A stretch of DNA of 64,000 nucleotides from positions 2,140,315-2,204,314 of the forward strand of contig CP037918.1 in assembly GCA_019356535.1 (NCBI GenBank), read 5' to 3'. A program made the translations under genes and the position numbers. The notes under the pieces were generated by a model. It saw only the letters and a list, made by a program, of their open reading frames with translations, made no database searches and was not told the origin of the DNA. Each line of letters starts with the position of its first letter. Positions within the stretch are counted from its first letter, which is position 1. Of the stretch, positions 1 to 64,000 are shown piece after piece. The DNA comes from Chromatiaceae bacterium. Lineage in GTDB: Bacteria > Pseudomonadota > Gammaproteobacteria > Chromatiales > Chromatiaceae.

Positions 1-548
1 GGAAATTCCCGATTGCTGCGCAACGGTCGCCGGTCGGTATGTCCTTCCACACGCAGACGCCAGGGTAGTGCCGTCGGCAGCTCATCGGTCAGCTCGCGCA
101 GGGCGCGGGCCAGGGGGTACAGGCGTGATTGTCCCTCGGCGCCGAGCTGGGCACGAGAGAACACGAACACCAGGTCGGCCGGCACGATGACGCGATCCTC
201 GCGGATCTCGTATACCGGCGAAAGGGGCAGGCGTGCGCTCAGGGCGGCAAAGAAATGCCGTCGCAGGCGTTCGTGCTCGTCCGGATCCTTAGCCTGCCGG
301 GCCGCCAGCCGCTTCTCCAGACGGTCGATCTCTTCGGACTGCCGACGATTGCGCGCCTCGGCCTCGGCCAGCGCTTTCTCGAGCTGGCGGACACGCTCGC
401 TCACCTGAGAGACGAAATCGCGCAGCCGGGCAAGCTGTTCGCGCTCCTGCTCCACCGCCGCCGCATCGGCGGCCTGCGGCAAAACCCACCAAAGACCCAC
501 CAGAGTGAACCAAACGGCCACCGCCAGGGAGCGCATCAGTCGTACCAT
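1..548 (-). CDS. OmpA/MotB-like peptidoglycan-binding protein, partial (C-terminus off the left edge)
   Basis: Read by hand on the minus strand; 182 codons are visible and the frame is still open at base 1. The protein begins with a hydrophobic signal or anchor segment (residues about 8-27). A charged coiled-coil follows (about 30-85), rich in Glu, Arg, Leu and Gln. Then comes the beginning of an OmpA-type domain with the motif GHTDRRPL near residue 170, the peptidoglycan-contacting loop of OmpA/MotB proteins. A role anchoring an inner-membrane or periplasmic coiled coil to the cell wall is inferred. The ATG at 548 follows a GGGGCAGGA Shine-Dalgarno-like stretch and lies 10 bp after the ffh stop, so it is probably cotranscribed with ffh. 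It could be a MotB-like stator relative, but no MotA partner is visible. Confidence 0.75.
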   Translation of the reverse strand, partial: MVRLMRSLAVAVWFTLVGLWWVLPQAADAAAVEQEREQLARLRDFVSQVSERVRQLEKALAEAEARNRRQSEEIDRLEKRLAARQAKDPDEHERLRRHFFAALSARLPLSPVYEIREDRVIVPADLVFVFSRAQLGAEGQSRLYPLARALRELTDELPTALPWRLRVEGHTDRRPLRSNREF

Positions 549-558
549 TCCTGCCCCT

Positions 559-1932
559 TCAGAACGGTAACCCCCCGCCCGGCGGCATGCCAGGGAAGCG
601 CCCCTTCATGCCGCGCATCATCTTTTCCAGCCCACCACCCTTCATCTTCTTCATCATCTTCTGCATCTGGGTGAACTGCTTGAGCAGTTTGTTCACGTCC
701 TGCACCTGCACGCCGGCGCCGCGCGCAATGCGCTTCTTGCGCGAACCCTTGATGACACCAGGGAACTCACGCTCCTGCGGGGTCATGGAGTTGACGATGG
801 CAATCATGCGCCGGGTCTCGCGATCGCCCATCTGCGCCTTCACCGCGTCGGGCACCTTGTTCATGCCGGGCAGCTTGTCCATCAGGCTGGAGATGCCGCC
901 CATGGCTTGCATCTGTTCCATCTGCTCCTTGAAATCGGTCAGCGTGAAGCCCTGCCCCTTCTGGAGCTTGCGCGCCAGCTTCTCGGCCTTCTTCTGGTCG
1001 ATCTTCTGCGTGACCTCTTCGACCAGCGAGAGCACGTCACCCATGCCGAGAATACGGGAAGCCACCCGGTCGGGGTAAAAAGGCTCCAGGGCATCGGTCT
1101 TTTCGCCCACCCCGAGGAACTTGATCGGCTTGCCTGTGATCTGGCGGATTGACAGCGCCGCACCGCCACGTGCATCACCGTCGGTCTTGGTGAGGATGAT
1201 GCCGGTCAGCGGCAGTGCCTGGTCGAAGGCGCGCGCGGTATTCGCCGCGTCCTGACCGGTCATGGCATCAACCACGAACAGGGTCTCGACCGGGTTCACC
1301 GCAGCATGTAGCTCGCGGATCTCGTCCATCATCTGCTCGTCGACGTGCAGGCGACCGGCCGTATCGACCAGCAGCACATCGAAGAAGCCCTTGCGCGCCG
1401 CGTCGATCGCGGCCCGGGCGATGGCGACCGGCTTCTGCATGGCATTCGACGGGAAAAACTCCACGCCCACATCGGCAGCCAGGGTCTTAAGCTGTTCGAT
1501 GGCCGCCGGGCGGTACACGTCACAACTGACCACCATGACTTTCTTCTTCTCGCGCTCCTTGAGCATACGCGCGAGCTTGGCCACGCTGGTGGTCTTGCCC
1601 GAGCCCTGCAGGCCCGCGACCATCACCACCGCCGGCGGCTGCGCGGCCAGGTTCAGCCCCTCGTTGGCCTCGCCCATGACCGAGACCAGTTCGTCGTGCA
1701 CGATCTTGACCAGCGCCTGGCCGGGGGTGAGGCTCTTCATCACCTCCTCGCCCAGGGCTTTCTCTCGCACCTCATCGACGAAGGTCTTGACCACTGGCAG
1801 GGCGACATCGGCCTCGAGCAGGGCCATGCGCACCTCGCGCAGGGTGTCCTTGATATTGGCCTCGGTGATACGGCCCTGGCCGCGCACCTTCTGCAGCACG
1901 TCACCGAGACGGTCGGAGAGGTTCTTGAACAT
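559..1932 (-). CDS. ffh: Signal recognition particle protein Ffh (SRP54)
   Basis: GTPase subunit of the signal recognition particle. With 4.5S RNA it binds signal sequences of nascent membrane proteins and docks ribosomes on FtsY at the membrane. The 457-residue length is normal. The N domain (about 1-90) precedes the G domain with P-loop GLQGSGKTTSVAKL (about 108-121), DTAGR and TKTDGDARGG. The methionine-rich M domain follows (about 330-450) with repeated Met-Gln-Lys-Met-Met and ends in a Gly-rich tail. A perfect TATAAT lies 36-41 bp upstream of the ATG. ypjD is divergent upstream, the arrangement known from E. coli ffh/ypjD. Confidence 0.98.
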   Translation of the reverse strand: MFKNLSDRLGDVLQKVRGQGRITEANIKDTLREVRMALLEADVALPVVKTFVDEVREKALGEEVMKSLTPGQALVKIVHDELVSVMGEANEGLNLAAQPPAVVMVAGLQGSGKTTSVAKLARMLKEREKKKVMVVSCDVYRPAAIEQLKTLAADVGVEFFPSNAMQKPVAIARAAIDAARKGFFDVLLVDTAGRLHVDEQMMDEIRELHAAVNPVETLFVVDAMTGQDAANTARAFDQALPLTGIILTKTDGDARGGAALSIRQITGKPIKFLGVGEKTDALEPFYPDRVASRILGMGDVLSLVEEVTQKIDQKKAEKLARKLQKGQGFTLTDFKEQMEQMQAMGGISSLMDKLPGMNKVPDAVKAQMGDRETRRMIAIVNSMTPQEREFPGVIKGSRKKRIARGAGVQVQDVNKLLKQFTQMQKMMKKMKGGGLEKMMRGMKGRFPGMPPGGGLPF

Positions 1933-1967
1933 GGATACCTGTCTGTCGGATAAGGAAAACCGTCCCC

Positions 1968-1973
1968 ATTATA
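1968..1973 (-). promoter_or_regulatory. Sigma-70 -10 box of ffh
   Basis: The minus strand reads TATAAT, a perfect -10 hexamer, 36-41 bp upstream of the ffh ATG. No convincing -35 is seen at 17 bp spacing, so only the -10 is annotated. Confidence 0.5.
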
Positions 1974-2050
1974 AGGACTCGCCCCCGGCCTGCGCGAAAA
2001 ACCGACGCACGGATGCACCCCTACCGCCGCTATGCGATTATCATGTCGCC

Positions 2051-2857
2051 ATGAACGTGACCCTGCTGACCTATCCGGGCGCTGCCCTGTACCTGCTGAC
2101 CGCCGTGTTGATCGCCGCGCGCCTGTTCGGCGGGCGCGACGCCCCTGATCGCCGCCCACTGGCGTTGGGACTGGGATTCATGGCCCTGACCCTGCACGGC
2201 GCCGTACTCTACAGCGAGTTGGTGACCGAGGCCGGCATCAACCTCGGCTTTTTCAATGCCGGCTCGCTCACCACCTGGATGATCGCCGCCCTGCTGTTGG
2301 TCTCGGCACTGGGCAAGCCCGTGGAGATGCTGGGACTGGCGGTATTCCCCCTGGCCGCGCTCGCCATGCTGCTGGACCTGCACTATCCGGGACACCATCT
2401 CCTGGACAACGAGGCAGGGTGGACCCTGGGGGCACACGTCACGGTCAGTATCCTCGCCTACGCCATGCTCACCCTGGCCACCATCCAGGCCCTGCTGCTG
2501 GCGATCCAGGACAATCATCTGCGCTCTCATCATCCCGGCGGCTTCATCCGCGCCCTGCCGCCCTTGCAGACCATGGAGGCCCTGCTGTTCGAGATGATCG
2601 GCCTGGGTTTCGTACTGCTCAGCCTGTCGCTGCTCAGCGGCTTCTTCTACCTGGAAGACATGTTCGCCCAACACGTGGCGCACAAGACGCTGCTGTCGCT
2701 GATCGCCTGGGTGGTGTTCGGGGCATTGCTGTGGGGCCGTCACCGCTTTGGCTGGCGGGGCACCACCGCCATCCGCTGGACGCTGACCGGCTTCGTGGTA
2801 CTGATGCTGGCCTATTTCGGCAGCAAGGCCGTGCTCGAACTGGTGCTGCACCGATGA
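2051..2857 (+). CDS. ypjD: YpjD/CcsA-family inner membrane protein
   Basis: A 268-residue polytopic membrane protein with about eight hydrophobic segments spread over its length. It resembles the cytochrome c assembly (CcsA/CcmC-like) family member YpjD. Placement beside and divergent from ffh matches E. coli. The biochemical role is not established; YpjD is usually annotated only as a putative haem-related membrane protein, and I see no clear WWD haem-handling motif. The ATG at 2051 gives the usual family start. The open frame extends far upstream but would run through ffh, so the longer version is rejected. Its stop overlaps the next gene as ATGA. Confidence 0.85.
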   Translation: MNVTLLTYPGAALYLLTAVLIAARLFGGRDAPDRRPLALGLGFMALTLHGAVLYSELVTEAGINLGFFNAGSLTTWMIAALLLVSALGKPVEMLGLAVFPLAALAMLLDLHYPGHHLLDNEAGWTLGAHVTVSILAYAMLTLATIQALLLAIQDNHLRSHHPGGFIRALPPLQTMEALLFEMIGLGFVLLSLSLLSGFFYLEDMFAQHVAHKTLLSLIAWVVFGALLWGRHRFGWRGTTAIRWTLTGFVVLMLAYFGSKAVLELVLHR

Positions 2858-3198
2858 GCGAGGAAGACAGCCCCCCGGCCTGCCCCCTGCCCGAGTCACC
2901 TGACTTATCCAGGGTGGAGCGCCTGGAGCTGCACCCCGAGCCCCCGCCCGCCGACTACCGCGAGGCCATGCGGCTGGCCGACGCCGAGGCGCGCGCCCGC
3001 TTCGGCACGAACTGGATGCTGTTGTCCTGGTACGACCGCGACCGCGATTTCGAATCGCCACAACACGCCGGCGAATGCCATGCCGACAGTGCAGTACCCG
3101 GCTACGTGGACTACGGACTACACCATGGAGCTCGCCTGCTGGTGGATATCGAGGACGGGCGCTTCGTGTTCTTCTACCGGCCCGTGGAACTGGACTGA
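2854..3198 (+). CDS. Small conserved protein, AF1514/DUF5619-like
   Basis: A 114-residue soluble protein whose ATG overlaps the ypjD stop (ATGA), so the two are translationally coupled. The core motif WMLLSWYDRDRDFESPQH (about residues 50-67), followed by PGYVDY and VDIEDGRFVFFY, recalls the small AF1514 (DUF5619) family. That assignment is from memory of the motif and its function is unknown. The N-terminal 20 residues are Pro/Glu-rich and probably disordered. It converges on fliT with a gap of only 7 bp. Confidence 0.7.
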   Translation: MSEEDSPPACPLPESPDLSRVERLELHPEPPPADYREAMRLADAEARARFGTNWMLLSWYDRDRDFESPQHAGECHADSAVPGYVDYGLHHGARLLVDIEDGRFVFFYRPVELD

Positions 3199-3205
3199 GC
3201 GCAGA

Positions 3206-3514
3206 TCAGGCGCTTGCCCGGTAGGCACGAGTGCCACGACGGCCCTTGTGCAGCTGACCGAGTTCCTCACCCACCTCATCGCGGATGCGCATCGAAGCCT
3301 CGAGCAGGATCTTGTCCAGATCCAGGATCTCGCGCACCCGCTCGGCCAGTGATTCGGTAAGCGGCTCACGAGTAGCGAACGCCTGCTCCAGCAGACCACG
3401 ACGCCGGGTCTCCAGTTCGACCACCGCCTGCCACTCCCGGGTAGCAGCCAGCTCGAGCATGCGATGGGTGTGCCGCAGCGCCTCGTCGAGCAAGGCTTCC
3501 CGATCGTTCATCAT
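3206..3514 (-). CDS. fliT: Flagellar protein FliT-like chaperone
   Basis: A 102-residue, all-helical, charged protein directly downstream of fliS and overlapping it by ATGA. This is the standard position of fliT. FliT is the export chaperone of the filament cap FliD, and in enterics it also binds FlhDC. Sequence conservation in the family is low, so the call rests on size, helical character and operon order (fliC-flaG-fliD-fliS-fliT). The last 12 residues are basic. Confidence 0.75.
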   Translation of the reverse strand: MMNDREALLDEALRHTHRMLELAATREWQAVVELETRRRGLLEQAFATREPLTESLAERVREILDLDKILLEASMRIRDEVGEELGQLHKGRRGTRAYRASA

Positions 3515-3936
3515 CCATTGGCCTCCGCGGCCGGCCGGCCCAGGCGGATGTGTTCGGGCATGGCGTCCCAGGCGCCCTTGATCTCCAGCATCAGGCCGAT
3601 CACCTCGTCCATGATGGCAACATCGTTGGCCACGTTGGCGTCCACCAGGCGTTGCAACATGTAGCTGTAGAGATCGTCGAGGTTGGCTGCGATCTCGCCG
3701 CCACGTTCAGGATCGAGGCTGGCACGCAGCCCGTTGATGATACTGGTCGCCCAGGTGATCTGTGCGCTCTTGCCTTCCAGGTCATTGCGCTGAATGCAAC
3801 CCTTGGCGGTGGCCATCTTGTCCAGCGCACCCTCCATGAGCATCTGCACCAGGCGATGCGGACTGGCGTACTCCCCCTCGGTCTGTGCTGCCACCTTGCC
3901 GTACTGGGAGAGCGCGCGCTTTTTGCCGTAGGTCAT
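3511..3936 (-). CDS. fliS: Flagellar secretion chaperone FliS
   Basis: FliS binds the C-terminal D0 helix of flagellin in the cytosol, prevents premature polymerisation and delivers it to the export gate. The 141-residue protein has the family pattern near its start (ALSQYGKVAAQTEGEYASPH, then LVQMLMEGAL) and the later LYSYM segment. I chose the ATG at 3936, with GGAG ten bases upstream, rather than the TTG 18 bp earlier. It is separated from fliD by about 127 bp that carry a very good sigma-28 promoter, so fliS-fliT can be made independently of fliD. It overlaps fliT as ATGA. Confidence 0.93.
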   Translation of the reverse strand: MTYGKKRALSQYGKVAAQTEGEYASPHRLVQMLMEGALDKMATAKGCIQRNDLEGKSAQITWATSIINGLRASLDPERGGEIAANLDDLYSYMLQRLVDANVANDVAIMDEVIGLMLEIKGAWDAMPEHIRLGRPAAEANG

Positions 3937-3976
3937 TTTCGAGAGGCTCCGCAAGAGGTCGTTGTTGTTGTATTAC

Positions 3977-4003
3977 AGATCGGCGAACAGGGAAGAAACT
4001 TTA
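3977..4003 (-). promoter_or_regulatory. Sigma-28 (FliA) promoter of fliS-fliT
   Basis: The minus strand reads TAAAGTTT, 11 bases, then GCCGATCT. The sigma-28 consensus is TAAAGTTT-N11-GCCGATAA, so the -35 is perfect and the -10 matches 7 of 8. The -10 is at 3977-3984 and the -35 at 3996-4003, giving a leader of about 30 nt to the fliS ATG. Confidence 0.88.
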
Positions 4004-4013
4004 AGCCTTAAAG
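3999..4013. repeat. 15-bp palindrome CTTTAA-N3-TTAAAG over the fliS -35 box
   Basis: A perfect 6-bp inverted repeat with a 3-bp spacer overlaps five bases of the sigma-28 -35 box of fliS. The same palindrome, with a different spacer, occurs in the same register at the fliC1 promoter (6809-6823). It may be an operator, or simply back-to-back TAAAG elements. Confidence 0.6.
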
Positions 4014-4063
4014 GCATGAATCACGGGACGAAATGGCCCCACGCAGCATGCGCTGCGGGTTGA

Positions 4064-5413
4064 TCAAGACGCAGGCGGATTCAGGCGGGCGGCGAGAAAA
4101 TCGCCCGTGGAACGCAGGTTGCCTACCAAGGCATCCAGGGAGGCAAACTGGGCACGCAATGCCTTCTCGCGCAACTCCAGGCGCCACTCGTAGTTCGACT
4201 GGCGATCCTGCAAGGAACTTACCTGGTCGTTGAGCGAACCTACCCGCAGCTCCAGCAGGCCGTTGTTGGCATCAAGCAGACTGGTGGCCACGGCATCGAA
4301 ACGCACAGCATAGCCGGTCGTGGGATCTGTGAAGATGGCGGCCACGTTTTCGAAATCAGCATCCAGCGCACTCTGGAAGGTCGCCTCGTCCAGTTCCAGT
4401 TCACCGGTCTTGGCATTGGTGCGAATGCCCAGCTCGGTGAGCGAGGCGTTGATGCCGTTCAGCCCGGTCGCCGGGGTGTTCACTACTGAACGGAGCTGGC
4501 TGAGGATGCGCCGCAGGCCGCTGTCGTTGCCCAGAGCCCCGGACTTCAGCTCCTCAGCCTTCTTGACCACCCCGTTGTAGGCCTCCACGAAACTTCTGGC
4601 AGAGTCCAGGATGGTCGAGGTATCGCGTGCGACATCGAGCGTGGCCGAGCCCACCCCCTTCAACTCGAACGTCAGGCCATCGACCACGCCAGCGATCTTG
4701 TTGCTGGCACTGGTAACTGCGAAACCGTCCACGGTAAAGGCCGCGTCGAGCTGAGTCAGATCGGTCAACGTCGCGCCACTGGCATCCTGGTTGAGCGTCG
4801 AAAAACCGAAGGTACTCGCACTCAGGCTGCCGCCATAACTCAGCTGCACCCGCTTGGCGTAACCGGAGTCGTTGGCGCTGAGCACCAGGTGCTGATTGCC
4901 GCCGCCCACATTGATCAGGGTGGCGGTTACGCCCGGGTTGTCAGCGGCCTTGTTGATGGCGTCACGAATATCAGCCAGCGTGCTGGCGGTGGATAGATCG
5001 ATGGTGCTGCTCGCACCGTCGACCGTCAAGGTCAGGCTGTCACCCGCATTGCCGCCAAAGGTGGCGGTATCGGCAAAGGCTGCCGAACCGAGCTTGTGAT
5101 GCTGGGCGGTACGCTGCACCACGATCTCGTAGCTACCCGTCGCGGCGTTCACATCAGCCGTGGCAGACATCACGGTATCGTCGCTCGAGCTCGCAGTGAA
5201 CACCTTGAACTTGTCGGCCGAACCCAGCGCCTGCATCGCGTCCTGAAACGACGAGATGCTGCTCTTCAGGGCCCCGTAGGCGCTGATCTGCGCCTGGACC
5301 TGCGATTCCTTGCGTTGCAGCGCATAGAGCGGCTGGCGCTCGATGGACATCAACTGACTGACGATGCTCTCGATGTCCAGCCCAGAACCGACACCCGCCG
5401 CTGTGATTGGCAT
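4064..5413 (-). CDS. fliD: Flagellar hook-associated protein 2 (filament cap FliD)
   Basis: FliD forms the pentameric cap that guides flagellin folding at the growing filament tip. The 449-residue protein begins with the conserved FliD_N pattern (ITAAGVGSGLDIESIVSQLM), followed by a heptad-rich helix, a beta-rich Ser/Thr/Ala middle typical of surface domains, and FliD_C with closing coiled-coil helices (about 290-445). A GGAGG Shine-Dalgarno precedes the ATG. It lies 15 bp after flaG in the fliC1-flaG-fliD order. Confidence 0.96.
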   Translation of the reverse strand: MPITAAGVGSGLDIESIVSQLMSIERQPLYALQRKESQVQAQISAYGALKSSISSFQDAMQALGSADKFKVFTASSSDDTVMSATADVNAATGSYEIVVQRTAQHHKLGSAAFADTATFGGNAGDSLTLTVDGASSTIDLSTASTLADIRDAINKAADNPGVTATLINVGGGNQHLVLSANDSGYAKRVQLSYGGSLSASTFGFSTLNQDASGATLTDLTQLDAAFTVDGFAVTSASNKIAGVVDGLTFELKGVGSATLDVARDTSTILDSARSFVEAYNGVVKKAEELKSGALGNDSGLRRILSQLRSVVNTPATGLNGINASLTELGIRTNAKTGELELDEATFQSALDADFENVAAIFTDPTTGYAVRFDAVATSLLDANNGLLELRVGSLNDQVSSLQDRQSNYEWRLELREKALRAQFASLDALVGNLRSTGDFLAARLNPPAS

Positions 5414-5428
5414 CTCAAACCTCCGTGT

Positions 5429-5785
5429 TCAAACCGCACCTTGGAACAATAACCCTGACGCCTCTTCCAGGCGCCGCCGCAGACGCATGATCTCCTCGGA
5501 CGGGATTTGCCGAACAACCTCGTGGGTCTCGCTGTCGATCACCTTGATCACGGTTTCACCACTCTCGTCGTCGATGGAGAACTGCAAGTTACGATGCAGG
5601 TTCTGTACCAACTCGTTAAGGCCGGACACCACCTGATCGACGGACTGGGGTCCATCGGGGCGCCCGACCTTCTCGGCCTGTCGCATTGTCGTGTTCTGGT
5701 CTATCAAAGACACCTTGCCAGGGGGGCCAACGCCAGCCAGGGCATTCAAGGGCTCGGGCGCCTTGATCGGTATATCACTGGCCAT
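5429..5785 (-). CDS. flaG: FlaG family flagellar protein
   Basis: A 118-residue protein with a disordered Pro/Gly-rich N-terminal half. The conserved FlaG core is in the C-terminal half (LQFSIDDESGETVIKVID, then THEVVRQIPSEEIMRLR). In polar flagellates FlaG is reported to limit filament length; the mechanism is not settled. The start is the ATG at 5785, preceded at 7 bp by GGAGGT, rather than the GTG three codons earlier, which lies inside that Shine-Dalgarno. It sits between fliC1 and fliD. Confidence 0.93.
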   Translation of the reverse strand: MASDIPIKAPEPLNALAGVGPPGKVSLIDQNTTMRQAEKVGRPDGPQSVDQVVSGLNELVQNLHRNLQFSIDDESGETVIKVIDSETHEVVRQIPSEEIMRLRRRLEEASGLLFQGAV

Positions 5786-5814
5786 GATCTTCACCTCCGC
5801 TGTTGCTCAGGAGA

Positions 5815-5834
5815 GCGGCCGGTAAACTGGCCGC
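5815..5834 (-). terminator. Stem-loop between fliC1 and flaG
   Basis: GCGGCC and GGCCGC pair as a 6-bp GC stem (extended by two A-T/G-C pairs across one mismatch) around a short loop just after the fliC1 stop. There is no U-tract, so partial termination or an mRNA-processing hairpin that lowers flaG-fliD expression relative to flagellin is more likely than full termination. Confidence 0.4.
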
Positions 5835-5864
5835 CCCCCTTGCCCATGGGACCGGAAAACCCGA

Positions 5865-6689
5865 TCAGAGCAGCGACAGCACGTTGGACGGCAACTGGTT
5901 GGCCTGCGCCAGCATGGCGGTGCCGGCCTGTTGCAGGATCTGCGTGCGCGTCAGGTTGGCCGTCTCGCGGGCGAAGTCGGCATCGAGGATGCGCGAACGG
6001 GCCGCGCTCTGGTTCTCAATGATGTTGGCGTTGTTGCGCACCGTGGACTCCAACCGGTTCTGCGCGGCACCGTACTTGGCACGGATGGACGAAACCTTGT
6101 CCAGCGCGGCATCGATAGCGGTGATCGCGGTGCTCGCAGCGCCGGCACTGGCGATGTTGCCCCCCAACGCGCTGGCAACACCAGAAGCGGCAGCCACATT
6201 GAAAGTCGACACCTTTACCTGGTTGTTGGCATTGGCCTCGTAGCCGATCTGGAAGGTCAGCGTCGCGGCTGCACCGATGACATTGGTGCCATTGAACTTG
6301 GTGGACTGGGTATTGCGCGTGATCTCCTGGGCCAGTGCCTGGTATTCGGCGTCCAGTGACGCCTTGTCCTTGTCGTTCACCGTGGCATTCATTGCCTGCA
6401 CGGCCAGTTCGCGCATGCGCTGCAGCGAGTTGGTGACCTCACTCAGCGCACCCTCGGCCGTCTGCAACAGAGAGATGCCGTCGTTGGCGTTACGGTTGGC
6501 CTGCTCCAGGCCGCGGATCTGTGCGGTGAAGCGTTCGGAGATCGCCAGACCGGCGGCATCGTCCTTGGCGCGGTTGATACGCAGACCCGAGGACAGACGC
6601 TCCAGCGAGGTCTGCATGCTGGACTGCGAACGGCTCAGTGCGCGCTGGGAGTTCAGGGAGAAAACATTGGTATTGATGACCTGTGCCAT
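5865..6689 (-). CDS. fliC: Flagellin FliC1
   Basis: Filament subunit, 274 residues. The conserved N-terminal D0/D1 region includes [20 protein letters not shown] and the C-terminal D1/D0 region includes [18 protein letters not shown], ending NVLSLL. The short central region (about 140-195) is the only variable part, so the filament has small outer domains. It is roughly 88% identical to the second flagellin at 7662-8489, which points the opposite way. A sigma-28 promoter lies about 100 bp upstream and GAGGAG precedes the ATG. Ser/Thr-rich central residues are the likely sites for the nonulosonate glycosylation encoded nearby. Confidence 0.97.
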   Translation of the reverse strand: MAQVINTNVFSLNSQRALSRSQSSMQTSLERLSSGLRINRAKDDAAGLAISERFTAQIRGLEQANRNANDGISLLQTAEGALSEVTNSLQRMRELAVQAMNATVNDKDKASLDAEYQALAQEITRNTQSTKFNGTNVIGAAATLTFQIGYEANANNQVKVSTFNVAAASGVASALGGNIASAGAASTAITAIDAALDKVSSIRAKYGAAQNRLESTVRNNANIIENQSAARSRILDADFARETANLTRTQILQQAGTAMLAQANQLPSNVLSLL

Positions 6690-6786
6690 TTTTCAGCTCC
6701 TCGCAACGAAACGGCCCTGCCGGTCCGCTGCCTTGTCGTGAGCGGATATGCCGGGCCCATCCCGGCATTTACCGCTTTCACGTGCT

Positions 6787-6813
6787 GTGGCGGCACCACA
6801 CCATCAACCTTTA
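6787..6813 (-). promoter_or_regulatory. Probable sigma-28 promoter of fliC1
   Basis: The minus strand reads TAAAGGTT, 11 bases, then GCCGCCAC. Against TAAAGTTT-N11-GCCGATAA the -35 matches 7 of 8 and the -10 matches 5 of 8, at exact spacing. The leader to the fliC1 ATG would be about 90 nt. Confidence 0.7.
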
Positions 6814-6823
6814 ATACTTAAAG
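6809..6823. repeat. 15-bp palindrome CTTTAA-N3-TTAAAG over the fliC1 -35 box
   Basis: Second occurrence of the palindrome seen at 3999-4013, in the same register relative to the -35 box (it starts three bases inside the box). The spacer differs (TAC versus GCC on the plus strand). Confidence 0.6.
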
Positions 6824-6909
6824 TTTTGAATTGGCAATCCCTTGCCGTCGGGGTGGCAAGGCGCGGCGTGGGATTGCCTCCAAGTTGCGGCGACAAGCCG
6901 TCGTTCTTT

Positions 6910-7034
6910 AGGAGAACCTCCGCTCAACGCCATCCCCCGCTTGCAGGGGAGGCCGAGAGGGGACGCATAAACGCCTGCTTGGCCCCCCCATGCATAAGGG
7001 AGGAGAAAGTGCGCTTTATCCAGAGCTTTCCAGG
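6910..7034. repeat. Dispersed palindromic repeat, copy 1 (fliC1-fliW gap)
   Basis: The 456-bp gap between divergent fliC1 and fliW holds the fliC1 promoter and this repeat. The repeat begins GGAGAACCTCCGCTCAA, contains CCCCCGCTTGCAGGGG, and ends GGGAGGAGAAAGTGCGC followed by TTTATCCAGAGCTTTCC. The start and end match the outer parts of copies at 30.3 and 52.3 kb. No gene is seen in the gap. Confidence 0.6.
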
Positions 7035-7145
7035 CAGGAGCCCCCAGTATCCAGACCTGGCACGTATTCTGCTTTGCTTCCGGCGACACGACACAGCGCG
7101 AGCTGTGGACCCGTGACCCGGCCAATAACCATTGGAGAGATACAA

Positions 7146-7595
7146 ATGGCAATGCACGCACACAACGTCCAGGAAAACGCCCGGGTAGAGGTCCGTACAC
7201 GTTTCGGTACCCTGCCCGTCCTCAAGGAAAACCTGCTGACCTTTCCGCAAGGCCTGCCCGGTTTCGAAGACCACTACCAGTTCGCGCTGTTCCATGACGA
7301 AGACAACTCGAGTGTCTTCTACCTGCAGTCTGTGGACGATCCCGATGTGCGCCTGCCACTGACCAGTCCGCACTGGTTCCGCGTGGACTACCAGATCACC
7401 CTGAACGATGAAGAAACCGATCTGTTGCGGGCGGAATCGGCAGAGGATCTCGAAATCCTGTTGATCGTTGCCGAAGACGAGAACGGCCTGCGTGCCCATT
7501 TCCGTGCCCCGCTTGTCATCAACACCCGTCGCCGCATCGCCATCCAGAAGCTGCTGGATGACCCACAGGGGTCACTGGTGATCACCGCCCACTGA
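7146..7595 (+). CDS. fliW: Flagellar assembly factor FliW
   Basis: A 149-residue protein of the FliW family. The family pattern is visible in LLTFPQGLPGFEDHYQFALF (about 29-48), SPHWFRVDY and the C-terminal LVINTRRRIAIQ. FliW binds flagellin and, when free, antagonises the RNA-binding protein CsrA, coupling flagellin translation to secretion; this is established in Bacillus and Campylobacter. No csrA is in the window. The ATG at 7146 follows GGAGAGA. It sits 66 bp upstream of the second flagellin and probably shares its transcript. Confidence 0.94.
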   Translation: MAMHAHNVQENARVEVRTRFGTLPVLKENLLTFPQGLPGFEDHYQFALFHDEDNSSVFYLQSVDDPDVRLPLTSPHWFRVDYQITLNDEETDLLRAESAEDLEILLIVAEDENGLRAHFRAPLVINTRRRIAIQKLLDDPQGSLVITAH

Positions 7596-7661
7596 GGCAG
7601 GCGGCAAATCCGTGCCCGGTGGACGGCAGATGCCGGCCACCCCGACTGAGAGGACAAACTC

Positions 7662-8489
7662 ATGCCACAAGTCATCAACACCAACGTGATGTCGCTGAAC
7701 GCTCAGCGCGCACTGGACCGTTCGCAAGGCAGCATGCAGACTTCGCTGGAGCGCCTGTCGTCCGGACTGCGTATCAACCGCGCCAAGGACGATGCCGCCG
7801 GCCTGGCGATCTCCGAACGCTTCACCGCACAGATCCGCGGCCTGGAGCAGGCCAACCGCAACGCCAATGACGGCATCTCTCTGCTGCAGACGGCCGAGGG
7901 CGCCCTGGAAGAAGCCACCAACGCACTCCAACGCATGCGCGAACTGGCCGTGCAGGCAATGAATGCCACGGTGAACAGCAAAGACAAGGCGTCACTGGAC
8001 GCCGAGTACCAGGCACTGGCCGACGAGATCAATCGCAACACCAACGCCACCAAGTTCAACGGCGTCCTGGTCATCGGATCCAACGCCACCCTGACCTTCC
8101 AGATCGGTTACGAGGCCGGCATCAACAACCAGATCACCGTCAGCACCTTCGATGTGGCCTCCGCCTCCGGAGTAAGCGCCGCACTGACCGGCAACATCGC
8201 CAGTGCTGGCGCTGCGAGCACCGCGATCACCGCCATCGATATCGCGCTGGACAAGATCTCGTCCATCCGCGCCAAGTACGGCGCCGCGCAGAACCGGTTG
8301 GAGTCCACGGTGCGCAACAACGCCAACATCATCGAGAACCAGAGCGCGGCCCGTTCGCGCATCCTCGATGCCGACTTCGCCCGCGAGACGGCCAACCTGA
8401 CGCGCACGCAGATCCTGCAACAGGCCGGCACCGCCATGTTGGCGCAGGCCAACCAGTTGCCACAGAACGTGTTGTCGCTGCTCGGCTGA
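7662..8489 (+). CDS. fliC: Flagellin FliC2
   Basis: Second filament subunit, 275 residues, with the same D0/D1 motifs as FliC1 and about 88% identity. Most differences lie in residues 80-190. GAGAGGA precedes the ATG. It is the gene nearest the Maf glycosyltransferase and the nonulosonate operon and is in the same orientation, so it is the obvious client. A 105-bp tract near the 3' end (8334-8438) is identical to fliC1 (5913-6017, inverted). I see no sigma-28 site immediately upstream; transcription may come from in front of fliW. Confidence 0.97.
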
Positions 8490-8498
8490 CGGGAAACG

Positions 8499-8524
8499 CC
8501 GGGCGCGCCAGAAAGGCCGCCCGG
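8499..8524 (+). terminator. GC-rich stem-loop after fliC2
   Basis: CCGGGCG pairs with CGCCCGG, with an additional GCC/GGC pairing closed by an AGAAA loop, starting 10 bp after the fliC2 stop. It has no U-tract. It may attenuate read-through into maf, allowing flagellin to be made in large excess over the glycosylation enzymes. Confidence 0.45.
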
Positions 8525-8556
8525 CAGCTCTCCCCCCCACGGAACGCCGCCCCTTC

Positions 8557-11061
8557 ATGACCGACAACAGCCTTCAGTTCATCCGCAACCGCTTCGGGGA
8601 CAGCTACCTGCACGCGGTCAACCGTGGCAGTTTCGACGCCGTGGGCGCCGAGGCCACCTTTCATCGCCATTTCGGCAATACGCTCGCACGCCCCGACACC
8701 CTGTATGTGGTCGTCGGCTGCGACTCCGGCCTGCTGGTCCGCTGGGCACACGAGCAACGGGCGAAGGGCAGCCGCTTCCTGTTCGTCGAACTGGCGGAAC
8801 TCGTCGAACCGCTGCGCGCCCATTGCGCCGATCTGCTTGACTCCGACAGCCTGTACATCGCCGGCCCGGACGACTGGCTGACGCTGCACGACGCCTTCCA
8901 CTTCAGCGACTATGCTTATCTGGGCCGCCTCGAGATGGTGGTCTCGGTGGGTGCGACCGATGCCAACCTGCCCGCCTACCGCCTGCTCGAACAACAGGTC
9001 GGTGACTTCATCGGTGAAGTCCGCCGCACCGTCGCCCTGCAGATGGGCAATCAGGTTTTTCTGCAACGCCAGATCGAGAACCTTCCCGACAACCGCATTC
9101 CCGCCGCCATCCTGCGCAACCGCTTCGACGGCGCCACCGCCGTGGTGCTCGGCGGCGGCCCCTCGCTGGACGACATCCTGCCCTGGGTAGAACGAAATCG
9201 GGAACGTCTGCTGGTGATCGCGGTCTCGCGCATCGCCCGGCGCCTGCTTGAAACCGGCCTGCGTCCCGACATCGTGGTCTCCATCGATCCCCACCCGGTC
9301 AGTTTCGATGTCAGTCGCGAGGCCCTGCGTTTCGATGCACAGACCCTGCTGGTACACTCCTACCATGTCGAGCCGCGCCTGCTCGCACAATGGGCTGGCC
9401 CCACCCTGTACTGTGGTGAGCGTTACCCCTGGCCGACCCGACACGCATCCGACAACCTGCCCAATGCCGGGCCGACGGTGACCAACCTAGCCGTAACCCT
9501 GGCGCGCGAGATGGGTTGCGTGCAGATCATCCTCGGCGGGGTCGACCTGTGCTTCAGCCGCGAAGGCTACACCCATGCCCGGGGCAGCAACGAGCACGCT
9601 GCCGGCCCGCGCTTGGGCACCACCGGCAAGCAGGTGGAGACCAACGACGGCGAGAAGGCCGATACCGATCACGCCTTCGCCCAGGCCGTGCACACCATGG
9701 GCAAACAGGCCGAGGCGGCACTCGCTCAAGGCTGCCGCATCGTCAACCCGGCCCCCCGTGCGGCGCGCATCCCCAACGTCGAGTACCGACCACTAGAAGA
9801 CATCGTGCTGCCGGAACAGCCGCTGGATACTGTCCACCGCCTCACCGCCAGCCTGCCCCCCTGGGACCTGGCCGCCGAACAGCGTGCCCTGGACGAGGCA
9901 GCACGCGAACTGGCCCGCGCGCACCACCAGGCACGTGAAGTCGAAAAGCTCTGCACACAGGCGCTGCGCGACAACGTACGACTGTTCGGCGAGGGCGCAC
10001 GCGACGGTGACTTCCGCCACAAGAAACGCATGGACAAGATCGAGCGCCGGCTCGACCGCGAGTTCCAGGCCATCACCCCCATCGTCAAGAACTTCGGCAT
10101 CCAGGGTTTTCTGCGTCTGCTTCGCCCGGGCGATGAGGAGTGGGATGATCAGGAACTGCGCGACTGGGGCGAGCGTTACTACACCATCTACCGGGATGCA
10201 GCACGCGCGGTGCGCGAATGCATCGAGGGTGCACAACGACGACTGGCCACCCGCCAGCGTGAACTGGACCCGCACACACCGCTAGAGACCCTGGCCCGCG
10301 ACTGGCGCGAACAGGGCATTCCCGGGCGCTTCCGCTATCTGGCCAGACGCTTTCCCGAACGCCTCGCAGGCGCGGACGACACCGTCGCGGCATTGCAGCA
10401 GGCGCTCGACGAGCAACTTCAGGAAAGCGACACCGCGCACGCCCGCCGTACCCGCGAGCTGCATCGCCTGGGACCGGTGCGCGGCCGCCTGCTGCTGGCC
10501 CTGGAGCAGGGAGACCACGCGGAACTGGCACGTCTGGCCGAGGTGCTGGAACGCTCTTCAAGCGATGAGGCGCAGGAACTCACCCTGCTGGCCCACGGTT
10601 ACCTGGCAGAACTGAACGGCGATCCCGATGCGGCGCTGCACCACTACGAGGCCATCGTCGCCCACGCTGCCGAACACCTCGATGCGCAAACAGGAAACAA
10701 CCCCCGACTCGAGGACGCCCTGCGGCGCATGAGCCAGATCACCCTGCAACGCCAGGACACCGCCACCGCCCTGCAGGTACTCGACGCACTGGCTGCCCTC
10801 TCCCCCGCCTACGAGCCACAGTACGCGCAGCTGCTGCGCCTCGCCGGGCGCATCCAGGATGCAGTGGACGTCTACGTGGACTACCTCAAGAAGGTACCGG
10901 ACGACCAGGCCGTGATGCTGCGCCTGGGACAGCTGTTCCAGGAGGCCGGCGCCCTGGAGTCGGCGCGCTGGGCCTACGACCAGGTCCTGGCCCAAGACCC
11001 CGCCCACCGTACCGCGCTACAATTGCGCGCATCCTTGGAAGAGGACCAAACCCCGGCATGA
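8557..11061 (+). CDS. Maf-type flagellin nonulosonate glycosyltransferase with C-terminal TPR region
   Basis: An 834-residue motility accessory factor (Maf; MAF_flag10/DUF115 family). Maf proteins transfer CMP-activated pseudaminic or legionaminic acid to Ser/Thr of flagellin in the cytosol before export. The N-terminal third has Rossmann-like segments. The central DUF115 domain carries AVVLGGGPSLDD (about 191-202), VSIDPHPVSFD, the GPTVTNLAVTLA helix and GGVDLCFSREGYTHA. A charged helical linker (about 430-620) precedes TPR-like helices (about 640-834) with the DAALHHYEAI and LRLGQLFQEAG patterns. The TPR extension suggests protein-protein contacts with flagellin or a chaperone (inference). 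It overlaps legB by ATGA. Confidence 0.9.
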   Translation: MTDNSLQFIRNRFGDSYLHAVNRGSFDAVGAEATFHRHFGNTLARPDTLYVVVGCDSGLLVRWAHEQRAKGSRFLFVELAELVEPLRAHCADLLDSDSLYIAGPDDWLTLHDAFHFSDYAYLGRLEMVVSVGATDANLPAYRLLEQQVGDFIGEVRRTVALQMGNQVFLQRQIENLPDNRIPAAILRNRFDGATAVVLGGGPSLDDILPWVERNRERLLVIAVSRIARRLLETGLRPDIVVSIDPHPVSFDVSREALRFDAQTLLVHSYHVEPRLLAQWAGPTLYCGERYPWPTRHASDNLPNAGPTVTNLAVTLAREMGCVQIILGGVDLCFSREGYTHARGSNEHAAGPRLGTTGKQVETNDGEKADTDHAFAQAVHTMGKQAEAALAQGCRIVNPAPRAARIPNVEYRPLEDIVLPEQPLDTVHRLTASLPPWDLAAEQRALDEAARELARAHHQAREVEKLCTQALRDNVRLFGEGARDGDFRHKKRMDKIERRLDREFQAITPIVKNFGIQGFLRLLRPGDEEWDDQELRDWGERYYTIYRDAARAVRECIEGAQRRLATRQRELDPHTPLETLARDWREQGIPGRFRYLARRFPERLAGADDTVAALQQALDEQLQESDTAHARRTRELHRLGPVRGRLLLALEQGDHAELARLAEVLERSSSDEAQELTLLAHGYLAELNGDPDAALHHYEAIVAHAAEHLDAQTGNNPRLEDALRRMSQITLQRQDTATALQVLDALAALSPAYEPQYAQLLRLAGRIQDAVDVYVDYLKKVPDDQAVMLRLGQLFQEAGALESARWAYDQVLAQDPAHRTALQLRASLEEDQTPA

Positions 11062-12053
11062 AGATTCTGGTCACGGGGGCCGACGGATTCATCGGCTCGC
11101 ATCTCAGCGAGGCGCTGGTGCGCGCCGGCCACGAAGTGCGCGCCTTCGTCTTCTACAACAGCTTCGGACACCGCGGCTGGCTGGACGAGGCGCCGCCAGA
11201 CATTCAGAACGCCATCGATTTCTTTGCTGGCGACGTGCGCGACCCCAACGGCGTTCGAACCGCGCTGACGGGCTGCGACGCGGTGCTGCACCTGGCCGCG
11301 CTGATCGGCATTCCCTTCTCTTACCACTCGCCGGATGCCTACGTGGACACCAACATCCGTGGCACCCTCAATGTGCTGCAGGCGGCCCGCGACCTGGGCA
11401 CGACCCGCGTGATCCACACCTCCACCAGCGAGGTGTACGGCACCGCGCAGTACGTGCCCATCGACGAGAAACACCCCCTGCAGGGCCAATCACCCTACGC
11501 CGCGACCAAGATCGGCGCCGACCAGCTGGCCCTCTCCTTCCACCGTTCCTTCGACCTGCCGGTGACCATCGCGCGTCCCTTCAACACCTTCGGGCCGCGC
11601 CAGTCGGCGCGCGCGGTCATCCCCACAGTCATCACTCAGATCGCTGCCGGGCAGCGGCGACTGAAGCTGGGCGCACTGCACCCCACGCGCGACTTCAACT
11701 ATGTGGAAGACACCGTCGCCGGCTTCATCGCCCTGCTGGACTCCGATCGAGCCCTGGGCGAGGAGGTCAACCTCGGCAGCAACTACGAGATCAGCATCGG
11801 CGACACCGTGCGCCTGATTGCCGAAGTGATGAACGCCGAGGTGGAGATCACCACCGACGCACAGCGCCTGCGCCCGGAAAAGAGCGAGGTCGAGCGCCTC
11901 TGGGCCGACAATGCCAAGGCACGCGAACTGCTGGACTGGCAGCCCCGCTACGGCAGCCGCGAAGGCCTCCGCCAGGCACTGGCGAAGACCGTGGAATGGT
12001 TTACCGACCCGGCCCACCTGGCCCGCTACCGGCCCGGGCAGTACGCCATCTGA
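11058..12053 (+). CDS. legB: LegB-like NAD-dependent 4,6-dehydratase (legionaminic acid pathway)
   Basis: A 331-residue extended short-chain dehydrogenase. The NAD-binding motif GADGFIG is at 7-13, the serine/threonine-glutamate segment TSTSEVYG at 121-128 and catalytic YAATK at 147-151. In Campylobacter, LegB removes water from GDP-GlcNAc to give the 4-keto-6-deoxy sugar that starts the legionaminate branch. The sequence alone does not separate GDP- from UDP-sugar use; the GDP assignment rests on the PtmE-like gene at the end of this operon. It overlaps maf by ATGA and is followed at 3 bp by legC. Confidence 0.88.
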   Translation: MKILVTGADGFIGSHLSEALVRAGHEVRAFVFYNSFGHRGWLDEAPPDIQNAIDFFAGDVRDPNGVRTALTGCDAVLHLAALIGIPFSYHSPDAYVDTNIRGTLNVLQAARDLGTTRVIHTSTSEVYGTAQYVPIDEKHPLQGQSPYAATKIGADQLALSFHRSFDLPVTIARPFNTFGPRQSARAVIPTVITQIAAGQRRLKLGALHPTRDFNYVEDTVAGFIALLDSDRALGEEVNLGSNYEISIGDTVRLIAEVMNAEVEITTDAQRLRPEKSEVERLWADNAKARELLDWQPRYGSREGLRQALAKTVEWFTDPAHLARYRPGQYAI

Positions 12054-12056
12054 ACC

Positions 12057-13238
12057 ATGTCCGCATCCGCGCCGACCAGCAACGACATCGCCCATCAGGC
12101 CCTCGACACCCTGCGCACTGCACTGCCGCCACAACGCCCACTGGGCCTGCACGAACCCGAATTCGGCGAACGCGAACGCGCCCTGGTACTCGACTGCCTG
12201 GACAGCGGCTGGGTGTCCTCGGCCGGCCCACAGGTCGAGCGCTTCGAGCACCTGCTCTGCGAGCACACCGGCATGGCGCACGCTGTGGCCGTGGTCAACG
12301 GCACCGCCGCCCTGCATCTGGGCCTGCAGCTGGCCGGCGTGCGCCCCGGCGACGAGGTGCTGCTGCCGGCACTCACCTTCGTCGGCACGGCCAATCCGGT
12401 CGTCCACTGCGGCGCGGTGCCCCATTTCGTGGACTGCGAGGCAGACAGTCTGGGCGTCGATCCGGCAGCACTGGAACGGCACCTGGATGCCATCGTCGAG
12501 TGGCGGGGCGACACCTGCCACAACCGCCACAGCGGCCGCCCGCTGCGCGCCCTGCTGGTGGTGCACGTACTCGGCCATGTCGCCGACATGGACGCGCTGG
12601 CGGCGATCGCCGAACGCTACCGCCTGGCACTGATCGAGGACGCTGCCGAGGCCCTGGGCTCGCGGCGCGACGGCCGCCACGCCGGGAGCTGGGGCCAGCT
12701 CGCCGCGCTCAGCTTCAATGGCAACAAGATCCTCACCACCGGTGGCGGCGGCGCCCTGCTCACCGACGACGCTGAGCTGGCGGCGCGCGCCCGCCACTTG
12801 AGCACCACTGCCAAGCAGCCCCATCCCTGGGCCTTCGAACACGATGCGGTGGCCTTCAACTACCGTCTGCCCAACCTCAACGCCGCACTCGGCTGTGCTC
12901 AGCTCGAACAACTGCAACAGCGGCTCACCGCCAAGCGCCGCCTGTACGAACGCTACGCCCGGGCCTTTGCCGATCTCGCCGGGGCGCAACTGCACCCCGA
13001 GCCACCCGGCTGCCACAGCAACCACTGGTTGCCGCTACTGCTGTTGCCCAACCGCGAGGCGCGCGATGCCCTGCTCGAGGCGGCCAGCGCCGAGGGCATC
13101 GGCCTGCGACCCTTCTGGACGCCGCTGCACCGCCTCCCGATGTTCACCGACTGCCCGCATGCCCCGCTGCCGGTCACCGAGGACCTGTTCGCGCGCGGGG
13201 TCTGCCTGCCCGGTTCCGCCCGGCTGGGGGCGGCATGA
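12057..13238 (+). CDS. legC: LegC-like PLP-dependent aminotransferase
   Basis: A 393-residue DegT/DnrJ/EryC1-family sugar aminotransferase acting on the 4-keto product of LegB. The PLP-binding lysine is K224 in SFNGNKILTTGGGG. The PLP-ring aspartate is in IEDAAEALGS (about 193-202), and the substrate loop NGTAALHLGLQ (81-91) is intact. The C-terminal end is less conserved. The ATG has no strong Shine-Dalgarno but follows the legB stop directly. The gene overlaps legG by ATGA. Confidence 0.9.
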   Translation: MSASAPTSNDIAHQALDTLRTALPPQRPLGLHEPEFGERERALVLDCLDSGWVSSAGPQVERFEHLLCEHTGMAHAVAVVNGTAALHLGLQLAGVRPGDEVLLPALTFVGTANPVVHCGAVPHFVDCEADSLGVDPAALERHLDAIVEWRGDTCHNRHSGRPLRALLVVHVLGHVADMDALAAIAERYRLALIEDAAEALGSRRDGRHAGSWGQLAALSFNGNKILTTGGGGALLTDDAELAARARHLSTTAKQPHPWAFEHDAVAFNYRLPNLNAALGCAQLEQLQQRLTAKRRLYERYARAFADLAGAQLHPEPPGCHSNHWLPLLLLPNREARDALLEAASAEGIGLRPFWTPLHRLPMFTDCPHAPLPVTEDLFARGVCLPGSARLGAA

Positions 13239-14410
13239 GGCGCATCTGCGCGGTCACCGGCTCGCGCGCCGACTACGGCCTGCTGTACTGGACCCTGCGC
13301 GGCATCGAAGAGGCACCGGACCTGGCGCTGCAACTGCTGGTCACCGGCAGCCACCTTTCGCCGGCCCACGGGCTCACGGTGCGCGAGATCGAGGCCGACG
13401 GCCTGCCCATTGCCGCCCGCGTGGACATGGGGCTGCGCGGCGACGACCCCGTGGCCACCGGGCGGGCCATGGGGCGGGCACTGAGTGGCTTCTGCAAAGC
13501 CCTGGCCGGGCTGAAGCCCGACCTGTTGCTCCTGCTGGGCGACCGCTACGAAATCCTCGCCGCCGCCCAGGCCGCCACCCTGCTGCGCATTCCCATCTGT
13601 CACCTGCACGGCGGCGAGCTCAGCGAAGGCGCCTTCGATGACGCCATCCGCCATGCCCTGAGCAAGCTGGCGCACATCCACTGCGTGGCCGCCGCGCCCT
13701 ATGCACGCCGTGTGATCCAGATGGGCGAGGACCCGGCTCGGGTACAGGTGGTCGGCGCCACCGGCCTGGATGCCCTGGCACGCACACCGCCGATGGACCG
13801 CGCCACCCTCGAGGCGGACATCGGCTGGCAGCTGGGCGAGCGCAATTTCCTGGTCACCCTGCACCCCGAAACCCTGAGCGACGCCCCCGCCGAGGCTCAG
13901 GCCGCCCCGCTGCTGACCGCGCTCGAGGCCTTTCCCGAGGCACGGGTACTGATCACCGGCTCCAATGCCGACCCGGCCGGGCGCGCCCTATCGGAGCACC
14001 TGCGCCGCCACGCCGAGTCCCGTCCCGACCGCTTCTGCTACCGCGACTCGCTGGGCAGCCGGCGTTACCTGAACCTGCTGCGGCACATCGACGTCGTGAT
14101 CGGCAATTCCTCCTCGGGAATCATCGAGGCGCCTGCCGCCGGCTGCCCGGTGGTCAACATCGGCGAACGCCAGAAGAACCGCCTGCGCGCACCGGCGGTG
14201 ATCGACTGCGCAGCGGACGCCGAGGCCATCCGCCAGGCCATCGAACAGGCATTGAGCGATGCTCACCGCGCTCTGGCCGCGCGCCGCGAGACCCCCTATG
14301 GCGGCCCCGGGGCGGCGCAACGTATCGTCCACATTCTGCGCGAAACCCCGCTCGAGGGCCTGCTGCACAAGCGCTTCTTCGACCTCCCGGTTACGATCAC
14401 GCCAACCTGA
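13235..14410 (+). CDS. legG: LegG-like UDP/GDP-N,N'-diacetylbacillosamine 2-epimerase (hydrolysing)
   Basis: A 391-residue protein of the NeuC/LegG hydrolysing 2-epimerase family. It inverts C2 and cleaves the nucleotide to give the free 6-deoxy-mannosamine derivative. The family start VTGSRADYGLLYW (about 8-20) is intact, with GDRYEILAAA (about 101-110), HLHGGE, LVTLHPET and the nucleotide-binding GNSSSGIIEAP (about 288-298). Unlike the other junctions in this operon, a 76-bp gap follows before legF. Confidence 0.92.
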   Translation: MRRICAVTGSRADYGLLYWTLRGIEEAPDLALQLLVTGSHLSPAHGLTVREIEADGLPIAARVDMGLRGDDPVATGRAMGRALSGFCKALAGLKPDLLLLLGDRYEILAAAQAATLLRIPICHLHGGELSEGAFDDAIRHALSKLAHIHCVAAAPYARRVIQMGEDPARVQVVGATGLDALARTPPMDRATLEADIGWQLGERNFLVTLHPETLSDAPAEAQAAPLLTALEAFPEARVLITGSNADPAGRALSEHLRRHAESRPDRFCYRDSLGSRRYLNLLRHIDVVIGNSSSGIIEAPAAGCPVVNIGERQKNRLRAPAVIDCAADAEAIRQAIEQALSDAHRALAARRETPYGGPGAAQRIVHILRETPLEGLLHKRFFDLPVTITPT

Positions 14411-14486
14411 GGCACCGAGTTTCTGGCCCCGAACTTGCTTGGGCAGAGAAGGAACTCTTTCGAGTAACGAAATTCCGACACTGCCC
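14411..14486 (+). other. 76-bp spacer between legG and legF
   Basis: The only sizeable untranslated gap inside the nonulosonate operon, in which the other neighbours overlap or nearly touch. It is less GC-rich than its surroundings. I see no clear promoter, hairpin or Shine-Dalgarno, so it could hold a weak internal promoter or the remains of a rearrangement. Confidence 0.4.
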
Positions 14487-15209
14487 ATGGACACACGCTC
14501 GACCCCGCGCCTCCTCGCCCTGATCCCGGCACGTGGCGGCAGCAAGCGCCTGCCACGCAAGAACCTGGCACCGCTGGCCGGCCGCCCGCTGATCGCCTGG
14601 AGCATCGAGGCCGCGCTGACGGCAACGACCATCGACCGGGTCGTCGTCTCCACCGACGACCCCGAGATCGCCTCGGTGGCACGTGCCGCTGGCGCCGAGG
14701 TGCCCTTCCTGCGTCCCCCCGAGCTGGCCACGGACACCGCGCGCAGCGAGACGGTGATCCGGCACGCCCTGGAGGCCCTGGAGGCCGAAGGCGACGCCTT
14801 CGACCAGGTCATGCTGCTGCAACCCACCTCACCGCTGCGCACCGTCCACGACATCGACGGTGCAGCACAGCTGATGCACGAACGTAGCGCCGAGGCGGTG
14901 ATCTCGGTCTGTCCCTGCGACCACCCACCGGAATGGAGCAACACCTTGCCGCCTGACGGCTCGCTGCGCAGCTTCTTTCGTCCCGGCGTACGCGGCACCC
15001 GCTCGCAGGATTTGCCGCTGTCCTATCGCCTCAACGGCGCCATCTACCTCTACGACTGTGCACGCCTGCGGCGCAGTGACAGCCTGTTGATGGACGACAA
15101 CAGCTACGCCTACATCATGCCGCGAGAACGCTCCATCGACATCGATACCGAACTCGATCTGCGTATTGCCGAGGTGCTGCTGCAACACCGCGCGGGGGCC
15201 GCGGCATGA
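14487..15209 (+). CDS. legF: CMP-legionaminate (N-acylneuraminate) cytidylyltransferase
   Basis: A 240-residue NeuA/LegF-type enzyme that activates the nonulosonate with CTP, giving the donor used by Maf. The nucleotide-binding start PARGGSKRLPRKNLAPLAGR (about 14-33) is diagnostic. VVVSTDDPEI, the conserved LLQPTSPLRT and the C-terminal IDIDTELDLRIAE follow. The ATG at 14487 gives the standard family N-terminus. No Shine-Dalgarno is evident, and the upstream open frame contains only non-homologous residues. It overlaps legI by ATGA. Confidence 0.92.
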   Translation: MDTRSTPRLLALIPARGGSKRLPRKNLAPLAGRPLIAWSIEAALTATTIDRVVVSTDDPEIASVARAAGAEVPFLRPPELATDTARSETVIRHALEALEAEGDAFDQVMLLQPTSPLRTVHDIDGAAQLMHERSAEAVISVCPCDHPPEWSNTLPPDGSLRSFFRPGVRGTRSQDLPLSYRLNGAIYLYDCARLRRSDSLLMDDNSYAYIMPRERSIDIDTELDLRIAEVLLQHRAGAAA

Positions 15210-16282
15210 GCGAACAGATCTACCTGATCGCCGAGGCCGGGGTGAACCACAACGGTGACCTGGCGCGTGCCCTGGCCATGGTGGACGCTGCGGCCGAGGC
15301 CGGCGCGGACGCCGTCAAGTTCCAGACCTTCGATCCCGCCGCCCTAGTCACCGCCGACGCCCCCCAGGCCGACTACCAGGTCCGCAACCACGGTGATGCG
15401 GGCAGCCAGCTGGCCATGCTGCAAGGCCTGGCCCTGCAAGCCGACGATCATTTCACCCTGCGCGAGCGCTGCCACCGACACGGCATCGACTTTCTGTCCT
15501 CGCCCTTCGACCCGGCCAGTGCACGCTTCCTGATCGAGGAGATGGCCTTGCCGCGCCTCAAGCTCGGCTCCGGCGAACTGACCAATGCCCCGATGCTGTG
15601 GCAGATTGCGCACAGTGAGTGCTCACTGATCCTGTCCACCGGCATGGCCGATCTCGACGAGGTGCGCGAGGCCCTGGGCATGCTGGCTCACGGCTACCTG
15701 CGCGCACGACACCCTCGCGACCGCGGCGAATGCCAGGCCCTGCTCGAGGACCCCGCCACCTGGGCGATACTGCGAGAACGCGTCACCCTGCTGCACTGCA
15801 CCACCGAGTACCCCTGCCCCACCGAGGCGGTAAACCTGCGCGCAATGGACAGCCTGCGCGAGGCCTTCGGCCTGCCGGTCGGCTATTCCGACCACACCGA
15901 GGGCATCGAGGTCGCCCTGCTGGCGGCGGCGCGCGGCGCGGTGGTGATCGAGAAGCACTTCACCCTCGACCGCACACTGCCGGGGCCGGATCACGCCGCC
16001 TCGCTGGAACCGGACGAACTGGCCGCGCTGGCCGCCGGCCTGCGCCGGGTCGAGCGTGTGCTGGGCGACGGCAAGAAGCGCCTGCAGGCCATCGAGGCAC
16101 GCAATCGCTCGGTGGCGCGCAAGAGCCTGGTGGCGCTTCGCCCCATCGCCGCCGGCGAACCCTTCACCCCGGAAAACCTCGGCGCCAAGCGCCCCGCCAC
16201 CGGGCGCTCGCCCTTCGACTACTGGAGCCTGCTCGGCACCCCGGCGAGCCGCGCCTATGCCGCCGACGAGGTGATCGAATGA
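15206..16282 (+). CDS. legI: Legionaminic acid synthase (NeuB/SpsE family)
   Basis: A 358-residue NeuB-type synthase that condenses phosphoenolpyruvate with the mannosamine-like product of LegG to make the nine-carbon acid. The TIM-barrel start IAEAGVNHNGDL and VKFQTFDPAALV are intact, as are LKLGSGELTNAP, LHCTTEYPCP, GYSDHTEGIEV and EKHFTLDR. A C-terminal SAF (antifreeze-like) domain occupies about 290-350. A helical insert of about 20 residues near 160-180 sits before TLLHCTTEYP. It overlaps both neighbours by ATGA. Confidence 0.93.
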   Translation: MSEQIYLIAEAGVNHNGDLARALAMVDAAAEAGADAVKFQTFDPAALVTADAPQADYQVRNHGDAGSQLAMLQGLALQADDHFTLRERCHRHGIDFLSSPFDPASARFLIEEMALPRLKLGSGELTNAPMLWQIAHSECSLILSTGMADLDEVREALGMLAHGYLRARHPRDRGECQALLEDPATWAILRERVTLLHCTTEYPCPTEAVNLRAMDSLREAFGLPVGYSDHTEGIEVALLAAARGAVVIEKHFTLDRTLPGPDHAASLEPDELAALAAGLRRVERVLGDGKKRLQAIEARNRSVARKSLVALRPIAAGEPFTPENLGAKRPATGRSPFDYWSLLGTPASRAYAADEVIE

Positions 16283-16923
16283 CACCGCGCCTGCTGCTGC
16301 TCGGCGGCGGTGGCCACGCCGGCGTGCTGACCGAGATGCTGCTGGACGAGGGGCGGCCGGTCGCCGGCTATGTGGCACCGGACGATACGGGACCGCTGCG
16401 CGAGGGCATCACCTACCTGGGTGACGACGAGTGGCTGACAGCACAGGACCCGAGCGCCTGGCTGCTGGTCAACGGTGTGGGCTCGACCGCCGACACCCGA
16501 CCGCGCCGTGCCCTGTTCGAACGCTTCACGGGACTGGGTTTCCGCTTCGCCACCCTCTGCCACCCCACGGCCTGGCTGGCCCGTTCTGCACAGGTGGCGC
16601 CCGGCACCCAATTGCTGCCTGGCGCCACCGTCAGCAGCGGTGCCCGGCTGGAAGAGAACGTGCTGGTCAATACCCGCGCGGTGGTCGAGCACGACTGCCG
16701 CGTCGGCGCCCACAGCCACATCGCCAGCGGGGCCGTGCTCTGCGGCGGCTGCCGGCTCGGTGAAGGTGTGCATCTCGGCGCCAGTGCGGTCGTCGTGCAG
16801 GGCATCGAGATCGGAGCTGGCGCGATTGTTGCTGCAGGCGCAGTAGTGACCCGAAACGTCGAACCCCTGACGCTGGTGGCCGGCGTGCCCGCCCGCGTCA
16901 AACGGAGACAGACCCAACCATGA
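16279..16923 (+). CDS. legH: LegH/PglD-like sugar O/N-acetyltransferase
   Basis: A 214-residue acyltransferase of the NeuD/PglD family. The N-terminal Rossmann part begins LLLLGGGGHAGVLTEML. The C-terminal left-handed beta-helix has hexapeptide repeats from about 100 to 200, including the catalytic-His segment VVEHDCRVGAHSHIASGAVL and the trimer-end pattern VVTRNVEPLTLVAGVPARV. In the legionaminate route this enzyme N-acetylates the 4-amino sugar made by LegC. The start at 16279 overlaps legI by ATGA. Confidence 0.9.
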   Translation: MTPRLLLLGGGGHAGVLTEMLLDEGRPVAGYVAPDDTGPLREGITYLGDDEWLTAQDPSAWLLVNGVGSTADTRPRRALFERFTGLGFRFATLCHPTAWLARSAQVAPGTQLLPGATVSSGARLEENVLVNTRAVVEHDCRVGAHSHIASGAVLCGGCRLGEGVHLGASAVVVQGIEIGAGAIVAAGAVVTRNVEPLTLVAGVPARVKRRQTQP

Positions 16924-17972
16924 CCCAGGAGTGGCAACAGATCACCATACCGCCGGAGGCCAGCATCCGGCGCGCACTGGAGGTTATCGACCGGGGACGA
17001 CGCCAGATCGCCCTGGTGGTCGAGGAAGGCCACCATCTGGCCGGTACCGTCACCGACGGTGACATCCGCCGCGGCCTGTTGCGCGGCTGCGATCTCGAGA
17101 CGCCCATCCGTGAGGTGATGAATCCCAACCCGGTCACCGGCCTGCAGGGCGAGGACGAGCGCATCTGGCAACGCACCATGCAGCGCCATTCGCTGCGTCA
17201 CCTGCCGATCCTCGACCGACGCGGCTGCATCGTGGATCTGGTCGAGTTCCGCCTGCCGGCCGAGCCCTCGCGCAGCACCCCGGTGGTGATCATGGCCGGC
17301 GGCCTGGGCACGCGGCTGCGCCCGCTCACCGAAAACCTGCCCAAGCCGCTGATCCCGGTCGGTCCGCGGCCGGTGCTCGAGACCATCATCGAGAACTTCG
17401 CCGACCAGGGTTTCGAGAACATCCTGTTGTGCCTCAACTACAAGGGCGAGATGATCCGCGCACACTTCGGCGACGGCGAACGCTTCAGCGTGCGCATCCG
17501 CTACATCGTCGAAGATCGGCGCCTGGGCACCGCCGGCGCACTCAGCCTGCTGCCCGAGCCGCCCGATGAGCCCATCATCGTGATGAACGGCGACCTGTTG
17601 ACCAAGGTCGATTTCGTGCGCCTGCTGGACTTCCACCGGCGCCAGGGTTTCGAGGCGACCATGGCGGTGCGCGAGTACAGCCACCAGATCCCCTACGGGG
17701 TGCTGCAGATCGGCGAGGACTACCGCATCGAGGGCCTGGTGGAAAAACCGGTCGAACGCTACTACGTGAATGCAGGCATCTACGTGCTGTCGCCCCAGGC
17801 ATTGCAGCTGGTCCCGGAACAGAAGTTCTACGACATGCCCAGCCTGTTCCAGCAACTGATGCACAGGGGGCGGCCGGTGGGCAGCTTCCCGCTGCGCGAC
17901 TACTGGATGGACATCGGCAGACTGGAAGATCTCGAACGGGCCAGCGAGGAATTCAGCGAAATGTTCGGCTGA
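16920..17972 (+). CDS. ptmE: PtmE-like sugar-1-phosphate nucleotidyltransferase with N-terminal CBS pair
   Basis: A 350-residue protein with two CBS domains (about 8-115; GTVTDGDIRRGLL and HLPILDRRGCIVDLV) fused to a nucleotidyltransferase. The NTP-binding motif MAGGLGTRLRPLT starts near residue 125; VMNGDLL and GLVEKPVERYYVNAGIYVL follow. This matches PtmE of Campylobacter, which makes GDP-glucosamine from GlcN-1-P and feeds LegB. GDP rather than UDP specificity is inferred by homology. The CBS pair suggests adenylate-nucleotide control. It is the last gene of the operon; the plausible companions ptmA and ptmF are not seen here. Confidence 0.88.
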   Translation: MTQEWQQITIPPEASIRRALEVIDRGRRQIALVVEEGHHLAGTVTDGDIRRGLLRGCDLETPIREVMNPNPVTGLQGEDERIWQRTMQRHSLRHLPILDRRGCIVDLVEFRLPAEPSRSTPVVIMAGGLGTRLRPLTENLPKPLIPVGPRPVLETIIENFADQGFENILLCLNYKGEMIRAHFGDGERFSVRIRYIVEDRRLGTAGALSLLPEPPDEPIIVMNGDLLTKVDFVRLLDFHRRQGFEATMAVREYSHQIPYGVLQIGEDYRIEGLVEKPVERYYVNAGIYVLSPQALQLVPEQKFYDMPSLFQQLMHRGRPVGSFPLRDYWMDIGRLEDLERASEEFSEMFG

Positions 17973-17993
17973 ACGGCTGGTACATGCGCCGTC

Positions 17994-18587
17994 TCAGTCC
18001 GCAGCCGGCGTCTCCACCAGCCTGACCCGATAGCCGTGCGGACTTTCAGGATCGCGCAGGATATCGGCCATGCGCATGGGATAGCTCCCCGCCTCACGAT
18101 CGCGGAAATATTGCTCCAGCGCCAGGCGCACCGTGGCGAAGGCGAGCTGCTGCCAGGGCACCTCGGCCTCGGTGAACAGCGCCACTTCCTCGCTCTCCTC
18201 GCCGGGCGAAAACGCCTCGTCCAGCAGGCGCGCACGAAACAGCAGGTACACCTGGTCGATGTGCGGCAGGTTGACCGTGTAGTACAGATCTTCGATGGCG
18301 ACCCGTGCATTGGCCTCTTCCAGCGTCTCGCGCATCGCTCCTTCCCAGGTGGTCTCGCCATTCTCCATGAAGCCCGCTGGCACCGTCCACAAGCCGCGAC
18401 GCGGCTCGATGGCACGCCGGCAGAGCAGCACCCGATCCCCATGATGCACGATGCACCCGGCCACGATCTTGGGGTTGTGATAGTGGATGGTGCCGCAGGC
18501 GTCGCAGATATGACGTTCGCGGTTGTCGCCGGCGGGGATCCCCAGCCGCACCGGGTGACCGCAGTGACTGCAGAATCTCATCTTCAT
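17994..18587 (-). CDS. Nudix hydrolase with N-terminal zinc ribbon
   Basis: A 197-residue protein. The zinc ribbon has CSHCG near residue 5 and CDACG near residue 30. The Nudix box follows as G-N5-E-N7-RETLEEAN within FMENGETTWEGAMRETLEEA. The ribbon plus Nudix arrangement is common in NADH/ADP-ribose pyrophosphatase relatives, but the substrate cannot be read from the sequence. I chose the ATG at 18587. A longer frame would start inside the terminal repeat of the adjacent MITE-like element, whose end is 12 bp upstream of this ATG, so the native upstream control region has probably been replaced or displaced. Confidence 0.88.
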   Translation of the reverse strand: MKMRFCSHCGHPVRLGIPAGDNRERHICDACGTIHYHNPKIVAGCIVHHGDRVLLCRRAIEPRRGLWTVPAGFMENGETTWEGAMRETLEEANARVAIEDLYYTVNLPHIDQVYLLFRARLLDEAFSPGEESEEVALFTEAEVPWQQLAFATVRLALEQYFRDREAGSYPMRMADILRDPESPHGYRVRLVETPAAD

Positions 18588-18599
18588 CGCGCCATCATA

Positions 18600-18860
18600 C
18601 TGAGACAACCCCAAGTAAAGCGACCCTCAGCGGGTCTCAGGGCGTTCAGCCACAAGGCGCGCTGGCGCAGGCAGGTGATTCCATGTCAAGCCAGCGCAAC
18701 ACCGTGGATGGACGCCCTGAGGCCCGCCCACGGGGAGCGCCCTGCCTGTCCCGGCTCTGTGTTGCGGCCCTTGCCAAGGGCCTGCCATTGCCTGCGGGCC
18801 GCGCCTTGATCCGGAACAGGCAGAGCGCTCTGAGCGTTGCTTTACTTGGGGTTGTCTCAG
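18600..18860. mobile_element. MITE-like non-autonomous element with TA target duplication
   Basis: A 261-bp non-coding segment with perfect 22-bp terminal inverted repeats at 18600-18621 and 18839-18860, starting CTGAGACAACCCC. The repeats extend imperfectly for about ten more bases, where CTCAG recurs on both sides. Both ends are flanked by TA (18598-18599 and 18861-18862), as expected for IS630/Tc1-mariner-type insertion. No transposase frame is present, so it would need to be mobilised in trans. It fills most of the gap between the Nudix gene and ppx. Confidence 0.88.
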
Positions 18861-18988
18861 TAACGCCAATATCGCCGCCAGCCATCCATTCCGGCAGCGT
18901 GCACGCAGACACCCAAAAGCGGTAGCATTGCCGAGGACCTCCGGACCGCCGGGCCGGGGTTTTCCCAAATGCAGGAAACCGATCCAAC

Positions 18989-20491
18989 ATGAGCGACCCA
19001 GCCAGCGCTTCGCCGCAGACCTACGCCGCCATCGACCTGGGCTCCAACAGCTTTCACATGGTGGTCGGACGACAGGACGGCGACCGCCTGGTACTGGTGG
19101 ACCGCCTGCGCGACCCGGTACGCCTCGGTGAGGGCCTGCTGCCCGACAAGACCCTGGACCCCCACGTGGCCAAGCGCGCCCTCGCCTGCCTGGAGCGCTT
19201 TGGCCAGCGCCTCCGCGACCTCCCACCCGAAGCGGTGCGCGCGGTCGGCACCAACACCATGCGCCAGATCGCCGACGATGGCGCCTTCCTGCGCGCCGCC
19301 GAACTGGCGTTGGGACACCCCATCGAGATCATCTCCGGCGACGAGGAGGCTCGCCTGATCTACCTGGGCGTGGCGCATGGCCTGGCCGCAGGCAACGAAC
19401 ACCGTCTGGTGATCGACATCGGCGGTGGCAGCACCGAACTGATCCTCGGCCGCGGCATGGAGCCCGGCCGCCGCGACAGCCTGTACATGGGCTGCGTGAG
19501 CATGAGCCAGCTCATGTTCAGCGACGGCCGCATCACCGACGACGCCATGAACTCTGCCCTGCTGCGCGCCGCGCTGGAGATCCGCCCGGTGCGCCACTTC
19601 TACCAAGCCGGCAACTGGGAAAGCGTGGTGGGCAGTTCGGGGACCATCCGTTCCATTCGTGCGGTAGTCAAGGCCAACGGCTGGAGCAGCGAGGGCATCA
19701 CCGCCGAAAGCCTGCGCAAGCTGCGCAAGAAGCTGCTCAAGGCCGGGCACATCGACAAGGTCCAGCTCGACGGCCTGTCCGAGGACCGACGACCGGTGTT
19801 CGCTGGTGGCGTCGCCGTGCTCTCCGCCCTATTCGAACGGCTCGGCATCGACCGCCTGCGGGTATCCGACATGGCCCTGCGCGAGGGCCTGCTCTACGAG
19901 ATGATGGGCTATGTCCGGCACCAGGACATCTGCCAACGCACCGTGGATTCCCTGGGCACCCGTTTCGGCATCGACCGTGCACAAGCACAGCGCGTACAGG
20001 CCACCGCCCGTTCGCTGCTCGAACAGGTCGCACGCCCGTGGGGGCTGGACATCACCGAATGCGGACGCATGCTCGCCTGGGCCTGCCAGCTGCACGAGAT
20101 CGGCTTGAGCATCTCACACGCCGGCTTCCACAAGCACGGCGCCTACATCCTGGCCAATGCCGACCTGCCGGGTTTCTCGCGCCAGCAGCAGGCGGTGCTT
20201 GCCGCGCTGGTGCGTAACCATCGCCGCAAGTTCAGCGAGTCGGCCTTCCGCAACCTGCCCGAACACCTGATCGAACCAACCCGCCGCCTGTGTGTACTGC
20301 TGCGCCTCGCGGTACTCATGCATCGGGGGCGCTCATCGGACAGCAAGCCCATGCTCTCCCTGGAGGTTTCCGGCCACAAGATCCGCGTCAGCTTTCCCGA
20401 AGGCTGGCTGGATCGCCACCCGCTGACCCGCGCCGAACTGGAGCGCGAGGCCGACTACCTCGCCCGGGCAGACTTCAAGCTCCGGTTCTGA
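18989..20491 (+). CDS. ppx: Ppx/GppA family exopolyphosphatase
   Basis: A 500-residue enzyme that removes terminal phosphate from polyphosphate (or from pppGpp in the GppA branch). The ASKHA fold shows phosphate-1 motif YAAIDLGSNSFHMVVGR (about 12-28), AVGTNTMR, SGDEEARLIYLG and the second phosphate loop VIDIGGGSTELILG (about 145-158). A C-terminal HD-like helical domain follows (about 315-480). The length fits Ppx of gammaproteobacteria. A modest AGGAAA lies upstream of the ATG. The first base of the next ATG is the last base of this stop. Confidence 0.95.
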   Translation: MSDPASASPQTYAAIDLGSNSFHMVVGRQDGDRLVLVDRLRDPVRLGEGLLPDKTLDPHVAKRALACLERFGQRLRDLPPEAVRAVGTNTMRQIADDGAFLRAAELALGHPIEIISGDEEARLIYLGVAHGLAAGNEHRLVIDIGGGSTELILGRGMEPGRRDSLYMGCVSMSQLMFSDGRITDDAMNSALLRAALEIRPVRHFYQAGNWESVVGSSGTIRSIRAVVKANGWSSEGITAESLRKLRKKLLKAGHIDKVQLDGLSEDRRPVFAGGVAVLSALFERLGIDRLRVSDMALREGLLYEMMGYVRHQDICQRTVDSLGTRFGIDRAQAQRVQATARSLLEQVARPWGLDITECGRMLAWACQLHEIGLSISHAGFHKHGAYILANADLPGFSRQQQAVLAALVRNHRRKFSESAFRNLPEHLIEPTRRLCVLLRLAVLMHRGRSSDSKPMLSLEVSGHKIRVSFPEGWLDRHPLTRAELEREADYLARADFKLRF

Positions 20492-21399
20492 TGCGCCGCT
20501 ACGCTCTGCGCCAGCTCAATCCTTTCGACGGTGTGTTGCAGGTGGTCGAGAGCGGGCAGGCCCGGGCCTTTACCGCCAACGGCGTGCTCTGGCGCGTGCA
20601 GGTGCAGGCCGAGCGTCCAGAGCATACCTGGCGCAGCGACGACCATCGGCCACTCCGCCAGTACTTCAACTGGGGCCTGTGGTCGGCCGAGCGCGGTATG
20701 CAGCGCGTCACCGCCAACCCCATCCTCGACATCGGCGCCATGCAACAGGCGGCCGACGCCCTGATTGCCGTTCTGCCCGAACAGCTCACGGCCCTGCCTT
20801 TTGCGCTGGCCGACCGCTTCGAATACTGGGCCTGCGACCACCGCGGCCGTCCGGTGGCCCTGATCGCCAGCACCGCCGAGGCCGACTTCGCCTGCGGCAG
20901 CCCGGCCCCAGCCTGGTGTGCCACGGCCCATGCCGAGCACGGCTTCGTGAGCCCCGCCCTGCTCGCCGCTGGCGAGCCCGCCCACGACGGCTTCAGCCCG
21001 CGCGCCCATGCGCAACGGCTGGAGAGCGCGGTACGCCACCAGGCCCAGGACCGCTGCTGGATCGAGCGCCTGGACGACGGCAGCGGACGGCGCCTGCGCG
21101 ACGGTGTCAGGCTTCCCGCCGCCGCCTTCCCCCCGCTGGGCCTGCGCAACGACTGGCACGACCCCTTGTTGAGCCACCTGGCCGCCGATTACCACACATG
21201 GCTGGCCCCCCTGCTGCTCACCCTGCCCGACCTCGACCGCAGCACCCGAGCCCGACTCGAGCGCGCCGCCCTAGAACGTCCGACACTCGTGGCCAACCTG
21301 TTCCGTCTCTATCCCGAGGTCATCGACGCCGACATCGTCACCCGCGCCCGCGTCGAAGCCCGGCTGCGGCGGGCACACGCGTCGTCCACAGCAGACTGA
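20491..21399 (+). CDS. Conserved hypothetical protein downstream of ppx
   Basis: I do not recognise this 302-residue protein. It overlaps the ppx stop by one base (TGATG), so it is translationally coupled to ppx. It is soluble, with no signal peptide or membrane segment. It is rich in Trp in the first half (VLWRVQVQ, YFNWGLWSAERG), with a beta-rich N-terminal half and helical C-terminal half. No nucleotide-binding or catalytic motif stands out. A role connected with polyphosphate or the stringent response can only be guessed from position. Confidence 0.75.
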   Translation: MRRYALRQLNPFDGVLQVVESGQARAFTANGVLWRVQVQAERPEHTWRSDDHRPLRQYFNWGLWSAERGMQRVTANPILDIGAMQQAADALIAVLPEQLTALPFALADRFEYWACDHRGRPVALIASTAEADFACGSPAPAWCATAHAEHGFVSPALLAAGEPAHDGFSPRAHAQRLESAVRHQAQDRCWIERLDDGSGRRLRDGVRLPAAAFPPLGLRNDWHDPLLSHLAADYHTWLAPLLLTLPDLDRSTRARLERAALERPTLVANLFRLYPEVIDADIVTRARVEARLRRAHASSTAD

Positions 21400-21435
21400 T
21401 ACAATCTCCGCATCCCTGCTGTTCGGACCCACTGC

Positions 21436-22509
21436 ATGAGCCCGCCCGTCCATTGCCACGACCAACCCGAACGCATCGGCGTACTGCTGGTCAACCTGGG
21501 AACCCCGGACAGCCCGGACCGGCACGCGGTACGACGCTACCTGAAGGAGTTCCTGTGGGACCCGCGGGTGGTCGAGGCCCCGCGCCTGCCTTGGTGGCTG
21601 GTGCTCAACCTGGTGATTCTCAACACCCGCTCGGGCCGCTCGGCCGCGGCCTACCGCAAGATCTGGAGCGAAGAAGGCTCGCCACTGCTGGTCATCTCGC
21701 GTCGCCAGCAACAGGCCCTGCGCGAGCGGCTCGCACGCGATCACGGCGACGGCCTGGTGGTGGAACTGGCGATGCGCTACGGCCATCCATCGATCGCAGA
21801 AGGCCTGGCGAAGCTACGCCAACAGGGAGCACGCCGCGTGCTGGTGTTTCCGCTGTATCCACAGTACTCGGCCACCACCACGGCCTCGGTGTTCGACGCG
21901 GTGAGCGAGGCGCTGCGCGGCTGGCGCTGGCTGCCGGAACTGCGTTTCGTCAATCACTATCACGACGAGCCGGCCTACATCAGCGCGCTGACCGAGAGCG
22001 TGCGCGAACACCGCGCGCAGCACGGCTCAGCCGACCGGCTGCTGCTGTCCTTCCATGGCATCCCACAGGAATACTTCGACCAGGGCGACCCCTATTTCTG
22101 CGAATGCCAGAAGACTGCCCGCCTGCTTGCCGAAGCCCTGGAACTGGGTGACGATGACTGGACGCTCAGCTTCCAGTCGCGGCTGGGGCCGAAGCAATGG
22201 CTGCAACCCTACACCGACCAGACCCTGCGCAAGCTGGCTACCGGGAGCGTAAAATCGGTACAGGTTCTTTGCCCCGGCTTTTCCGCCGACTGCCTGGAGA
22301 CCCTGGAAGAGATCGCCATGGAAAACCGCGAAGTCTTCCTGAACGCCGGCGGGGAACGCTACGAATACATCCCCTGCCTGAATGATCGGCCGGCACACAT
22401 CGAGGCGCTGGCTGCCATTATCGAGCGCCACCTCGCGGGCTGGGGCGACGACGACGAATCCACCGAACACCGGGTGCGCCGAGCCCGCAACATGGGGGCC
22501 CCCTGCTGA
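21436..22509 (+). CDS. hemH: Ferrochelatase
   Basis: Inserts Fe2+ into protoporphyrin IX in the last step of haem synthesis. The 357-residue length is normal. Visible motifs are IGVLLVNLGTPDSPD at the start, MRYGHPSI and FPLYPQYSATTTASV in the middle. The catalytic-His segment LLSFHGIPQEYFDQGDPYFC (about 199-218) and SFQSRLGPKQWLQPYTD (about 242-258) follow. The last 20 residues are polar and divergent. No clear Shine-Dalgarno precedes the ATG. The final A of its stop codon is also the first base of the next ATG. Confidence 0.96.
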   Translation: MSPPVHCHDQPERIGVLLVNLGTPDSPDRHAVRRYLKEFLWDPRVVEAPRLPWWLVLNLVILNTRSGRSAAAYRKIWSEEGSPLLVISRRQQQALRERLARDHGDGLVVELAMRYGHPSIAEGLAKLRQQGARRVLVFPLYPQYSATTTASVFDAVSEALRGWRWLPELRFVNHYHDEPAYISALTESVREHRAQHGSADRLLLSFHGIPQEYFDQGDPYFCECQKTARLLAEALELGDDDWTLSFQSRLGPKQWLQPYTDQTLRKLATGSVKSVQVLCPGFSADCLETLEEIAMENREVFLNAGGERYEYIPCLNDRPAHIEALAAIIERHLAGWGDDDESTEHRVRRARNMGAPC

Positions 22510-22952
22510 TGCGCAAATCCCTTGTCAGTCACCTTCTGGTGGCCCTGCAATTCACCGCCATCGGTATCGGCCTGGTGCCCTGGGCCGGCAGTCCGCAAGG
22601 GACGCCGGCCTGGCTGGTGCTGTCCGTGCTCGGTGGCCTGATCGGAATCTACACCCTGGCGCACAATCGCCTGGGCAACTTCGCCATCTACCCCGAACCG
22701 CTGGAGCAGGCGCGCCTGATCACCAGCGGCCCTTACCGCTGGGTACGTCATCCCATGTACCTGGCGCTGCTGCTGTTCATGACGGGCATCGCCGCATGGA
22801 ACGACACGCCGTACAACCTGGCCTCGCTGCCCGCCCTGTTGATCGCCATCTTCGGCAAGATGCAGCGCGAGGAACGCTACCTGCGCGAAAGATTCACCGA
22901 GTACGCCGACTATTGCCGCCACAGCAAGCGCCTGATCCCCTTCATCTACTAA
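22509..22952 (+). CDS. Isoprenylcysteine carboxyl methyltransferase-like membrane protein
   Basis: A 147-residue membrane protein with about four hydrophobic helices and the ICMT/PEMT family signature: GPYRWVRHPMYLALLL (about 74-89), then EERYLRERFTEYADYCRHSKRLIP. Family members transfer methyl from SAM to lipid-like or cysteine acceptors, but most short bacterial ones have no known substrate. It is coupled to hemH by a one-base stop/start overlap. Confidence 0.82.
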   Translation: MRKSLVSHLLVALQFTAIGIGLVPWAGSPQGTPAWLVLSVLGGLIGIYTLAHNRLGNFAIYPEPLEQARLITSGPYRWVRHPMYLALLLFMTGIAAWNDTPYNLASLPALLIAIFGKMQREERYLRERFTEYADYCRHSKRLIPFIY

Positions 22953-22957
22953 CGACC

Positions 22958-23338
22958 ATGACCCAGATCCGCCCTACTGACATCGTCCTGCACCAGAAAT
23001 CGCACGAACTGGAGATCCGCTTCGATGACGGCCAGACCTATCACTACCCGGCCGAATTCCTGCGCGTGTACTCCCCCTCGGCCGAGGTGCGCGGCCACTG
23101 GGGACAGCGGGCAAAACTCGAGGTAGACAAGCAGGATGTGAACATCACCGAGCTGATCCCGGTGGGCCAGTACGGGGTCAAGATCGTGTTCGACGACGGT
23201 CACGACTCGGGGATATACGACTGGGACTATCTCTACGATCTGGGCCGAAAGCAGGCACTGTACTGGACCGAATACCTCGAAAAACTGCACGAGGCCGGGC
23301 ACCAGCGCCGCCCACCGGCGCATCGACAAGGCAAGTAA
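22958..23338 (+). CDS. DUF971 (gamma-butyrobetaine hydroxylase-like N-terminal domain) protein
   Basis: A 126-residue protein consisting of one DUF971/GBBH-like_N domain. The conserved core is LEIRFDDGQTYHYPAEFLRVYSPSAEVRGH, described here as LEIRFDDGQ, PAEFLRVYSPSAEV and YGVKIVFDDGHDSGIYDWDY. In hydroxylases this domain binds zinc, but the usual Cys ligands are not obvious here. Stand-alone copies have been linked to iron-sulfur and apo-protein biogenesis without firm evidence. It is the last gene of the ppx-hemH group. Confidence 0.88.
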   Translation: MTQIRPTDIVLHQKSHELEIRFDDGQTYHYPAEFLRVYSPSAEVRGHWGQRAKLEVDKQDVNITELIPVGQYGVKIVFDDGHDSGIYDWDYLYDLGRKQALYWTEYLEKLHEAGHQRRPPAHRQGK

Positions 23339-23351
23339 GTGCAGTGCGCCG

Positions 23352-23448
23352 GCGCCTCGTTTCCCCTGTGCGGGGGAAACTGGTGGCCAGCCCAAGGACA
23401 TACGCCCTCTCCTGATCTCTCCCGCAAGCGGGTGGGAAGGAATGGAGG
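23352..23448. repeat. Dispersed palindromic repeat, copy 2
   Basis: Between two convergent genes lie GTTTCCCC/GGGGAAAC (23359-23366 with 23373-23380) and then CTCCCGCAAGCGGGTGGGAAGG. The second part resembles the CCCGCAAGCGGGGGAGG core of copies at 32.9 and 40.4 kb. Either hairpin could also act as a transcription terminator. Confidence 0.5.
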
Positions 23449-23449
23449 C

Positions 23450-24109
23450 TCAGACAGACCCTCGTGCCAACGGGCTATTGACGTACATGGCCTCATACTC
23501 GGCCTTCAGCGCCTCGTAAGCTTCGTTGGCCTGCAAGGCAGCCACCTCCTTCTGGCGGACCTGAGCGCGCAGCCGCGAGATCACGTGCTTCTGCTGCTCC
23601 TGCACCTGCAGCAGCGACTGGATCTGTTCCTGCAGGTGATGTATCCGCTCGCGAGCCAGCTCGTTCTCCTTTTCCAGCACCTCGATGTTGTGCAGGTGCA
23701 CCCGATTCTGCTGCTCCATCTCGTGCAAGCGTCGGGCACTCTTCTCCAAGGCATGCTTCTGCATGTCAATGATCTGCTGCAGCTCTGCACGCTCGGCCAG
23801 GTCATCGTCTAACGCCAGCAACTGGCGCATCAGGCGCTCATTGGTCTGTTCCAGAACCCGGTACTGCAGCTTGAGCTCCTCGTAATCTTCGGCGATCCGC
23901 TTCAACTCGACCAAGCGCTCCGCCTGCCGCGCCAGCTGCGCACGGGCATGCTCAAGCTCGTCCAGCACCGCCTGCGAGATCTGCGTCGCAGTCTTGCCAG
24001 GATCGCGGGTGCCATGACGCACCGCGTCCACCGCCCGATTCAATACCTTTTCGTGCACACGCAACAGACGCTCGCGCTCGCGATGAATTCGTTCCAGATC
24101 GGCAGGCAT
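23450..24109 (-). CDS. Coiled-coil protein of unknown function
   Basis: A 219-residue protein that is almost entirely alpha-helical coiled coil: Glu, Gln, Leu and Arg heptads run from residue 1 to about 205. There is no signal peptide, membrane span or catalytic motif. It would form a rod-like dimer in the cytosol. Only the short tail (YVNSPLARGSV) breaks the pattern. It is monocistronic, convergent with the DUF971 gene and divergent from the peroxidase operon. I do not recognise a family. Confidence 0.7.
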   Translation of the reverse strand: MPADLERIHRERERLLRVHEKVLNRAVDAVRHGTRDPGKTATQISQAVLDELEHARAQLARQAERLVELKRIAEDYEELKLQYRVLEQTNERLMRQLLALDDDLAERAELQQIIDMQKHALEKSARRLHEMEQQNRVHLHNIEVLEKENELARERIHHLQEQIQSLLQVQEQQKHVISRLRAQVRQKEVAALQANEAYEALKAEYEAMYVNSPLARGSV

Positions 24110-24219
24110 GACATGACCCCAAAAACAACCCGCACCCCGATGGCACGGAACAACCTGGCGGGACTATCGGCCGCCCACCAGGATTCTTGAGAAGGAAAGA
24201 ACATGATTCAGAGACTCCC

Positions 24220-24246
24220 TAAAGTTCACGGACCGCCTGCCGACCC
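24220..24246 (+). promoter_or_regulatory. Possible sigma-28-like promoter of the peroxidase-kinase-HD-GYP operon
   Basis: TAAAGTTC, 11 bases, GCCGACCC: the -35 matches 7 of 8 and the -10 matches 5 of 8 of the FliA consensus at exact spacing, ending 30 bp before the ATG of the peroxidase gene. The -35 sits at the end of a stretch resembling the end of the 30.3 kb repeat (TTCAGAGACTCCCTAA), so the match may be accidental. Confidence 0.35.
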
Positions 24247-24276
24247 CTTGCATGCATTCTGCTCAATTTAAGACAC

Positions 24277-25311
24277 ATGAATCACCTCCCGCACAACGAC
24301 CATCGAGAGCCAGGGAAACGGCCTGGCGGGACATTCACTCCGGCAGGAGTCCTTTGGGTCTTGCTGCCCCTTCTTGCCGCGGTCTCTCTCTCCGGCGAAC
24401 CGAAGAACGTCGCCGAGAAATACAGGAACGAGCCGATACGTCCCATTCCTTCGACCATCGAGGTCGACCGTCGCAAGGCGGCACTGGGCCACAGACTGTT
24501 TCACGATCCGCGCCTGTCCCACGACAACACCGTCTCCTGCGCCCATTGCCACCCTCTGGAACGGGGCGGGACCGATGGGCTGCCGCGATCCGTTGGCATA
24601 AAGGGCACCCTCGGCGACATCAACGCCCCGACCGTGCTCAACAGTAGCCTCCACATCGCGCAATTCTGGGACGGCCGCGCCGCCACCCTGGAGGAGCAAA
24701 TCGATGGCCCCGTACACAATCCCAAGGAGATGGGCAGCAACTGGAAAGAGATCATCTCCAAGTTGTCCCGGGACAGGGAATACCGCGCGCGCTTCGAAGA
24801 GCTCTATGACACCGGCCTCAATGCAGCGAACATCAAGGATGCCATCGCAACCTTCGAGCGCACCCTCCTCACGCCGGACTCGAGGTTCGACCGCTTCCTG
24901 CGCGGCGACGAGCAGGCGATCACCGACGAGGAGAAAAAAGGGTACCTGCTGTTCAAGTCATACGGCTGCGCTTCCTGCCACCAGGGCATGGCCGTCGGCG
25001 GGAACATGTACGAGAAGATGGGCATCGTGCGGGGCTATTTCGCCGAACGGGGAAATATCACACGCGCGGACTACGGACGTTTCAACGTTACGGGACTGAA
25101 GGAGCATCGCTTCGAGTTCAAGGTCCCCAGCCTGAGAAACGTCGAACTCACCGCACCCTATTTCCACGACGGGACGGTCCTGACGCTGGAGGAGGCCGTG
25201 TCCAAGATGGCCTATTACCAGCTCGGCCGAGAGATTCCCCCGCAGGACCGTGACCTCATCGTGAAGTTCCTGAAAACCCTGACCGGCAGACTTCCGGAGA
25301 TGAGTCCATGA
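24277..25311 (+). CDS. Dihaem cytochrome c peroxidase (CCP/MauG family)
   Basis: A 344-residue periplasmic or membrane-anchored protein. One hydrophobic segment (about 20-40) follows a basic N-terminus. Two c-haem sites are visible: CAHCH at 88-92 and CASCH at 231-235. Other family landmarks are GHRLFHDPRLS, FWDGRAATLEEQI, NPKEMGS and KVPSLRNVELTAPYFHDG. Classical members reduce H2O2 to water with electrons from small cytochromes; others oxidise proteins or sense redox state. Its stop overlaps the sensor kinase start (ATGA), a strong hint that it works with that kinase. The upstream gap (24110-24276) shows no good Shine-Dalgarno. Confidence 0.93.
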   Translation: MNHLPHNDHREPGKRPGGTFTPAGVLWVLLPLLAAVSLSGEPKNVAEKYRNEPIRPIPSTIEVDRRKAALGHRLFHDPRLSHDNTVSCAHCHPLERGGTDGLPRSVGIKGTLGDINAPTVLNSSLHIAQFWDGRAATLEEQIDGPVHNPKEMGSNWKEIISKLSRDREYRARFEELYDTGLNAANIKDAIATFERTLLTPDSRFDRFLRGDEQAITDEEKKGYLLFKSYGCASCHQGMAVGGNMYEKMGIVRGYFAERGNITRADYGRFNVTGLKEHRFEFKVPSLRNVELTAPYFHDGTVLTLEEAVSKMAYYQLGREIPPQDRDLIVKFLKTLTGRLPEMSP

Positions 25312-28300
25312 TGCCCGAAAGCAAGGAATGGCGACTCACGAGGGGCCAATGGACGGTCGGCCTGGCACTCGTCCTGCTCGTACCCTTCCTCTACATCATG
25401 AGCCACGGGGTCGATCCTGCCGAACACGCGCGAATACTCCATGATCTTAACGAGATAAAGAACCGGCACGCCCTGCTGGAACAGACGCTCATGGAGACCC
25501 GGGCGGGAATCATTCCGACGTACGACGACCTCACGGAAGCCGGGCGCAACCTGCTCGCCGCGGAGCAGGCATTCAAAAATCGCTTGCCTCCTGAGCTGGC
25601 CGGGACGATCGAACCCCACCTTTCCCGCTATGAGCGCCTGATGGAAGAAAAGCGCCTGCTCGTGGAACAGTTCAAGTCGCACCATGCCGTACTCAGGAAC
25701 TCGCTGAACTACCTGCCGATCGCTGTCGACGACTTCCTCTCGCGTCTCGGCCCCACGCCCAGGAAGGAGGCCCTGAAGGCCGACCTGGAAAAACTGATCC
25801 ACGTGGTTCTTCAACTAAATCTGACCTCCGATCTGAACGCAAGGATCACGGCCCGAAAGATCCTCTGGAGACTGCCTGGCCCCTCGAACTCCTTCCCCGA
25901 GAGGGAGAGAAAGGTGTTCAACATGCTCCTCACCCATGCGCACATAGCGATCCTCTACAAGGACCACGTCGACAACATCATAAAAGCCATTCAGACCATA
26001 CCCTCTGCCGATGCGATCAGGGAAATAACCGATGCCTACTTCACGAAATACGATCACCTGGAGAAAACGTCCTCTCGCTACAAGAGCGCTCTCCTGGTGA
26101 TATCCAGCATGCTGGTCGCATGGGTACTGGTCTCCATGATCCGTCTCACCGTGACCTCACGCAAGCTGGCAGATACCGTTACCCAATTGAATTTCCAGAA
26201 GTTCGCCCTGGACCAGCACGCTATCGTGAGCATCACCGACGTCAAGGGCAACATCACCTATGCGAACGACAATTTCTGCAAGATAAGCAAGTACAGCCTC
26301 GAGGAACTGATCGGGAAAAACCACCGGATAATCAAGTCCGACGAACACCCCCAGTCAATGTTCAGGGAGATGTGGCGCACCATCGCCAAGGGAAAGGTCT
26401 GGCACGGTGAAATAAAGAACAAGGCAAAGGACGGGACCCATTACTGGGTCGCCTCCACGATCGTTCCCTTCCTGGACGATAACGGAAAGCCCTTCCAGTA
26501 TGTCTCCATCCGTACCGACATCACCCGACGCAAGCAAATGGAGGAGGAAATCTCCAAGGCCCACCAATTCCTCCAGGCGGTTACAGATGCCATGGGCGAA
26601 GGACTGTACGTCCTGGGAAGGGATGGCAAGTGCATCTTCCTGAACTCCGAGGCGGAGAGGCTGCTGGGATGGTCGAAGGACGAACTGTACGGGAAGAACG
26701 TACACGAGATCATCCATTACCAGGATGCCAATGGACGGCACATTCCCGACCACGAGTGCCCCGCCAACCTGAGCATCCAGCAGGGCAAGACCTTCCGCTC
26801 CGACACCGAGGTCTTCACCCGCAAAGACGGGACCATCTTCCCCATTGCCATCGTGGTCGTACCCTTGCGGGAGAAGGGAGAGGTCACTGGATCGGTCGCC
26901 GTATTCCAGGACATCACCGAACGCATACAGAACGAACAGCGACTCAAAGCGGCCATTCAGCAGGCGAAGGAGGCAAGCCGCGCAAAATCCCATTTCCTGG
27001 CGAACATGAGCCACGAAATTCGCACTCCCATGAACGCCATCATCGGCATGTCCTATCTCGCTCTCCAAACCGAGCTCGACAACAAGCAGCGCAACTACCT
27101 GGAGAAAATCCATCGATCAGCAGAATCCCTGCTGAACATCATCAATGACATCCTGGACTTTTCGAAGATAGAGGCCGGAAAGCTCGAGATAGACGAGGTT
27201 GAATTCCACCTGAACGACATATTCAACAACCTCACCTCTGTCCTGGAACTGCGCGCCAAGGAAAAGGGACTGGAACTGCTCTTCGACATTGCACCAGACG
27301 TCCCCCGTGCGCTGGTGGGCGATCCCGGCCGGCTCGGACAGGTACTTCTCAACCTGTGTGGCAATGCCGTCAAGTTCACGGAACAAGGCGAGGTCGTCGT
27401 GTCCGTCCGCCTGGACCGGAAGGACGAAGAAACACTGCGTCTCCACTTCGCCGTCAAGGACACCGGTATCGGCATCACCCAGGAGCAGAAAGGCCGACTC
27501 TTTCAATCCTTCAACCAGGCAGACACCTCTACTACCCGGAAGTACGGGGGTACCGGTCTTGGCCTGGCGATCAGCAAACGCCTGGTGGAACTGATGGGCG
27601 GCGACATATGGGTGGAGAGCACGCCCGGTCAGGGCAGCACCTTCCATTTCACCGTCGTGCTGCGCGAACGCTCGGAGGACACATCGACCTCCCCGTCGGC
27701 GCAGGCCATCCACGAACTGCAAGGATTGAAGGTCATCGTGGTGGATGACAACGCCAGCGCCCAAGCAATCCTGTCGTCCATACTTCAAGCACACGGGATC
27801 GAGGTCCACGTCGCCTCTGACGCCACAGAGGCCGGCAACCGGCTGGCCGGCGCCGGAGAAGGTGAAGACCCGCCTTACGAAGTGATGCTCCTGGACTGGC
27901 AGCTGGCGGACATCGACGGGGTGGAATTCTATGCGCAGCAACAGGAGCGCCTGGGGAAGCGGATGCCCGCCGTCGTGATGATGACCGCGCACGGCGCCGA
28001 CGGCCTCCGGTGGGCCCTTCGCAAGCATCACCTGGAACCCAGCGACATCCTGGTGAAACCGATCATGCCCTCTGCGCTCCTCGATGCGATATCGCAGGCC
28101 GTGGGACGCGGCATCATCCGGCAGGGCGACGGTTCGGTGAACGAACGCGATTACCGCAGGGCCCTCCGCCGATTGCAGGGCAGCCGCATTCTCCTGGTGG
28201 AGGACAACGAATTCAACAAGGACCTGGCGCTGGAACTCCTCACGAACGCAGGCATTCATGTCGATCTGGCCGAAAACGGTGAAGAAGCGATCGAGATGGT

Positions 28301-29228
28301 GGAAAGAAATCGCTACGACGCCGTACTTATGGACTGCCAGATGCCCGTCATGGACGGCTACGAGGCCACCCGAAGGATCCGCGAGAACCCGCACCTGAAC
28401 AACCTCCCCATCATCGCCATGACCGCGAACGTCATGAAATCGGACATTGCCAAGGCCCTGGCGGCCGGCATGAACGACCACATCGGCAAACCGATCAACA
28501 TCCGGGAAATGTTCACCAAGATCGCCAAATGGATCGCCCCGGTCCACTGGGAAGAGACTTTGGACATGCCCGGTCACGCTCCCGATAGCCCACCGGAGCC
28601 CATCGCCGAGAAACTGGCACACATCGATGCTGCTGCCGGTCTCGAACGGGTGGCCAATGACACGAGCACCTACCTGCGCGTGCTGGAGAAATTCGCCGAC
28701 AACCAGGCAGACGCCATTGCCGTCGCATCGAGGGCTCTGGAAGAGGGCGACCCGGAGACCGCCCTGCGCACCCTGCACACCTTGAAGGGCTCCGCAGGCA
28801 CCATCGGGGCCACCAGGCTCTATGGACTGACTGCGGATGCCGAGAAAAGACTGCGCGAGGACACCTCCCTGGAAACATTGCCAGAGAAGCAAGCATTGCT
28901 TGAGGAGATGACCGGCGTTCTCGAAGACATTCGCAGCGTGCTGGCTGCTGCGCGGGGCGTGCAATCGAGTGCTCCCGCGGCATCCCGGGAGGCTCCCAAG
29001 GAGCTGCTGGAGAGGTTGCGCGAGCAATTGGAAAGCTTCGATACCGAGGCGCAGAAAACGCTGGAGACACTCATGTCTGCCTTCCACGACGACAGCTCCA
29101 CTCCGCTGCTGGATGAACTTTCCAGGGCCGTCGGCCAATACGATTTCGAGAAGGCATTGGAACTGCTCGAACGGTTGAACGACGCGGCACCAGGCCAACG
29201 GGCAGCCACGAGCACCGAGACGGGCTGA
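25308..29228 (+). CDS. Hybrid sensor histidine kinase: helical periplasmic sensor, PAS-PAS, HisKA-HATPase, REC-REC-Hpt
   Basis: A 1306-residue membrane phosphorelay kinase. TM1 is at about 15-32. A wholly helical periplasmic domain spans 33-258 and resembles the DAHL sensor type. TM2 is at about 259-280. Two PAS domains lie at about 290-405 and 418-537. HisKA has the phospho-acceptor His569 in SHEIRTP. The ATPase has DTGIGI (718-723) and GGTGLGLAI (747-755). REC1 has Asp863 and Lys917; REC2 has Asp1009 and Lys1061. A terminal Hpt domain has His1157 in [10 protein letters not shown]. All phosphorelay residues are intact. It overlaps the peroxidase gene and lies 3 bp before the HD-GYP response regulator, its likely target. 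Codon use is atypical: ten ATA isoleucines occur in the first 371 codons. Confidence 0.95.
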
Positions 29229-29231
29229 AGG

Positions 29232-30293
29232 ATGCAGGACGCCGCTACAAAATCCACCATTCTCGTGGTGGACGACACCACCGAGAACATCGACGTATTG
29301 CAAGGTATCCTGAGCTCTCGCTACAGCGTGCGCGCAGCGACCAGCGGGCAGCTAGCCCTCAGGATCGTCGACAAGATAAAGCCGGATCTCATTCTCCTCG
29401 ATGTCATGATGCCCGGCATGGACGGCTACGAAGTCTGCCGCATTCTCAAGTCCAATCCGGAAACGGCCAGGATACCCGTCATCTTCGTCACCGCCATGTC
29501 GGAAATCGAGGAAGAGGAAAAAGGATTCGAGGCTGGGGCAGTCGACTACATCACGAAGCCCATACATCCGGCCATCGTCCTCTCGCGCGTCAACACCCAC
29601 CTGGCCCTGGCCAACCAGCAACGTGCCTGCGAACAGACCGTAAGGGAACGCACACGGGAATTGGAAGAGTCCCAGCGCGCCGCCATCTTCATGCTCGGCG
29701 AGGCTGGTCACTATAACGATACCGACACGGGCGTACACATATGGCGCATGGCCGCTTATGCCGCCGCCCTGGCCAGGGCCGTCCACTGGCCCACCGACAG
29801 GGTCCGCCTGCTCGAACTGGCCTCCCCCATGCATGACACGGGCAAGATCGGCATCCCGGACGACATACTGAAGGCGCCCAGAAAATTGACCCCCGAGGAA
29901 TGGGCGATCATGAAGACTCACACCGAGATCGGTCACCGGATCCTCAGGGCCAGCGACACCCCCCTGTTCAGGATGGCAGCCGAGATCGCCCTGTACCACC
30001 ACGAAAAGTGGGATGGCAGCGGTTACCCGTACGGCCTGCGTGGGAAAGAGATTCCTCAGTCCGCGAGAATCGTCGCCATTGCCGACGTCTTCGATGCGCT
30101 CACCATGCGTCGCCCCTACAAGCAGGCCTGGTCGATCGAGGCCGCCTTCGAGCAACTGCGAAAGGACGCCGGGGCTCACTTCGATCCCTTTCTGGTGGAA
30201 CGATTCGTCGGCATCGAGGGCGAGATACGGGACATCAAGGCCGAGTGGGACGAAAAGGAATCGACCGACAGCACCGCACCAGACGACCACTAA
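29232..30293 (+). CDS. Response regulator with REC and HD-GYP c-di-GMP phosphodiesterase domains
   Basis: A 353-residue RpfG-like protein. REC (about 9-125) has Asp14-Asp15, phospho-acceptor Asp57 in LILLDVMMPGMDGY and Lys109. A coiled linker (about 128-150) leads to HD-GYP (about 155-345) with His201-Asp202 and HHEKWDGSGYP (256-266). All metal-binding residues expected for an active enzyme are present. Phosphorylation by the upstream kinase's Hpt should change c-di-GMP hydrolysis and hence motility or attachment (inference). It is the last gene of the three-gene operon; its stop touches a palindromic repeat. Confidence 0.95.
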   Translation: MQDAATKSTILVVDDTTENIDVLQGILSSRYSVRAATSGQLALRIVDKIKPDLILLDVMMPGMDGYEVCRILKSNPETARIPVIFVTAMSEIEEEEKGFEAGAVDYITKPIHPAIVLSRVNTHLALANQQRACEQTVRERTRELEESQRAAIFMLGEAGHYNDTDTGVHIWRMAAYAAALARAVHWPTDRVRLLELASPMHDTGKIGIPDDILKAPRKLTPEEWAIMKTHTEIGHRILRASDTPLFRMAAEIALYHHEKWDGSGYPYGLRGKEIPQSARIVAIADVFDALTMRRPYKQAWSIEAAFEQLRKDAGAHFDPFLVERFVGIEGEIRDIKAEWDEKESTDSTAPDDH

Positions 30294-30361
30294 GGAACCT
30301 CCGGACAACCTCCTCCCTCATTTCATGGGGAGGAGAATATGTACTTTCAGGGATTCCCTAA
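30293..30361. repeat. Dispersed palindromic repeat, copy 3 (end of the HD-GYP operon)
   Basis: A 69-bp element starting AGGAACCTCCGGACAA at the stop codon and ending TTTCAGGGATTCCCTAA, with CCTCCTCCCTCATTTCATGG and GGAGGAG between. Read in reverse complement, the 52.3 kb copy aligns over its full length. It may terminate transcription between convergent genes. Confidence 0.65.
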
Positions 30362-30375
30362 CCGCCCGTCCCTGC

Positions 30376-31119
30376 TCAGGTGTCGTCGGACCGCCAGCGA
30401 AACCCTGCCTCGTCCAACGCGGTGACCAATGCCTGGAAGGGGACCTCGATCTCCTCGCCGCCACGATAGCCCAGTTCTACCCGGCGCGGGGTGTCGAGCC
30501 GGGGCAGGCTGAACAGCTTGTGCTCGGGAAAGCGCGCGGCCAGGGCTTCCATGATGGGCATCAGCTCGGTCTCGTTGGCGTCGAACACCCAGACGGAACG
30601 CTGACGCTGCGGAGGACGGCGGCCGTAGTGGTGGTCGAGCACCCAAGCGGCCATAGGGTGAGCCATGTCGGGAAACCCGGGCAGGAAGTGGTGCTCGCGC
30701 AGGCGGAAACCAGGCATGCGATTGACCGGGTTGGGGATGAGTTCCGCGCCTTCGGGCAACTCGGCCAAGCGGATGCGCACAGGATAAGCGTCCTCGCCGA
30801 ACTTCTCCTCGATGATGGCCACCGCCTCGGGATGTCGCACCAGCGGCACCCCGGCGGCCTCGGCAGCGCAGGCGCGGGTGTGGTCGTCGGGGGTCGAGCC
30901 GATGCCGCCACAACTGAACACCGGGATGCCCTCGGCGAAGCTACGGCGCAGTTCGGCGGTGAGGTACTCGGGATCGTCCGGCAGGATGCGCAGCCAGGCC
31001 AGTTCCAGACCGCGTTCGCGCAGCAGGGAGCCGATGCCCTCGAAATGGCGGTCGCGCCGCCGGCCGGCGAGGATCTCGTCGCCGATCACGATCAGTCCGA
31101 ACCGCGTTGCTGTCTCCAT
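30376..31119 (-). CDS. Molybdopterin-binding domain (MoaB/CinA-like) protein
   Basis: A 247-residue protein whose first 170 residues form a MoCF/MPT-binding fold: LIVIGDEILAGRRRDRHF at the start, and FSCGGIGSTPDDHTR (the GGxGxTxDD substrate loop) near 78-92. The remaining part is less conserved. This stand-alone architecture, without a CinA amidohydrolase domain, occurs in many proteobacteria; the substrate is uncertain. The ATG at 31119 has AAGG upstream and removes an unlikely 11-residue extension. It converges on the HD-GYP operon. Confidence 0.83.
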   Translation of the reverse strand: METATRFGLIVIGDEILAGRRRDRHFEGIGSLLRERGLELAWLRILPDDPEYLTAELRRSFAEGIPVFSCGGIGSTPDDHTRACAAEAAGVPLVRHPEAVAIIEEKFGEDAYPVRIRLAELPEGAELIPNPVNRMPGFRLREHHFLPGFPDMAHPMAAWVLDHHYGRRPPQRQRSVWVFDANETELMPIMEALAARFPEHKLFSLPRLDTPRRVELGYRGGEEIEVPFQALVTALDEAGFRWRSDDT

Positions 31120-31197
31120 CTCGTGCCTTTCCGTTCGAGCTTGCCGGGGCATGCGAGCATAGCAAGAAGAAAACCCGAAACGCAGGAAAAGGAGATC

Positions 31198-31356
31198 ACC
31201 ACAGAGATCACAGAGGAGAAGGCAGTCAGGTCACGCTTTTCGGGCGAGCTGCGTGGAACGCCAATCCCGCAACCCGGTTCCCGCACGGAATAATGGAAGT
31301 GCCGGCATCTCGGGAGATACCGCACCGACATCAGGTTCCTCTGTGCCCTCTGTGGT
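31198..31356. repeat. Intergenic inverted repeat with ACCACAGAG arms
   Basis: Arms at 31198-31217 and 31337-31356 are 20 bp with two mismatches (ACCACAGAG-N2-CACAGAGGA and its complement), about 120 bp apart. The gap between the molybdopterin-binding gene and the DUF523 gene contains nothing else recognisable. Sequences of this type recur between genes in many proteobacterial genomes. Confidence 0.6.
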
Positions 31357-31362
31357 TGCCCC

Positions 31363-31884
31363 CTACCCCGCCCCGCTCCCTTGGCGGTTCCTGTCCAGAA
31401 CCCGCTCACGGAACGCCGCAAGCTGTACGGGATCGCGCAGGGTCTCCTCGTCGGCCATCGGCAGGTCGGGGAAGTGCGCACGCACGTAGGCGGCGAACAG
31501 GCCGTCGGTGAGGGTCTCGCGGCCGTCGGGGTGGTGCAGCGGGGCGCTGCCGATGCCACAGCTCGGCGAACGCGCCTTGAGCACGCAGCCATCGACCGTC
31601 GCGAGCAGGGCAGTCTGTCGCCGGCACCAGGCGTGGACCCGAGCCGTGGGGTCGAAACCCGGGTCATCGAGGCCGCGCATGTGCACTGCGCCGGCCTGCT
31701 GGTGCAGGGCCACCGGCGGGCGGGGGATGCCCAGCCCGGCGCCCGCCTCGGGACAGAGGGGGATCAGCTCGGCAAAACGCCCGAGGGCCTCGACCAGTTC
31801 CGGGGCATGCTTGTGGCCACCGTCGTAGCGCACGGCCTGCCCCAGCAGGCAGGCGCTGAACAGCAGGCGCGGGCGCTCGTCCAC
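31363..31884 (-). CDS. DUF523 protein, possible TudS-like thiouracil desulfurase
   Basis: A 173-residue single-domain DUF523 protein. Three conserved cysteines are visible: SACLLG (Cys11), LCPE (Cys44) and SPSCGIG (Cys109). They are the set that binds a [4Fe-4S] cluster in TudS, a characterised member that desulfurates 2-thiouracil. Whether this copy does so is inference. The start is a GTG just after the stop of the metallo-hydrolase gene, with which it is probably cotranscribed. Confidence 0.82.
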   Translation of the reverse strand: MDERPRLLFSACLLGQAVRYDGGHKHAPELVEALGRFAELIPLCPEAGAGLGIPRPPVALHQQAGAVHMRGLDDPGFDPTARVHAWCRRQTALLATVDGCVLKARSPSCGIGSAPLHHPDGRETLTDGLFAAYVRAHFPDLPMADEETLRDPVQLAAFRERVLDRNRQGSGAG

Positions 31885-31888
31885 GGCG

Positions 31889-32839
31889 TCACTCGAAGTC
31901 GGCCGCCTCGGCCTCCAGGTAGGCGGCGCTGAGCAAGCCGCCCAGTTCGTGCTCGAAACCGGCCCAGTCCTGCCAGGCCGTCAGCTTCGGCAGCAGCTCG
32001 GGACGGATCTCGAAATCGGCCTTGCCGTCCTCGTAGCCGGCCTGCACCGTCTCGTAGAGGGTCTTCAGGAAGTCCCGGTATCCCTTGGCCACCTCGGCGC
32101 CGCCGCTGGGACCATGACCGGGCACAAACACCGTCGCCCCCAGGGTGAGCGCGCGCTCCAGCGCCGCCACATTGCCGCGGAAGCTGCCGTTCTGCATGCG
32201 CAGGATGCGACCGTTGCCGGCATTGTCGCCAAGGTAGACCAGACCTTTCTCCTCGACCAGGATCACGATGTCGGTATCGGTATGTGCCGGCCCCTCGTGC
32301 AGGATACGGAAGTGCAGACCGCCGACCGTGATGCGGTCGCCCTCGTCTACCGTACGGGTGGGCAGCACCGCCTCGGTACCGGCCGAGGCCCCCTCGGTGA
32401 GGCGCAACATCAGGTCCACCCATTCGGCAGCGGCACCGGCCTTCGCCTCTTCGATCATCTTCGGGTGTGCATAGATCACGGCCTGTGGCCAGGCCTCGAC
32501 GATGGCCTGATTGCCCAGCCAGTGGTCACCGTGCACATGGGTGTTGAACACCGCCACAACGGGCTTGTCGGTGGTGGCGCGGATCTTGCCGGCCAGCATG
32601 CGACCGGCCTGCAGGGTGCCACCCGGATCGACCACCACCACGCCCTGCTCGGTGACCAGGAACGAGGGGTTGTTCATGAAGCCCTGGTTGTCGGCATTGG
32701 GCAGTTCACGCGGACCGTGCACCACGTACACCCCGGGCGCGACCCGGTCGAGCGGGTAGTGCGTGCGCAACGGCGGGCCTTCAGCGCCGGCCAGAGCATT
32801 GCCCACAAGGGCGAGGAGCAGCAGGACGATTGGGTACAT
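31889..32839 (-). CDS. Exported metallo-beta-lactamase-fold hydrolase
   Basis: A 316-residue protein with a signal peptide (about 1-18, MYPIVLLLLALVGNALAG) and the MBL zinc motif HVHGDH (101-106). GPAHTDTDIVIL, LGDNAG and VPGHGPSGG supply the remaining metal ligands. Similar periplasmic MBL proteins occur near quinoprotein or sulfur-oxidation genes, but no such partner is here. The ATG at 32839 with AGGGAG at proper spacing is preferred over the one nine codons upstream. A polysulfide, thioester or lactonase-type substrate cannot be distinguished. Confidence 0.88.
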   Translation of the reverse strand: MYPIVLLLLALVGNALAGAEGPPLRTHYPLDRVAPGVYVVHGPRELPNADNQGFMNNPSFLVTEQGVVVVDPGGTLQAGRMLAGKIRATTDKPVVAVFNTHVHGDHWLGNQAIVEAWPQAVIYAHPKMIEEAKAGAAAEWVDLMLRLTEGASAGTEAVLPTRTVDEGDRITVGGLHFRILHEGPAHTDTDIVILVEEKGLVYLGDNAGNGRILRMQNGSFRGNVAALERALTLGATVFVPGHGPSGGAEVAKGYRDFLKTLYETVQAGYEDGKADFEIRPELLPKLTAWQDWAGFEHELGGLLSAAYLEAEAADFE

Positions 32840-32881
32840 GGTGTTCTCCCTGGTGAAGGTGTTCATCGTGCGGGCACGGCC

Positions 32882-33110
32882 CGGGGCGCCCCTACCGACC
32901 TCCCCGCGAGTGGGAGCCTATGAGGTATTTCCTGAACCTTCTGAACCGCCTGGCGTCTCGTTCGTCCCTTGCGGTTGGCTCAATGCCCCCTCCTGGCTCC
33001 CCGCAAGCGGGACGGCGATGGCAACCCCGGCCGCCGACGCCCCGCTCCCTCTCCACCTGCGGGGAGGCAGAGGAGGGGGCCGGGCGCGCCCACGGCACGT
33101 CCCTCTCAGG
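32882..33110. repeat. Dispersed palindromic repeat, copy 4, in the MBL-argG gap
   Basis: The roughly 310-bp gap between the MBL gene and argG has no gene. It holds GGCGCCCCTACCGACCTCCC with GCGAGTGGGAG and a TATTTCCTGAACC tail, resembling the 40.4 kb copy in the same orientation. Further CCCCGCAAGCGGG and CTGCGGGGAGG cores lie at about 33000-33070. Confidence 0.5.
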
Positions 33111-33147
33111 ACGCTCGAAACTGCTCCGTATTCCTTTGGCAGACGTC

Positions 33148-34368
<1,221 letters not shown>

Positions 34369-34413
34369 GTCTTGCCCCTGCGTGAGAAAGTCGGAATGGG
34401 AGAGAAACGCGGG

Positions 34414-34419
34414 ATTATA
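34414..34419 (-). promoter_or_regulatory. Sigma-70 -10 box of argG
   Basis: The minus strand reads TATAAT 46-51 bp upstream of the argG ATG, in the 76-bp divergent spacer with the exporter operon. GGTTCT at 17-bp spacing is a poor -35. I see no ArgR box. Confidence 0.45.
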
Positions 34420-34444
34420 CTGGAAGCGCACCCCGGAGAACCGC

Positions 34445-35593
34445 ATGAAATCCCTCAGGCGCCTGCTGCCCACCCTCCTGATCGCCGCCCTGCTCGGCAC
34501 CTGGCTGTGGTGGAGCACCCGGCCACAACCGGTGCGGGTCGCCACGGCCGTCGTCGAGCGCAGCCTGGTCGAGCGCACCGTAGCCAACACCCGCGCCGGC
34601 ACCGTGAAGGCTTGCCGGCGCGCCGGGCTGTCGCCGGCGGCGGGCGGGCAGATCGTGCGTCTGCCGGTGCACGAGGGGCAACGGGTCAAGCAGGGACAGC
34701 TGCTGCTCGAGCTGTGGAACAACGATCTGCACGCCCGGCTCGACCTGGCACAACGCAAGACCGAGGCCACCGAGGCCACCGCACGTGCGCGTTGCATCGA
34801 GGCCGGACAGGCCGAACGCGAGGCGCAGCGCCTGCATACCCTGCTGGCGCGTCGCCTGGTCTCGGACGAGCGCGCCGACCAGGCACAGAGCCAGGCCCAT
34901 GCCCGCCACGCCGCCTGCGAGGGCGCGCGCGCCCAGGCCAAGGTGGCGCGCGCGCAGGTCGCCGTAGCCGAGGCCCAGCTGAGCAAGACCCGCCTCACCG
35001 CGCCCTTCGACGGCGTGGTGGCACAGATCAACGGTGAGCTGGCGGAATACGTCACCCCCTCGCCGATCGGCATCGCCACCTCGCCGGCCATCGACCTGCT
35101 CGACGATCGCTGCTTCTATGTCAGCGCCCCCATCGACGAGGTGGACGTGGGCAAGGTGCACCCGGGCCAGCCGGCGCGCATCACCCTGGACGCCTTCGGC
35201 GAGCGCCACTTCGCGGGCCAGGTGCGCCGTGTCGCCGACTATGTGCTCGACCGCGAGAAACAGGCGCGCACCGTGGCGGTGGAGATCACCTTCACCGATG
35301 TGCACGACCTGCCCCAGCTGCTGGCCGGTTACTCGGCCGATGTGGAGATCCTGCTCGAGATCCGCCGTGACGTGCTGCGCATTCCCAGTGAGGCCCTGGT
35401 CGAGGAGCGTTACGTGTTCGTGCGGCGCGACGACGGCATCCTCGAACGCCGCGAGGTGACTACGGGGGTGGGCAACTGGGACTACACCGAGATCCGCAAC
35501 GGCCTGAGCGAGGGCGAACGGGTGGTCACCTCGATGGACCGCGAGGGCCTGGCCGACGGCGTGCCGGCGCTGCTGGAGGGCGAACCGCAGTGA
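34445..35593 (+). CDS. Periplasmic adaptor (membrane fusion) protein of an ABC exporter
   Basis: A 382-residue HlyD/MacA-type adaptor. The N-terminal membrane anchor is at about 6-22. The lipoyl-like half motif ([19 protein letters not shown], about 65-83), a long helical hairpin (about 95-185), the matching lipoyl half ([12 protein letters not shown]) and beta-barrel segments follow. It should link the inner-membrane permeases to an outer-membrane channel; no TolC is nearby. GGAGAA precedes the ATG. The stop overlaps the ATPase start by one base. Confidence 0.9.
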
Positions 35594-36270
35594 TGATCGC
35601 ACTACGCCAGGTGGCGCGTCACTTCCGGGTCGGCGACGAAACGGTGCACGCCCTGGCCGGCATCGACCTGGACATCCCCGCCGGGGACTACCTGTCGGTA
35701 ATGGGGCCATCCGGCTCGGGCAAGTCCACCCTGCTCAACGTGCTCGGCCTGCTCGACCGGCCGAGCAGCGGCAGCTACCGCCTCGAGGGCAGCGAGACCA
35801 CCACCCTGTCCGAGGAAGCGCGGGCACGCATCCGTCGCGAACGCATCGGCTTCGTGTTCCAGGCCTTCCACCTGATCGGCCGCCTCAGCGCTGCCGAGAA
35901 CATCGCCCTGCCCCTGGTGCTGGGGGGCGTGCCGCCGGAGGAGCGCCGGCAGCGCGTGGCCGAGGTGCTGAGCGCGCTGGACCTGGCAGACCGTGCCGAT
36001 CACCTTCCCGAGCAGCTCTCCGGCGGCCAGCGGCAGCGCGTGGCGATCGGCCGCGCGGTGGTGATGCGCCCGGCCCTGCTGCTGGCCGATGAGCCCACCG
36101 GCAACCTCGACCAGCGCGCTGGTGCCGAGGTCATCGCCCTGCTGGAACATCTCAATGCCGAGGGCATCACCCTGGTGGTGGTGACCCACGATGCGGCCAT
36201 CGGCGAACGCGCGCGCCGCCGCGTGCGCATGCTCGACGGCCGCATCCACAGTGATCATGCGCCCACCTGA
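35593..36270 (+). CDS. ABC exporter ATPase (MacB/LolD-like)
   Basis: A 225-residue ATPase. Walker A is GPSGSGKSTLLNVLG (about 38-52), the Q-loop is VFQAF, the signature is LSGGQRQRVAIGRA, Walker B is LLLADEPTG and the switch His is in VVTHD. It belongs to the MacB/LolD/FtsE subgroup that powers FtsX-type permeases rather than pumping through a channel. Start: ATG at 35593; an overlapping GTG at 35590 is the alternative. It overlaps the following permease gene by 14 bp. Confidence 0.93.
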   Translation: MIALRQVARHFRVGDETVHALAGIDLDIPAGDYLSVMGPSGSGKSTLLNVLGLLDRPSSGSYRLEGSETTTLSEEARARIRRERIGFVFQAFHLIGRLSAAENIALPLVLGGVPPEERRQRVAEVLSALDLADRADHLPEQLSGGQRQRVAIGRAVVMRPALLLADEPTGNLDQRAGAEVIALLEHLNAEGITLVVVTHDAAIGERARRRVRMLDGRIHSDHAPT

Positions 36271-37462
36271 CCAGTTGCACTTCGCCCTCGACGCCCTGCG
36301 CGGTGCACGCACGCGCAGTCTGCTCATGCTGCTGGCGATGAGCATCGGCGTGGCCTCGGTGATCCTGCTCACTGCCCTCGGCGAGGGCGCGCGACGCTAC
36401 GTGATCGGCCAGTTCGAGCAGCTCGGCACCGACCTGCTGGTGATGCTGCCGGGACGCAACGAGACCACCGGCGGTCCGCCGCCGCTGTTCGGCGAGACCC
36501 CGCGCGACCTCAGCCTGGAAGACGCGCTGGCCCTGCGCCGCCATCGCAGCATCCTGCGCATCGCCCCCATCAGCCTGGGCACCGCGCCAGTCTCCTGGCG
36601 CAACCGCGAACGCGAGGTGACCATCATCGGCAGCACCCGCGACATCTTCCCGGTACGCCACATCCGCGTGGCACGGGGACGGCCGCTGCCGGCCATCCCG
36701 CCGCCACGCCAGCTCAACGTGGTGGTGCTGGGCGCTCGTCTGGCGACCGCGCTGTTCGACCGGCAACGCGCACTGGGCGAGTGGGTGCGCATCGGCGACC
36801 GCCGCTTCCGGGTGATCGGCGTGCTCGAGCCGGCGGGCGAGTCGCTGGGGCTGGACCTGGGCGACATGGCGCTGGTGCCGGTGGCCTCGGCCATGCAACT
36901 GTTCGACACCGCCTCGCTGTTCCGCATCCTCATCCAGACGCGCGGCAAGGGCGCCATGGCACAGGCGCGTCGCGATGCCCTGTCCACCCTGCGGGCCCGC
37001 CACGACGGCGAGGAAGACGTGACCCTGATCAGTCAGGACGCGGTATTGGGCACCTTCGACCGCATCCTCGGCGCCCTGACCTGGACGGTGGCTGGCATCG
37101 CCGGCATCAGCCTGGCCGTGGCCGGCATCCTGATCATGAACGTGATGCTGGTCGCGGTCTCCCAGCGGGTGCCCGAGATCGGCCTGCTCAAGGCCCTGGG
37201 CAGCCCGGGGCGGCTGGTGCAACGCCTGTTCTTGATCGAGGCCTTGCTGCTGGCTGCACTCGGCGCACTCGGCGGCCTGCTGCTCTCCGGGGCCGGGCTG
37301 CTGCTGATGCGCCACCTGTTCCCCGACTTCCCCCTGCAACCGCCGCTGTGGGCACCGCTGGCGGCGGTGGCGGTGGCGCTGGGCTGTGGCCTGCTGTTCG
37401 GGGTGCTGCCGGCGCGTCGCGCTGCCCGCCTCGATCCGGTGCAAGCGCTGGCGGGACGCTGA
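36257..37462 (+). CDS. FtsX-like (MacB-type) permease 1
   Basis: A 401-residue permease. TM1 (about 18-40) is followed by a large periplasmic MacB_PCD domain (about 45-255), then three C-terminal TM segments (about 275-395) containing the FtsX signature VSQRVPEIGLLKALG. It ends in the PARRAARLDPVQAL motif common to MacB-type permeases. The two permeases of this operon probably form a heterodimer. The start at 36257 (or GTG 36251) lies inside the ATPase gene, indicating translational coupling. Confidence 0.9.
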   Translation: MRPPDQLHFALDALRGARTRSLLMLLAMSIGVASVILLTALGEGARRYVIGQFEQLGTDLLVMLPGRNETTGGPPPLFGETPRDLSLEDALALRRHRSILRIAPISLGTAPVSWRNREREVTIIGSTRDIFPVRHIRVARGRPLPAIPPPRQLNVVVLGARLATALFDRQRALGEWVRIGDRRFRVIGVLEPAGESLGLDLGDMALVPVASAMQLFDTASLFRILIQTRGKGAMAQARRDALSTLRARHDGEEDVTLISQDAVLGTFDRILGALTWTVAGIAGISLAVAGILIMNVMLVAVSQRVPEIGLLKALGSPGRLVQRLFLIEALLLAALGALGGLLLSGAGLLLMRHLFPDFPLQPPLWAPLAAVAVALGCGLLFGVLPARRAARLDPVQALAGR

Positions 37463-37463
37463 G

Positions 37464-38663
37464 ATGCGCACCGCCGACCTGCTGCGACTGACCGGCGGCG
37501 CCATCCGCGCACAGCGCCTGCGCAGCCTGCTCACCGGCCTGGGCATCGCGGTGGGCATCGCCTCGGTGGTGCTGCTGACCGCCATCGGTGAGGGCATCCA
37601 GCGCTTCGTGCTCGCGGAATTCACCCAGTTCGGCACCCACCTGCTGGTGGTCACCCCGGGCAAGACCCAGACCTTCGGCCTGTCGGCGGCGGTGATCAGC
37701 AGCACCCGCCCGCTCAGCCTGGAAGACGCCCGTGCCATCGAACGCCTGCCGGAGGTACGCGCCGTGGTGCCACTGGTGCAGGGCAATGCCGCGGTGGAAT
37801 GGCAGGGGCGCAGCCGCCGCGTCTGGGTGTTCGGCAGCGGGCCGGACGTGCCCGAGGTCTGGCGCATCCGCCCGGCCAGCGGCCGCTTCCTGCCGCGCGA
37901 CGAACCCCGCCATGCCCGGGCCTTCGCAGTGCTGGGTAGCAAGCTGCGGCGCGAACTGTTCGGCAACCACTCGCCGCTGGGCGAGCGGGTGCGTATCGGC
38001 GGCGAGACCTACCGCGTGATCGGCGGCATGCAGCCCAAGGGGCAGATGCTGGGCTTCGACCTGGACGACAGCGTCTACATCCCGGTCGGTCGTGCGCTGG
38101 CCCTGTTCGACCGCGAGGGCCTGATGGAGATCGACGTGCTCTACCGTGCCGAGGAACCCGTCGCCAAGGTGGTCGAACGCATCCACCAGTTGCTGCTGCA
38201 ACGCCACGGGCACGAGGACTTCACCCTCACCACCCAGGACCAGATGCTCGAGGTGCTGGGCTCGGTGCTCGACGTGCTGACCCTGGCGGTGGCGGCGCTG
38301 GGCGCAATCTCGCTCGCGGTGGGCGCTATCGGCGTGCTCACCATCATGACCATCTCGGTCAACGAACGGGTCGCCGAGATCGGCCTGTTGCGTGCACTGG
38401 GTGCCAGTCAGGGACAGGTACTGGGCCTGTTCCTGGGCGAGGCCCTGGTGCTCGGCACGCTCGGCGGCCTGGCCGGCGTCGGCCTGGGACTGGGTGGCGC
38501 GCTCATCATCGGCTGGCTGATCCCCGCCCTGCCGGTGCACATCAGCTGGCCCTATGTCGGCCTGTCACTGGGTGTTGCCCTCGGCATCGGCCTGCTCGCC
38601 GGGGTCCTGCCCGCGCTGCGCGCCGCCCGCCTCGACCCTGTCGAGGCCCTGCGCGGAGAATGA
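37464..38663 (+). CDS. FtsX-like (MacB-type) permease 2
   Basis: A 399-residue paralogue of permease 1 with the same layout: TM1, periplasmic domain, three C-terminal TMs, VNERVAEIGLLRALG, and closing PALRAARLDPVEALRG. It follows permease 1 with a 1-bp gap. In the four-gene adaptor-ATPase-permease-permease order, exported substrates of relatives range from macrolides to peptides and lipids; none is indicated here. Confidence 0.9.
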   Translation: MRTADLLRLTGGAIRAQRLRSLLTGLGIAVGIASVVLLTAIGEGIQRFVLAEFTQFGTHLLVVTPGKTQTFGLSAAVISSTRPLSLEDARAIERLPEVRAVVPLVQGNAAVEWQGRSRRVWVFGSGPDVPEVWRIRPASGRFLPRDEPRHARAFAVLGSKLRRELFGNHSPLGERVRIGGETYRVIGGMQPKGQMLGFDLDDSVYIPVGRALALFDREGLMEIDVLYRAEEPVAKVVERIHQLLLQRHGHEDFTLTTQDQMLEVLGSVLDVLTLAVAALGAISLAVGAIGVLTIMTISVNERVAEIGLLRALGASQGQVLGLFLGEALVLGTLGGLAGVGLGLGGALIIGWLIPALPVHISWPYVGLSLGVALGIGLLAGVLPALRAARLDPVEALRGE

Positions 38664-38773
38664 AGACACCACCGGGAACACACGGTGCGCAACGGCTCTC
38701 GCGATGGACTGCATGGGCCTGGTGCTGACCGGCGTCATTGCCGCACCGCGCCGCTTCTGGAATAGTCGGTGAC

Positions 38774-40315
38774 ATGCAAGGACATACACAGCCACCACTG
38801 ATCACCGGCCTGCTCGCGGGCCTGCCCGGAGCGCGCCTGATCGAGACGCACATCTCCTGGGTGATCCTCCATCGCGGACACGCCTGGAAACTGAAGAAGC
38901 CGCTGGACCTGGGCTTTCTCGACTTCTCCCGGCTCGACCAGCGCCGCTTCTACTGCGAGGAAGAGATCCGCCTGAACCGTCGCCTGGCCCCGGACATCTA
39001 TCTCGGGGTGGTGCCGGTGAGCGGCACGCCCGAGTCCCCGCGCTTCGGTGGCGAAGGGCCGATACTGGAGTGGGCGGTGCAGATGCGCGCCTTCGATGCC
39101 GACGCCACCCTGGACCGTGCCCCGGAGATTACCTCGGCGCAGATCGACGCCATCGCCGAGCACCTGGCGCGCTTTCACCACGACCTCCCGCCCCCCCCGG
39201 AGGACAGCGACTATGGCACGCCCGCCACGGTGCGAGCGCCGGTCGAAGACAATTTCAAGGCCCTGCGCGGGCTCGATCTCCCCCCCAGTTCGCGCGCCCT
39301 GCTCGACGTGCTCGAGCCCCGGCTGCAGCGCCTGGGGGAACGCCTGGCACCCCATTTCAGCGCACGCCGCGAGGTCGGCCACATCCGCGAATGCCACGGC
39401 GATCTGCACCTGGGCAACATCGCCTGGATGAACGCGGCACCACTGATCTTCGATGCCCTCGAGTTCGACCCGGGGCTGCGTTTCATCGACCCGGTCAACG
39501 AACTGGCCTTTCTCGCCATGGACCTGCACTATCGCGGCCAAAGTGCGCTGGCCTGGCGCCTGCTCGACCGCTGGCTGACCTACACCAGTGATCATGCCGG
39601 CCTGGCCGCCTGGTCGTACTACCTGGCCTACCGCGCCATGGTGCGCGCCAAGATCGCAGCCATCCGCGCACGCCAGGCAGACGGCGACTTCACCCCCACG
39701 CGCGACCTGCTGGCGCTGGCCGATGCCCTCTCACGTCCCGGCCGCCCGGCGCTGGTGCTGATGCATGGCGTCTCCGGTAGCGGAAAGACCCACCTCTCGC
39801 AAGCCCTGCTCGAAGACCTGGGCACGGTGCGCCTGCGCTCGGACGTGGAACGCAAGCGCCTGTTTGGGCTGGGGCCACTGGACGACAGCCGCCGCAACGG
39901 CACCGACATCTACACTCGCGAGGCCAGCCGCCGCACCCTGACGACCCTGCTGCAGAAGACCGAGGCCCTACTCGATGCCGGGTTGCGTGTGATCGTGGAC
40001 GCGACCTTTCTCGCGCGAAGCTGGCGCGAGCCCTTCGAGCAACTGGCCGAGGCACGCGGCCTGCCCTGGTGCATCGTCTCTCCGCAGGTACCCGAAACGC
40101 TGCTGCGCGAGCGCGTGAGCGCGCGCTACCATCAGGGGAACGACGCCTCCGAGGCCGACCTGGCGGTGCTGAACTCGCAACTGGCAAACCAGGAGCCCCT
40201 CGCAGCCGACGAGCTTTCTCACACCGTGCGACCCACGCCGCAAACCCCGCTGCCGGAACTGATCGAACAGGTACGGCAAAGGCTGCGCCCTGCAAGACGG
40301 CGCACTGCTGACTGA
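38774..40315 (+). CDS. Two-domain protein: aminoglycoside-phosphotransferase-like kinase fused to P-loop ATPase
   Basis: A 513-residue protein. The N-terminal half (about 1-310) has the kinase-like catalytic loop HGDLHLGN (208-215) and a metal-binding Asp in LIFDALEFD. The C-terminal half (about 325-513) is a P-loop kinase with GVSGSGKT (332-339), resembling gluconokinase or zeta-toxin-like small-molecule kinases. This fusion is a conserved proteobacterial architecture of unknown substrate; it is probably housekeeping rather than drug resistance. A 110-bp gap with no obvious promoter separates it from the exporter operon. Confidence 0.87.
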   Translation: MQGHTQPPLITGLLAGLPGARLIETHISWVILHRGHAWKLKKPLDLGFLDFSRLDQRRFYCEEEIRLNRRLAPDIYLGVVPVSGTPESPRFGGEGPILEWAVQMRAFDADATLDRAPEITSAQIDAIAEHLARFHHDLPPPPEDSDYGTPATVRAPVEDNFKALRGLDLPPSSRALLDVLEPRLQRLGERLAPHFSARREVGHIRECHGDLHLGNIAWMNAAPLIFDALEFDPGLRFIDPVNELAFLAMDLHYRGQSALAWRLLDRWLTYTSDHAGLAAWSYYLAYRAMVRAKIAAIRARQADGDFTPTRDLLALADALSRPGRPALVLMHGVSGSGKTHLSQALLEDLGTVRLRSDVERKRLFGLGPLDDSRRNGTDIYTREASRRTLTTLLQKTEALLDAGLRVIVDATFLARSWREPFEQLAEARGLPWCIVSPQVPETLLRERVSARYHQGNDASEADLAVLNSQLANQEPLAADELSHTVRPTPQTPLPELIEQVRQRLRPARRRTAD

Positions 40316-40352
40316 GCCACGCCGGACGGCATGAAGGATTATCCGTATGAGT

Positions 40353-40474
40353 TGTCCGGGAAGGCCTGGAACAGTCCACATCCCCTCCCCCATGCAATGG
40401 GGGAGGCTGGGAGGGGGCGCCCCCTTCTGACCTCCCCCGCAAGCGGGGGAGGAATTTGTTCGGAGATTTCTCAG
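40353..40474. repeat. Dispersed palindromic repeat, copy 5 (double hairpin)
   Basis: The 232-bp gap between the kinase-like gene and typA contains two perfect 10-bp hairpins. CCTCCCCCAT/ATGGGGGAGG is at 40384-40406 with loop GCA; CCTCCCCCGC/GCGGGGGAGG is at 40431-40452 with loop AA. GGGGGCGCCCCC lies between them. The right end AATTTGTTCGGAGATTTCTC matches the GTTCGGAGGTTCCT end of the 52.3 kb copy. As the flanking genes converge, it may also terminate transcription. Confidence 0.7.
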
Positions 40475-40547
40475 GCACCCATCACCGACCGCGAACCCAG
40501 ACGACCTGCCGCAGCCATGCGAATACTGCGTGGCCTGAAGGCAGGGC

Positions 40548-42359
<1,812 letters not shown>

Positions 42360-42390
42360 GGGGAAATACCGGGGCAGGGAAAGGGGCGCG

Positions 42391-42396
42391 ATTATA
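42391..42396 (-). promoter_or_regulatory. Sigma-70 -10 box of typA
   Basis: The minus strand reads TATAAT 32-37 bp upstream of the typA GTG start, which also supports that start. No good -35 is evident. Confidence 0.45.
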
Positions 42397-42480
42397 GCGG
42401 GCGGGGAGCGACGGAGACCAGAAGAAAGCCATATTGTGTTCGCCCAAACCTCTTTGACTACCTCCGCGTCTGGTACGCCC

Positions 42481-42975
42481 TCACTCCCCGAACCGGGCGA
42501 GATACTCGGCCGCATCAGCCTGGCCGACACTGGCGGCGCGTTGCAGCCAGTACCGGGCCTCGGTGCGATCCACCGCACCGCCAAGTCCTTCGGCGAGCAT
42601 GACGCCGTAGAGAAACTGGGCATCAGCCATATCCTGCGCGGCAGCCCGGCCCATCCAGTGGCGCGCCTCGGCGGAGTCGGTGTGGCCGTCACACCCGGTT
42701 ACCAGGCAGTGGGCCAGGTTGAACTGGGCCTTGGCCAGTCCCTGTTCGGCGGCGCGGCGATACCAGGTCATGGCCTGCCGCGGGTCGCGTGGGATGCCAG
42801 CCAGACCATGGTCGTAGGCCGCACCCAAGTTGAGCTGGGCCCAGGGATCGCCGGCCTTGGCAGCAGAACGCAGTTCCTCGGCGGTGGGCATGCCAGCCGC
42901 CAGCGCACCGACGATTAACCCAGCGCCGAAGACAAGAATCGTGACCCGTGTCAAGGTCGGATGCTTGACGCTCAT
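42481..42975 (-). CDS. Exported Sel1-repeat protein
   Basis: A 164-residue protein with a signal peptide or anchor (about 10-27) and three Sel1-like (SLR) repeats from about 32 to 160. They show the pattern A-x-x-G-x-x-x-A-Q-x-x-L-G-x-x-Y (for example GDPWAQLNLGAAYDHG, GLAKAQFNLAHCLVTG). SLR proteins act as scaffolds for envelope protein complexes. The third repeat is followed by a short tail with no other domain. It is monocistronic between typA and an empty region. Confidence 0.85.
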   Translation of the reverse strand: MSVKHPTLTRVTILVFGAGLIVGALAAGMPTAEELRSAAKAGDPWAQLNLGAAYDHGLAGIPRDPRQAMTWYRRAAEQGLAKAQFNLAHCLVTGCDGHTDSAEARHWMGRAAAQDMADAQFLYGVMLAEGLGGAVDRTEARYWLQRAASVGQADAAEYLARFGE

Positions 42976-43368
42976 ACCCCCCGAACCTGTGGATAACTCT
43001 GTGGAAGAATCTACGGAGACTTGTTGATCAACGCAAGATCGATCGCTTCAGGCTCAGCACAAGAAGAAAAATACTTGTATAGACAATTGGTTACGAGTGG
43101 TTCAGAACGAGAGACTTGCAAAATCCGAGCTAATTGGCGCCGATTGAGGCCTGGAAGTGTTGTGCATAAGTGACATGAGCTGGTGGAAGTCGCGGCTGGA
43201 GGCGCCTGCGGCTCAGGTCAACGATAAGAGGTGCTGGGGGGACAGACAGATAATTGTGCCCGTTCTGGTTTCCTCCGCAGACGCGGGAAGGAGCCCTGCA
43301 CCGAACAGGAGCAGGGCGTGTTGCGCTCGCCAAACCGCCTATGCCGACAACCGCGGCCGCGTATCGGG
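42976..43368. other. Gene-free region upstream of the chemoreceptor's 3' end
   Basis: About 390 bp with no supportable gene on either strand. It is less GC-rich than its surroundings between about 43020 and 43150. It contains one TGTGGATAA (42988-42996), a DnaA-box-like 9-mer, but no cluster. I see no repeat or hairpin in it. Confidence 0.6.
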
Positions 43369-45483
43369 CTATACCCGAAACGACCCCACCAGTCCGCGCA
43401 GCCGAGCGGCGATGTCGTGCAGAGCGCCAATGCCTTCGTCGAGTTCGGCCGCTCCATCGCTGGTGCGCTGGGCCACACCGCTGATGGTGACCACGTTTTC
43501 GCGTATGTGTTCGACCGATTCAACCTGTTGACCGGCAGCCCCCGCGATGCGGTTGATGAGCTGGTCAATCTGTTCGACCTGCTCGTTGATCTGGCGCAAC
43601 GCCTCGCTGGTGGCGCGTGCCTGCCCTACCGTCTCCTGGGCTCGCCCGGTACTGGCGCGCATGACCTCGGCGGCGTTGCGTGCTGCCTCTTGCAGGCGCT
43701 CGATCATCGACTGGATGTCCTGGGTAGACTCCTGGGTACGGCTAGCCAAGGTGCGCACCTCGTCGGCCACCACCGCGAAGCCGCGCCCCTGCTCACCCGC
43801 GCGTGCCGCCTCGATGGCGGCATTGAGCGCCAGCAGGTTGGTCTGTTCGGCAATGCCGCGGATCACGTCCAGCACCCCGCCGATGCTCTCGCTGTCCTGT
43901 TCCAGCCCCTGCATCACCCCGGCGGCCCGTTCCACGTCAGCCGCCAGGCGGTCCATAGCGGCCTGAGTGTCCTGCAAGATAGCATCACTCTCGCCTGCGG
44001 CGGCCCGTGCCGCGCGCGAGGCCCGCTTGCCCTGATCGACCATCTCCAGCACATTGCGCGCGGCATCCGACAGCTCGCTGGTGGAGGCGGCCACGCCATC
44101 GGTCTGACGCTGCTGTTCCACCGTTCCCTCGCGCGCCGCCTCGCTCACCCGCGCCATGTGCCCTGCGGCCTGCGAAAGCTGATCGACCGCCTCGGCCACC
44201 GCCATCACGGTGCCGCGAATCTTGCCGAGGAAACGGTTGAAGGCATCGGCCAGGCGCGCGATCTCATCATGGCCGCGCAAGTCCAGCTCGCGGGTGAGAT
44301 CCCCCTCGCCCTCGGCGATGTCCTGCATGGCAGCGACCGCGCGTTCCAGCTTGCTGCGGATCGAGCGGGTCAGCATCCAACCCAGCACGCCGACCAGCAA
44401 GGTACCGGACACCGAGATCACCAGCATCATGTCACGCGCCGAGCCCACATCGGTAGCCAGACGCTCGCTCTCCGAACGGGTACGCTCAACTAAGCCGTCG
44501 AGCAGGTCCTGCAGGCGCGCAGACAACTTGGCCGCCAGCGGCCCCAGCTCGGTACGTACCAGATGCACATCCCGATAGGCTTGATTGCCCGAATGCAGGG
44601 CCAACACCTCATCGAGCGCGCTCACATAGGCCTCGCGTGCTGCCAGCAAGCGTTCGAAGGCGTCAGCCTGCTCGAAGGTAAGCATGTCCTCTGCGGCCCG
44701 AAGCCTGTCGAGCGCGACCTGATTCTGTTCAAGGTACATCTTCAGGTTCTCCAGGAATGCCATGGTGCGATTGGCCAGATAGCCACGCAGCGCGTTGACA
44801 ACCTCGCCCCAGGTGCTGCGCACTTCGTGTATGGCGTTGAGCACCACCAGGCGCCCCTGGATATCGCCGGTGGGCACTTCACTTTCCGCCAACACCCACT
44901 GGCCGGGTGACTTCTCGACAAAAGACGGACGCCAGCTTGCCATCTCCTCGACCAGTTCGCTGTCCACTTCCTGTTCCGAGGCCAGCATCTCCGAGAGGGT
45001 TTGCAAGACGATCATGTGCTGCGGACTGAGGCGCTCGCTGGCCATCGCCAGCGCCGGCATGTTGGCTGCATCCGAGGCAGTCAGGGCCACGATACGGGGC
45101 TCGAAGGCCTGGAAGCGGCGGATGAGATCGGCAATCTCCTTCTGGTGCCCAGGCTCACTGCCAACCCTCTGCAAGGCCGTCTCCAGCGCCGCGAGACGCA
45201 TGTCGAGTGCCTGGTTGGCCTGGCGATAGCGCTCAAGATAGGTCGGCTCGCGGACTTTCAGATACAGCCCCAGGGCGGCATTGGCCTGATACACCTGGCG
45301 CACCAGGTCCTGGGCGGCCGTAGCAGCCGGCTGGATGTGGTTGACCACCTCATTCACGCGCCGCTCGGTAGCCTGCAATCCATTGAGCCCAACCAGCGAT
45401 ACACCGACCACCAGGGCCAGCATAAACCCGAAGGCAATGTGCAAGCTGTGGCTGATCGACAGCCGGGAAAACAACCTGTCCAT
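43369..45483 (-). CDS. Methyl-accepting chemotaxis protein
   Basis: A 704-residue chemoreceptor. TM1 is at about 15-34. A long, entirely helical periplasmic domain of about 315 residues follows (35-350), roughly twice the usual four-helix bundle, suggesting a helical bimodular (HBM-like) sensor. TM2 is at about 352-371 and HAMP at 372-425. The signalling hairpin carries the conserved tip [20 protein letters not shown], then [15 protein letters not shown]. No CheR-tethering pentapeptide is seen at the C-terminus. AGGAGTGAG precedes the ATG and a strong sigma-28 promoter lies 58 bp upstream. Confidence 0.95.
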
Positions 45484-45540
45484 ACCTCACTCCTATCCGC
45501 CCCTGGAGATCGAGCGGGACGACCGATGACTGTAGCGAGG

Positions 45541-45567
45541 TTAACGGCAGGAAGGACGGGGGCTTTA
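45541..45567 (-). promoter_or_regulatory. Sigma-28 (FliA) promoter of the chemoreceptor
   Basis: The minus strand reads TAAAGCCC, 11 bases, then GCCGTTAA: the -35 core TAAAG is intact and the -10 matches 7 of 8 at exact N11 spacing. The -35 overlaps the stop codon of the upstream antitoxin-like gene. The palindrome found at fliC1 and fliS is absent. Confidence 0.8.
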
Positions 45568-46014
45568 GGAGCTGCCTGCAGGACGGTAAGTCGTGCCTTT
45601 CGAGCCGGTGAGATCCCAGGAGAAAGTGCAGTCGAGTTCGGAGAGCACGGCGATCATGCCACCCTCACCACCTTCGAGGATGATCGACAGCGGCGAGCGC
45701 CGACCAAAGCGACGGTGGGCCTGCTTGATCCAGCGGCCGGACATGCGCGGATTGCGCGGATAGGTGGTACGCAGGGCGTCGGCAATGCGCAACAGGTAGC
45801 TGGCGCGGCGCAGCACATCGGCATCGTCGGGCAGCACATCCTTGCCGTCGCGGTATTTCTGGAAAGCGCGCGCGCGCACATTCGAGGGCAGCAACAGCAA
45901 GGCCTGCATCTGCTGGGTGTTCAGCTCCCAGGCATCCATCAGGCGCATTACCGCCTGTGTGATCTGCACCAGGGCCTCGCGCTTGTCCTCTGCGGCTTGC
46001 TTGTCGTCACTCAT
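45565..46014 (-). CDS. MbcA/ParS/Xre antitoxin-like protein (DUF2384)
   Basis: A 149-residue protein. Its C-terminal half (about 90-140: WIKQAHRRFGRRSPLSIILE, then GGEGGMIAVLSELD) resembles the MbcA/ParS toxin-binding domain. The N-terminal helices (WELNTQQMQALLLLPSNVRA) resemble the accompanying Xre-like DNA-binding region. Family members neutralise RES-domain (NAD-degrading) toxins encoded next door. No RES gene is present on either side: the chemoreceptor lies downstream and purC upstream. It may be an orphan or a regulator. An acidic tail-free C-terminus ends in TYRPAGSS. Confidence 0.72.
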   Translation of the reverse strand: MSDDKQAAEDKREALVQITQAVMRLMDAWELNTQQMQALLLLPSNVRARAFQKYRDGKDVLPDDADVLRRASYLLRIADALRTTYPRNPRMSGRWIKQAHRRFGRRSPLSIILEGGEGGMIAVLSELDCTFSWDLTGSKGTTYRPAGSS

Positions 46015-46149
46015 CTCTGCTGTCCTCGTGCCGGCGACCGACCGGGCACTATTGCTGATTTTAGTCCTTAATAGTTGACCATTTTACTTGGATTCACGGA
46101 AAAATCCATCGGAATCGCCCACAGCTCACCCGGCAGCCGCCCGGTCCCC

Positions 46150-46155
46150 TATAAT
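46150..46155 (+). promoter_or_regulatory. Sigma-70 -10 box of purC
   Basis: TATAAT 30-35 bp before the purC ATG, in the 170-bp divergent spacer with the antitoxin-like gene. No good -35 is seen. I recognise no PurR operator. Confidence 0.45.
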
Positions 46156-46184
46156 CAGCGCCTGTCCGATCTGCGGGGAGCACC

Positions 46185-47069
46185 ATGAACGCCCTTTTCG
46201 AAACCGACCTGCCCGAGCTGGAACTGCTGCACCGCGGCAAGGTGCGCGACATCTACGCCATCGACGAGCAGCGCATGCTGATCGTCACCACCGACCGCCT
46301 GTCGGCCTTCGACGTGGTGCTGCCGCAGCCCATCCCCGGCAAGGGCGAAGTGCTGACCCGGGTGGCAAAGTTCTGGTTCCGGCGTACCCAGCCCCTGGTC
46401 CCCAACCACCTGCTGGACGACGAGCTGGCCGAGGTGATCCCCGACGCGGCCACCCGCGAGCGCCTGGGTGATCGCGCCATGATCGTGCGCCGGCTGCGCC
46501 CACTGCCGGTCGAGGCCATCGTGCGCGGCTACCTGATCGGCTCGGGCTGGAAGGACTACCAGGCCACGGGAAAGGTCTGTGGCATCGAACTCCCCTCCGG
46601 CCTGCAACTGGCCGACCGCCTGCCGGAGGCCATCTACACCCCGTCCACCAAGGCGGCGGTAGGCGAGCACGACGAGAACATCGACTTCGCCGCCACGGTG
46701 GATCTACTGGGGCACGAACTGGCCGAGCAGGTGCGCGAGACCAGCCTGCGCCTCTACAACGAGGCCGCGGCCTACGCCCGCGAGCGCGGCATCATCATCG
46801 CCGACACCAAGTTCGAATTCGGCCTGGACGAGGACGGCCGCTTGCACCTGATCGACGAAGTGCTCACTCCCGACTCCTCGCGCTTCTGGCCCGCCGACCA
46901 GTACCGTCCGGGCATCAGTCCGCCCAGCTTCGACAAACAGTTCGTGCGCGACTATCTCGAGACGCTCGACTGGGACAAGACCCCGCCCGGCCCCGAACTG
47001 CCTGCCGAGATCATCGAGCGCACCGCCGAGAAATACCGCGAGGCCGAGCGCCTGCTCACCGGCGCCTGA
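46185..47069 (+). CDS. purC: SAICAR synthase (phosphoribosylaminoimidazolesuccinocarboxamide synthase)
   Basis: Joins CAIR and aspartate with ATP in purine synthesis. The 294-residue length matches the longer PurC type. Motifs include [13 protein letters not shown] (about 15-27), [36 protein letters not shown] and [20 protein letters not shown] with [19 protein letters not shown] precedes the ATG. It starts a tight purC-glutaredoxin-srkA group. Confidence 0.97.
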
Positions 47070-47072
47070 ACC

Positions 47073-47309
47073 ATGGCCCGGCCGCCGCGCATCACGCTCT
47101 ACAGTACCCGCCGCTGTCCGCACTGCCGGCAGCTCAAGACCTGGCTGCAACAGCGCGGGCTGCGCTTCCAGGAATTCGACATCGAGAGCAATCGCCGCGC
47201 CTTCAAGGCATTCCAGCGCCTGGGCGCGCGTAGCGTGCCGGTGCTGCTGGTCGGTGAACAACGCATCGACGGCTTCGACCGCCAGCGCCTGCAACGGCTG
47301 CTCGGATGA
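47073..47309 (+). CDS. Glutaredoxin-family protein
   Basis: A 78-residue thioredoxin-fold protein with redox motif CPHC (about 15-18) and the cis-proline segment RSVPVLLVGEQRIDGFD. Both cysteines of the motif are present, so dithiol chemistry is possible. Small NrdH/GrxC-like proteins of this kind reduce ribonucleotide reductase or other thiol proteins. It lies 3 bp after purC and overlaps srkA by ATGA. Confidence 0.88.
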   Translation: MARPPRITLYSTRRCPHCRQLKTWLQQRGLRFQEFDIESNRRAFKAFQRLGARSVPVLLVGEQRIDGFDRQRLQRLLG

Positions 47310-48280
47310 GCCATCCCTACGACCGTCTCTCGCCCGACCGGGTTCTGGATGCCATCGAAAGCGCAGGCTTTCTGCCCAGCGGACACGTGCTGGCGCTGGG
47401 CAGCTACGAAAACCGCGTCTATCAGGTCGGCATCGAGGACAGTCCGCCGCTGATCGCCAAGTTTTACCGCCCCGAGCGCTGGGACGAGCCGACCCTCCTC
47501 GAAGAACACGCCTTCAGCAGCGAACTGGCCGCCGCCGAGATCCCGGTGATCGCCCCGCTGACACGGGCCGGCCGTACCCTGTTCGAGCACGCGGGCTTCC
47601 GCTTCGCGCTGTTTCCGCGCCAGGGCGGTCGCGCACCCGAACCGGGTGACCTCGAACAGCTCGAGTGGATCGGCCGCTTCCTCGGCCGCATCCACCAAGC
47701 CGGCAGCACCCACCCTTTCCGGCATCGCCCGACGCTCGATGTACACCGCTACGGTCATGCCGCGCGCGCGGCGGTGCTCGAAAGCCCGCTGCTGCCCAAC
47801 GCATTCCGCGAGCGCTACGCCGGGCTGAGTCAGGCCCTGCTGAAAACGATAGACGCGGCCTTCCAGGAGATCGAACCGGCAACAGTGCGCCTGCACGGCG
47901 ACTGCCATCACGGCAACATCCTGTGGACCGATAGCGGCCCGCATTTCGTCGACCTGGACGATTGCTGCCAGGGCCCGGCCATGCAGGACCTGTGGATGCT
48001 GCTGCACGGCGACCGCCACGAGATGACACTACAACTCGATGCCCTGCTCGAAGGCTATCGGATGTTCCGCGACTTCGACCTGCGCGAACTGGCGCTGATC
48101 GAGCCCCTGCGTAGCCTGCGCCTGATCCACTACACCGGCTGGCTGTGCCGCCGCTGGGACGACCCTGCCTTCCCCCGCGCCTTCCCCTGGCTGGCCGAAG
48201 CCAACTGGTGGGAAGGCCATCTCAACGACCTGGAACAGCAAGGCCTGCGGATGCAGGAGCCGTCGTTGCGGCTGTTCTGA
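47306..48280 (+). CDS. srkA: Stress response kinase A (YihE/RdoA)
   Basis: A 324-residue Ser/Thr kinase with an APH-like fold. The N-terminal LGSYENRVYQVGIED and Lys in LIAKFYRPERW form the ATP site. The catalytic loop is HGDCHHGNILW (about 198-208) and the metal-binding Asp is in FVDLDDC. C-terminal RLIHYTGWLCRRWDDPAFP is typical. In E. coli SrkA lies beside dsbA and counters envelope stress and cell death. Here its partner is a glutaredoxin, keeping the redox theme. Confidence 0.95.
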   Translation: MSHPYDRLSPDRVLDAIESAGFLPSGHVLALGSYENRVYQVGIEDSPPLIAKFYRPERWDEPTLLEEHAFSSELAAAEIPVIAPLTRAGRTLFEHAGFRFALFPRQGGRAPEPGDLEQLEWIGRFLGRIHQAGSTHPFRHRPTLDVHRYGHAARAAVLESPLLPNAFRERYAGLSQALLKTIDAAFQEIEPATVRLHGDCHHGNILWTDSGPHFVDLDDCCQGPAMQDLWMLLHGDRHEMTLQLDALLEGYRMFRDFDLRELALIEPLRSLRLIHYTGWLCRRWDDPAFPRAFPWLAEANWWEGHLNDLEQQGLRMQEPSLRLF

Positions 48281-48321
48281 AGCGGCAGACAAACCGCCTC
48301 CACCCCACTGCAGGCCACGAA

Positions 48322-48345
48322 AAAGGGGCGCCAAGGCGCCCCTTT
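48322..48345. terminator. Bidirectional terminator between srkA and fba
   Basis: AAAGGGGCGCC, loop AA, GGCGCCCCTTT: an 8-bp GC stem extended by A/T pairs, with A-run and T-run flanks on both strands. It lies between the converging srkA and fba genes and serves both. Confidence 0.85.
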
Positions 48346-48367
48346 CCGGTTCGACAGCCGAAGAAGA

Positions 48368-49432
48368 TCAGTTGACCTTCGGGTCCAGCTCGCCACTCTG
48401 GTAGCGCTTGACCATGTCCTCCAGGGAGATCGGCTTGATCTTGGAGGCATTGCCGGCGGCACCGAAGGCTTCGTAGCGAGCCTTGCAGATGTCCTTCATG
48501 GCAGCAGTGGCCGCGGCGAGGAACTTGCGCGGGTCGAAGTTGGAGGGGTTCTCCTTGAGGTGCTTGCGGATGGCGCCAGTGGAGGCCATGCGCAGGTCGG
48601 TGTCGATGTTGACCTTGCGCACGCCGTGCTTGATGCCCTCGGCGATCTCCTCGACCGGCACACCATAGGTCTCGCCCATGTCACCACCGTACTCGTTGAT
48701 GATCTTCAGCCACTCCTGCGGCACCGAGGAGGAACCGTGCATCACCAGGTGAGTATCGGGGATGCGCGCGTGGATCTCCTTGATGCGGTCGATGGCGAGG
48801 ATGTCGCCCGTCGGCGGACGGGTGAACTTGTAGGCGCCGTGCGAGGTGCCGATGGCGATGGCCAGGGCGTCCACGCCGGTCTTCTTGACGAAGTCAGCAG
48901 CCTCTTCGGGGTCGGTCAGCAGCTGGCTGTGATCCAGCTTGCCTTCGGCACCGATACCGTCTTCCTCGCCAGCCATGCCGGTCTCCAGCGAACCCAGGCA
49001 GCCCAGCTCACCCTCGACGGAGACACCACCAGCGTGCGCCATCTCGACCACGGTGCGGGTGACATCGACGTTGTACTCGTAGGTGGTCGGGGTCTTGCCG
49101 TCTTCCCCCAGAGAGCCGTCCATCATCACCGAGGAGAAGCCCAGCTGGATGGAACGCAGGCAGACCGCGGGAGAGGTGCCGTGGTCCTGGTGCACGCACA
49201 CCGGGATGTCCGGCCACTCTTCGATGGCGGCCTGCATGAGGTGACGCAGGAAGGGGGCGCCGGCATAGCTGCGAGCACCGGCAGAAGCCTGCACGATCAC
49301 CGGGGCGTCGGTCTCGGCCGCCGCTTCCATGATGGCGCGCATCTGCTCGAGGTTGTTGACGTTGAAGGCCGGGATGCCGTAGCCGTATTCGGCGGCATGA
49401 TCCAGCAGCTGACGAAGGGAAATCAGTGCCAT
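48368..49432 (-). CDS. fba: Fructose-bisphosphate aldolase, class II
   Basis: A 354-residue zinc-dependent aldolase of the class IIB type common in autotrophic proteobacteria (Calvin subtype). It interconverts fructose-1,6-bisphosphate with two triose phosphates. Visible features are [18 protein letters not shown], the zinc ligands in VCVHQDHG, the VMMDGSL segment, [13 protein letters not shown] and [18 protein letters not shown] precedes the ATG. It is the last gene in the tkt-gap-pgk-pyk-fba series and ends at the shared terminator. Confidence 0.97.
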
Positions 49433-49478
49433 CTGTTTGCTCCTCTCTCTTGATTCACGTTTGAAGTCGTTGTTCGCA

Positions 49479-50924
49479 TCACTTGGTGATGATGTGTTCG
49501 CCCACGCGGATGATCTTCATCACGTTGGTACCACCGGCCACGCCGTTGAGATCGCCCTTGGTGATGATGACCAGATCGTCGTCGCGTACCGCGCCCCGGC
49601 GTTGCAACTCCTCGATGACCTCGGTGTTGGCCTGCTGTGAGTCGATGCCCGCGGCAAGCTCGAAGCTTACCGGGTAGACGCCACGGAATATCGTGACTCG
49701 GCGCCGGGTTGAAACCCGGTTGGTCAGCGCGTAGATCGGGATACCCGAAGAGATGCGCGACATCCACTGGGGCGTGGAACCCGATTCAGTCAGGCAGGCG
49801 ATAGCCGCTACGCCCAGGTGGTTGGCGGTGTACATGGTGGCCATGGCGATGGCCTCGTCGATACGTCCAAACACCGAGTGCAGGCGGTGGTCGGACTTGC
49901 GCGCCTTGGACTGCTTCTCGGCCTCCTTGCACACCCGGTCCATGGCCTCAACGGCCTTCACCGGGTACTTGCCGGCGGCAGTCTCGGCCGAGAGCATCAC
50001 CGCGTCGGTGCCGTCGAGTACGGCGTTGGCCACGTCGAACACCTCAGCGCGGGTCGGGATGGGGTTCTGGATCATGGACTCCATCATTTGCGTGGCGGTA
50101 ATTACCACACAGTTCATGGAGCGGGCCTTGTGGATGAGTTCCTTCTGTACCGCGGGCAGCTCGGCGTCGCCGATCTCTACCCCCAGGTCACCGCGGGCCA
50201 CCATGATGACATCGGAGGCGTCGATGATGTCGTCGATGTTGTCCAGGGCCTCTGCGCGCTCGATCTTGGCCACCACACCGCCATGCCCCCCGGCGTCACG
50301 CAGCAGGTTGCGCGCGATCTGCACGTCGTCGGCCGAACGCACGAAGGAGACCGCGATGTAATCGGCCTCGATGCGCGCCGCGAAGAGGATGTCTTTCTTG
50401 TCCTTTTCGGTGAGCGCGGGCGCAGACAGGCCACCACCCTGCTTGTTGATGCCCTTGTTATTGGACAGGGTGCCACCAATCACTACCTTGCAGCGGATCT
50501 CGGTGCCGACCACCTCCTCGACCCAGAGCACGATCATGCCATCGTTGAGCAGCAGGGTATCGCCGCGTGCGCATTCCTCGTGCAGGGTGGGATAGGTCAC
50601 GCCCACCCGCTCCTGGTTGCCGGCATTCTCGTCCCAGGCGGTGTCCAGGATGAAGCGGTCACCCGGCTGGAGTTCGATCTTGCCGTCGGTGAAGCGGCCG
50701 ATGCGGATCTTGGGACCTTGCAGGTCCACCAGCACGCCGACCTGGCGACCGCTGGCGCGCGCCCGGTTGCGCACCAGCTCGGAACGTCGCTCGTGTTCCT
50801 CATAGCTGCCGTGCGACATGTTCAGCCGCACCACGTCCACGCCGGCGGCGATCAGCTCATCCAGCACCTTGGGGTCGTCGGTAGCCGGCCCCATCGTGGC
50901 CACAATCTTGGTTCTTCTCTGCAT
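49479..50924 (-). CDS. pyk: Pyruvate kinase
   Basis: A 481-residue enzyme converting phosphoenolpyruvate and ADP to pyruvate and ATP. Motifs are [36 protein letters not shown], the catalytic [20 protein letters not shown] and [11 protein letters not shown] with [12 protein letters not shown]. The ATG at 50924, with GAGAGAGC upstream, gives the standard N-terminus; the extended frame runs into pgk and is discarded. It is 46 bp upstream of fba. Confidence 0.97.
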
Positions 50925-50994
50925 GCTCTCTCGTCTGTCGGTAGCGTCCTGGCAACGCCCTGAGCGGAATGCTCGGCGGCGTCTCGATATAGCC

Positions 50995-51016
50995 GGGGCA
51001 GCCCGCAGGCTGCCCC
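50995..51016 (-). terminator. Stem-loop between pgk and pyk
   Basis: GGGGCAGCC pairs perfectly with GGCTGCCCC around loop CGCA, 8 bp after the pgk stop. There is no U-tract, so it may only attenuate transcription or stabilise the pgk mRNA end. Confidence 0.5.
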
Positions 51017-51024
51017 CTGTACGA

Positions 51025-52215
51025 TCACTTGCCGAGCTTCTGCGCGGCCTCTTCCAGCATGGCCACGGCCGGCAAGGTCTTGCCCTCCAGATATTCCAGG
51101 AAGGCTCCGCCGGCCGTCGAGATATACGAGATCTTGTCGTAGATGCCGTACTTCTGGATAGCCGCGATGGTGTCGCCACCACCCGCCAGGCTGAAGCCCT
51201 TGGCCTCGGCGATCGCCAGCGAAATGGTCTTGGTGCCTTCTCCGAACTGGTCGAACTCGAACACGCCCACAGGTCCGTTCCAGACGATGGTGCCGGCCTC
51301 GGCGATGATGTCAGCCAGCACCTTGGCCGAGTCGGGGCCAATGTCGAAGATCATGTCGTCATCGGCGACCTGCTCCACGGACTTGAGGGTGGCCTCGGCG
51401 TCTTCGGAGAATTCCTTGCCGCACACCACGTCGGTGGGAATCGGGATGTTGGCGCCACGCGCCTTCATCTTCTCCATCAGCGCCTTGGCAGTGTCCACCA
51501 GATCGTCCTCGCACAGCGACTTGCCCACGTTGTAGCCGGCCGCCTTGATGAAGGTGTTGGCGATGCCGCCACCGACCACCAGCTGGTCGACCTTCTCGGA
51601 CAGGGCCTCGAGCACGGTCAGCTTGGTGGAGACCTTGGAACCACCAACGATGGCGACCATCGGACGCGCCGGCTCGGCCAGGGCCTTGGCCAGGGCATCG
51701 AGTTCCTCGGCCAGCAGCAGGCCGGCGCAGGCCACCGGCGCGAACTTGCCGACGCCGTGGGTGGAGGCCTGAGCGCGGTGCGCGGTGCCGAAGGCGTCCA
51801 TCACGAAGATGTCGCACAGGGCGGCGTACTTGCAGGCCAGCGCCTCGTCGTCCTTCTTCTCGCCGGCGTTGAAGCGCACGTTCTCGAGCAACACCAGCTC
51901 GCCCTCGCCGACCTCGAAGCCGCCGTCGAGGTAGTCCTTGATCAGCGGCACCTCTCGGCCCAGCTTTTCACCCAGATCAGCGGCGATGGGCGCCAGGGAG
52001 TTGTCCTCGTCCCACTTGCCCTCCTCGGGACGGCCACGGTGCGACATGACCATCACGCGGGCGCCGGCCTCCATGCAGTGCTTGATGGTGGGCAGGGACG
52101 CCGCGATGCGCGCATCGGAGGTCACCTTGCCGTCCTTTACGGGTACGTTGAGGTCGGCGCGGATCAGCACGCGCTTGCCGGCGAGATCGAGATCGGTCAG
52201 CTTGATGAAAGCCAT
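51025..52215 (-). CDS. pgk: Phosphoglycerate kinase
   Basis: A 396-residue enzyme moving phosphate between 1,3-bisphosphoglycerate and ADP. The start [20 protein letters not shown] is diagnostic; [36 protein letters not shown] and the C-terminal GGGDTIAAI are present. The ATG at 52215 has AGGGAG upstream; the longer frame adds about 60 residues without similarity. A palindromic repeat separates it from gap. Confidence 0.97.
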
Positions 52216-52248
52216 GTTGAACTCCCTGATATGTTCAAGATGTTTGTG

Positions 52249-52318
52249 AAGGAACCTCTGAAAAAGCGCATTTTTCTCCTCCACCGCAAGTGAGGAAGAG
52301 ACTTGTTCGGAGGTTCCT
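52249..52318. repeat. Dispersed palindromic repeat, copy 6 (gap-pgk spacer)
   Basis: A 70-bp element bounded by perfect 8-bp inverted ends AGGAACCT (52250-52257) and AGGTTCCT (52311-52318), with CTCCTCCAC/GTGAGGAAG pairing inside. Its reverse complement aligns end to end with the copy at 30.3 kb. It lies inside the carbon-metabolism operon. Confidence 0.7.
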
Positions 52319-52360
52319 GAAGAACCTTCGGGACAAGTCACCCTGTCCGGAAGACTCTCC

Positions 52361-52387
52361 GGGAACGACCGGCCGCCGGGTCGTCCC
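52361..52387 (-). terminator. Stem-loop downstream of gap
   Basis: GGGA-A-CGACC and GGTCGTCCC pair with a single bulged base around a GC-rich loop, about 22 bp after the gap stop. There is no U-tract. It may protect the gap mRNA 3' end. Confidence 0.4.
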
Positions 52388-52408
52388 GACGGCCGGACCT
52401 TCACGGCA

Positions 52409-53428
<1,020 letters not shown>

Positions 53429-53500
53429 TCAACTTGGGATTTCGATTTCTGGTTGAAAGTCCGGGGCGGCCGGCCCAATGTCGCGACCGCCCGAATACCG

Positions 53501-55489
53501 TCAGCCGCAGACCTCGTCGATGGCCTTGAGCACGTTCTCCACGGTAAATCCGAACTCCTTGAACAGCTCACCGGCCGGCGCAGACTCGCCGAAGGTGTCG
53601 ATGCCCAGGATGCGTCCGTTGCAGCCAGCGTATTTCCACCACCCCTCGGTTGCAGCGGCCTCGACCACCACGCGGTTCTGCACCGAGGAGGGCAGCACCG
53701 ACTCGCGGTAGTCGGCATCCTGCTGCTCGAACACGTTGGTCGAGGGCATGGACACCACCCGCACCTTCTTGTCGGAGGCCTCGGCGGCCTTCACAGCCAG
53801 GTCCACCTCGGAGCCGGTGGCGATCACGATGCAGTCCGGGGTGCCGTCGCAGTCACGCAGCACATAGCCGCCGCGTGCGATGTTGGCAATCTGCTCGGGG
53901 GTGCGTTGCTGGAAGGGCAGCCCCTGGCGCGAGAACACCAGGCTGGTCGGCCCGTCCTTGTACTCGATGGCGGCACGCCAGGCCACCGCGCTCTCCACGG
54001 TGTCACAGGGACGCCAGGTGTTCATGCGCGGCACCATGCGCAGGGTCGGGATCTGCTCCACCGGCTGGTGAGTGGGACCGTCCTCGCCCAGACCGATCGA
54101 ATCGTGGGTGAACACGAAAATGGAGCGAATCTTCATCAGCGCCGCCATGCGGATGGCGTTGCGCGCGTATTCCGAGAACATCAGGAAGGTGGCGCCGAAG
54201 GGAATCCAGCCGCCATGCAGGGCAATACCGTTCATGATCGCCGCCATGCCAAACTCGCGCACGCCATAGTTGACGTAGTTCGCATGCGGGTTGTCCTTGC
54301 GCATCGGGCGATGGCCGGACCACTCGGTGAGGTTGGAGCAGCCCAGGTCTGCCGAACCGCCGAACAGCTCGGGCAGGGCCGCGGCATAGGCCTCGATGGA
54401 GGCCAGCGAGGCCTGGCGGGTAGCCTTGTTTTCCTGTTTTTCGTTGCACTCGGCGATGAAGGCATCGGCCTTCTGCTCCCAGTCGGCGGGCAGTTCGCCG
54501 GCCATGCGACGCTTGAACTCGGCGGCCAGCTCGGGATAGGCCGCCTCGTAGGCCTTGAACTTTTCTTCCCAGGCGGACTGTGCAGCCTTGCCCTTCTCGC
54601 GCGCATCCCAGCCCTTGTAGATTTCCTCGGGGATCTCGAAGGGACCGTATTTCCAGCCCAGGGCCTCCTTGGTCAGGGCCACCTCGTCCTCGCCCAGCGG
54701 CGCGCCGTGACAGGCATGCGAACCGGCCTTGTTGGGCGAGCCGTAGCCGATGGTGGTCTTGCAGCAGATCATCGAGGGCTTGTCGGTAACCGCCTTGGCC
54801 TCCTCGATGGCCTTGTTGACTGCCTCTGCGTCGTGGCCGTCCACATCGCGCACCACGTGCCAGCCGTAGGCCTCGAAGCGCCCCGGGGTGTCGTCGGCAA
54901 ACCAGCCCTCTACGTGACCGTCGATGGAGATGCCGTTGTCATCCCAGAAGCAGATCAGCTTGCCCAACCCCAGGGTGCCGGCCAGCGAGCAGGCCTCGTG
55001 GGAGATGCCTTCCATCAGGCAGCCATCGCCGAGGAACACATAGGTGTGATGATCGACGATCTCGTGACCCTCGCGGTTGAATTCGGCCGCCAGGGCACGC
55101 TCGGCGATCGCCATGCCCACGGCATTGGTAATGCCCTGGCCCAGCGGACCGGTGGTGGTCTCCACGCCCGGCGCATAACCGTACTCGGGGTGACCGGGGG
55201 TCCTGGAATGCAGCTGGCGGAAGTTCTTCAGATCCTCGATGCTCAGGTCGTAGCCGGTCAGGTGCAGCAGCGAGTAGATCAACATGGAACCGTGACCATT
55301 GGACAGCACGAAGCGGTCACGATCCGGCCACTGCGGATCGTTGGGGTTGTGCTTCATGTGGTCGTTCCACAGCACCTCGGCGATGTCGGCCATGCCCATG
55401 GGTGCGCCGGGGTGTCCGGAATTGGCCTTTTGAACGGCGTCCATACTCAACGCGCGGATGGCGTTAGCGAGTTCTCTGCGTGAGGACAT
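53501..55489 (-). CDS. tkt: Transketolase
   Basis: A 662-residue thiamine-diphosphate enzyme of the pentose phosphate and Calvin cycles. N-terminal [20 protein letters not shown] is typical. The ThDP/metal motif [21 protein letters not shown]-type loop residues and the pyrimidine domain [19 protein letters not shown] with [19 protein letters not shown] follow, then a C-terminal transketolase domain. AGGAGAG precedes the ATG. It is the first gene of the tkt-gap-pgk-pyk-fba series. Confidence 0.97.
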
Positions 55490-55781
55490 GGGTCTCTCCT
55501 GTCAAAGACGAAAAAATCTGCCCCGGCGCGGAGAGCGCCGAGGATTGGAAAATTCAATTGTCGTCGCGCAACGGCCTTCCGCGTTGGTCTCGAAGCGCCG
55601 TGGAAACAGCAGCAGGCCTGCGAGCGCAAAATGGTGCGGTATTCTCGCTCAGGTGGGGCTGGCGGGGCAAGGTACGGATTCCGCGAATATTCCAATGCAC
55701 CTATAAAGGGCTGGGCACTCTACCATCCCGGCAACCATCAAGCATTTGATTTTTCGAGACTTGAGCCTGGAAAACGGCGAC
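55490..55781. other. Upstream region of tkt
   Basis: About 290 bp with no gene, between divergently transcribed tkt and the converging end of the redoxin gene. It holds a GC hairpin (CGGCGC-GGAGA-GCGCCG, about 55525-55541) in the tkt leader and an AT-richer block at about 55680-55760 where the promoter is likely. I could not fix a -35/-10 pair or a CbbR-type site. Confidence 0.5.
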
Positions 55782-56339
55782 TCACTCGTCTCGCCACTTG
55801 ATCGAGCAACCCATGCTGGGGATCTGTTCGGTCGGCCCTTTGCCAGTGAGCGCCACCTGCTTCATCGCCTCGAACAGATCGCGGCGCACGTCTGGCGGCG
55901 CAGCCTCCTTGCGACTGGCATCCAACCGCCCCCGGTATTGCAGCTCGCGGTTCGCGTTGTAGCCGAAGAAGTCCGGGGTACACACCGCACCATAGGCCTT
56001 GGCAACTTCCTGGGTTTCGTCGAGCAGATAGGGGAAGGGAAAGTCCATGCGCTCGGCGATAGCCTTCATGTTCTCGAAGGAATCCTCCTCGTAGAGCGAA
56101 GGATCGTTGGACATGATGGCCACGCTGCCGATGCCGTAGGCCTGCAGTTCGCGCGCATCACGCACGATGCGGTCCAGCACAGCCTTTACATAAGGACAGT
56201 GATTGCAGATGAACATCACCAGCACACCCTTCTCGCCCATGCAGTCATCGAGCGTCCATTCGCGCCCGTCCACACCGGGCAGGCGGAAATCCACCGCGGG
56301 CTTGCCAAATTCACATACCGGGGTCTGCAGGGAAACCAT
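55782..56339 (-). CDS. Thioredoxin-fold redoxin (AhpC/TSA-like)
   Basis: A 185-residue protein with redox-active CNHCP (about 45-49) in VLVMFICNHCPYVKAV, followed by VAIMSNDP and FPYLLDETQEVAKAYGAVCTPDFF, a pattern of the redoxin family found in many Gram-negatives. No signal peptide is seen, so it is cytosolic. It probably reduces disulfides or peroxides; the partner is unknown. GAGGTGG precedes the ATG. It is divergent from metK. Confidence 0.9.
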   Translation of the reverse strand: MVSLQTPVCEFGKPAVDFRLPGVDGREWTLDDCMGEKGVLVMFICNHCPYVKAVLDRIVRDARELQAYGIGSVAIMSNDPSLYEEDSFENMKAIAERMDFPFPYLLDETQEVAKAYGAVCTPDFFGYNANRELQYRGRLDASRKEAAPPDVRRDLFEAMKQVALTGKGPTEQIPSMGCSIKWRDE

Positions 56340-56422
56340 CTACCACCTCGCTCTCGTTTCGTTCAGGTTGGTCATGAATCGGCCGCATTCTTCCAGATGC
56401 CCCCCCGCCCCACAACAAGTGC

Positions 56423-56428
56423 TAAAAT
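56423..56428 (+). promoter_or_regulatory. Probable -10 box of metK
   Basis: TAAAAT about 46-51 bp upstream of the metK ATG, in the 134-bp divergent spacer with the redoxin gene. No SAM riboswitch or MetJ box is recognisable. Confidence 0.4.
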
Positions 56429-56473
56429 CGCGCGCTTGGCAATTTGCGTGACACAGCTACAGGGACTCGAACC

Positions 56474-57643
56474 ATGGCCAACGAATTCATCTTCACCTCC
56501 GAATCGGTCTCCGAAGGGCATCCCGACAAGATGGCCGATCAGGTATCGGATGCGATCCTGGACGCCATCCTCGCCGAGGACCCGCATGCGCGCGTGGCCT
56601 GCGAGACCCTGTTCAAGACGGGCATGTGCCTGATCGCCGGTGAGATCACCACCACCGCCAAACCCGATTACGAGCGCATCATCCGCGAGACCATCCGCGA
56701 CATCGGCTACACCAGTTCGGAAATGGGCTTCGACTGGGAGACCTGCGCGGTGATGACCGCGCTCGGCGTGCAGTCGCCCGACATCAACCAGGGCGTGGAC
56801 CGCGAACGCCCCGAGGATCAAGGCGCCGGCGACCAGGGCCTCATGTTCGGCTATGCCACCAACGAGACCGCGGAGCTGATGCCCGCCCCCATTCTCTACG
56901 CGCATCGTCTGGTACGGCGTCAAGCCGAGGTGCGCAAGAGTGGCGAGCTCGACTGGCTGCGCCCCGACGCCAAGAGTCAGGTCAGCTTCCACTACAAGGA
57001 CGGCAAGCCGGTATCCATTGATGCCGTGGTGCTCTCCACCCAGCATGCAGACACCATCGGCCAGGCTGCCCTGCGTGACGCGGTGATGGACGTGATCATC
57101 AAGCCCGTGCTCGACCCCACCGGCCTGCTCACCGCGGACACCAAGATCCACATCAACCCCACCGGCAACTTCGTGATCGGCGGCCCCATGGGTGATGCCG
57201 GACTGACCGGGCGCAAGATCATCGTCGACACTTACGGCGGCTCGGCGCGCCACGGCGGTGGCGCCTTCTCCGGCAAGGACCCCTCCAAGGTGGACCGCTC
57301 GGCCGCCTACGCCGGTCGCTATGTCGCCAAGAACATCGTCGCCGCCGGCCTGGCAGAACGCTGCGAGATCCAGGTCTCCTACGCCATTGGCGTGGCCGAG
57401 CCCACCTCCATCATGGTCGAGACCTTCGGCACCGGCCAGATCCCGGACGAGCGGATCGTGGAACTGGTACGCGAGCACTTCGACCTGCGCCCCTACGGCA
57501 TCCTGCGCATGCTCGATCTGCTCAACGCCGATCGCATCAAGTACCGCAAGACCGCCGCCTACGGCCACTTCGGCCGCGAGGGCGAAGGCTTCACCTGGGA
57601 AGAGACCGACAAGGCCGAGGCCCTGCGCTCCGCCGCGGGCTGA
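56474..57643 (+). CDS. metK: S-adenosylmethionine synthetase
   Basis: A 389-residue enzyme making SAM from methionine and ATP. The opening [20 protein letters not shown] carries the catalytic His, followed by [21 protein letters not shown], the [20 protein letters not shown] core and [20 protein letters not shown]. The length is normal. The ATG at 56474 is preferred over an upstream in-frame start that adds non-homologous residues. Together with ahcY and metF it covers the methyl cycle. Confidence 0.97.
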
Positions 57644-57792
57644 CCGGAGTGAGAGGTCGCATTATGCGAAAGGTGCCAGGGGAAACCTGCGGCACAGGGA
57701 ATGTGGGCTGAAGTCCGACCTGCGGCACCCGCTATCAGTGCGGGCCGCAGGCCCGGCCTCGCCCTGACACCATACGACTACTGCGGCATCCC

Positions 57793-58590
57793 TCAGAGCC
57801 CGCCCTGCCCCTCTGCCACCGGCGGCAACACCGTCTCGCGGTAGGCATGCCAGCTCGCGTGCCCCAGCAAGGGCAGCACCAGTGCCAGGCCCAGCAGGGC
57901 AGTGGCGAATCCCAGCAGCATCAGCAACACGATCAGGGCAGCCCACAGCAACATCGGCCCCTTGTTCTTGCGCACCGCGTTGATACTGGTGAGTGCGGCG
58001 GTGATGGCGTCGGTATCACGGTCGAGCATCATCGGTAGCGAGACCACGCTGATCGAGAACACCAGCCCCGCGAAGATCGAGCCCACGGCACTGCCGATGG
58101 CCAGGAACTGCACCACGCCCAGCCAGCCGGACTCCTCGTCGATGGGTGCAAAGATGTTGACCATCGTCGCGGCGCGCGCCCAGATCAGCAACACCAACAG
58201 CAGCACGATGGCGAACAGCAGCTCATTGCGCAGGTGATGGCGGCTCTCGCGCAGGCACACCCCCAGGCGCGGCACCCGCCCCTGCTCAAGCTGGCGGCTG
58301 ATGGAATACAGCCCGAAAGCCAGCAGGGGGCCGGCCAGGATGAAAGCCAGTACCAATGAAAACAGGACCACGATGCCCTCGCCTCCCCACACCAGCCAGC
58401 TGATCAGGTCGAAGAAGATCACCAGTGAAAAGCCGTACACCAGGCTGGGGCCGGGGGCCTGCTTCAGATCCTGCCAGCCCAGGCGCAACCAGCGTAGCGG
58501 CGCACCCATGTCCAAGGTCCGGATGGGATGAGGCAGCGGCTCGAGCGGTCGCTCTCCATCGCCACGCTTGACGACGTGCGTCTCGGACAT
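57793..58590 (-). CDS. DUF2189 integral membrane protein
   Basis: A 265-residue protein with about six hydrophobic segments from residue 50 to 250. The DUF2189 pattern is visible in WLRLGWQDLKQAPGPSLVYG and VSLPMMLDRDTDAITAALTS. The family is common in proteobacteria and sometimes annotated as cytochrome c oxidase subunit I-like without evidence. AGGAGAG precedes the ATG. It is transcribed against the flanking metK and ahcY genes, with an empty 149-bp spacer after metK. Confidence 0.88.
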   Translation of the reverse strand: MSETHVVKRGDGERPLEPLPHPIRTLDMGAPLRWLRLGWQDLKQAPGPSLVYGFSLVIFFDLISWLVWGGEGIVVLFSLVLAFILAGPLLAFGLYSISRQLEQGRVPRLGVCLRESRHHLRNELLFAIVLLLVLLIWARAATMVNIFAPIDEESGWLGVVQFLAIGSAVGSIFAGLVFSISVVSLPMMLDRDTDAITAALTSINAVRKNKGPMLLWAALIVLLMLLGFATALLGLALVLPLLGHASWHAYRETVLPPVAEGQGGL

Positions 58591-58760
58591 CGCGCTCTCC
58601 TCACGCTCGAAGCGCCCCTCTGCTGGAGGCTGTTGTCAACTATAGACCATCGGGCGCGAGCAACTGGCAAGCCGCCCCGGAATCCGGGTAGAATCCGCCA
58701 CCTGCCGCTCAAGACGGGCCACGGCCGGCCGACACAGAGGGGCGGCAGGCAGACAACGCC

Positions 58761-58832
58761 GATCCGAGGAGCGCTGCAACCCGCCAGGGCCAGGCTCGGA
58801 TCCGCCACAGACGATGTTTCCAACGGCGCTCA
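58761..58832 (+). promoter_or_regulatory. S-adenosylhomocysteine (SAH) riboswitch
   Basis: Just upstream of ahcY lies the SAH-riboswitch core GAGGAGCGCTGCAACC, then CCAGGCTCGG and AACGGCGCTC. GATCCGAG (58761-58768) pairs perfectly with CTCGGATC (58795-58802) as P1. GAGCGC (58769-58774) pairs with GCGCTC (58826-58831) as the pseudoknot stem. SAH binding is known to turn on ahcY in this class. The fold ends about 30 nt before the ATG, near the Shine-Dalgarno, consistent with control of translation. Confidence 0.93.
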
Positions 58833-58861
58833 CTCGATGTTTTGACTTCAGGAGTGGAACC

Positions 58862-60265
58862 ATGAGTGAGTTCACCGACTACAAGGTCGCCGACCTGTCC
58901 CTGGCCGAATGGGGCCGCAAGGAAATCGCTATCGCCGAGACCGAGATGCCGGGCCTGATGGCCCTGCGCGAGAAGTACGGTCGCGACAAGCCGCTAGCCG
59001 GCGCGCGCATCACCGGCTCGCTGCACATGACCATCCAGACCGCGGTGCTGATCGAGACTCTGGTGGAGCTTGGTGCCCAGGTGCGCTGGTGCTCGTGCAA
59101 CATCTTCTCCACCCAGGACCATGCCGCCGCCGCCATCGCCGCTGCCGGCATCCCGGTGTATGCCTGGAAGGGCGAGACCCTCGAGGAATACTGGTGGTGC
59201 ACCGAGCAGGTGCTCAACTGGCCGGACGGCAAAGGCCCCAACATGATCCTCGACGACGGTGGAGACGCCACTCTGCTGGTACACAAGGGGGCCGAGTTCG
59301 CCGAGACTGGCGTACCCGAAGCGCAGGAAGAGGACGGCGAAGAATGGCGCGTCATCCTCGACACCCTGCGCCGTCGCCTGGCCGAGGACCCGCAGCACTA
59401 CAAGCGCATGGCCGAGGGCATCCGTGGTGTCACCGAAGAGACCACTACCGGGGTGCACCGCCTCTACCAGATGATGGAAGAGGGCAAGCTGCTGTTCCCG
59501 GCAATGAACGTCAACGACTCGGTCACCAAATCCAAGTTCGACAACCTCTACGGCTGCCGCGAGTCGCTGGTGGACGGTATCAAGCGCGCCACCGACGTGA
59601 TGATCGCCGGCAAGATCGCCGTGGTCTGCGGCTACGGCGACGTGGGCAAGGGCTCGGCGCAGTCGCTGCGCGGCCTGGGCGCCACCGTCTGGGTCACCGA
59701 AATCGACCCCATCTGCGCCCTGCAGGCAGCGATGGAAGGCTACCGGGTAGTGACCATGGAAGAGGCTGCGCCGGTCGCCGACATCTTCGTCACCACCACC
59801 GGCAACAAGGACATCATCACCCATGACCACATGGCGGCGATGAAGGACCAGGCCATCGTCTGCAACATCGGCCACTTCGACAACGAGATCCAGGTCGAGT
59901 CGCTGCGCCAGTACGAGTGGATCAACATCAAGCCGCAGGTGGACCAGATCGTATTCCCCGACGGTCACCGCATCACCCTGCTGGCCGAAGGCCGACTGGT
60001 GAACCTGGGCTGCGCCACTGGCCACCCCAGCTTCGTGATGTCCAACTCCTTCACCAACCAGGTGCTGGCACAGATCGAACTGTTCACCAAGACCGACCAG
60101 TATCCGGTGGGTGTCTACATCCTGCCCAAGAAGCTGGACGAGGAAGTGGCCCGCCTGCACCTGGAGAAGATCGGCGCACACCTGACCACCCTTACACAGG
60201 AACAGGCCGATTACCTGGGCGTGCCGGTCGAAGGTCCCTACAAGCCCGATCACTATCGCTATTGA
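58862..60265 (+). CDS. ahcY: S-adenosylhomocysteine hydrolase
   Basis: A 467-residue NAD-dependent enzyme splitting SAH to adenosine and homocysteine, removing the product that inhibits SAM-dependent methyltransferases. Features are [19 protein letters not shown], the substrate segment [18 protein letters not shown]-binding [28 protein letters not shown] and the C-terminal KPDHYRY. GGAG precedes the ATG at 58862. It is controlled by the riboswitch just upstream and followed by metF after a repeat-bearing spacer. Confidence 0.98.
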
Positions 60266-60272
60266 TTGCATC

Positions 60273-60408
60273 AACCGCGAAGGACGCAAAGGACGCGAAG
60301 CCATCGATCAAGGCATGAGACACCGGCAGTCATACGAAACCGGCAGGGTGAGCACTGACTGTTCTTCTCACCCTTCACTCCTATGCGTTCTTGGTGCCCT
60401 TCGCGGTT
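60273..60408. repeat. Intergenic inverted repeat between ahcY and metF (AACCGCGAAGG arms)
   Basis: Arms at 60273-60296 and 60385-60408 match at 20 of 24 positions when one is inverted (AACCGCGAAGG outermost on both sides). The middle is unrelated and contains no gene. The right arm ends 8 bp before the metF ATG. Repeats of this type occur between genes in other proteobacteria. Confidence 0.7.
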
Positions 60409-60416
60409 AACGACTC

Positions 60417-61253
60417 ATGAACCAGACAAAGACCTTCAGTTTCGAGCTGTTTCCGCCCAAGACCGAGAAGGGCGTGGTCAACCTGCAGGCCACAGTGGCG
60501 CAGCTGGCCGAGCGCCGCCCGGCCTTCTTCTCCTGCACCTACGGAGCGGGCGGTTCGACACAGGATCGCACCTTTGCCACCGTAGACTGGCTGGTCTCGC
60601 AGGGTATCGACACTGCGCCGCATCTCACCTGCATCGGCAACAGCGTTGCCGAGACGCTGGAGATCCTGAACCGCTATCGTGAACAGGGCATCCATCGCAT
60701 CGTCGCACTGCGCGGCGACCCGCCTTCGGGCACTGGCCTGGGCGGTGGCGAGCTGAGTCATGCCAGCGAGCTGGTGGCGCTGATCCGCGAGCATTTCGGC
60801 GATCACTTCCACATCGAGGTCGCTGCCTATCCGGAGATGCACCCGCAGGCGCCGAACTTTCTGGCCGACCTGGACAACTTCCGGATCAAGGTCGAGGCCG
60901 GCGCCGACTCCGCCATCACCCAGTACTTCTACAACACGGATGCCTATGTGCATTTCGTCGAGCAGGTACGCGCACGCGGTGTGGACATCCCTATCGTGCC
61001 GGGTATCATGCCAATCACCAACTACAGCAGCCTGGCGCGCTTTTCCGATGCCTGCGGCGCCGAAATCCCGCGCTGGATCCGCAAGCGCCTCGAGGCCTAT
61101 GGCGACGACGTAGAGAGCATCCGTGCCTTCGGCCTGGAGGTGGTCACCGGGCTATGCGAGCAACTGCTGGCAGCCGGCGCACCGGGACTGCATTTCTACA
61201 CCATGAACCAGGCCGATCCCACGCTGGCAATCTGGGACCGGCTGGGCCTCTGA
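60417..61253 (+). CDS. metF: 5,10-Methylenetetrahydrofolate reductase
   Basis: A 278-residue flavoprotein that makes 5-methyl-THF for methionine synthesis. The start FSFELFPPKTEKG is standard; CTYGAGGSTQDRT, HLTCIGNS, IVALRGDPP and the flavin/folate segment AITQYFYNTDAYVHF are present, as is VPGIMPITNY. No Shine-Dalgarno is seen before the ATG; an inverted repeat arm occupies that position. It is in the same orientation as ahcY and 7 bp before rsmE. Confidence 0.96.
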   Translation: MNQTKTFSFELFPPKTEKGVVNLQATVAQLAERRPAFFSCTYGAGGSTQDRTFATVDWLVSQGIDTAPHLTCIGNSVAETLEILNRYREQGIHRIVALRGDPPSGTGLGGGELSHASELVALIREHFGDHFHIEVAAYPEMHPQAPNFLADLDNFRIKVEAGADSAITQYFYNTDAYVHFVEQVRARGVDIPIVPGIMPITNYSSLARFSDACGAEIPRWIRKRLEAYGDDVESIRAFGLEVVTGLCEQLLAAGAPGLHFYTMNQADPTLAIWDRLGL

Positions 61254-61260
61254 GCCCCTC

Positions 61261-61989
61261 ATGCGCGAGCACCGGATCTTCAGCCCGGAACCCCTGGAGA
61301 CCGGCCAGACCGTGGCGCTGGACGCGAACGCCACGCGCCACCTCCTAGCCACCCTGCGCCTGGACGATGGCGCTCCAATCCTGCTCTTCGACGGAAGCGG
61401 GCGCGACTTCACCGCCGTGCTGCGTATCACGGGCAGGTACCAGGCAATTGCCGAGGTGGGCACCGTTGTACGTGAGGCCCCCCCGCCGCCGCTACACCTG
61501 CACCTGGCCATCGGTATCTCCCGCGGCGAGCGCATGGATTATGCGCTGCAGAAGGCGGTGGAGCTGGGGGTGGCAGAGATCAGCCCGCTGTTCACCGAGC
61601 GCACCCAGGTAAGGCTATCGGGTGAAAAGCAGGAGAAGCGCCGGCGACACTGGCTTGGGGTGATCCGGCATGCCTGCGAACAGTCGGGCCGTACGCGACT
61701 GCCACTGCTGCACCCGCCACAGCGCCTCGGCGACTGGCTGAGCGCGCCGCCACTGCCCGGCCTGCTGCTCGACCACCGCGCAACGTGTTCACTCCCCGAG
61801 CTGCCCGCGCCGGGCGACCGCTTGTCGCTACTGGTCGGGCCGGAAGGGGGGTTGAGCGAGGCCGAGCGCAAAGCGGCGCGCACCGCGGGACTCACGGGAG
61901 TACGCCTGGGATCACACATCCTGCGCACCGAGACCGCACCGCTGGCCGCATTGTCAGCGATCCAGGTATTGTGGGGGGATTTTCGTTGA
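61261..61989 (+). CDS. rsmE: 16S rRNA (uracil-1498-N3)-methyltransferase
   Basis: A 242-residue SPOUT-class methyltransferase using SAM to methylate U1498 of 16S rRNA. The N-terminal PUA-like part includes HLLATLRLDDGAPILLFDGS. The SPOUT core includes LAIGISRGERMDYALQKAVE, the SAM-binding LLVGPEGGLSEAE and GVRLGSHILRTETAPLAAL knot. It follows metF by 7 bp, a frequent neighbourhood in gammaproteobacteria. Confidence 0.96.
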   Translation: MREHRIFSPEPLETGQTVALDANATRHLLATLRLDDGAPILLFDGSGRDFTAVLRITGRYQAIAEVGTVVREAPPPPLHLHLAIGISRGERMDYALQKAVELGVAEISPLFTERTQVRLSGEKQEKRRRHWLGVIRHACEQSGRTRLPLLHPPQRLGDWLSAPPLPGLLLDHRATCSLPELPAPGDRLSLLVGPEGGLSEAERKAARTAGLTGVRLGSHILRTETAPLAALSAIQVLWGDFR

Positions 61990-62001
61990 ATGGCCCAGGG
62001 A

Positions 62002-62481
62002 TCAGGCCGGCGCAACGGCCTCCAGCTCATACTCCAGTGCGGGCAGATCAGGAATGACAGCTGCCTGCCCATCGAGACGCAAGGCAGCACGCAACGGTCG
62101 CTCACGCCAGTTATCAGGCATCGGCATACCTTCCAGCATCGACTCCTGGATGCGTACGAGACGGGGAATGTTCGCTGCCACGATACCCACGAAAGGACGC
62201 CGCGCCTGAGGGTTGAGCACATGACAGACGACGATGCGCTGCCGCGGACTTTTCGCCATCTCAGGTTCGCCCAGCAGCCTCTCGAAACGCACCACCGACA
62301 GCCGCCGCTGCCGCCAGTCCGTCTCACCCGCGACCCAGACGGGCTTGTCGGGCATGGCGGCGACACCATGGAAATCGATGATCTCTGCCACTGCCGCATT
62401 GGGCAGCAGCAGCGAGACATCCGCTTGCAAGGGAATCATCAGGCCCCGGATCTCCCGTGGATAGGCCGACGTATCGCTCAT
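62002..62481 (-). CDS. CheW-like protein (ChpC-type) of the Pil-Chp system
   Basis: A 159-residue single CheW-like domain starting near residue 12 (GLMIPLQADVSLLLPNAAVA), with FVGIVAANIPRLVRI in the second half. It overlaps the stop of the chpA-type gene by ATGA, so it is a scaffold or adaptor linking receptors to that CheA. In Pseudomonas the equivalent ChpC belongs to the type IV pilus chemosensory system. Sequence divergence from canonical CheW supports ChpC rather than the flagellar CheW. It converges on rsmE with a 12-bp gap. Confidence 0.85.
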   Translation of the reverse strand: MSDTSAYPREIRGLMIPLQADVSLLLPNAAVAEIIDFHGVAAMPDKPVWVAGETDWRQRRLSVVRFERLLGEPEMAKSPRQRIVVCHVLNPQARRPFVGIVAANIPRLVRIQESMLEGMPMPDNWRERPLRAALRLDGQAAVIPDLPALEYELEAVAPA

Positions 62482-64000
62482 GACGTCACCTCGGCAAGCA
62501 CGGTATAGATGTTCTCCAGCAACTCCGACTCCTGGTAAGGCTTGCCGAGATACCGACGTACACCCAGCTCCTGTGCGTGCTGCCGGTGTTTATCGCCAGT
62601 ACGCGAGGTGATCATGATGATGGGAATATCCTTCAGGCCTTCGGTGCTTCGCATGTGACGCGCCAGCTCGAAACCGTCCATCCGCGGCATCTCGATATCC
62701 AACAACATCACGTCCGGCCGCTCGCTCTGCAACAGGGTCACTGCGTCCACGCCATCACGCGCCGTGATGACCTGCATGTTGTGACGCTCCAGCAGGCGGC
62801 TGGTCACCTTGCGCACGGTGATCGAATCGTCCACCACCATGACCTTGAGCCCCGCCGGTTCTTCCTCGGATTCAACCAGAGACTCAGGTATCGCCTGCCG
62901 GGTCGATTCCATGCGCACCAGAGCGCCGATATCGAGAATCAGCGCGATCCCCCCGTCTGCCAGAATGGTGCCACCAGTGAACCAGCGGATACTGGCCAGC
63001 TGGGTACCCAAAGACTTGACCACGATCTGGCGGTTGCCGAGCAGGCGGTCGACCTGGATGGCCATGCGATGTTCCCCGGAGTGCACGAGCAACAGGGGCA
63101 TCCAACGTTCGCCTTCGGGCAGGTGCGGAGCCCCGATTCCCAGCAGGCCTCCAAGGTAACGCACCGTGTATTCGTGTCCACCATAGGAGAAGGTCGAGCG
63201 CTCGCCCCGGTAGCATGCCTCCAGCTCACTGCGCGGAATACGTGCGATACCACCCAGGCTGCCATGGGGTACAGCAAATACCTCGTCGCCGATCCCGACC
63301 AGCAGGGCGTCGCTGATCGCCAGGGTGAAGGGCAGGCGAATGGTAAAGCGGGTGCCGCTGCCCGGCTGCGAATCGATATCCAGCGTGCCACCGAGCTGCT
63401 TGATCTCGTTGACTACCACATCCATGCCAACACCGCGGCCAGCCACCTGGGTCACCTCATTGGCGGTGGACAGCCCCGCCTCCAGGATGAAGGCATCCAG
63501 ATCATCGTCGTCAATATGGGCTTCGGGATCGAGCAGGCCACGCTCGATCGCCTTGCGGCGGATGGCCTCGCGATCCAGGCCACGGCCATCATCGCTGACC
63601 TCAAGCAACACGTCCGAGCCATCCCGACTCACGACCAGCGTCACCTTGCCTACCGGTGGCTTTCCGGCCGCCTCTCGCTCGGCCGGCGCCTCGATACCGT
63701 GTACCACCGCGTTGCGCAGCAGGTGCTCCAGCGGCCCCATCATGCGCTCCAGGATAGCGCGGTCCATCTCGCCCGCGGCACCCGTCAGGGTGAGTTCGGC
63801 CTGCTTGCCAACCGTCTCGGCGGTCTGCCGTACCACGCGTTGCAGGCGCGAGGCACGCGACCCAACCGGGATCATGCGCGTCCTCAACAAGCCGTCTTGC
63901 AGGTCATTGATGACCCGTGACTGCTGCTGCAACAGGGTGTCGGTGTCCCGACTCTGCTCCTGCAGGGCCAGGCTGATGCTGCTCAGGTCCTCGGTCGTCT
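62478..64000 (-). CDS. chpA: ChpA-type hybrid chemotaxis kinase (CheA-REC), partial; N-terminus off the right edge
   Basis: The C-terminal 507 residues are visible; the frame runs open past 63932 to the edge. In order: P3 dimerisation helices with LQDGLLRTRMIPV; HATPase with HLLRNAVVHGIEAP, DDGRGLD and GRGVGMDVV; a CheW-like domain; and a C-terminal REC with phospho-acceptor Asp in VMLLDIEMPRMDGF and Lys in YLGKPYQ. A CheA fused to a terminal REC and followed by a CheW-like gene matches ChpA of the twitching-motility pathway. The N-terminal Hpt repeats expected of ChpA lie outside the window. Confidence 0.92.
   Translation of the reverse strand, partial: TTEDLSSISLALQEQSRDTDTLLQQQSRVINDLQDGLLRTRMIPVGSRASRLQRVVRQTAETVGKQAELTLTGAAGEMDRAILERMMGPLEHLLRNAVVHGIEAPAEREAAGKPPVGKVTLVVSRDGSDVLLEVSDDGRGLDREAIRRKAIERGLLDPEAHIDDDDLDAFILEAGLSTANEVTQVAGRGVGMDVVVNEIKQLGGTLDIDSQPGSGTRFTIRLPFTLAISDALLVGIGDEVFAVPHGSLGGIARIPRSELEACYRGERSTFSYGGHEYTVRYLGGLLGIGAPHLPEGERWMPLLLVHSGEHRMAIQVDRLLGNRQIVVKSLGTQLASIRWFTGGTILADGGIALILDIGALVRMESTRQAIPESLVESEEEPAGLKVMVVDDSITVRKVTSRLLERHNMQVITARDGVDAVTLLQSERPDVMLLDIEMPRMDGFELARHMRSTEGLKDIPIIMITSRTGDKHRQHAQELGVRRYLGKPYQESELLENIYTVLAEVTS

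Follow-up and report, generated by a model that had tools for sequence, protein, structure and literature searches.

A mobile 261-bp MITE with a double-hairpin core common to elements with different transposon ends

A 261-bp element in the window (by which we mean the whole 64-kb stretch of DNA that was analysed) is a mobile, non-autonomous MITE which duplicates TA at its insertion site. We consider it probable that this is a miniature non-autonomous DNA transposon, moved in trans and carrying a conserved folded core of 207 nt. The MITE itself is ordinary in kind; the conserved core, common to different transposon ends, is not. The wide recurrence of this folded interior inside different transposon ends suggests that the fold itself does something, its function being putative.

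The element, its copies and its empty site

The insertion site lies between the divergent Nudix and ppx/gppA genes. The features are listed below, with strands where they apply; arm scores refer to R1, a covariance model of one arm which was built from 16 arms, the window's own among them.

17994..18587, minus strand: Nudix hydrolase gene (Zn_ribbon_Nudix and NUDIX, domain search), ATG 12 bp from the element
18598..18599: left TA, target-site copy (comparison with the empty site in the same-genus genome G005)
18598..18630: left half of the terminal stem of about 33 bp, with a conserved CAG at its end (folds; equal length and other sequences in about 30 other lineages)
18600..18860: non-autonomous MITE, 261 bp (copies at 81-97% identity in its own genome and in G005; empty site)
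18600..18621, plus strand: left terminal inverted repeat, 22 bp, perfect (computed inverted-repeat search)
18627..18729, plus strand: core arm 1, hairpin (R1, 92.5 bits, covariance-model search)
18727..18736: core centre CCC-ACGG-GGA, a short inter-arm hairpin (CCC-NNNN-GG in nearly all relatives)
18733..18833, minus strand: core arm 2, hairpin, homologous to arm 1 and inverted (94.5 bits, covariance-model search and arm alignment)
18830..18862: right half of the terminal stem (folds and comparison with other lineages)
18839..18860, minus strand: right terminal inverted repeat, 22 bp, perfect (computed inverted-repeat search)
18861..18862: right TA, target-site copy (comparison with the empty site)
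18989..20491, plus strand: Ppx/GppA phosphatase gene (domain search), start 128 bp past the element's last base

Direct reading and computation confirmed the outline given in the original prediction, namely a length of 261 bp, perfect 22-bp ends and TA on both sides. The terminal repeat, CTGAGACAACCCCAAGTAAAGC, is perfect over 22 bp and then continues imperfectly (one matched position, one mismatch, two matched, one mismatch, five matched) to about position 31, close to the predicted imperfect extension of about 32 bp. In the 64-kb window, the ends of the element are the sole pair of inverted 20-mers at a spacing of 150-400 bp; exact end matches occur only at these two ends, and no second copy was found there, in agreement with the earlier statement. 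The protein-like frames inside the element are only spurious short or overlapping ones, which bears out the absence of coding capacity, and the distance between the left end and the start codon of the Nudix gene (ATG at 18587, minus strand) is indeed 12 bp. From this distance it had been concluded that the insertion reshaped the 5' region of the Nudix gene; the position stands, but the argument is only positional. A search of the element and its vicinity gave no sigma-70-like promoter. Two terminator-like sites are located at the element's ends.

The element's own genome (2,745,378 bp, one contig) contains 10 full or long partial matches, in addition to fragments. The full copies form two identity classes (94-97% and 81-83%), and the intact ones lie between two TAs in otherwise unrelated surroundings. 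Many copies are also present in G005, whose Nudix protein is 99% identical to that of the window. At the window's site, G005 (L081) is empty and reads GCCATCA-TA-ACCCCGATT, with one TA (its sequence there is also given as GCCATCA-TA-ACCCCGATTTCG), versus GCCATCA-TA-(261-bp element)-TA-ACGCCAATATCG at the occupied site, the flanking DNA of the two being about 89-95% identical. The element is absent at this site in G007 and five further relatives as well. Because the empty site in G005 has a single TA, the TA duplication is demonstrated at the window's site, the one insertion site covered by this comparison.

Both the further copies and the empty TA in a relative, which the original prediction had proposed to look for, were found, and the outcome that it had named as adverse, i.e. 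a single-copy sequence with no empty site in relatives, is contradicted by the roughly ten copies and by G005. An immobile palindrome, ancestral or arisen by chance and present only once, thus has a practically negligible probability: nothing was found in its favour, the sequence is multi-copy, which in itself excludes a single-copy palindrome, and it has both an empty site and TA on either side. A conserved RNA inside the element had likewise been named as evidence against mobility; a conserved covarying fold is indeed present (see below), but mobility is not refuted by it. With the window's element as query, the plasmid collection returned no matches. One own-genome copy (L040:441-760, around 608845) is two-arm-like, with very different ends (TTGGTCCGGC(C/A)ACCCAATGTTTG) and a good score for one arm only.

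The double-hairpin core and its distribution

The core of about 207 nt consists of two inverted homologous hairpins of about 100 nt each, with the inter-arm turn CCC-NNNN-GG between them and the terminal stem around them, so that each of the two single strands can adopt a Y-shaped fold. The fold is much more stable than those of shuffled sequences (z of -11.8 and -13.3 for RNA of the two strands and -11.1 for DNA), none of 200 shuffles being as good. Its pairing covaries: 19 of the 28 pairs in 16 aligned arms show compensatory double changes, and across 139 distinct arms standard pairs fill 97.0% of the pair cells (63.4% when shuffled), with a covariation score of 0.867 versus 0.215 for shuffled and 0.10-0.16 for slid partners, the figures for the 139 arms coming from related sequences in an alignment fitted to model R1. 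The arms also retain loop motifs, CAAGGC and AACGC among them. Nearly all of the 34 elements measured have a core length of 206-212 nt and the CCC-NNNN-GG centre, and their terminal stems of about 32-35 bp mostly start with TA and end with CAG, with sequences that differ between lineages. Constant core length, architecture and loop motifs, together with covarying stems and a differing terminal stem, point to selection on the folded strand.

The mismatches in the arms also have a direction. When arms are read from the end inward, G.T outnumbers A.C by 143 to 18 among the 77 arms below 85% identity (more G.T in 61 of them, more A.C in 3), part of which may come from the way the arms were collected, as model R1 itself favours G.T. 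The excess persists with stricter thinning and when three recurrent wobble columns are removed. Since in a duplex a G.T in the hairpin of one strand is an A.C in that of the other, the bias points to one selected folded strand per arm and, for the two arms, to selection on opposite strands.

A known RNA family was rejected, as two Rfam searches gave no match at gathering score; a permissive search returned chance-level matches only, mostly to miRNA hairpin models. In the openly available papers that our literature search covered, we found no description of the core fold or of these ends.

The window's two arms have all the features by which we define the two-arm family: inverted R1 arms, a CCC-NNNN-GG turn and a closing terminal stem. 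They are also the only R1 matches in the 64-kb window at E<=1e-4. At the same threshold, 32 of the 57 host-family genomes contain R1 matches, with up to 68 in one genome; at E<=1e-6 they were found in 37 of 299 genomes of the phylum. Of these 37, 22 belong to the host's class and 15 do not; the 14 genomes of family f51 carry no class name here. BLAST gave interior-only matches in distant genomes, which show the same architecture when folded and have other terminal stems. Nearly all R1 matches whose flanks were examined are two-arm elements, and a single arm as an autonomous half-element was therefore rejected, as nearly all such candidates became two-arm elements once their flanks were folded. 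BLAST searches with two-arm elements further produced matches at unannotated places in plasmids and other replicons of Vibrio, Pseudoalteromonas, Azotobacter, Pseudomonas and Halomonas.

Several observations concern individual genomes. A plasmid of P. aeruginosa PA83 (NZ_CP017294.1, L225:4001-4267) carries an unannotated two-arm element with IS5/ISPa67-type ends, situated between acyl-CoA dehydrogenase and CoA-transferase genes. Copies in G385 (L210-L212) have a well conserved first arm and a second arm that is seemingly replaced or altered. Many arm matches in G058, G072, G077 and G019 lie less than 200 bases from a contig end, as if short-read assembly broke in the palindromes, and draft genomes will undercount arms because of such breaks.

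Transposon ends, candidate transposases and alternative explanations

The original prediction had assigned the element to IS630/Tc1-mariner-type transposition. This is not established, because a search of 8 genomes of the genus gave no IS630-type (DDE_3) transposase above cut-off and because IS630-type and IS5-type elements both can sit at TA. No observation went against the earlier statement that the window lacks a transposase, and the genome-wide Pfam searches produced only one IS5/IS4-type relic, which lies outside the window. This relic (L242:1501-1728; C1:2278412-2278639) has an internal stop and is the sole DDE_Tnp_1 match in the own genome, and no matching ends were found near it. We searched for the parent both by DDE_3 and DDE_Tnp_1 profiles and by scanning 210 family genomes for the end pattern, which is meaningful only in G000, G005 and G007. 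Matches in G169 and G225 were dismissed, as L192 shows the pattern by coincidence within other sequence and L193 is a single decayed end; L193 is the locus of L091, the sole match in the named genome collection. An IS1182 adjoining an Azotobacter copy was rejected as a parent, as its ends do not match. The parent transposase whose search had been recommended was thus not recovered, in that neither the own genome, nor the genus, nor the 210 family genomes yielded a transposase with ends TACTGAGACAACCC. For this reason we can only infer that the element moves by a transposase supplied in trans, now absent from the genome or unrecognised in it, which would be of the IS630 or the IS5 type.

The ends of other two-arm elements resemble those of both types. 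In Azotobacter, Pseudomonas and Halomonas replicons they are CTAGGG(T/C)CTGTTGACG, near-identical to those of complete IS5 elements in Aeromonas and Raoultella plasmids (249-aa DDE_Tnp_1 with DUF4096; ends CTAGGGGCTGTTGACGTTT and CTAGGGTCTGTTGCCGTTT, with inverted copies opposite), none of which match the window's element. In G064 the two-arm ends are TAGTGGGCCATGCGG, one base off those of an IS630 element in G027 (TAGTGGGTCATGCG; L170, 365-aa DDE_3), a match that is shorter than the IS5 one and lies in different genera. At L182:1354-2535, G027 has an IS630-type element with perfect 20-bp ends, TAGTGTAGTGTCCTGAATAT, whose first ten bases are those of the two-arm ends in G048. There are also elements in G019 which have ends TAGTACTCCGTCAAGG and quite different palindromes inside. 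Three MITE-like sequences of that genome (L146:2346-2537, L148:1731-1925 and L149:2979-3305) combine two-arm-type ends, CTAGTACTCCGTCAAGG, with other palindromic interiors (ACCGCAGAGGACGCAGAG and onwards), and one of them carries a nested GTAGGAGCGGCTTTAGCCGCGA palindrome. Because the same core occurs with different ends, and in G019 the same ends occur with different interiors, ends and cores appear to be partly exchangeable, or else ends evolve fast on a constant core, as far as such sequence comparisons can tell.

How, then, might the element be explained? Under the reading that we prefer, a miniature transposon moved in trans with a conserved folded core, a TA-targeting DDE transposase of the IS630 or IS5 type would have bound the 22-bp ends and moved the element, which inserted at a TA between the Nudix and ppx/gppA genes and duplicated it. 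The fold would have a role either in mobility or as RNA. On one hand, it may aid the spread of the element, e.g. by exposing ends or hairpins to the transposase or to a host factor in single-stranded DNA at replication forks. On the other hand, it may yield a structured RNA that makes insertions next to genes tolerable. A narrower reading, that of an IS630/Tc1-mariner MITE in the strict sense, i.e. an internally deleted IS630 element with a decayed remnant interior, is a serious candidate on which we remain doubtful. The TA duplication speaks for it, and so does the one-base difference between the G027 and G064 ends, G027 being of the same family; against it stand the lack of DDE_3 in the genus, the IS5 ends of other two-arm elements and an interior which is not decayed coding sequence and whose fold is conserved across genera and classes. 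We regard as rather unlikely that the element is a MITE of the IS5 family (ISPa67/IS427-like), moved by a DDE_Tnp_1 transposase, an enzyme which likewise duplicates TA. It is true that the Azotobacter, Pseudomonas and Halomonas ends resemble those of complete IS5 elements and that the own genome retains one DDE_Tnp_1 relic, but this relic has no matching ends nearby and the window's end, TACTGAGACAACCCC, is unlike the IS5 ends found.

A different kind of explanation is that of a structured regulatory RNA, or a processing or termination element, spread by transposons and kept by the host (as a bidirectional terminator or an mRNA stabiliser, for instance). The very stable fold on both strands, its covariation, the excess of G.T over A.C when each arm is read in one of its directions and the two terminator-like sites at the ends would all be in line with it. 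We find it improbable nonetheless, as there is no Rfam match, copy number and flanks vary among close relatives in the manner of a selfish element, and the arms prefer opposite strands, which one through-transcript cannot satisfy; this preference fits better with a symmetric role at both ends. Returning to the preferred reading of a trans-mobilised element with a folded core, we would tentatively extend it: the double hairpin might be a portable "passenger core" of DNA or RNA, in which selection acts on the folded single strand and favours the two halves on opposite strands. Such a core would have travelled through two proteobacterial classes enclosed by the ends of two or more unrelated transposase families (IS5-type and IS630-type), and would not be a by-product of one IS.

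Significance and comparison with known systems

MITE interiors are commonly regarded as meaningless filler. Here, the fold of one such interior keeps its length, loops and pairing across very diverged genomes while the ends change, and if it is selected, it would offer a handle on the ways in which elements without genes vie for transposases and survive. The two-arm family is moreover a large unannotated repeat family that annotation pipelines have missed, and its repeats seem to break short-read assemblies.

Among known systems, the MITEs of Thiomargarita (PMC4853749) were rejected as a match, since their repeats are 10-bp or TATAG ones and not TA. The IS630 family (DDE_3) has the TA target in common with the element and, in G027, ends resembling the G064 two-arm ends, whereas the window's own ends have no IS630 match and no transposase of this family scored above cut-off in the genus. 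ISPa67-like members of IS5 (DDE_Tnp_1 with DUF4096) have ends near (C)TAGGGTCTGTTGACGTTT, common to the Azotobacter, Pseudomonas and Halomonas two-arm elements; the window's end sequence is different, and no intact copy was found in the own genome. The R0, R2 and R200 repeats of Pseudomonas fluorescens (PMC2718517) also lie between genes, and for some of them movement in trans through ends in common with an IS has been suggested; R200 is 320 bp long. The likeness is one of description. REP/BIME palindromes likewise are paired inverted hairpins between genes, but the hairpins of the present pair measure about 100 nt each and are closed off by a terminal stem that comes with TA duplication. Bacterial MITEs such as Chunjie and QMITE2 (PMC10969869) are short, gene-less and multi-copy, with inverted-repeat ends, target duplication and hairpin folding of the whole element, and all of these traits are found in the window's element too. 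Those MITEs, however, are described per species and, according to that review, are typically AT-rich, whereas in this case a GC-rich core of two hairpins occurs in many genera of two classes, within different ends.
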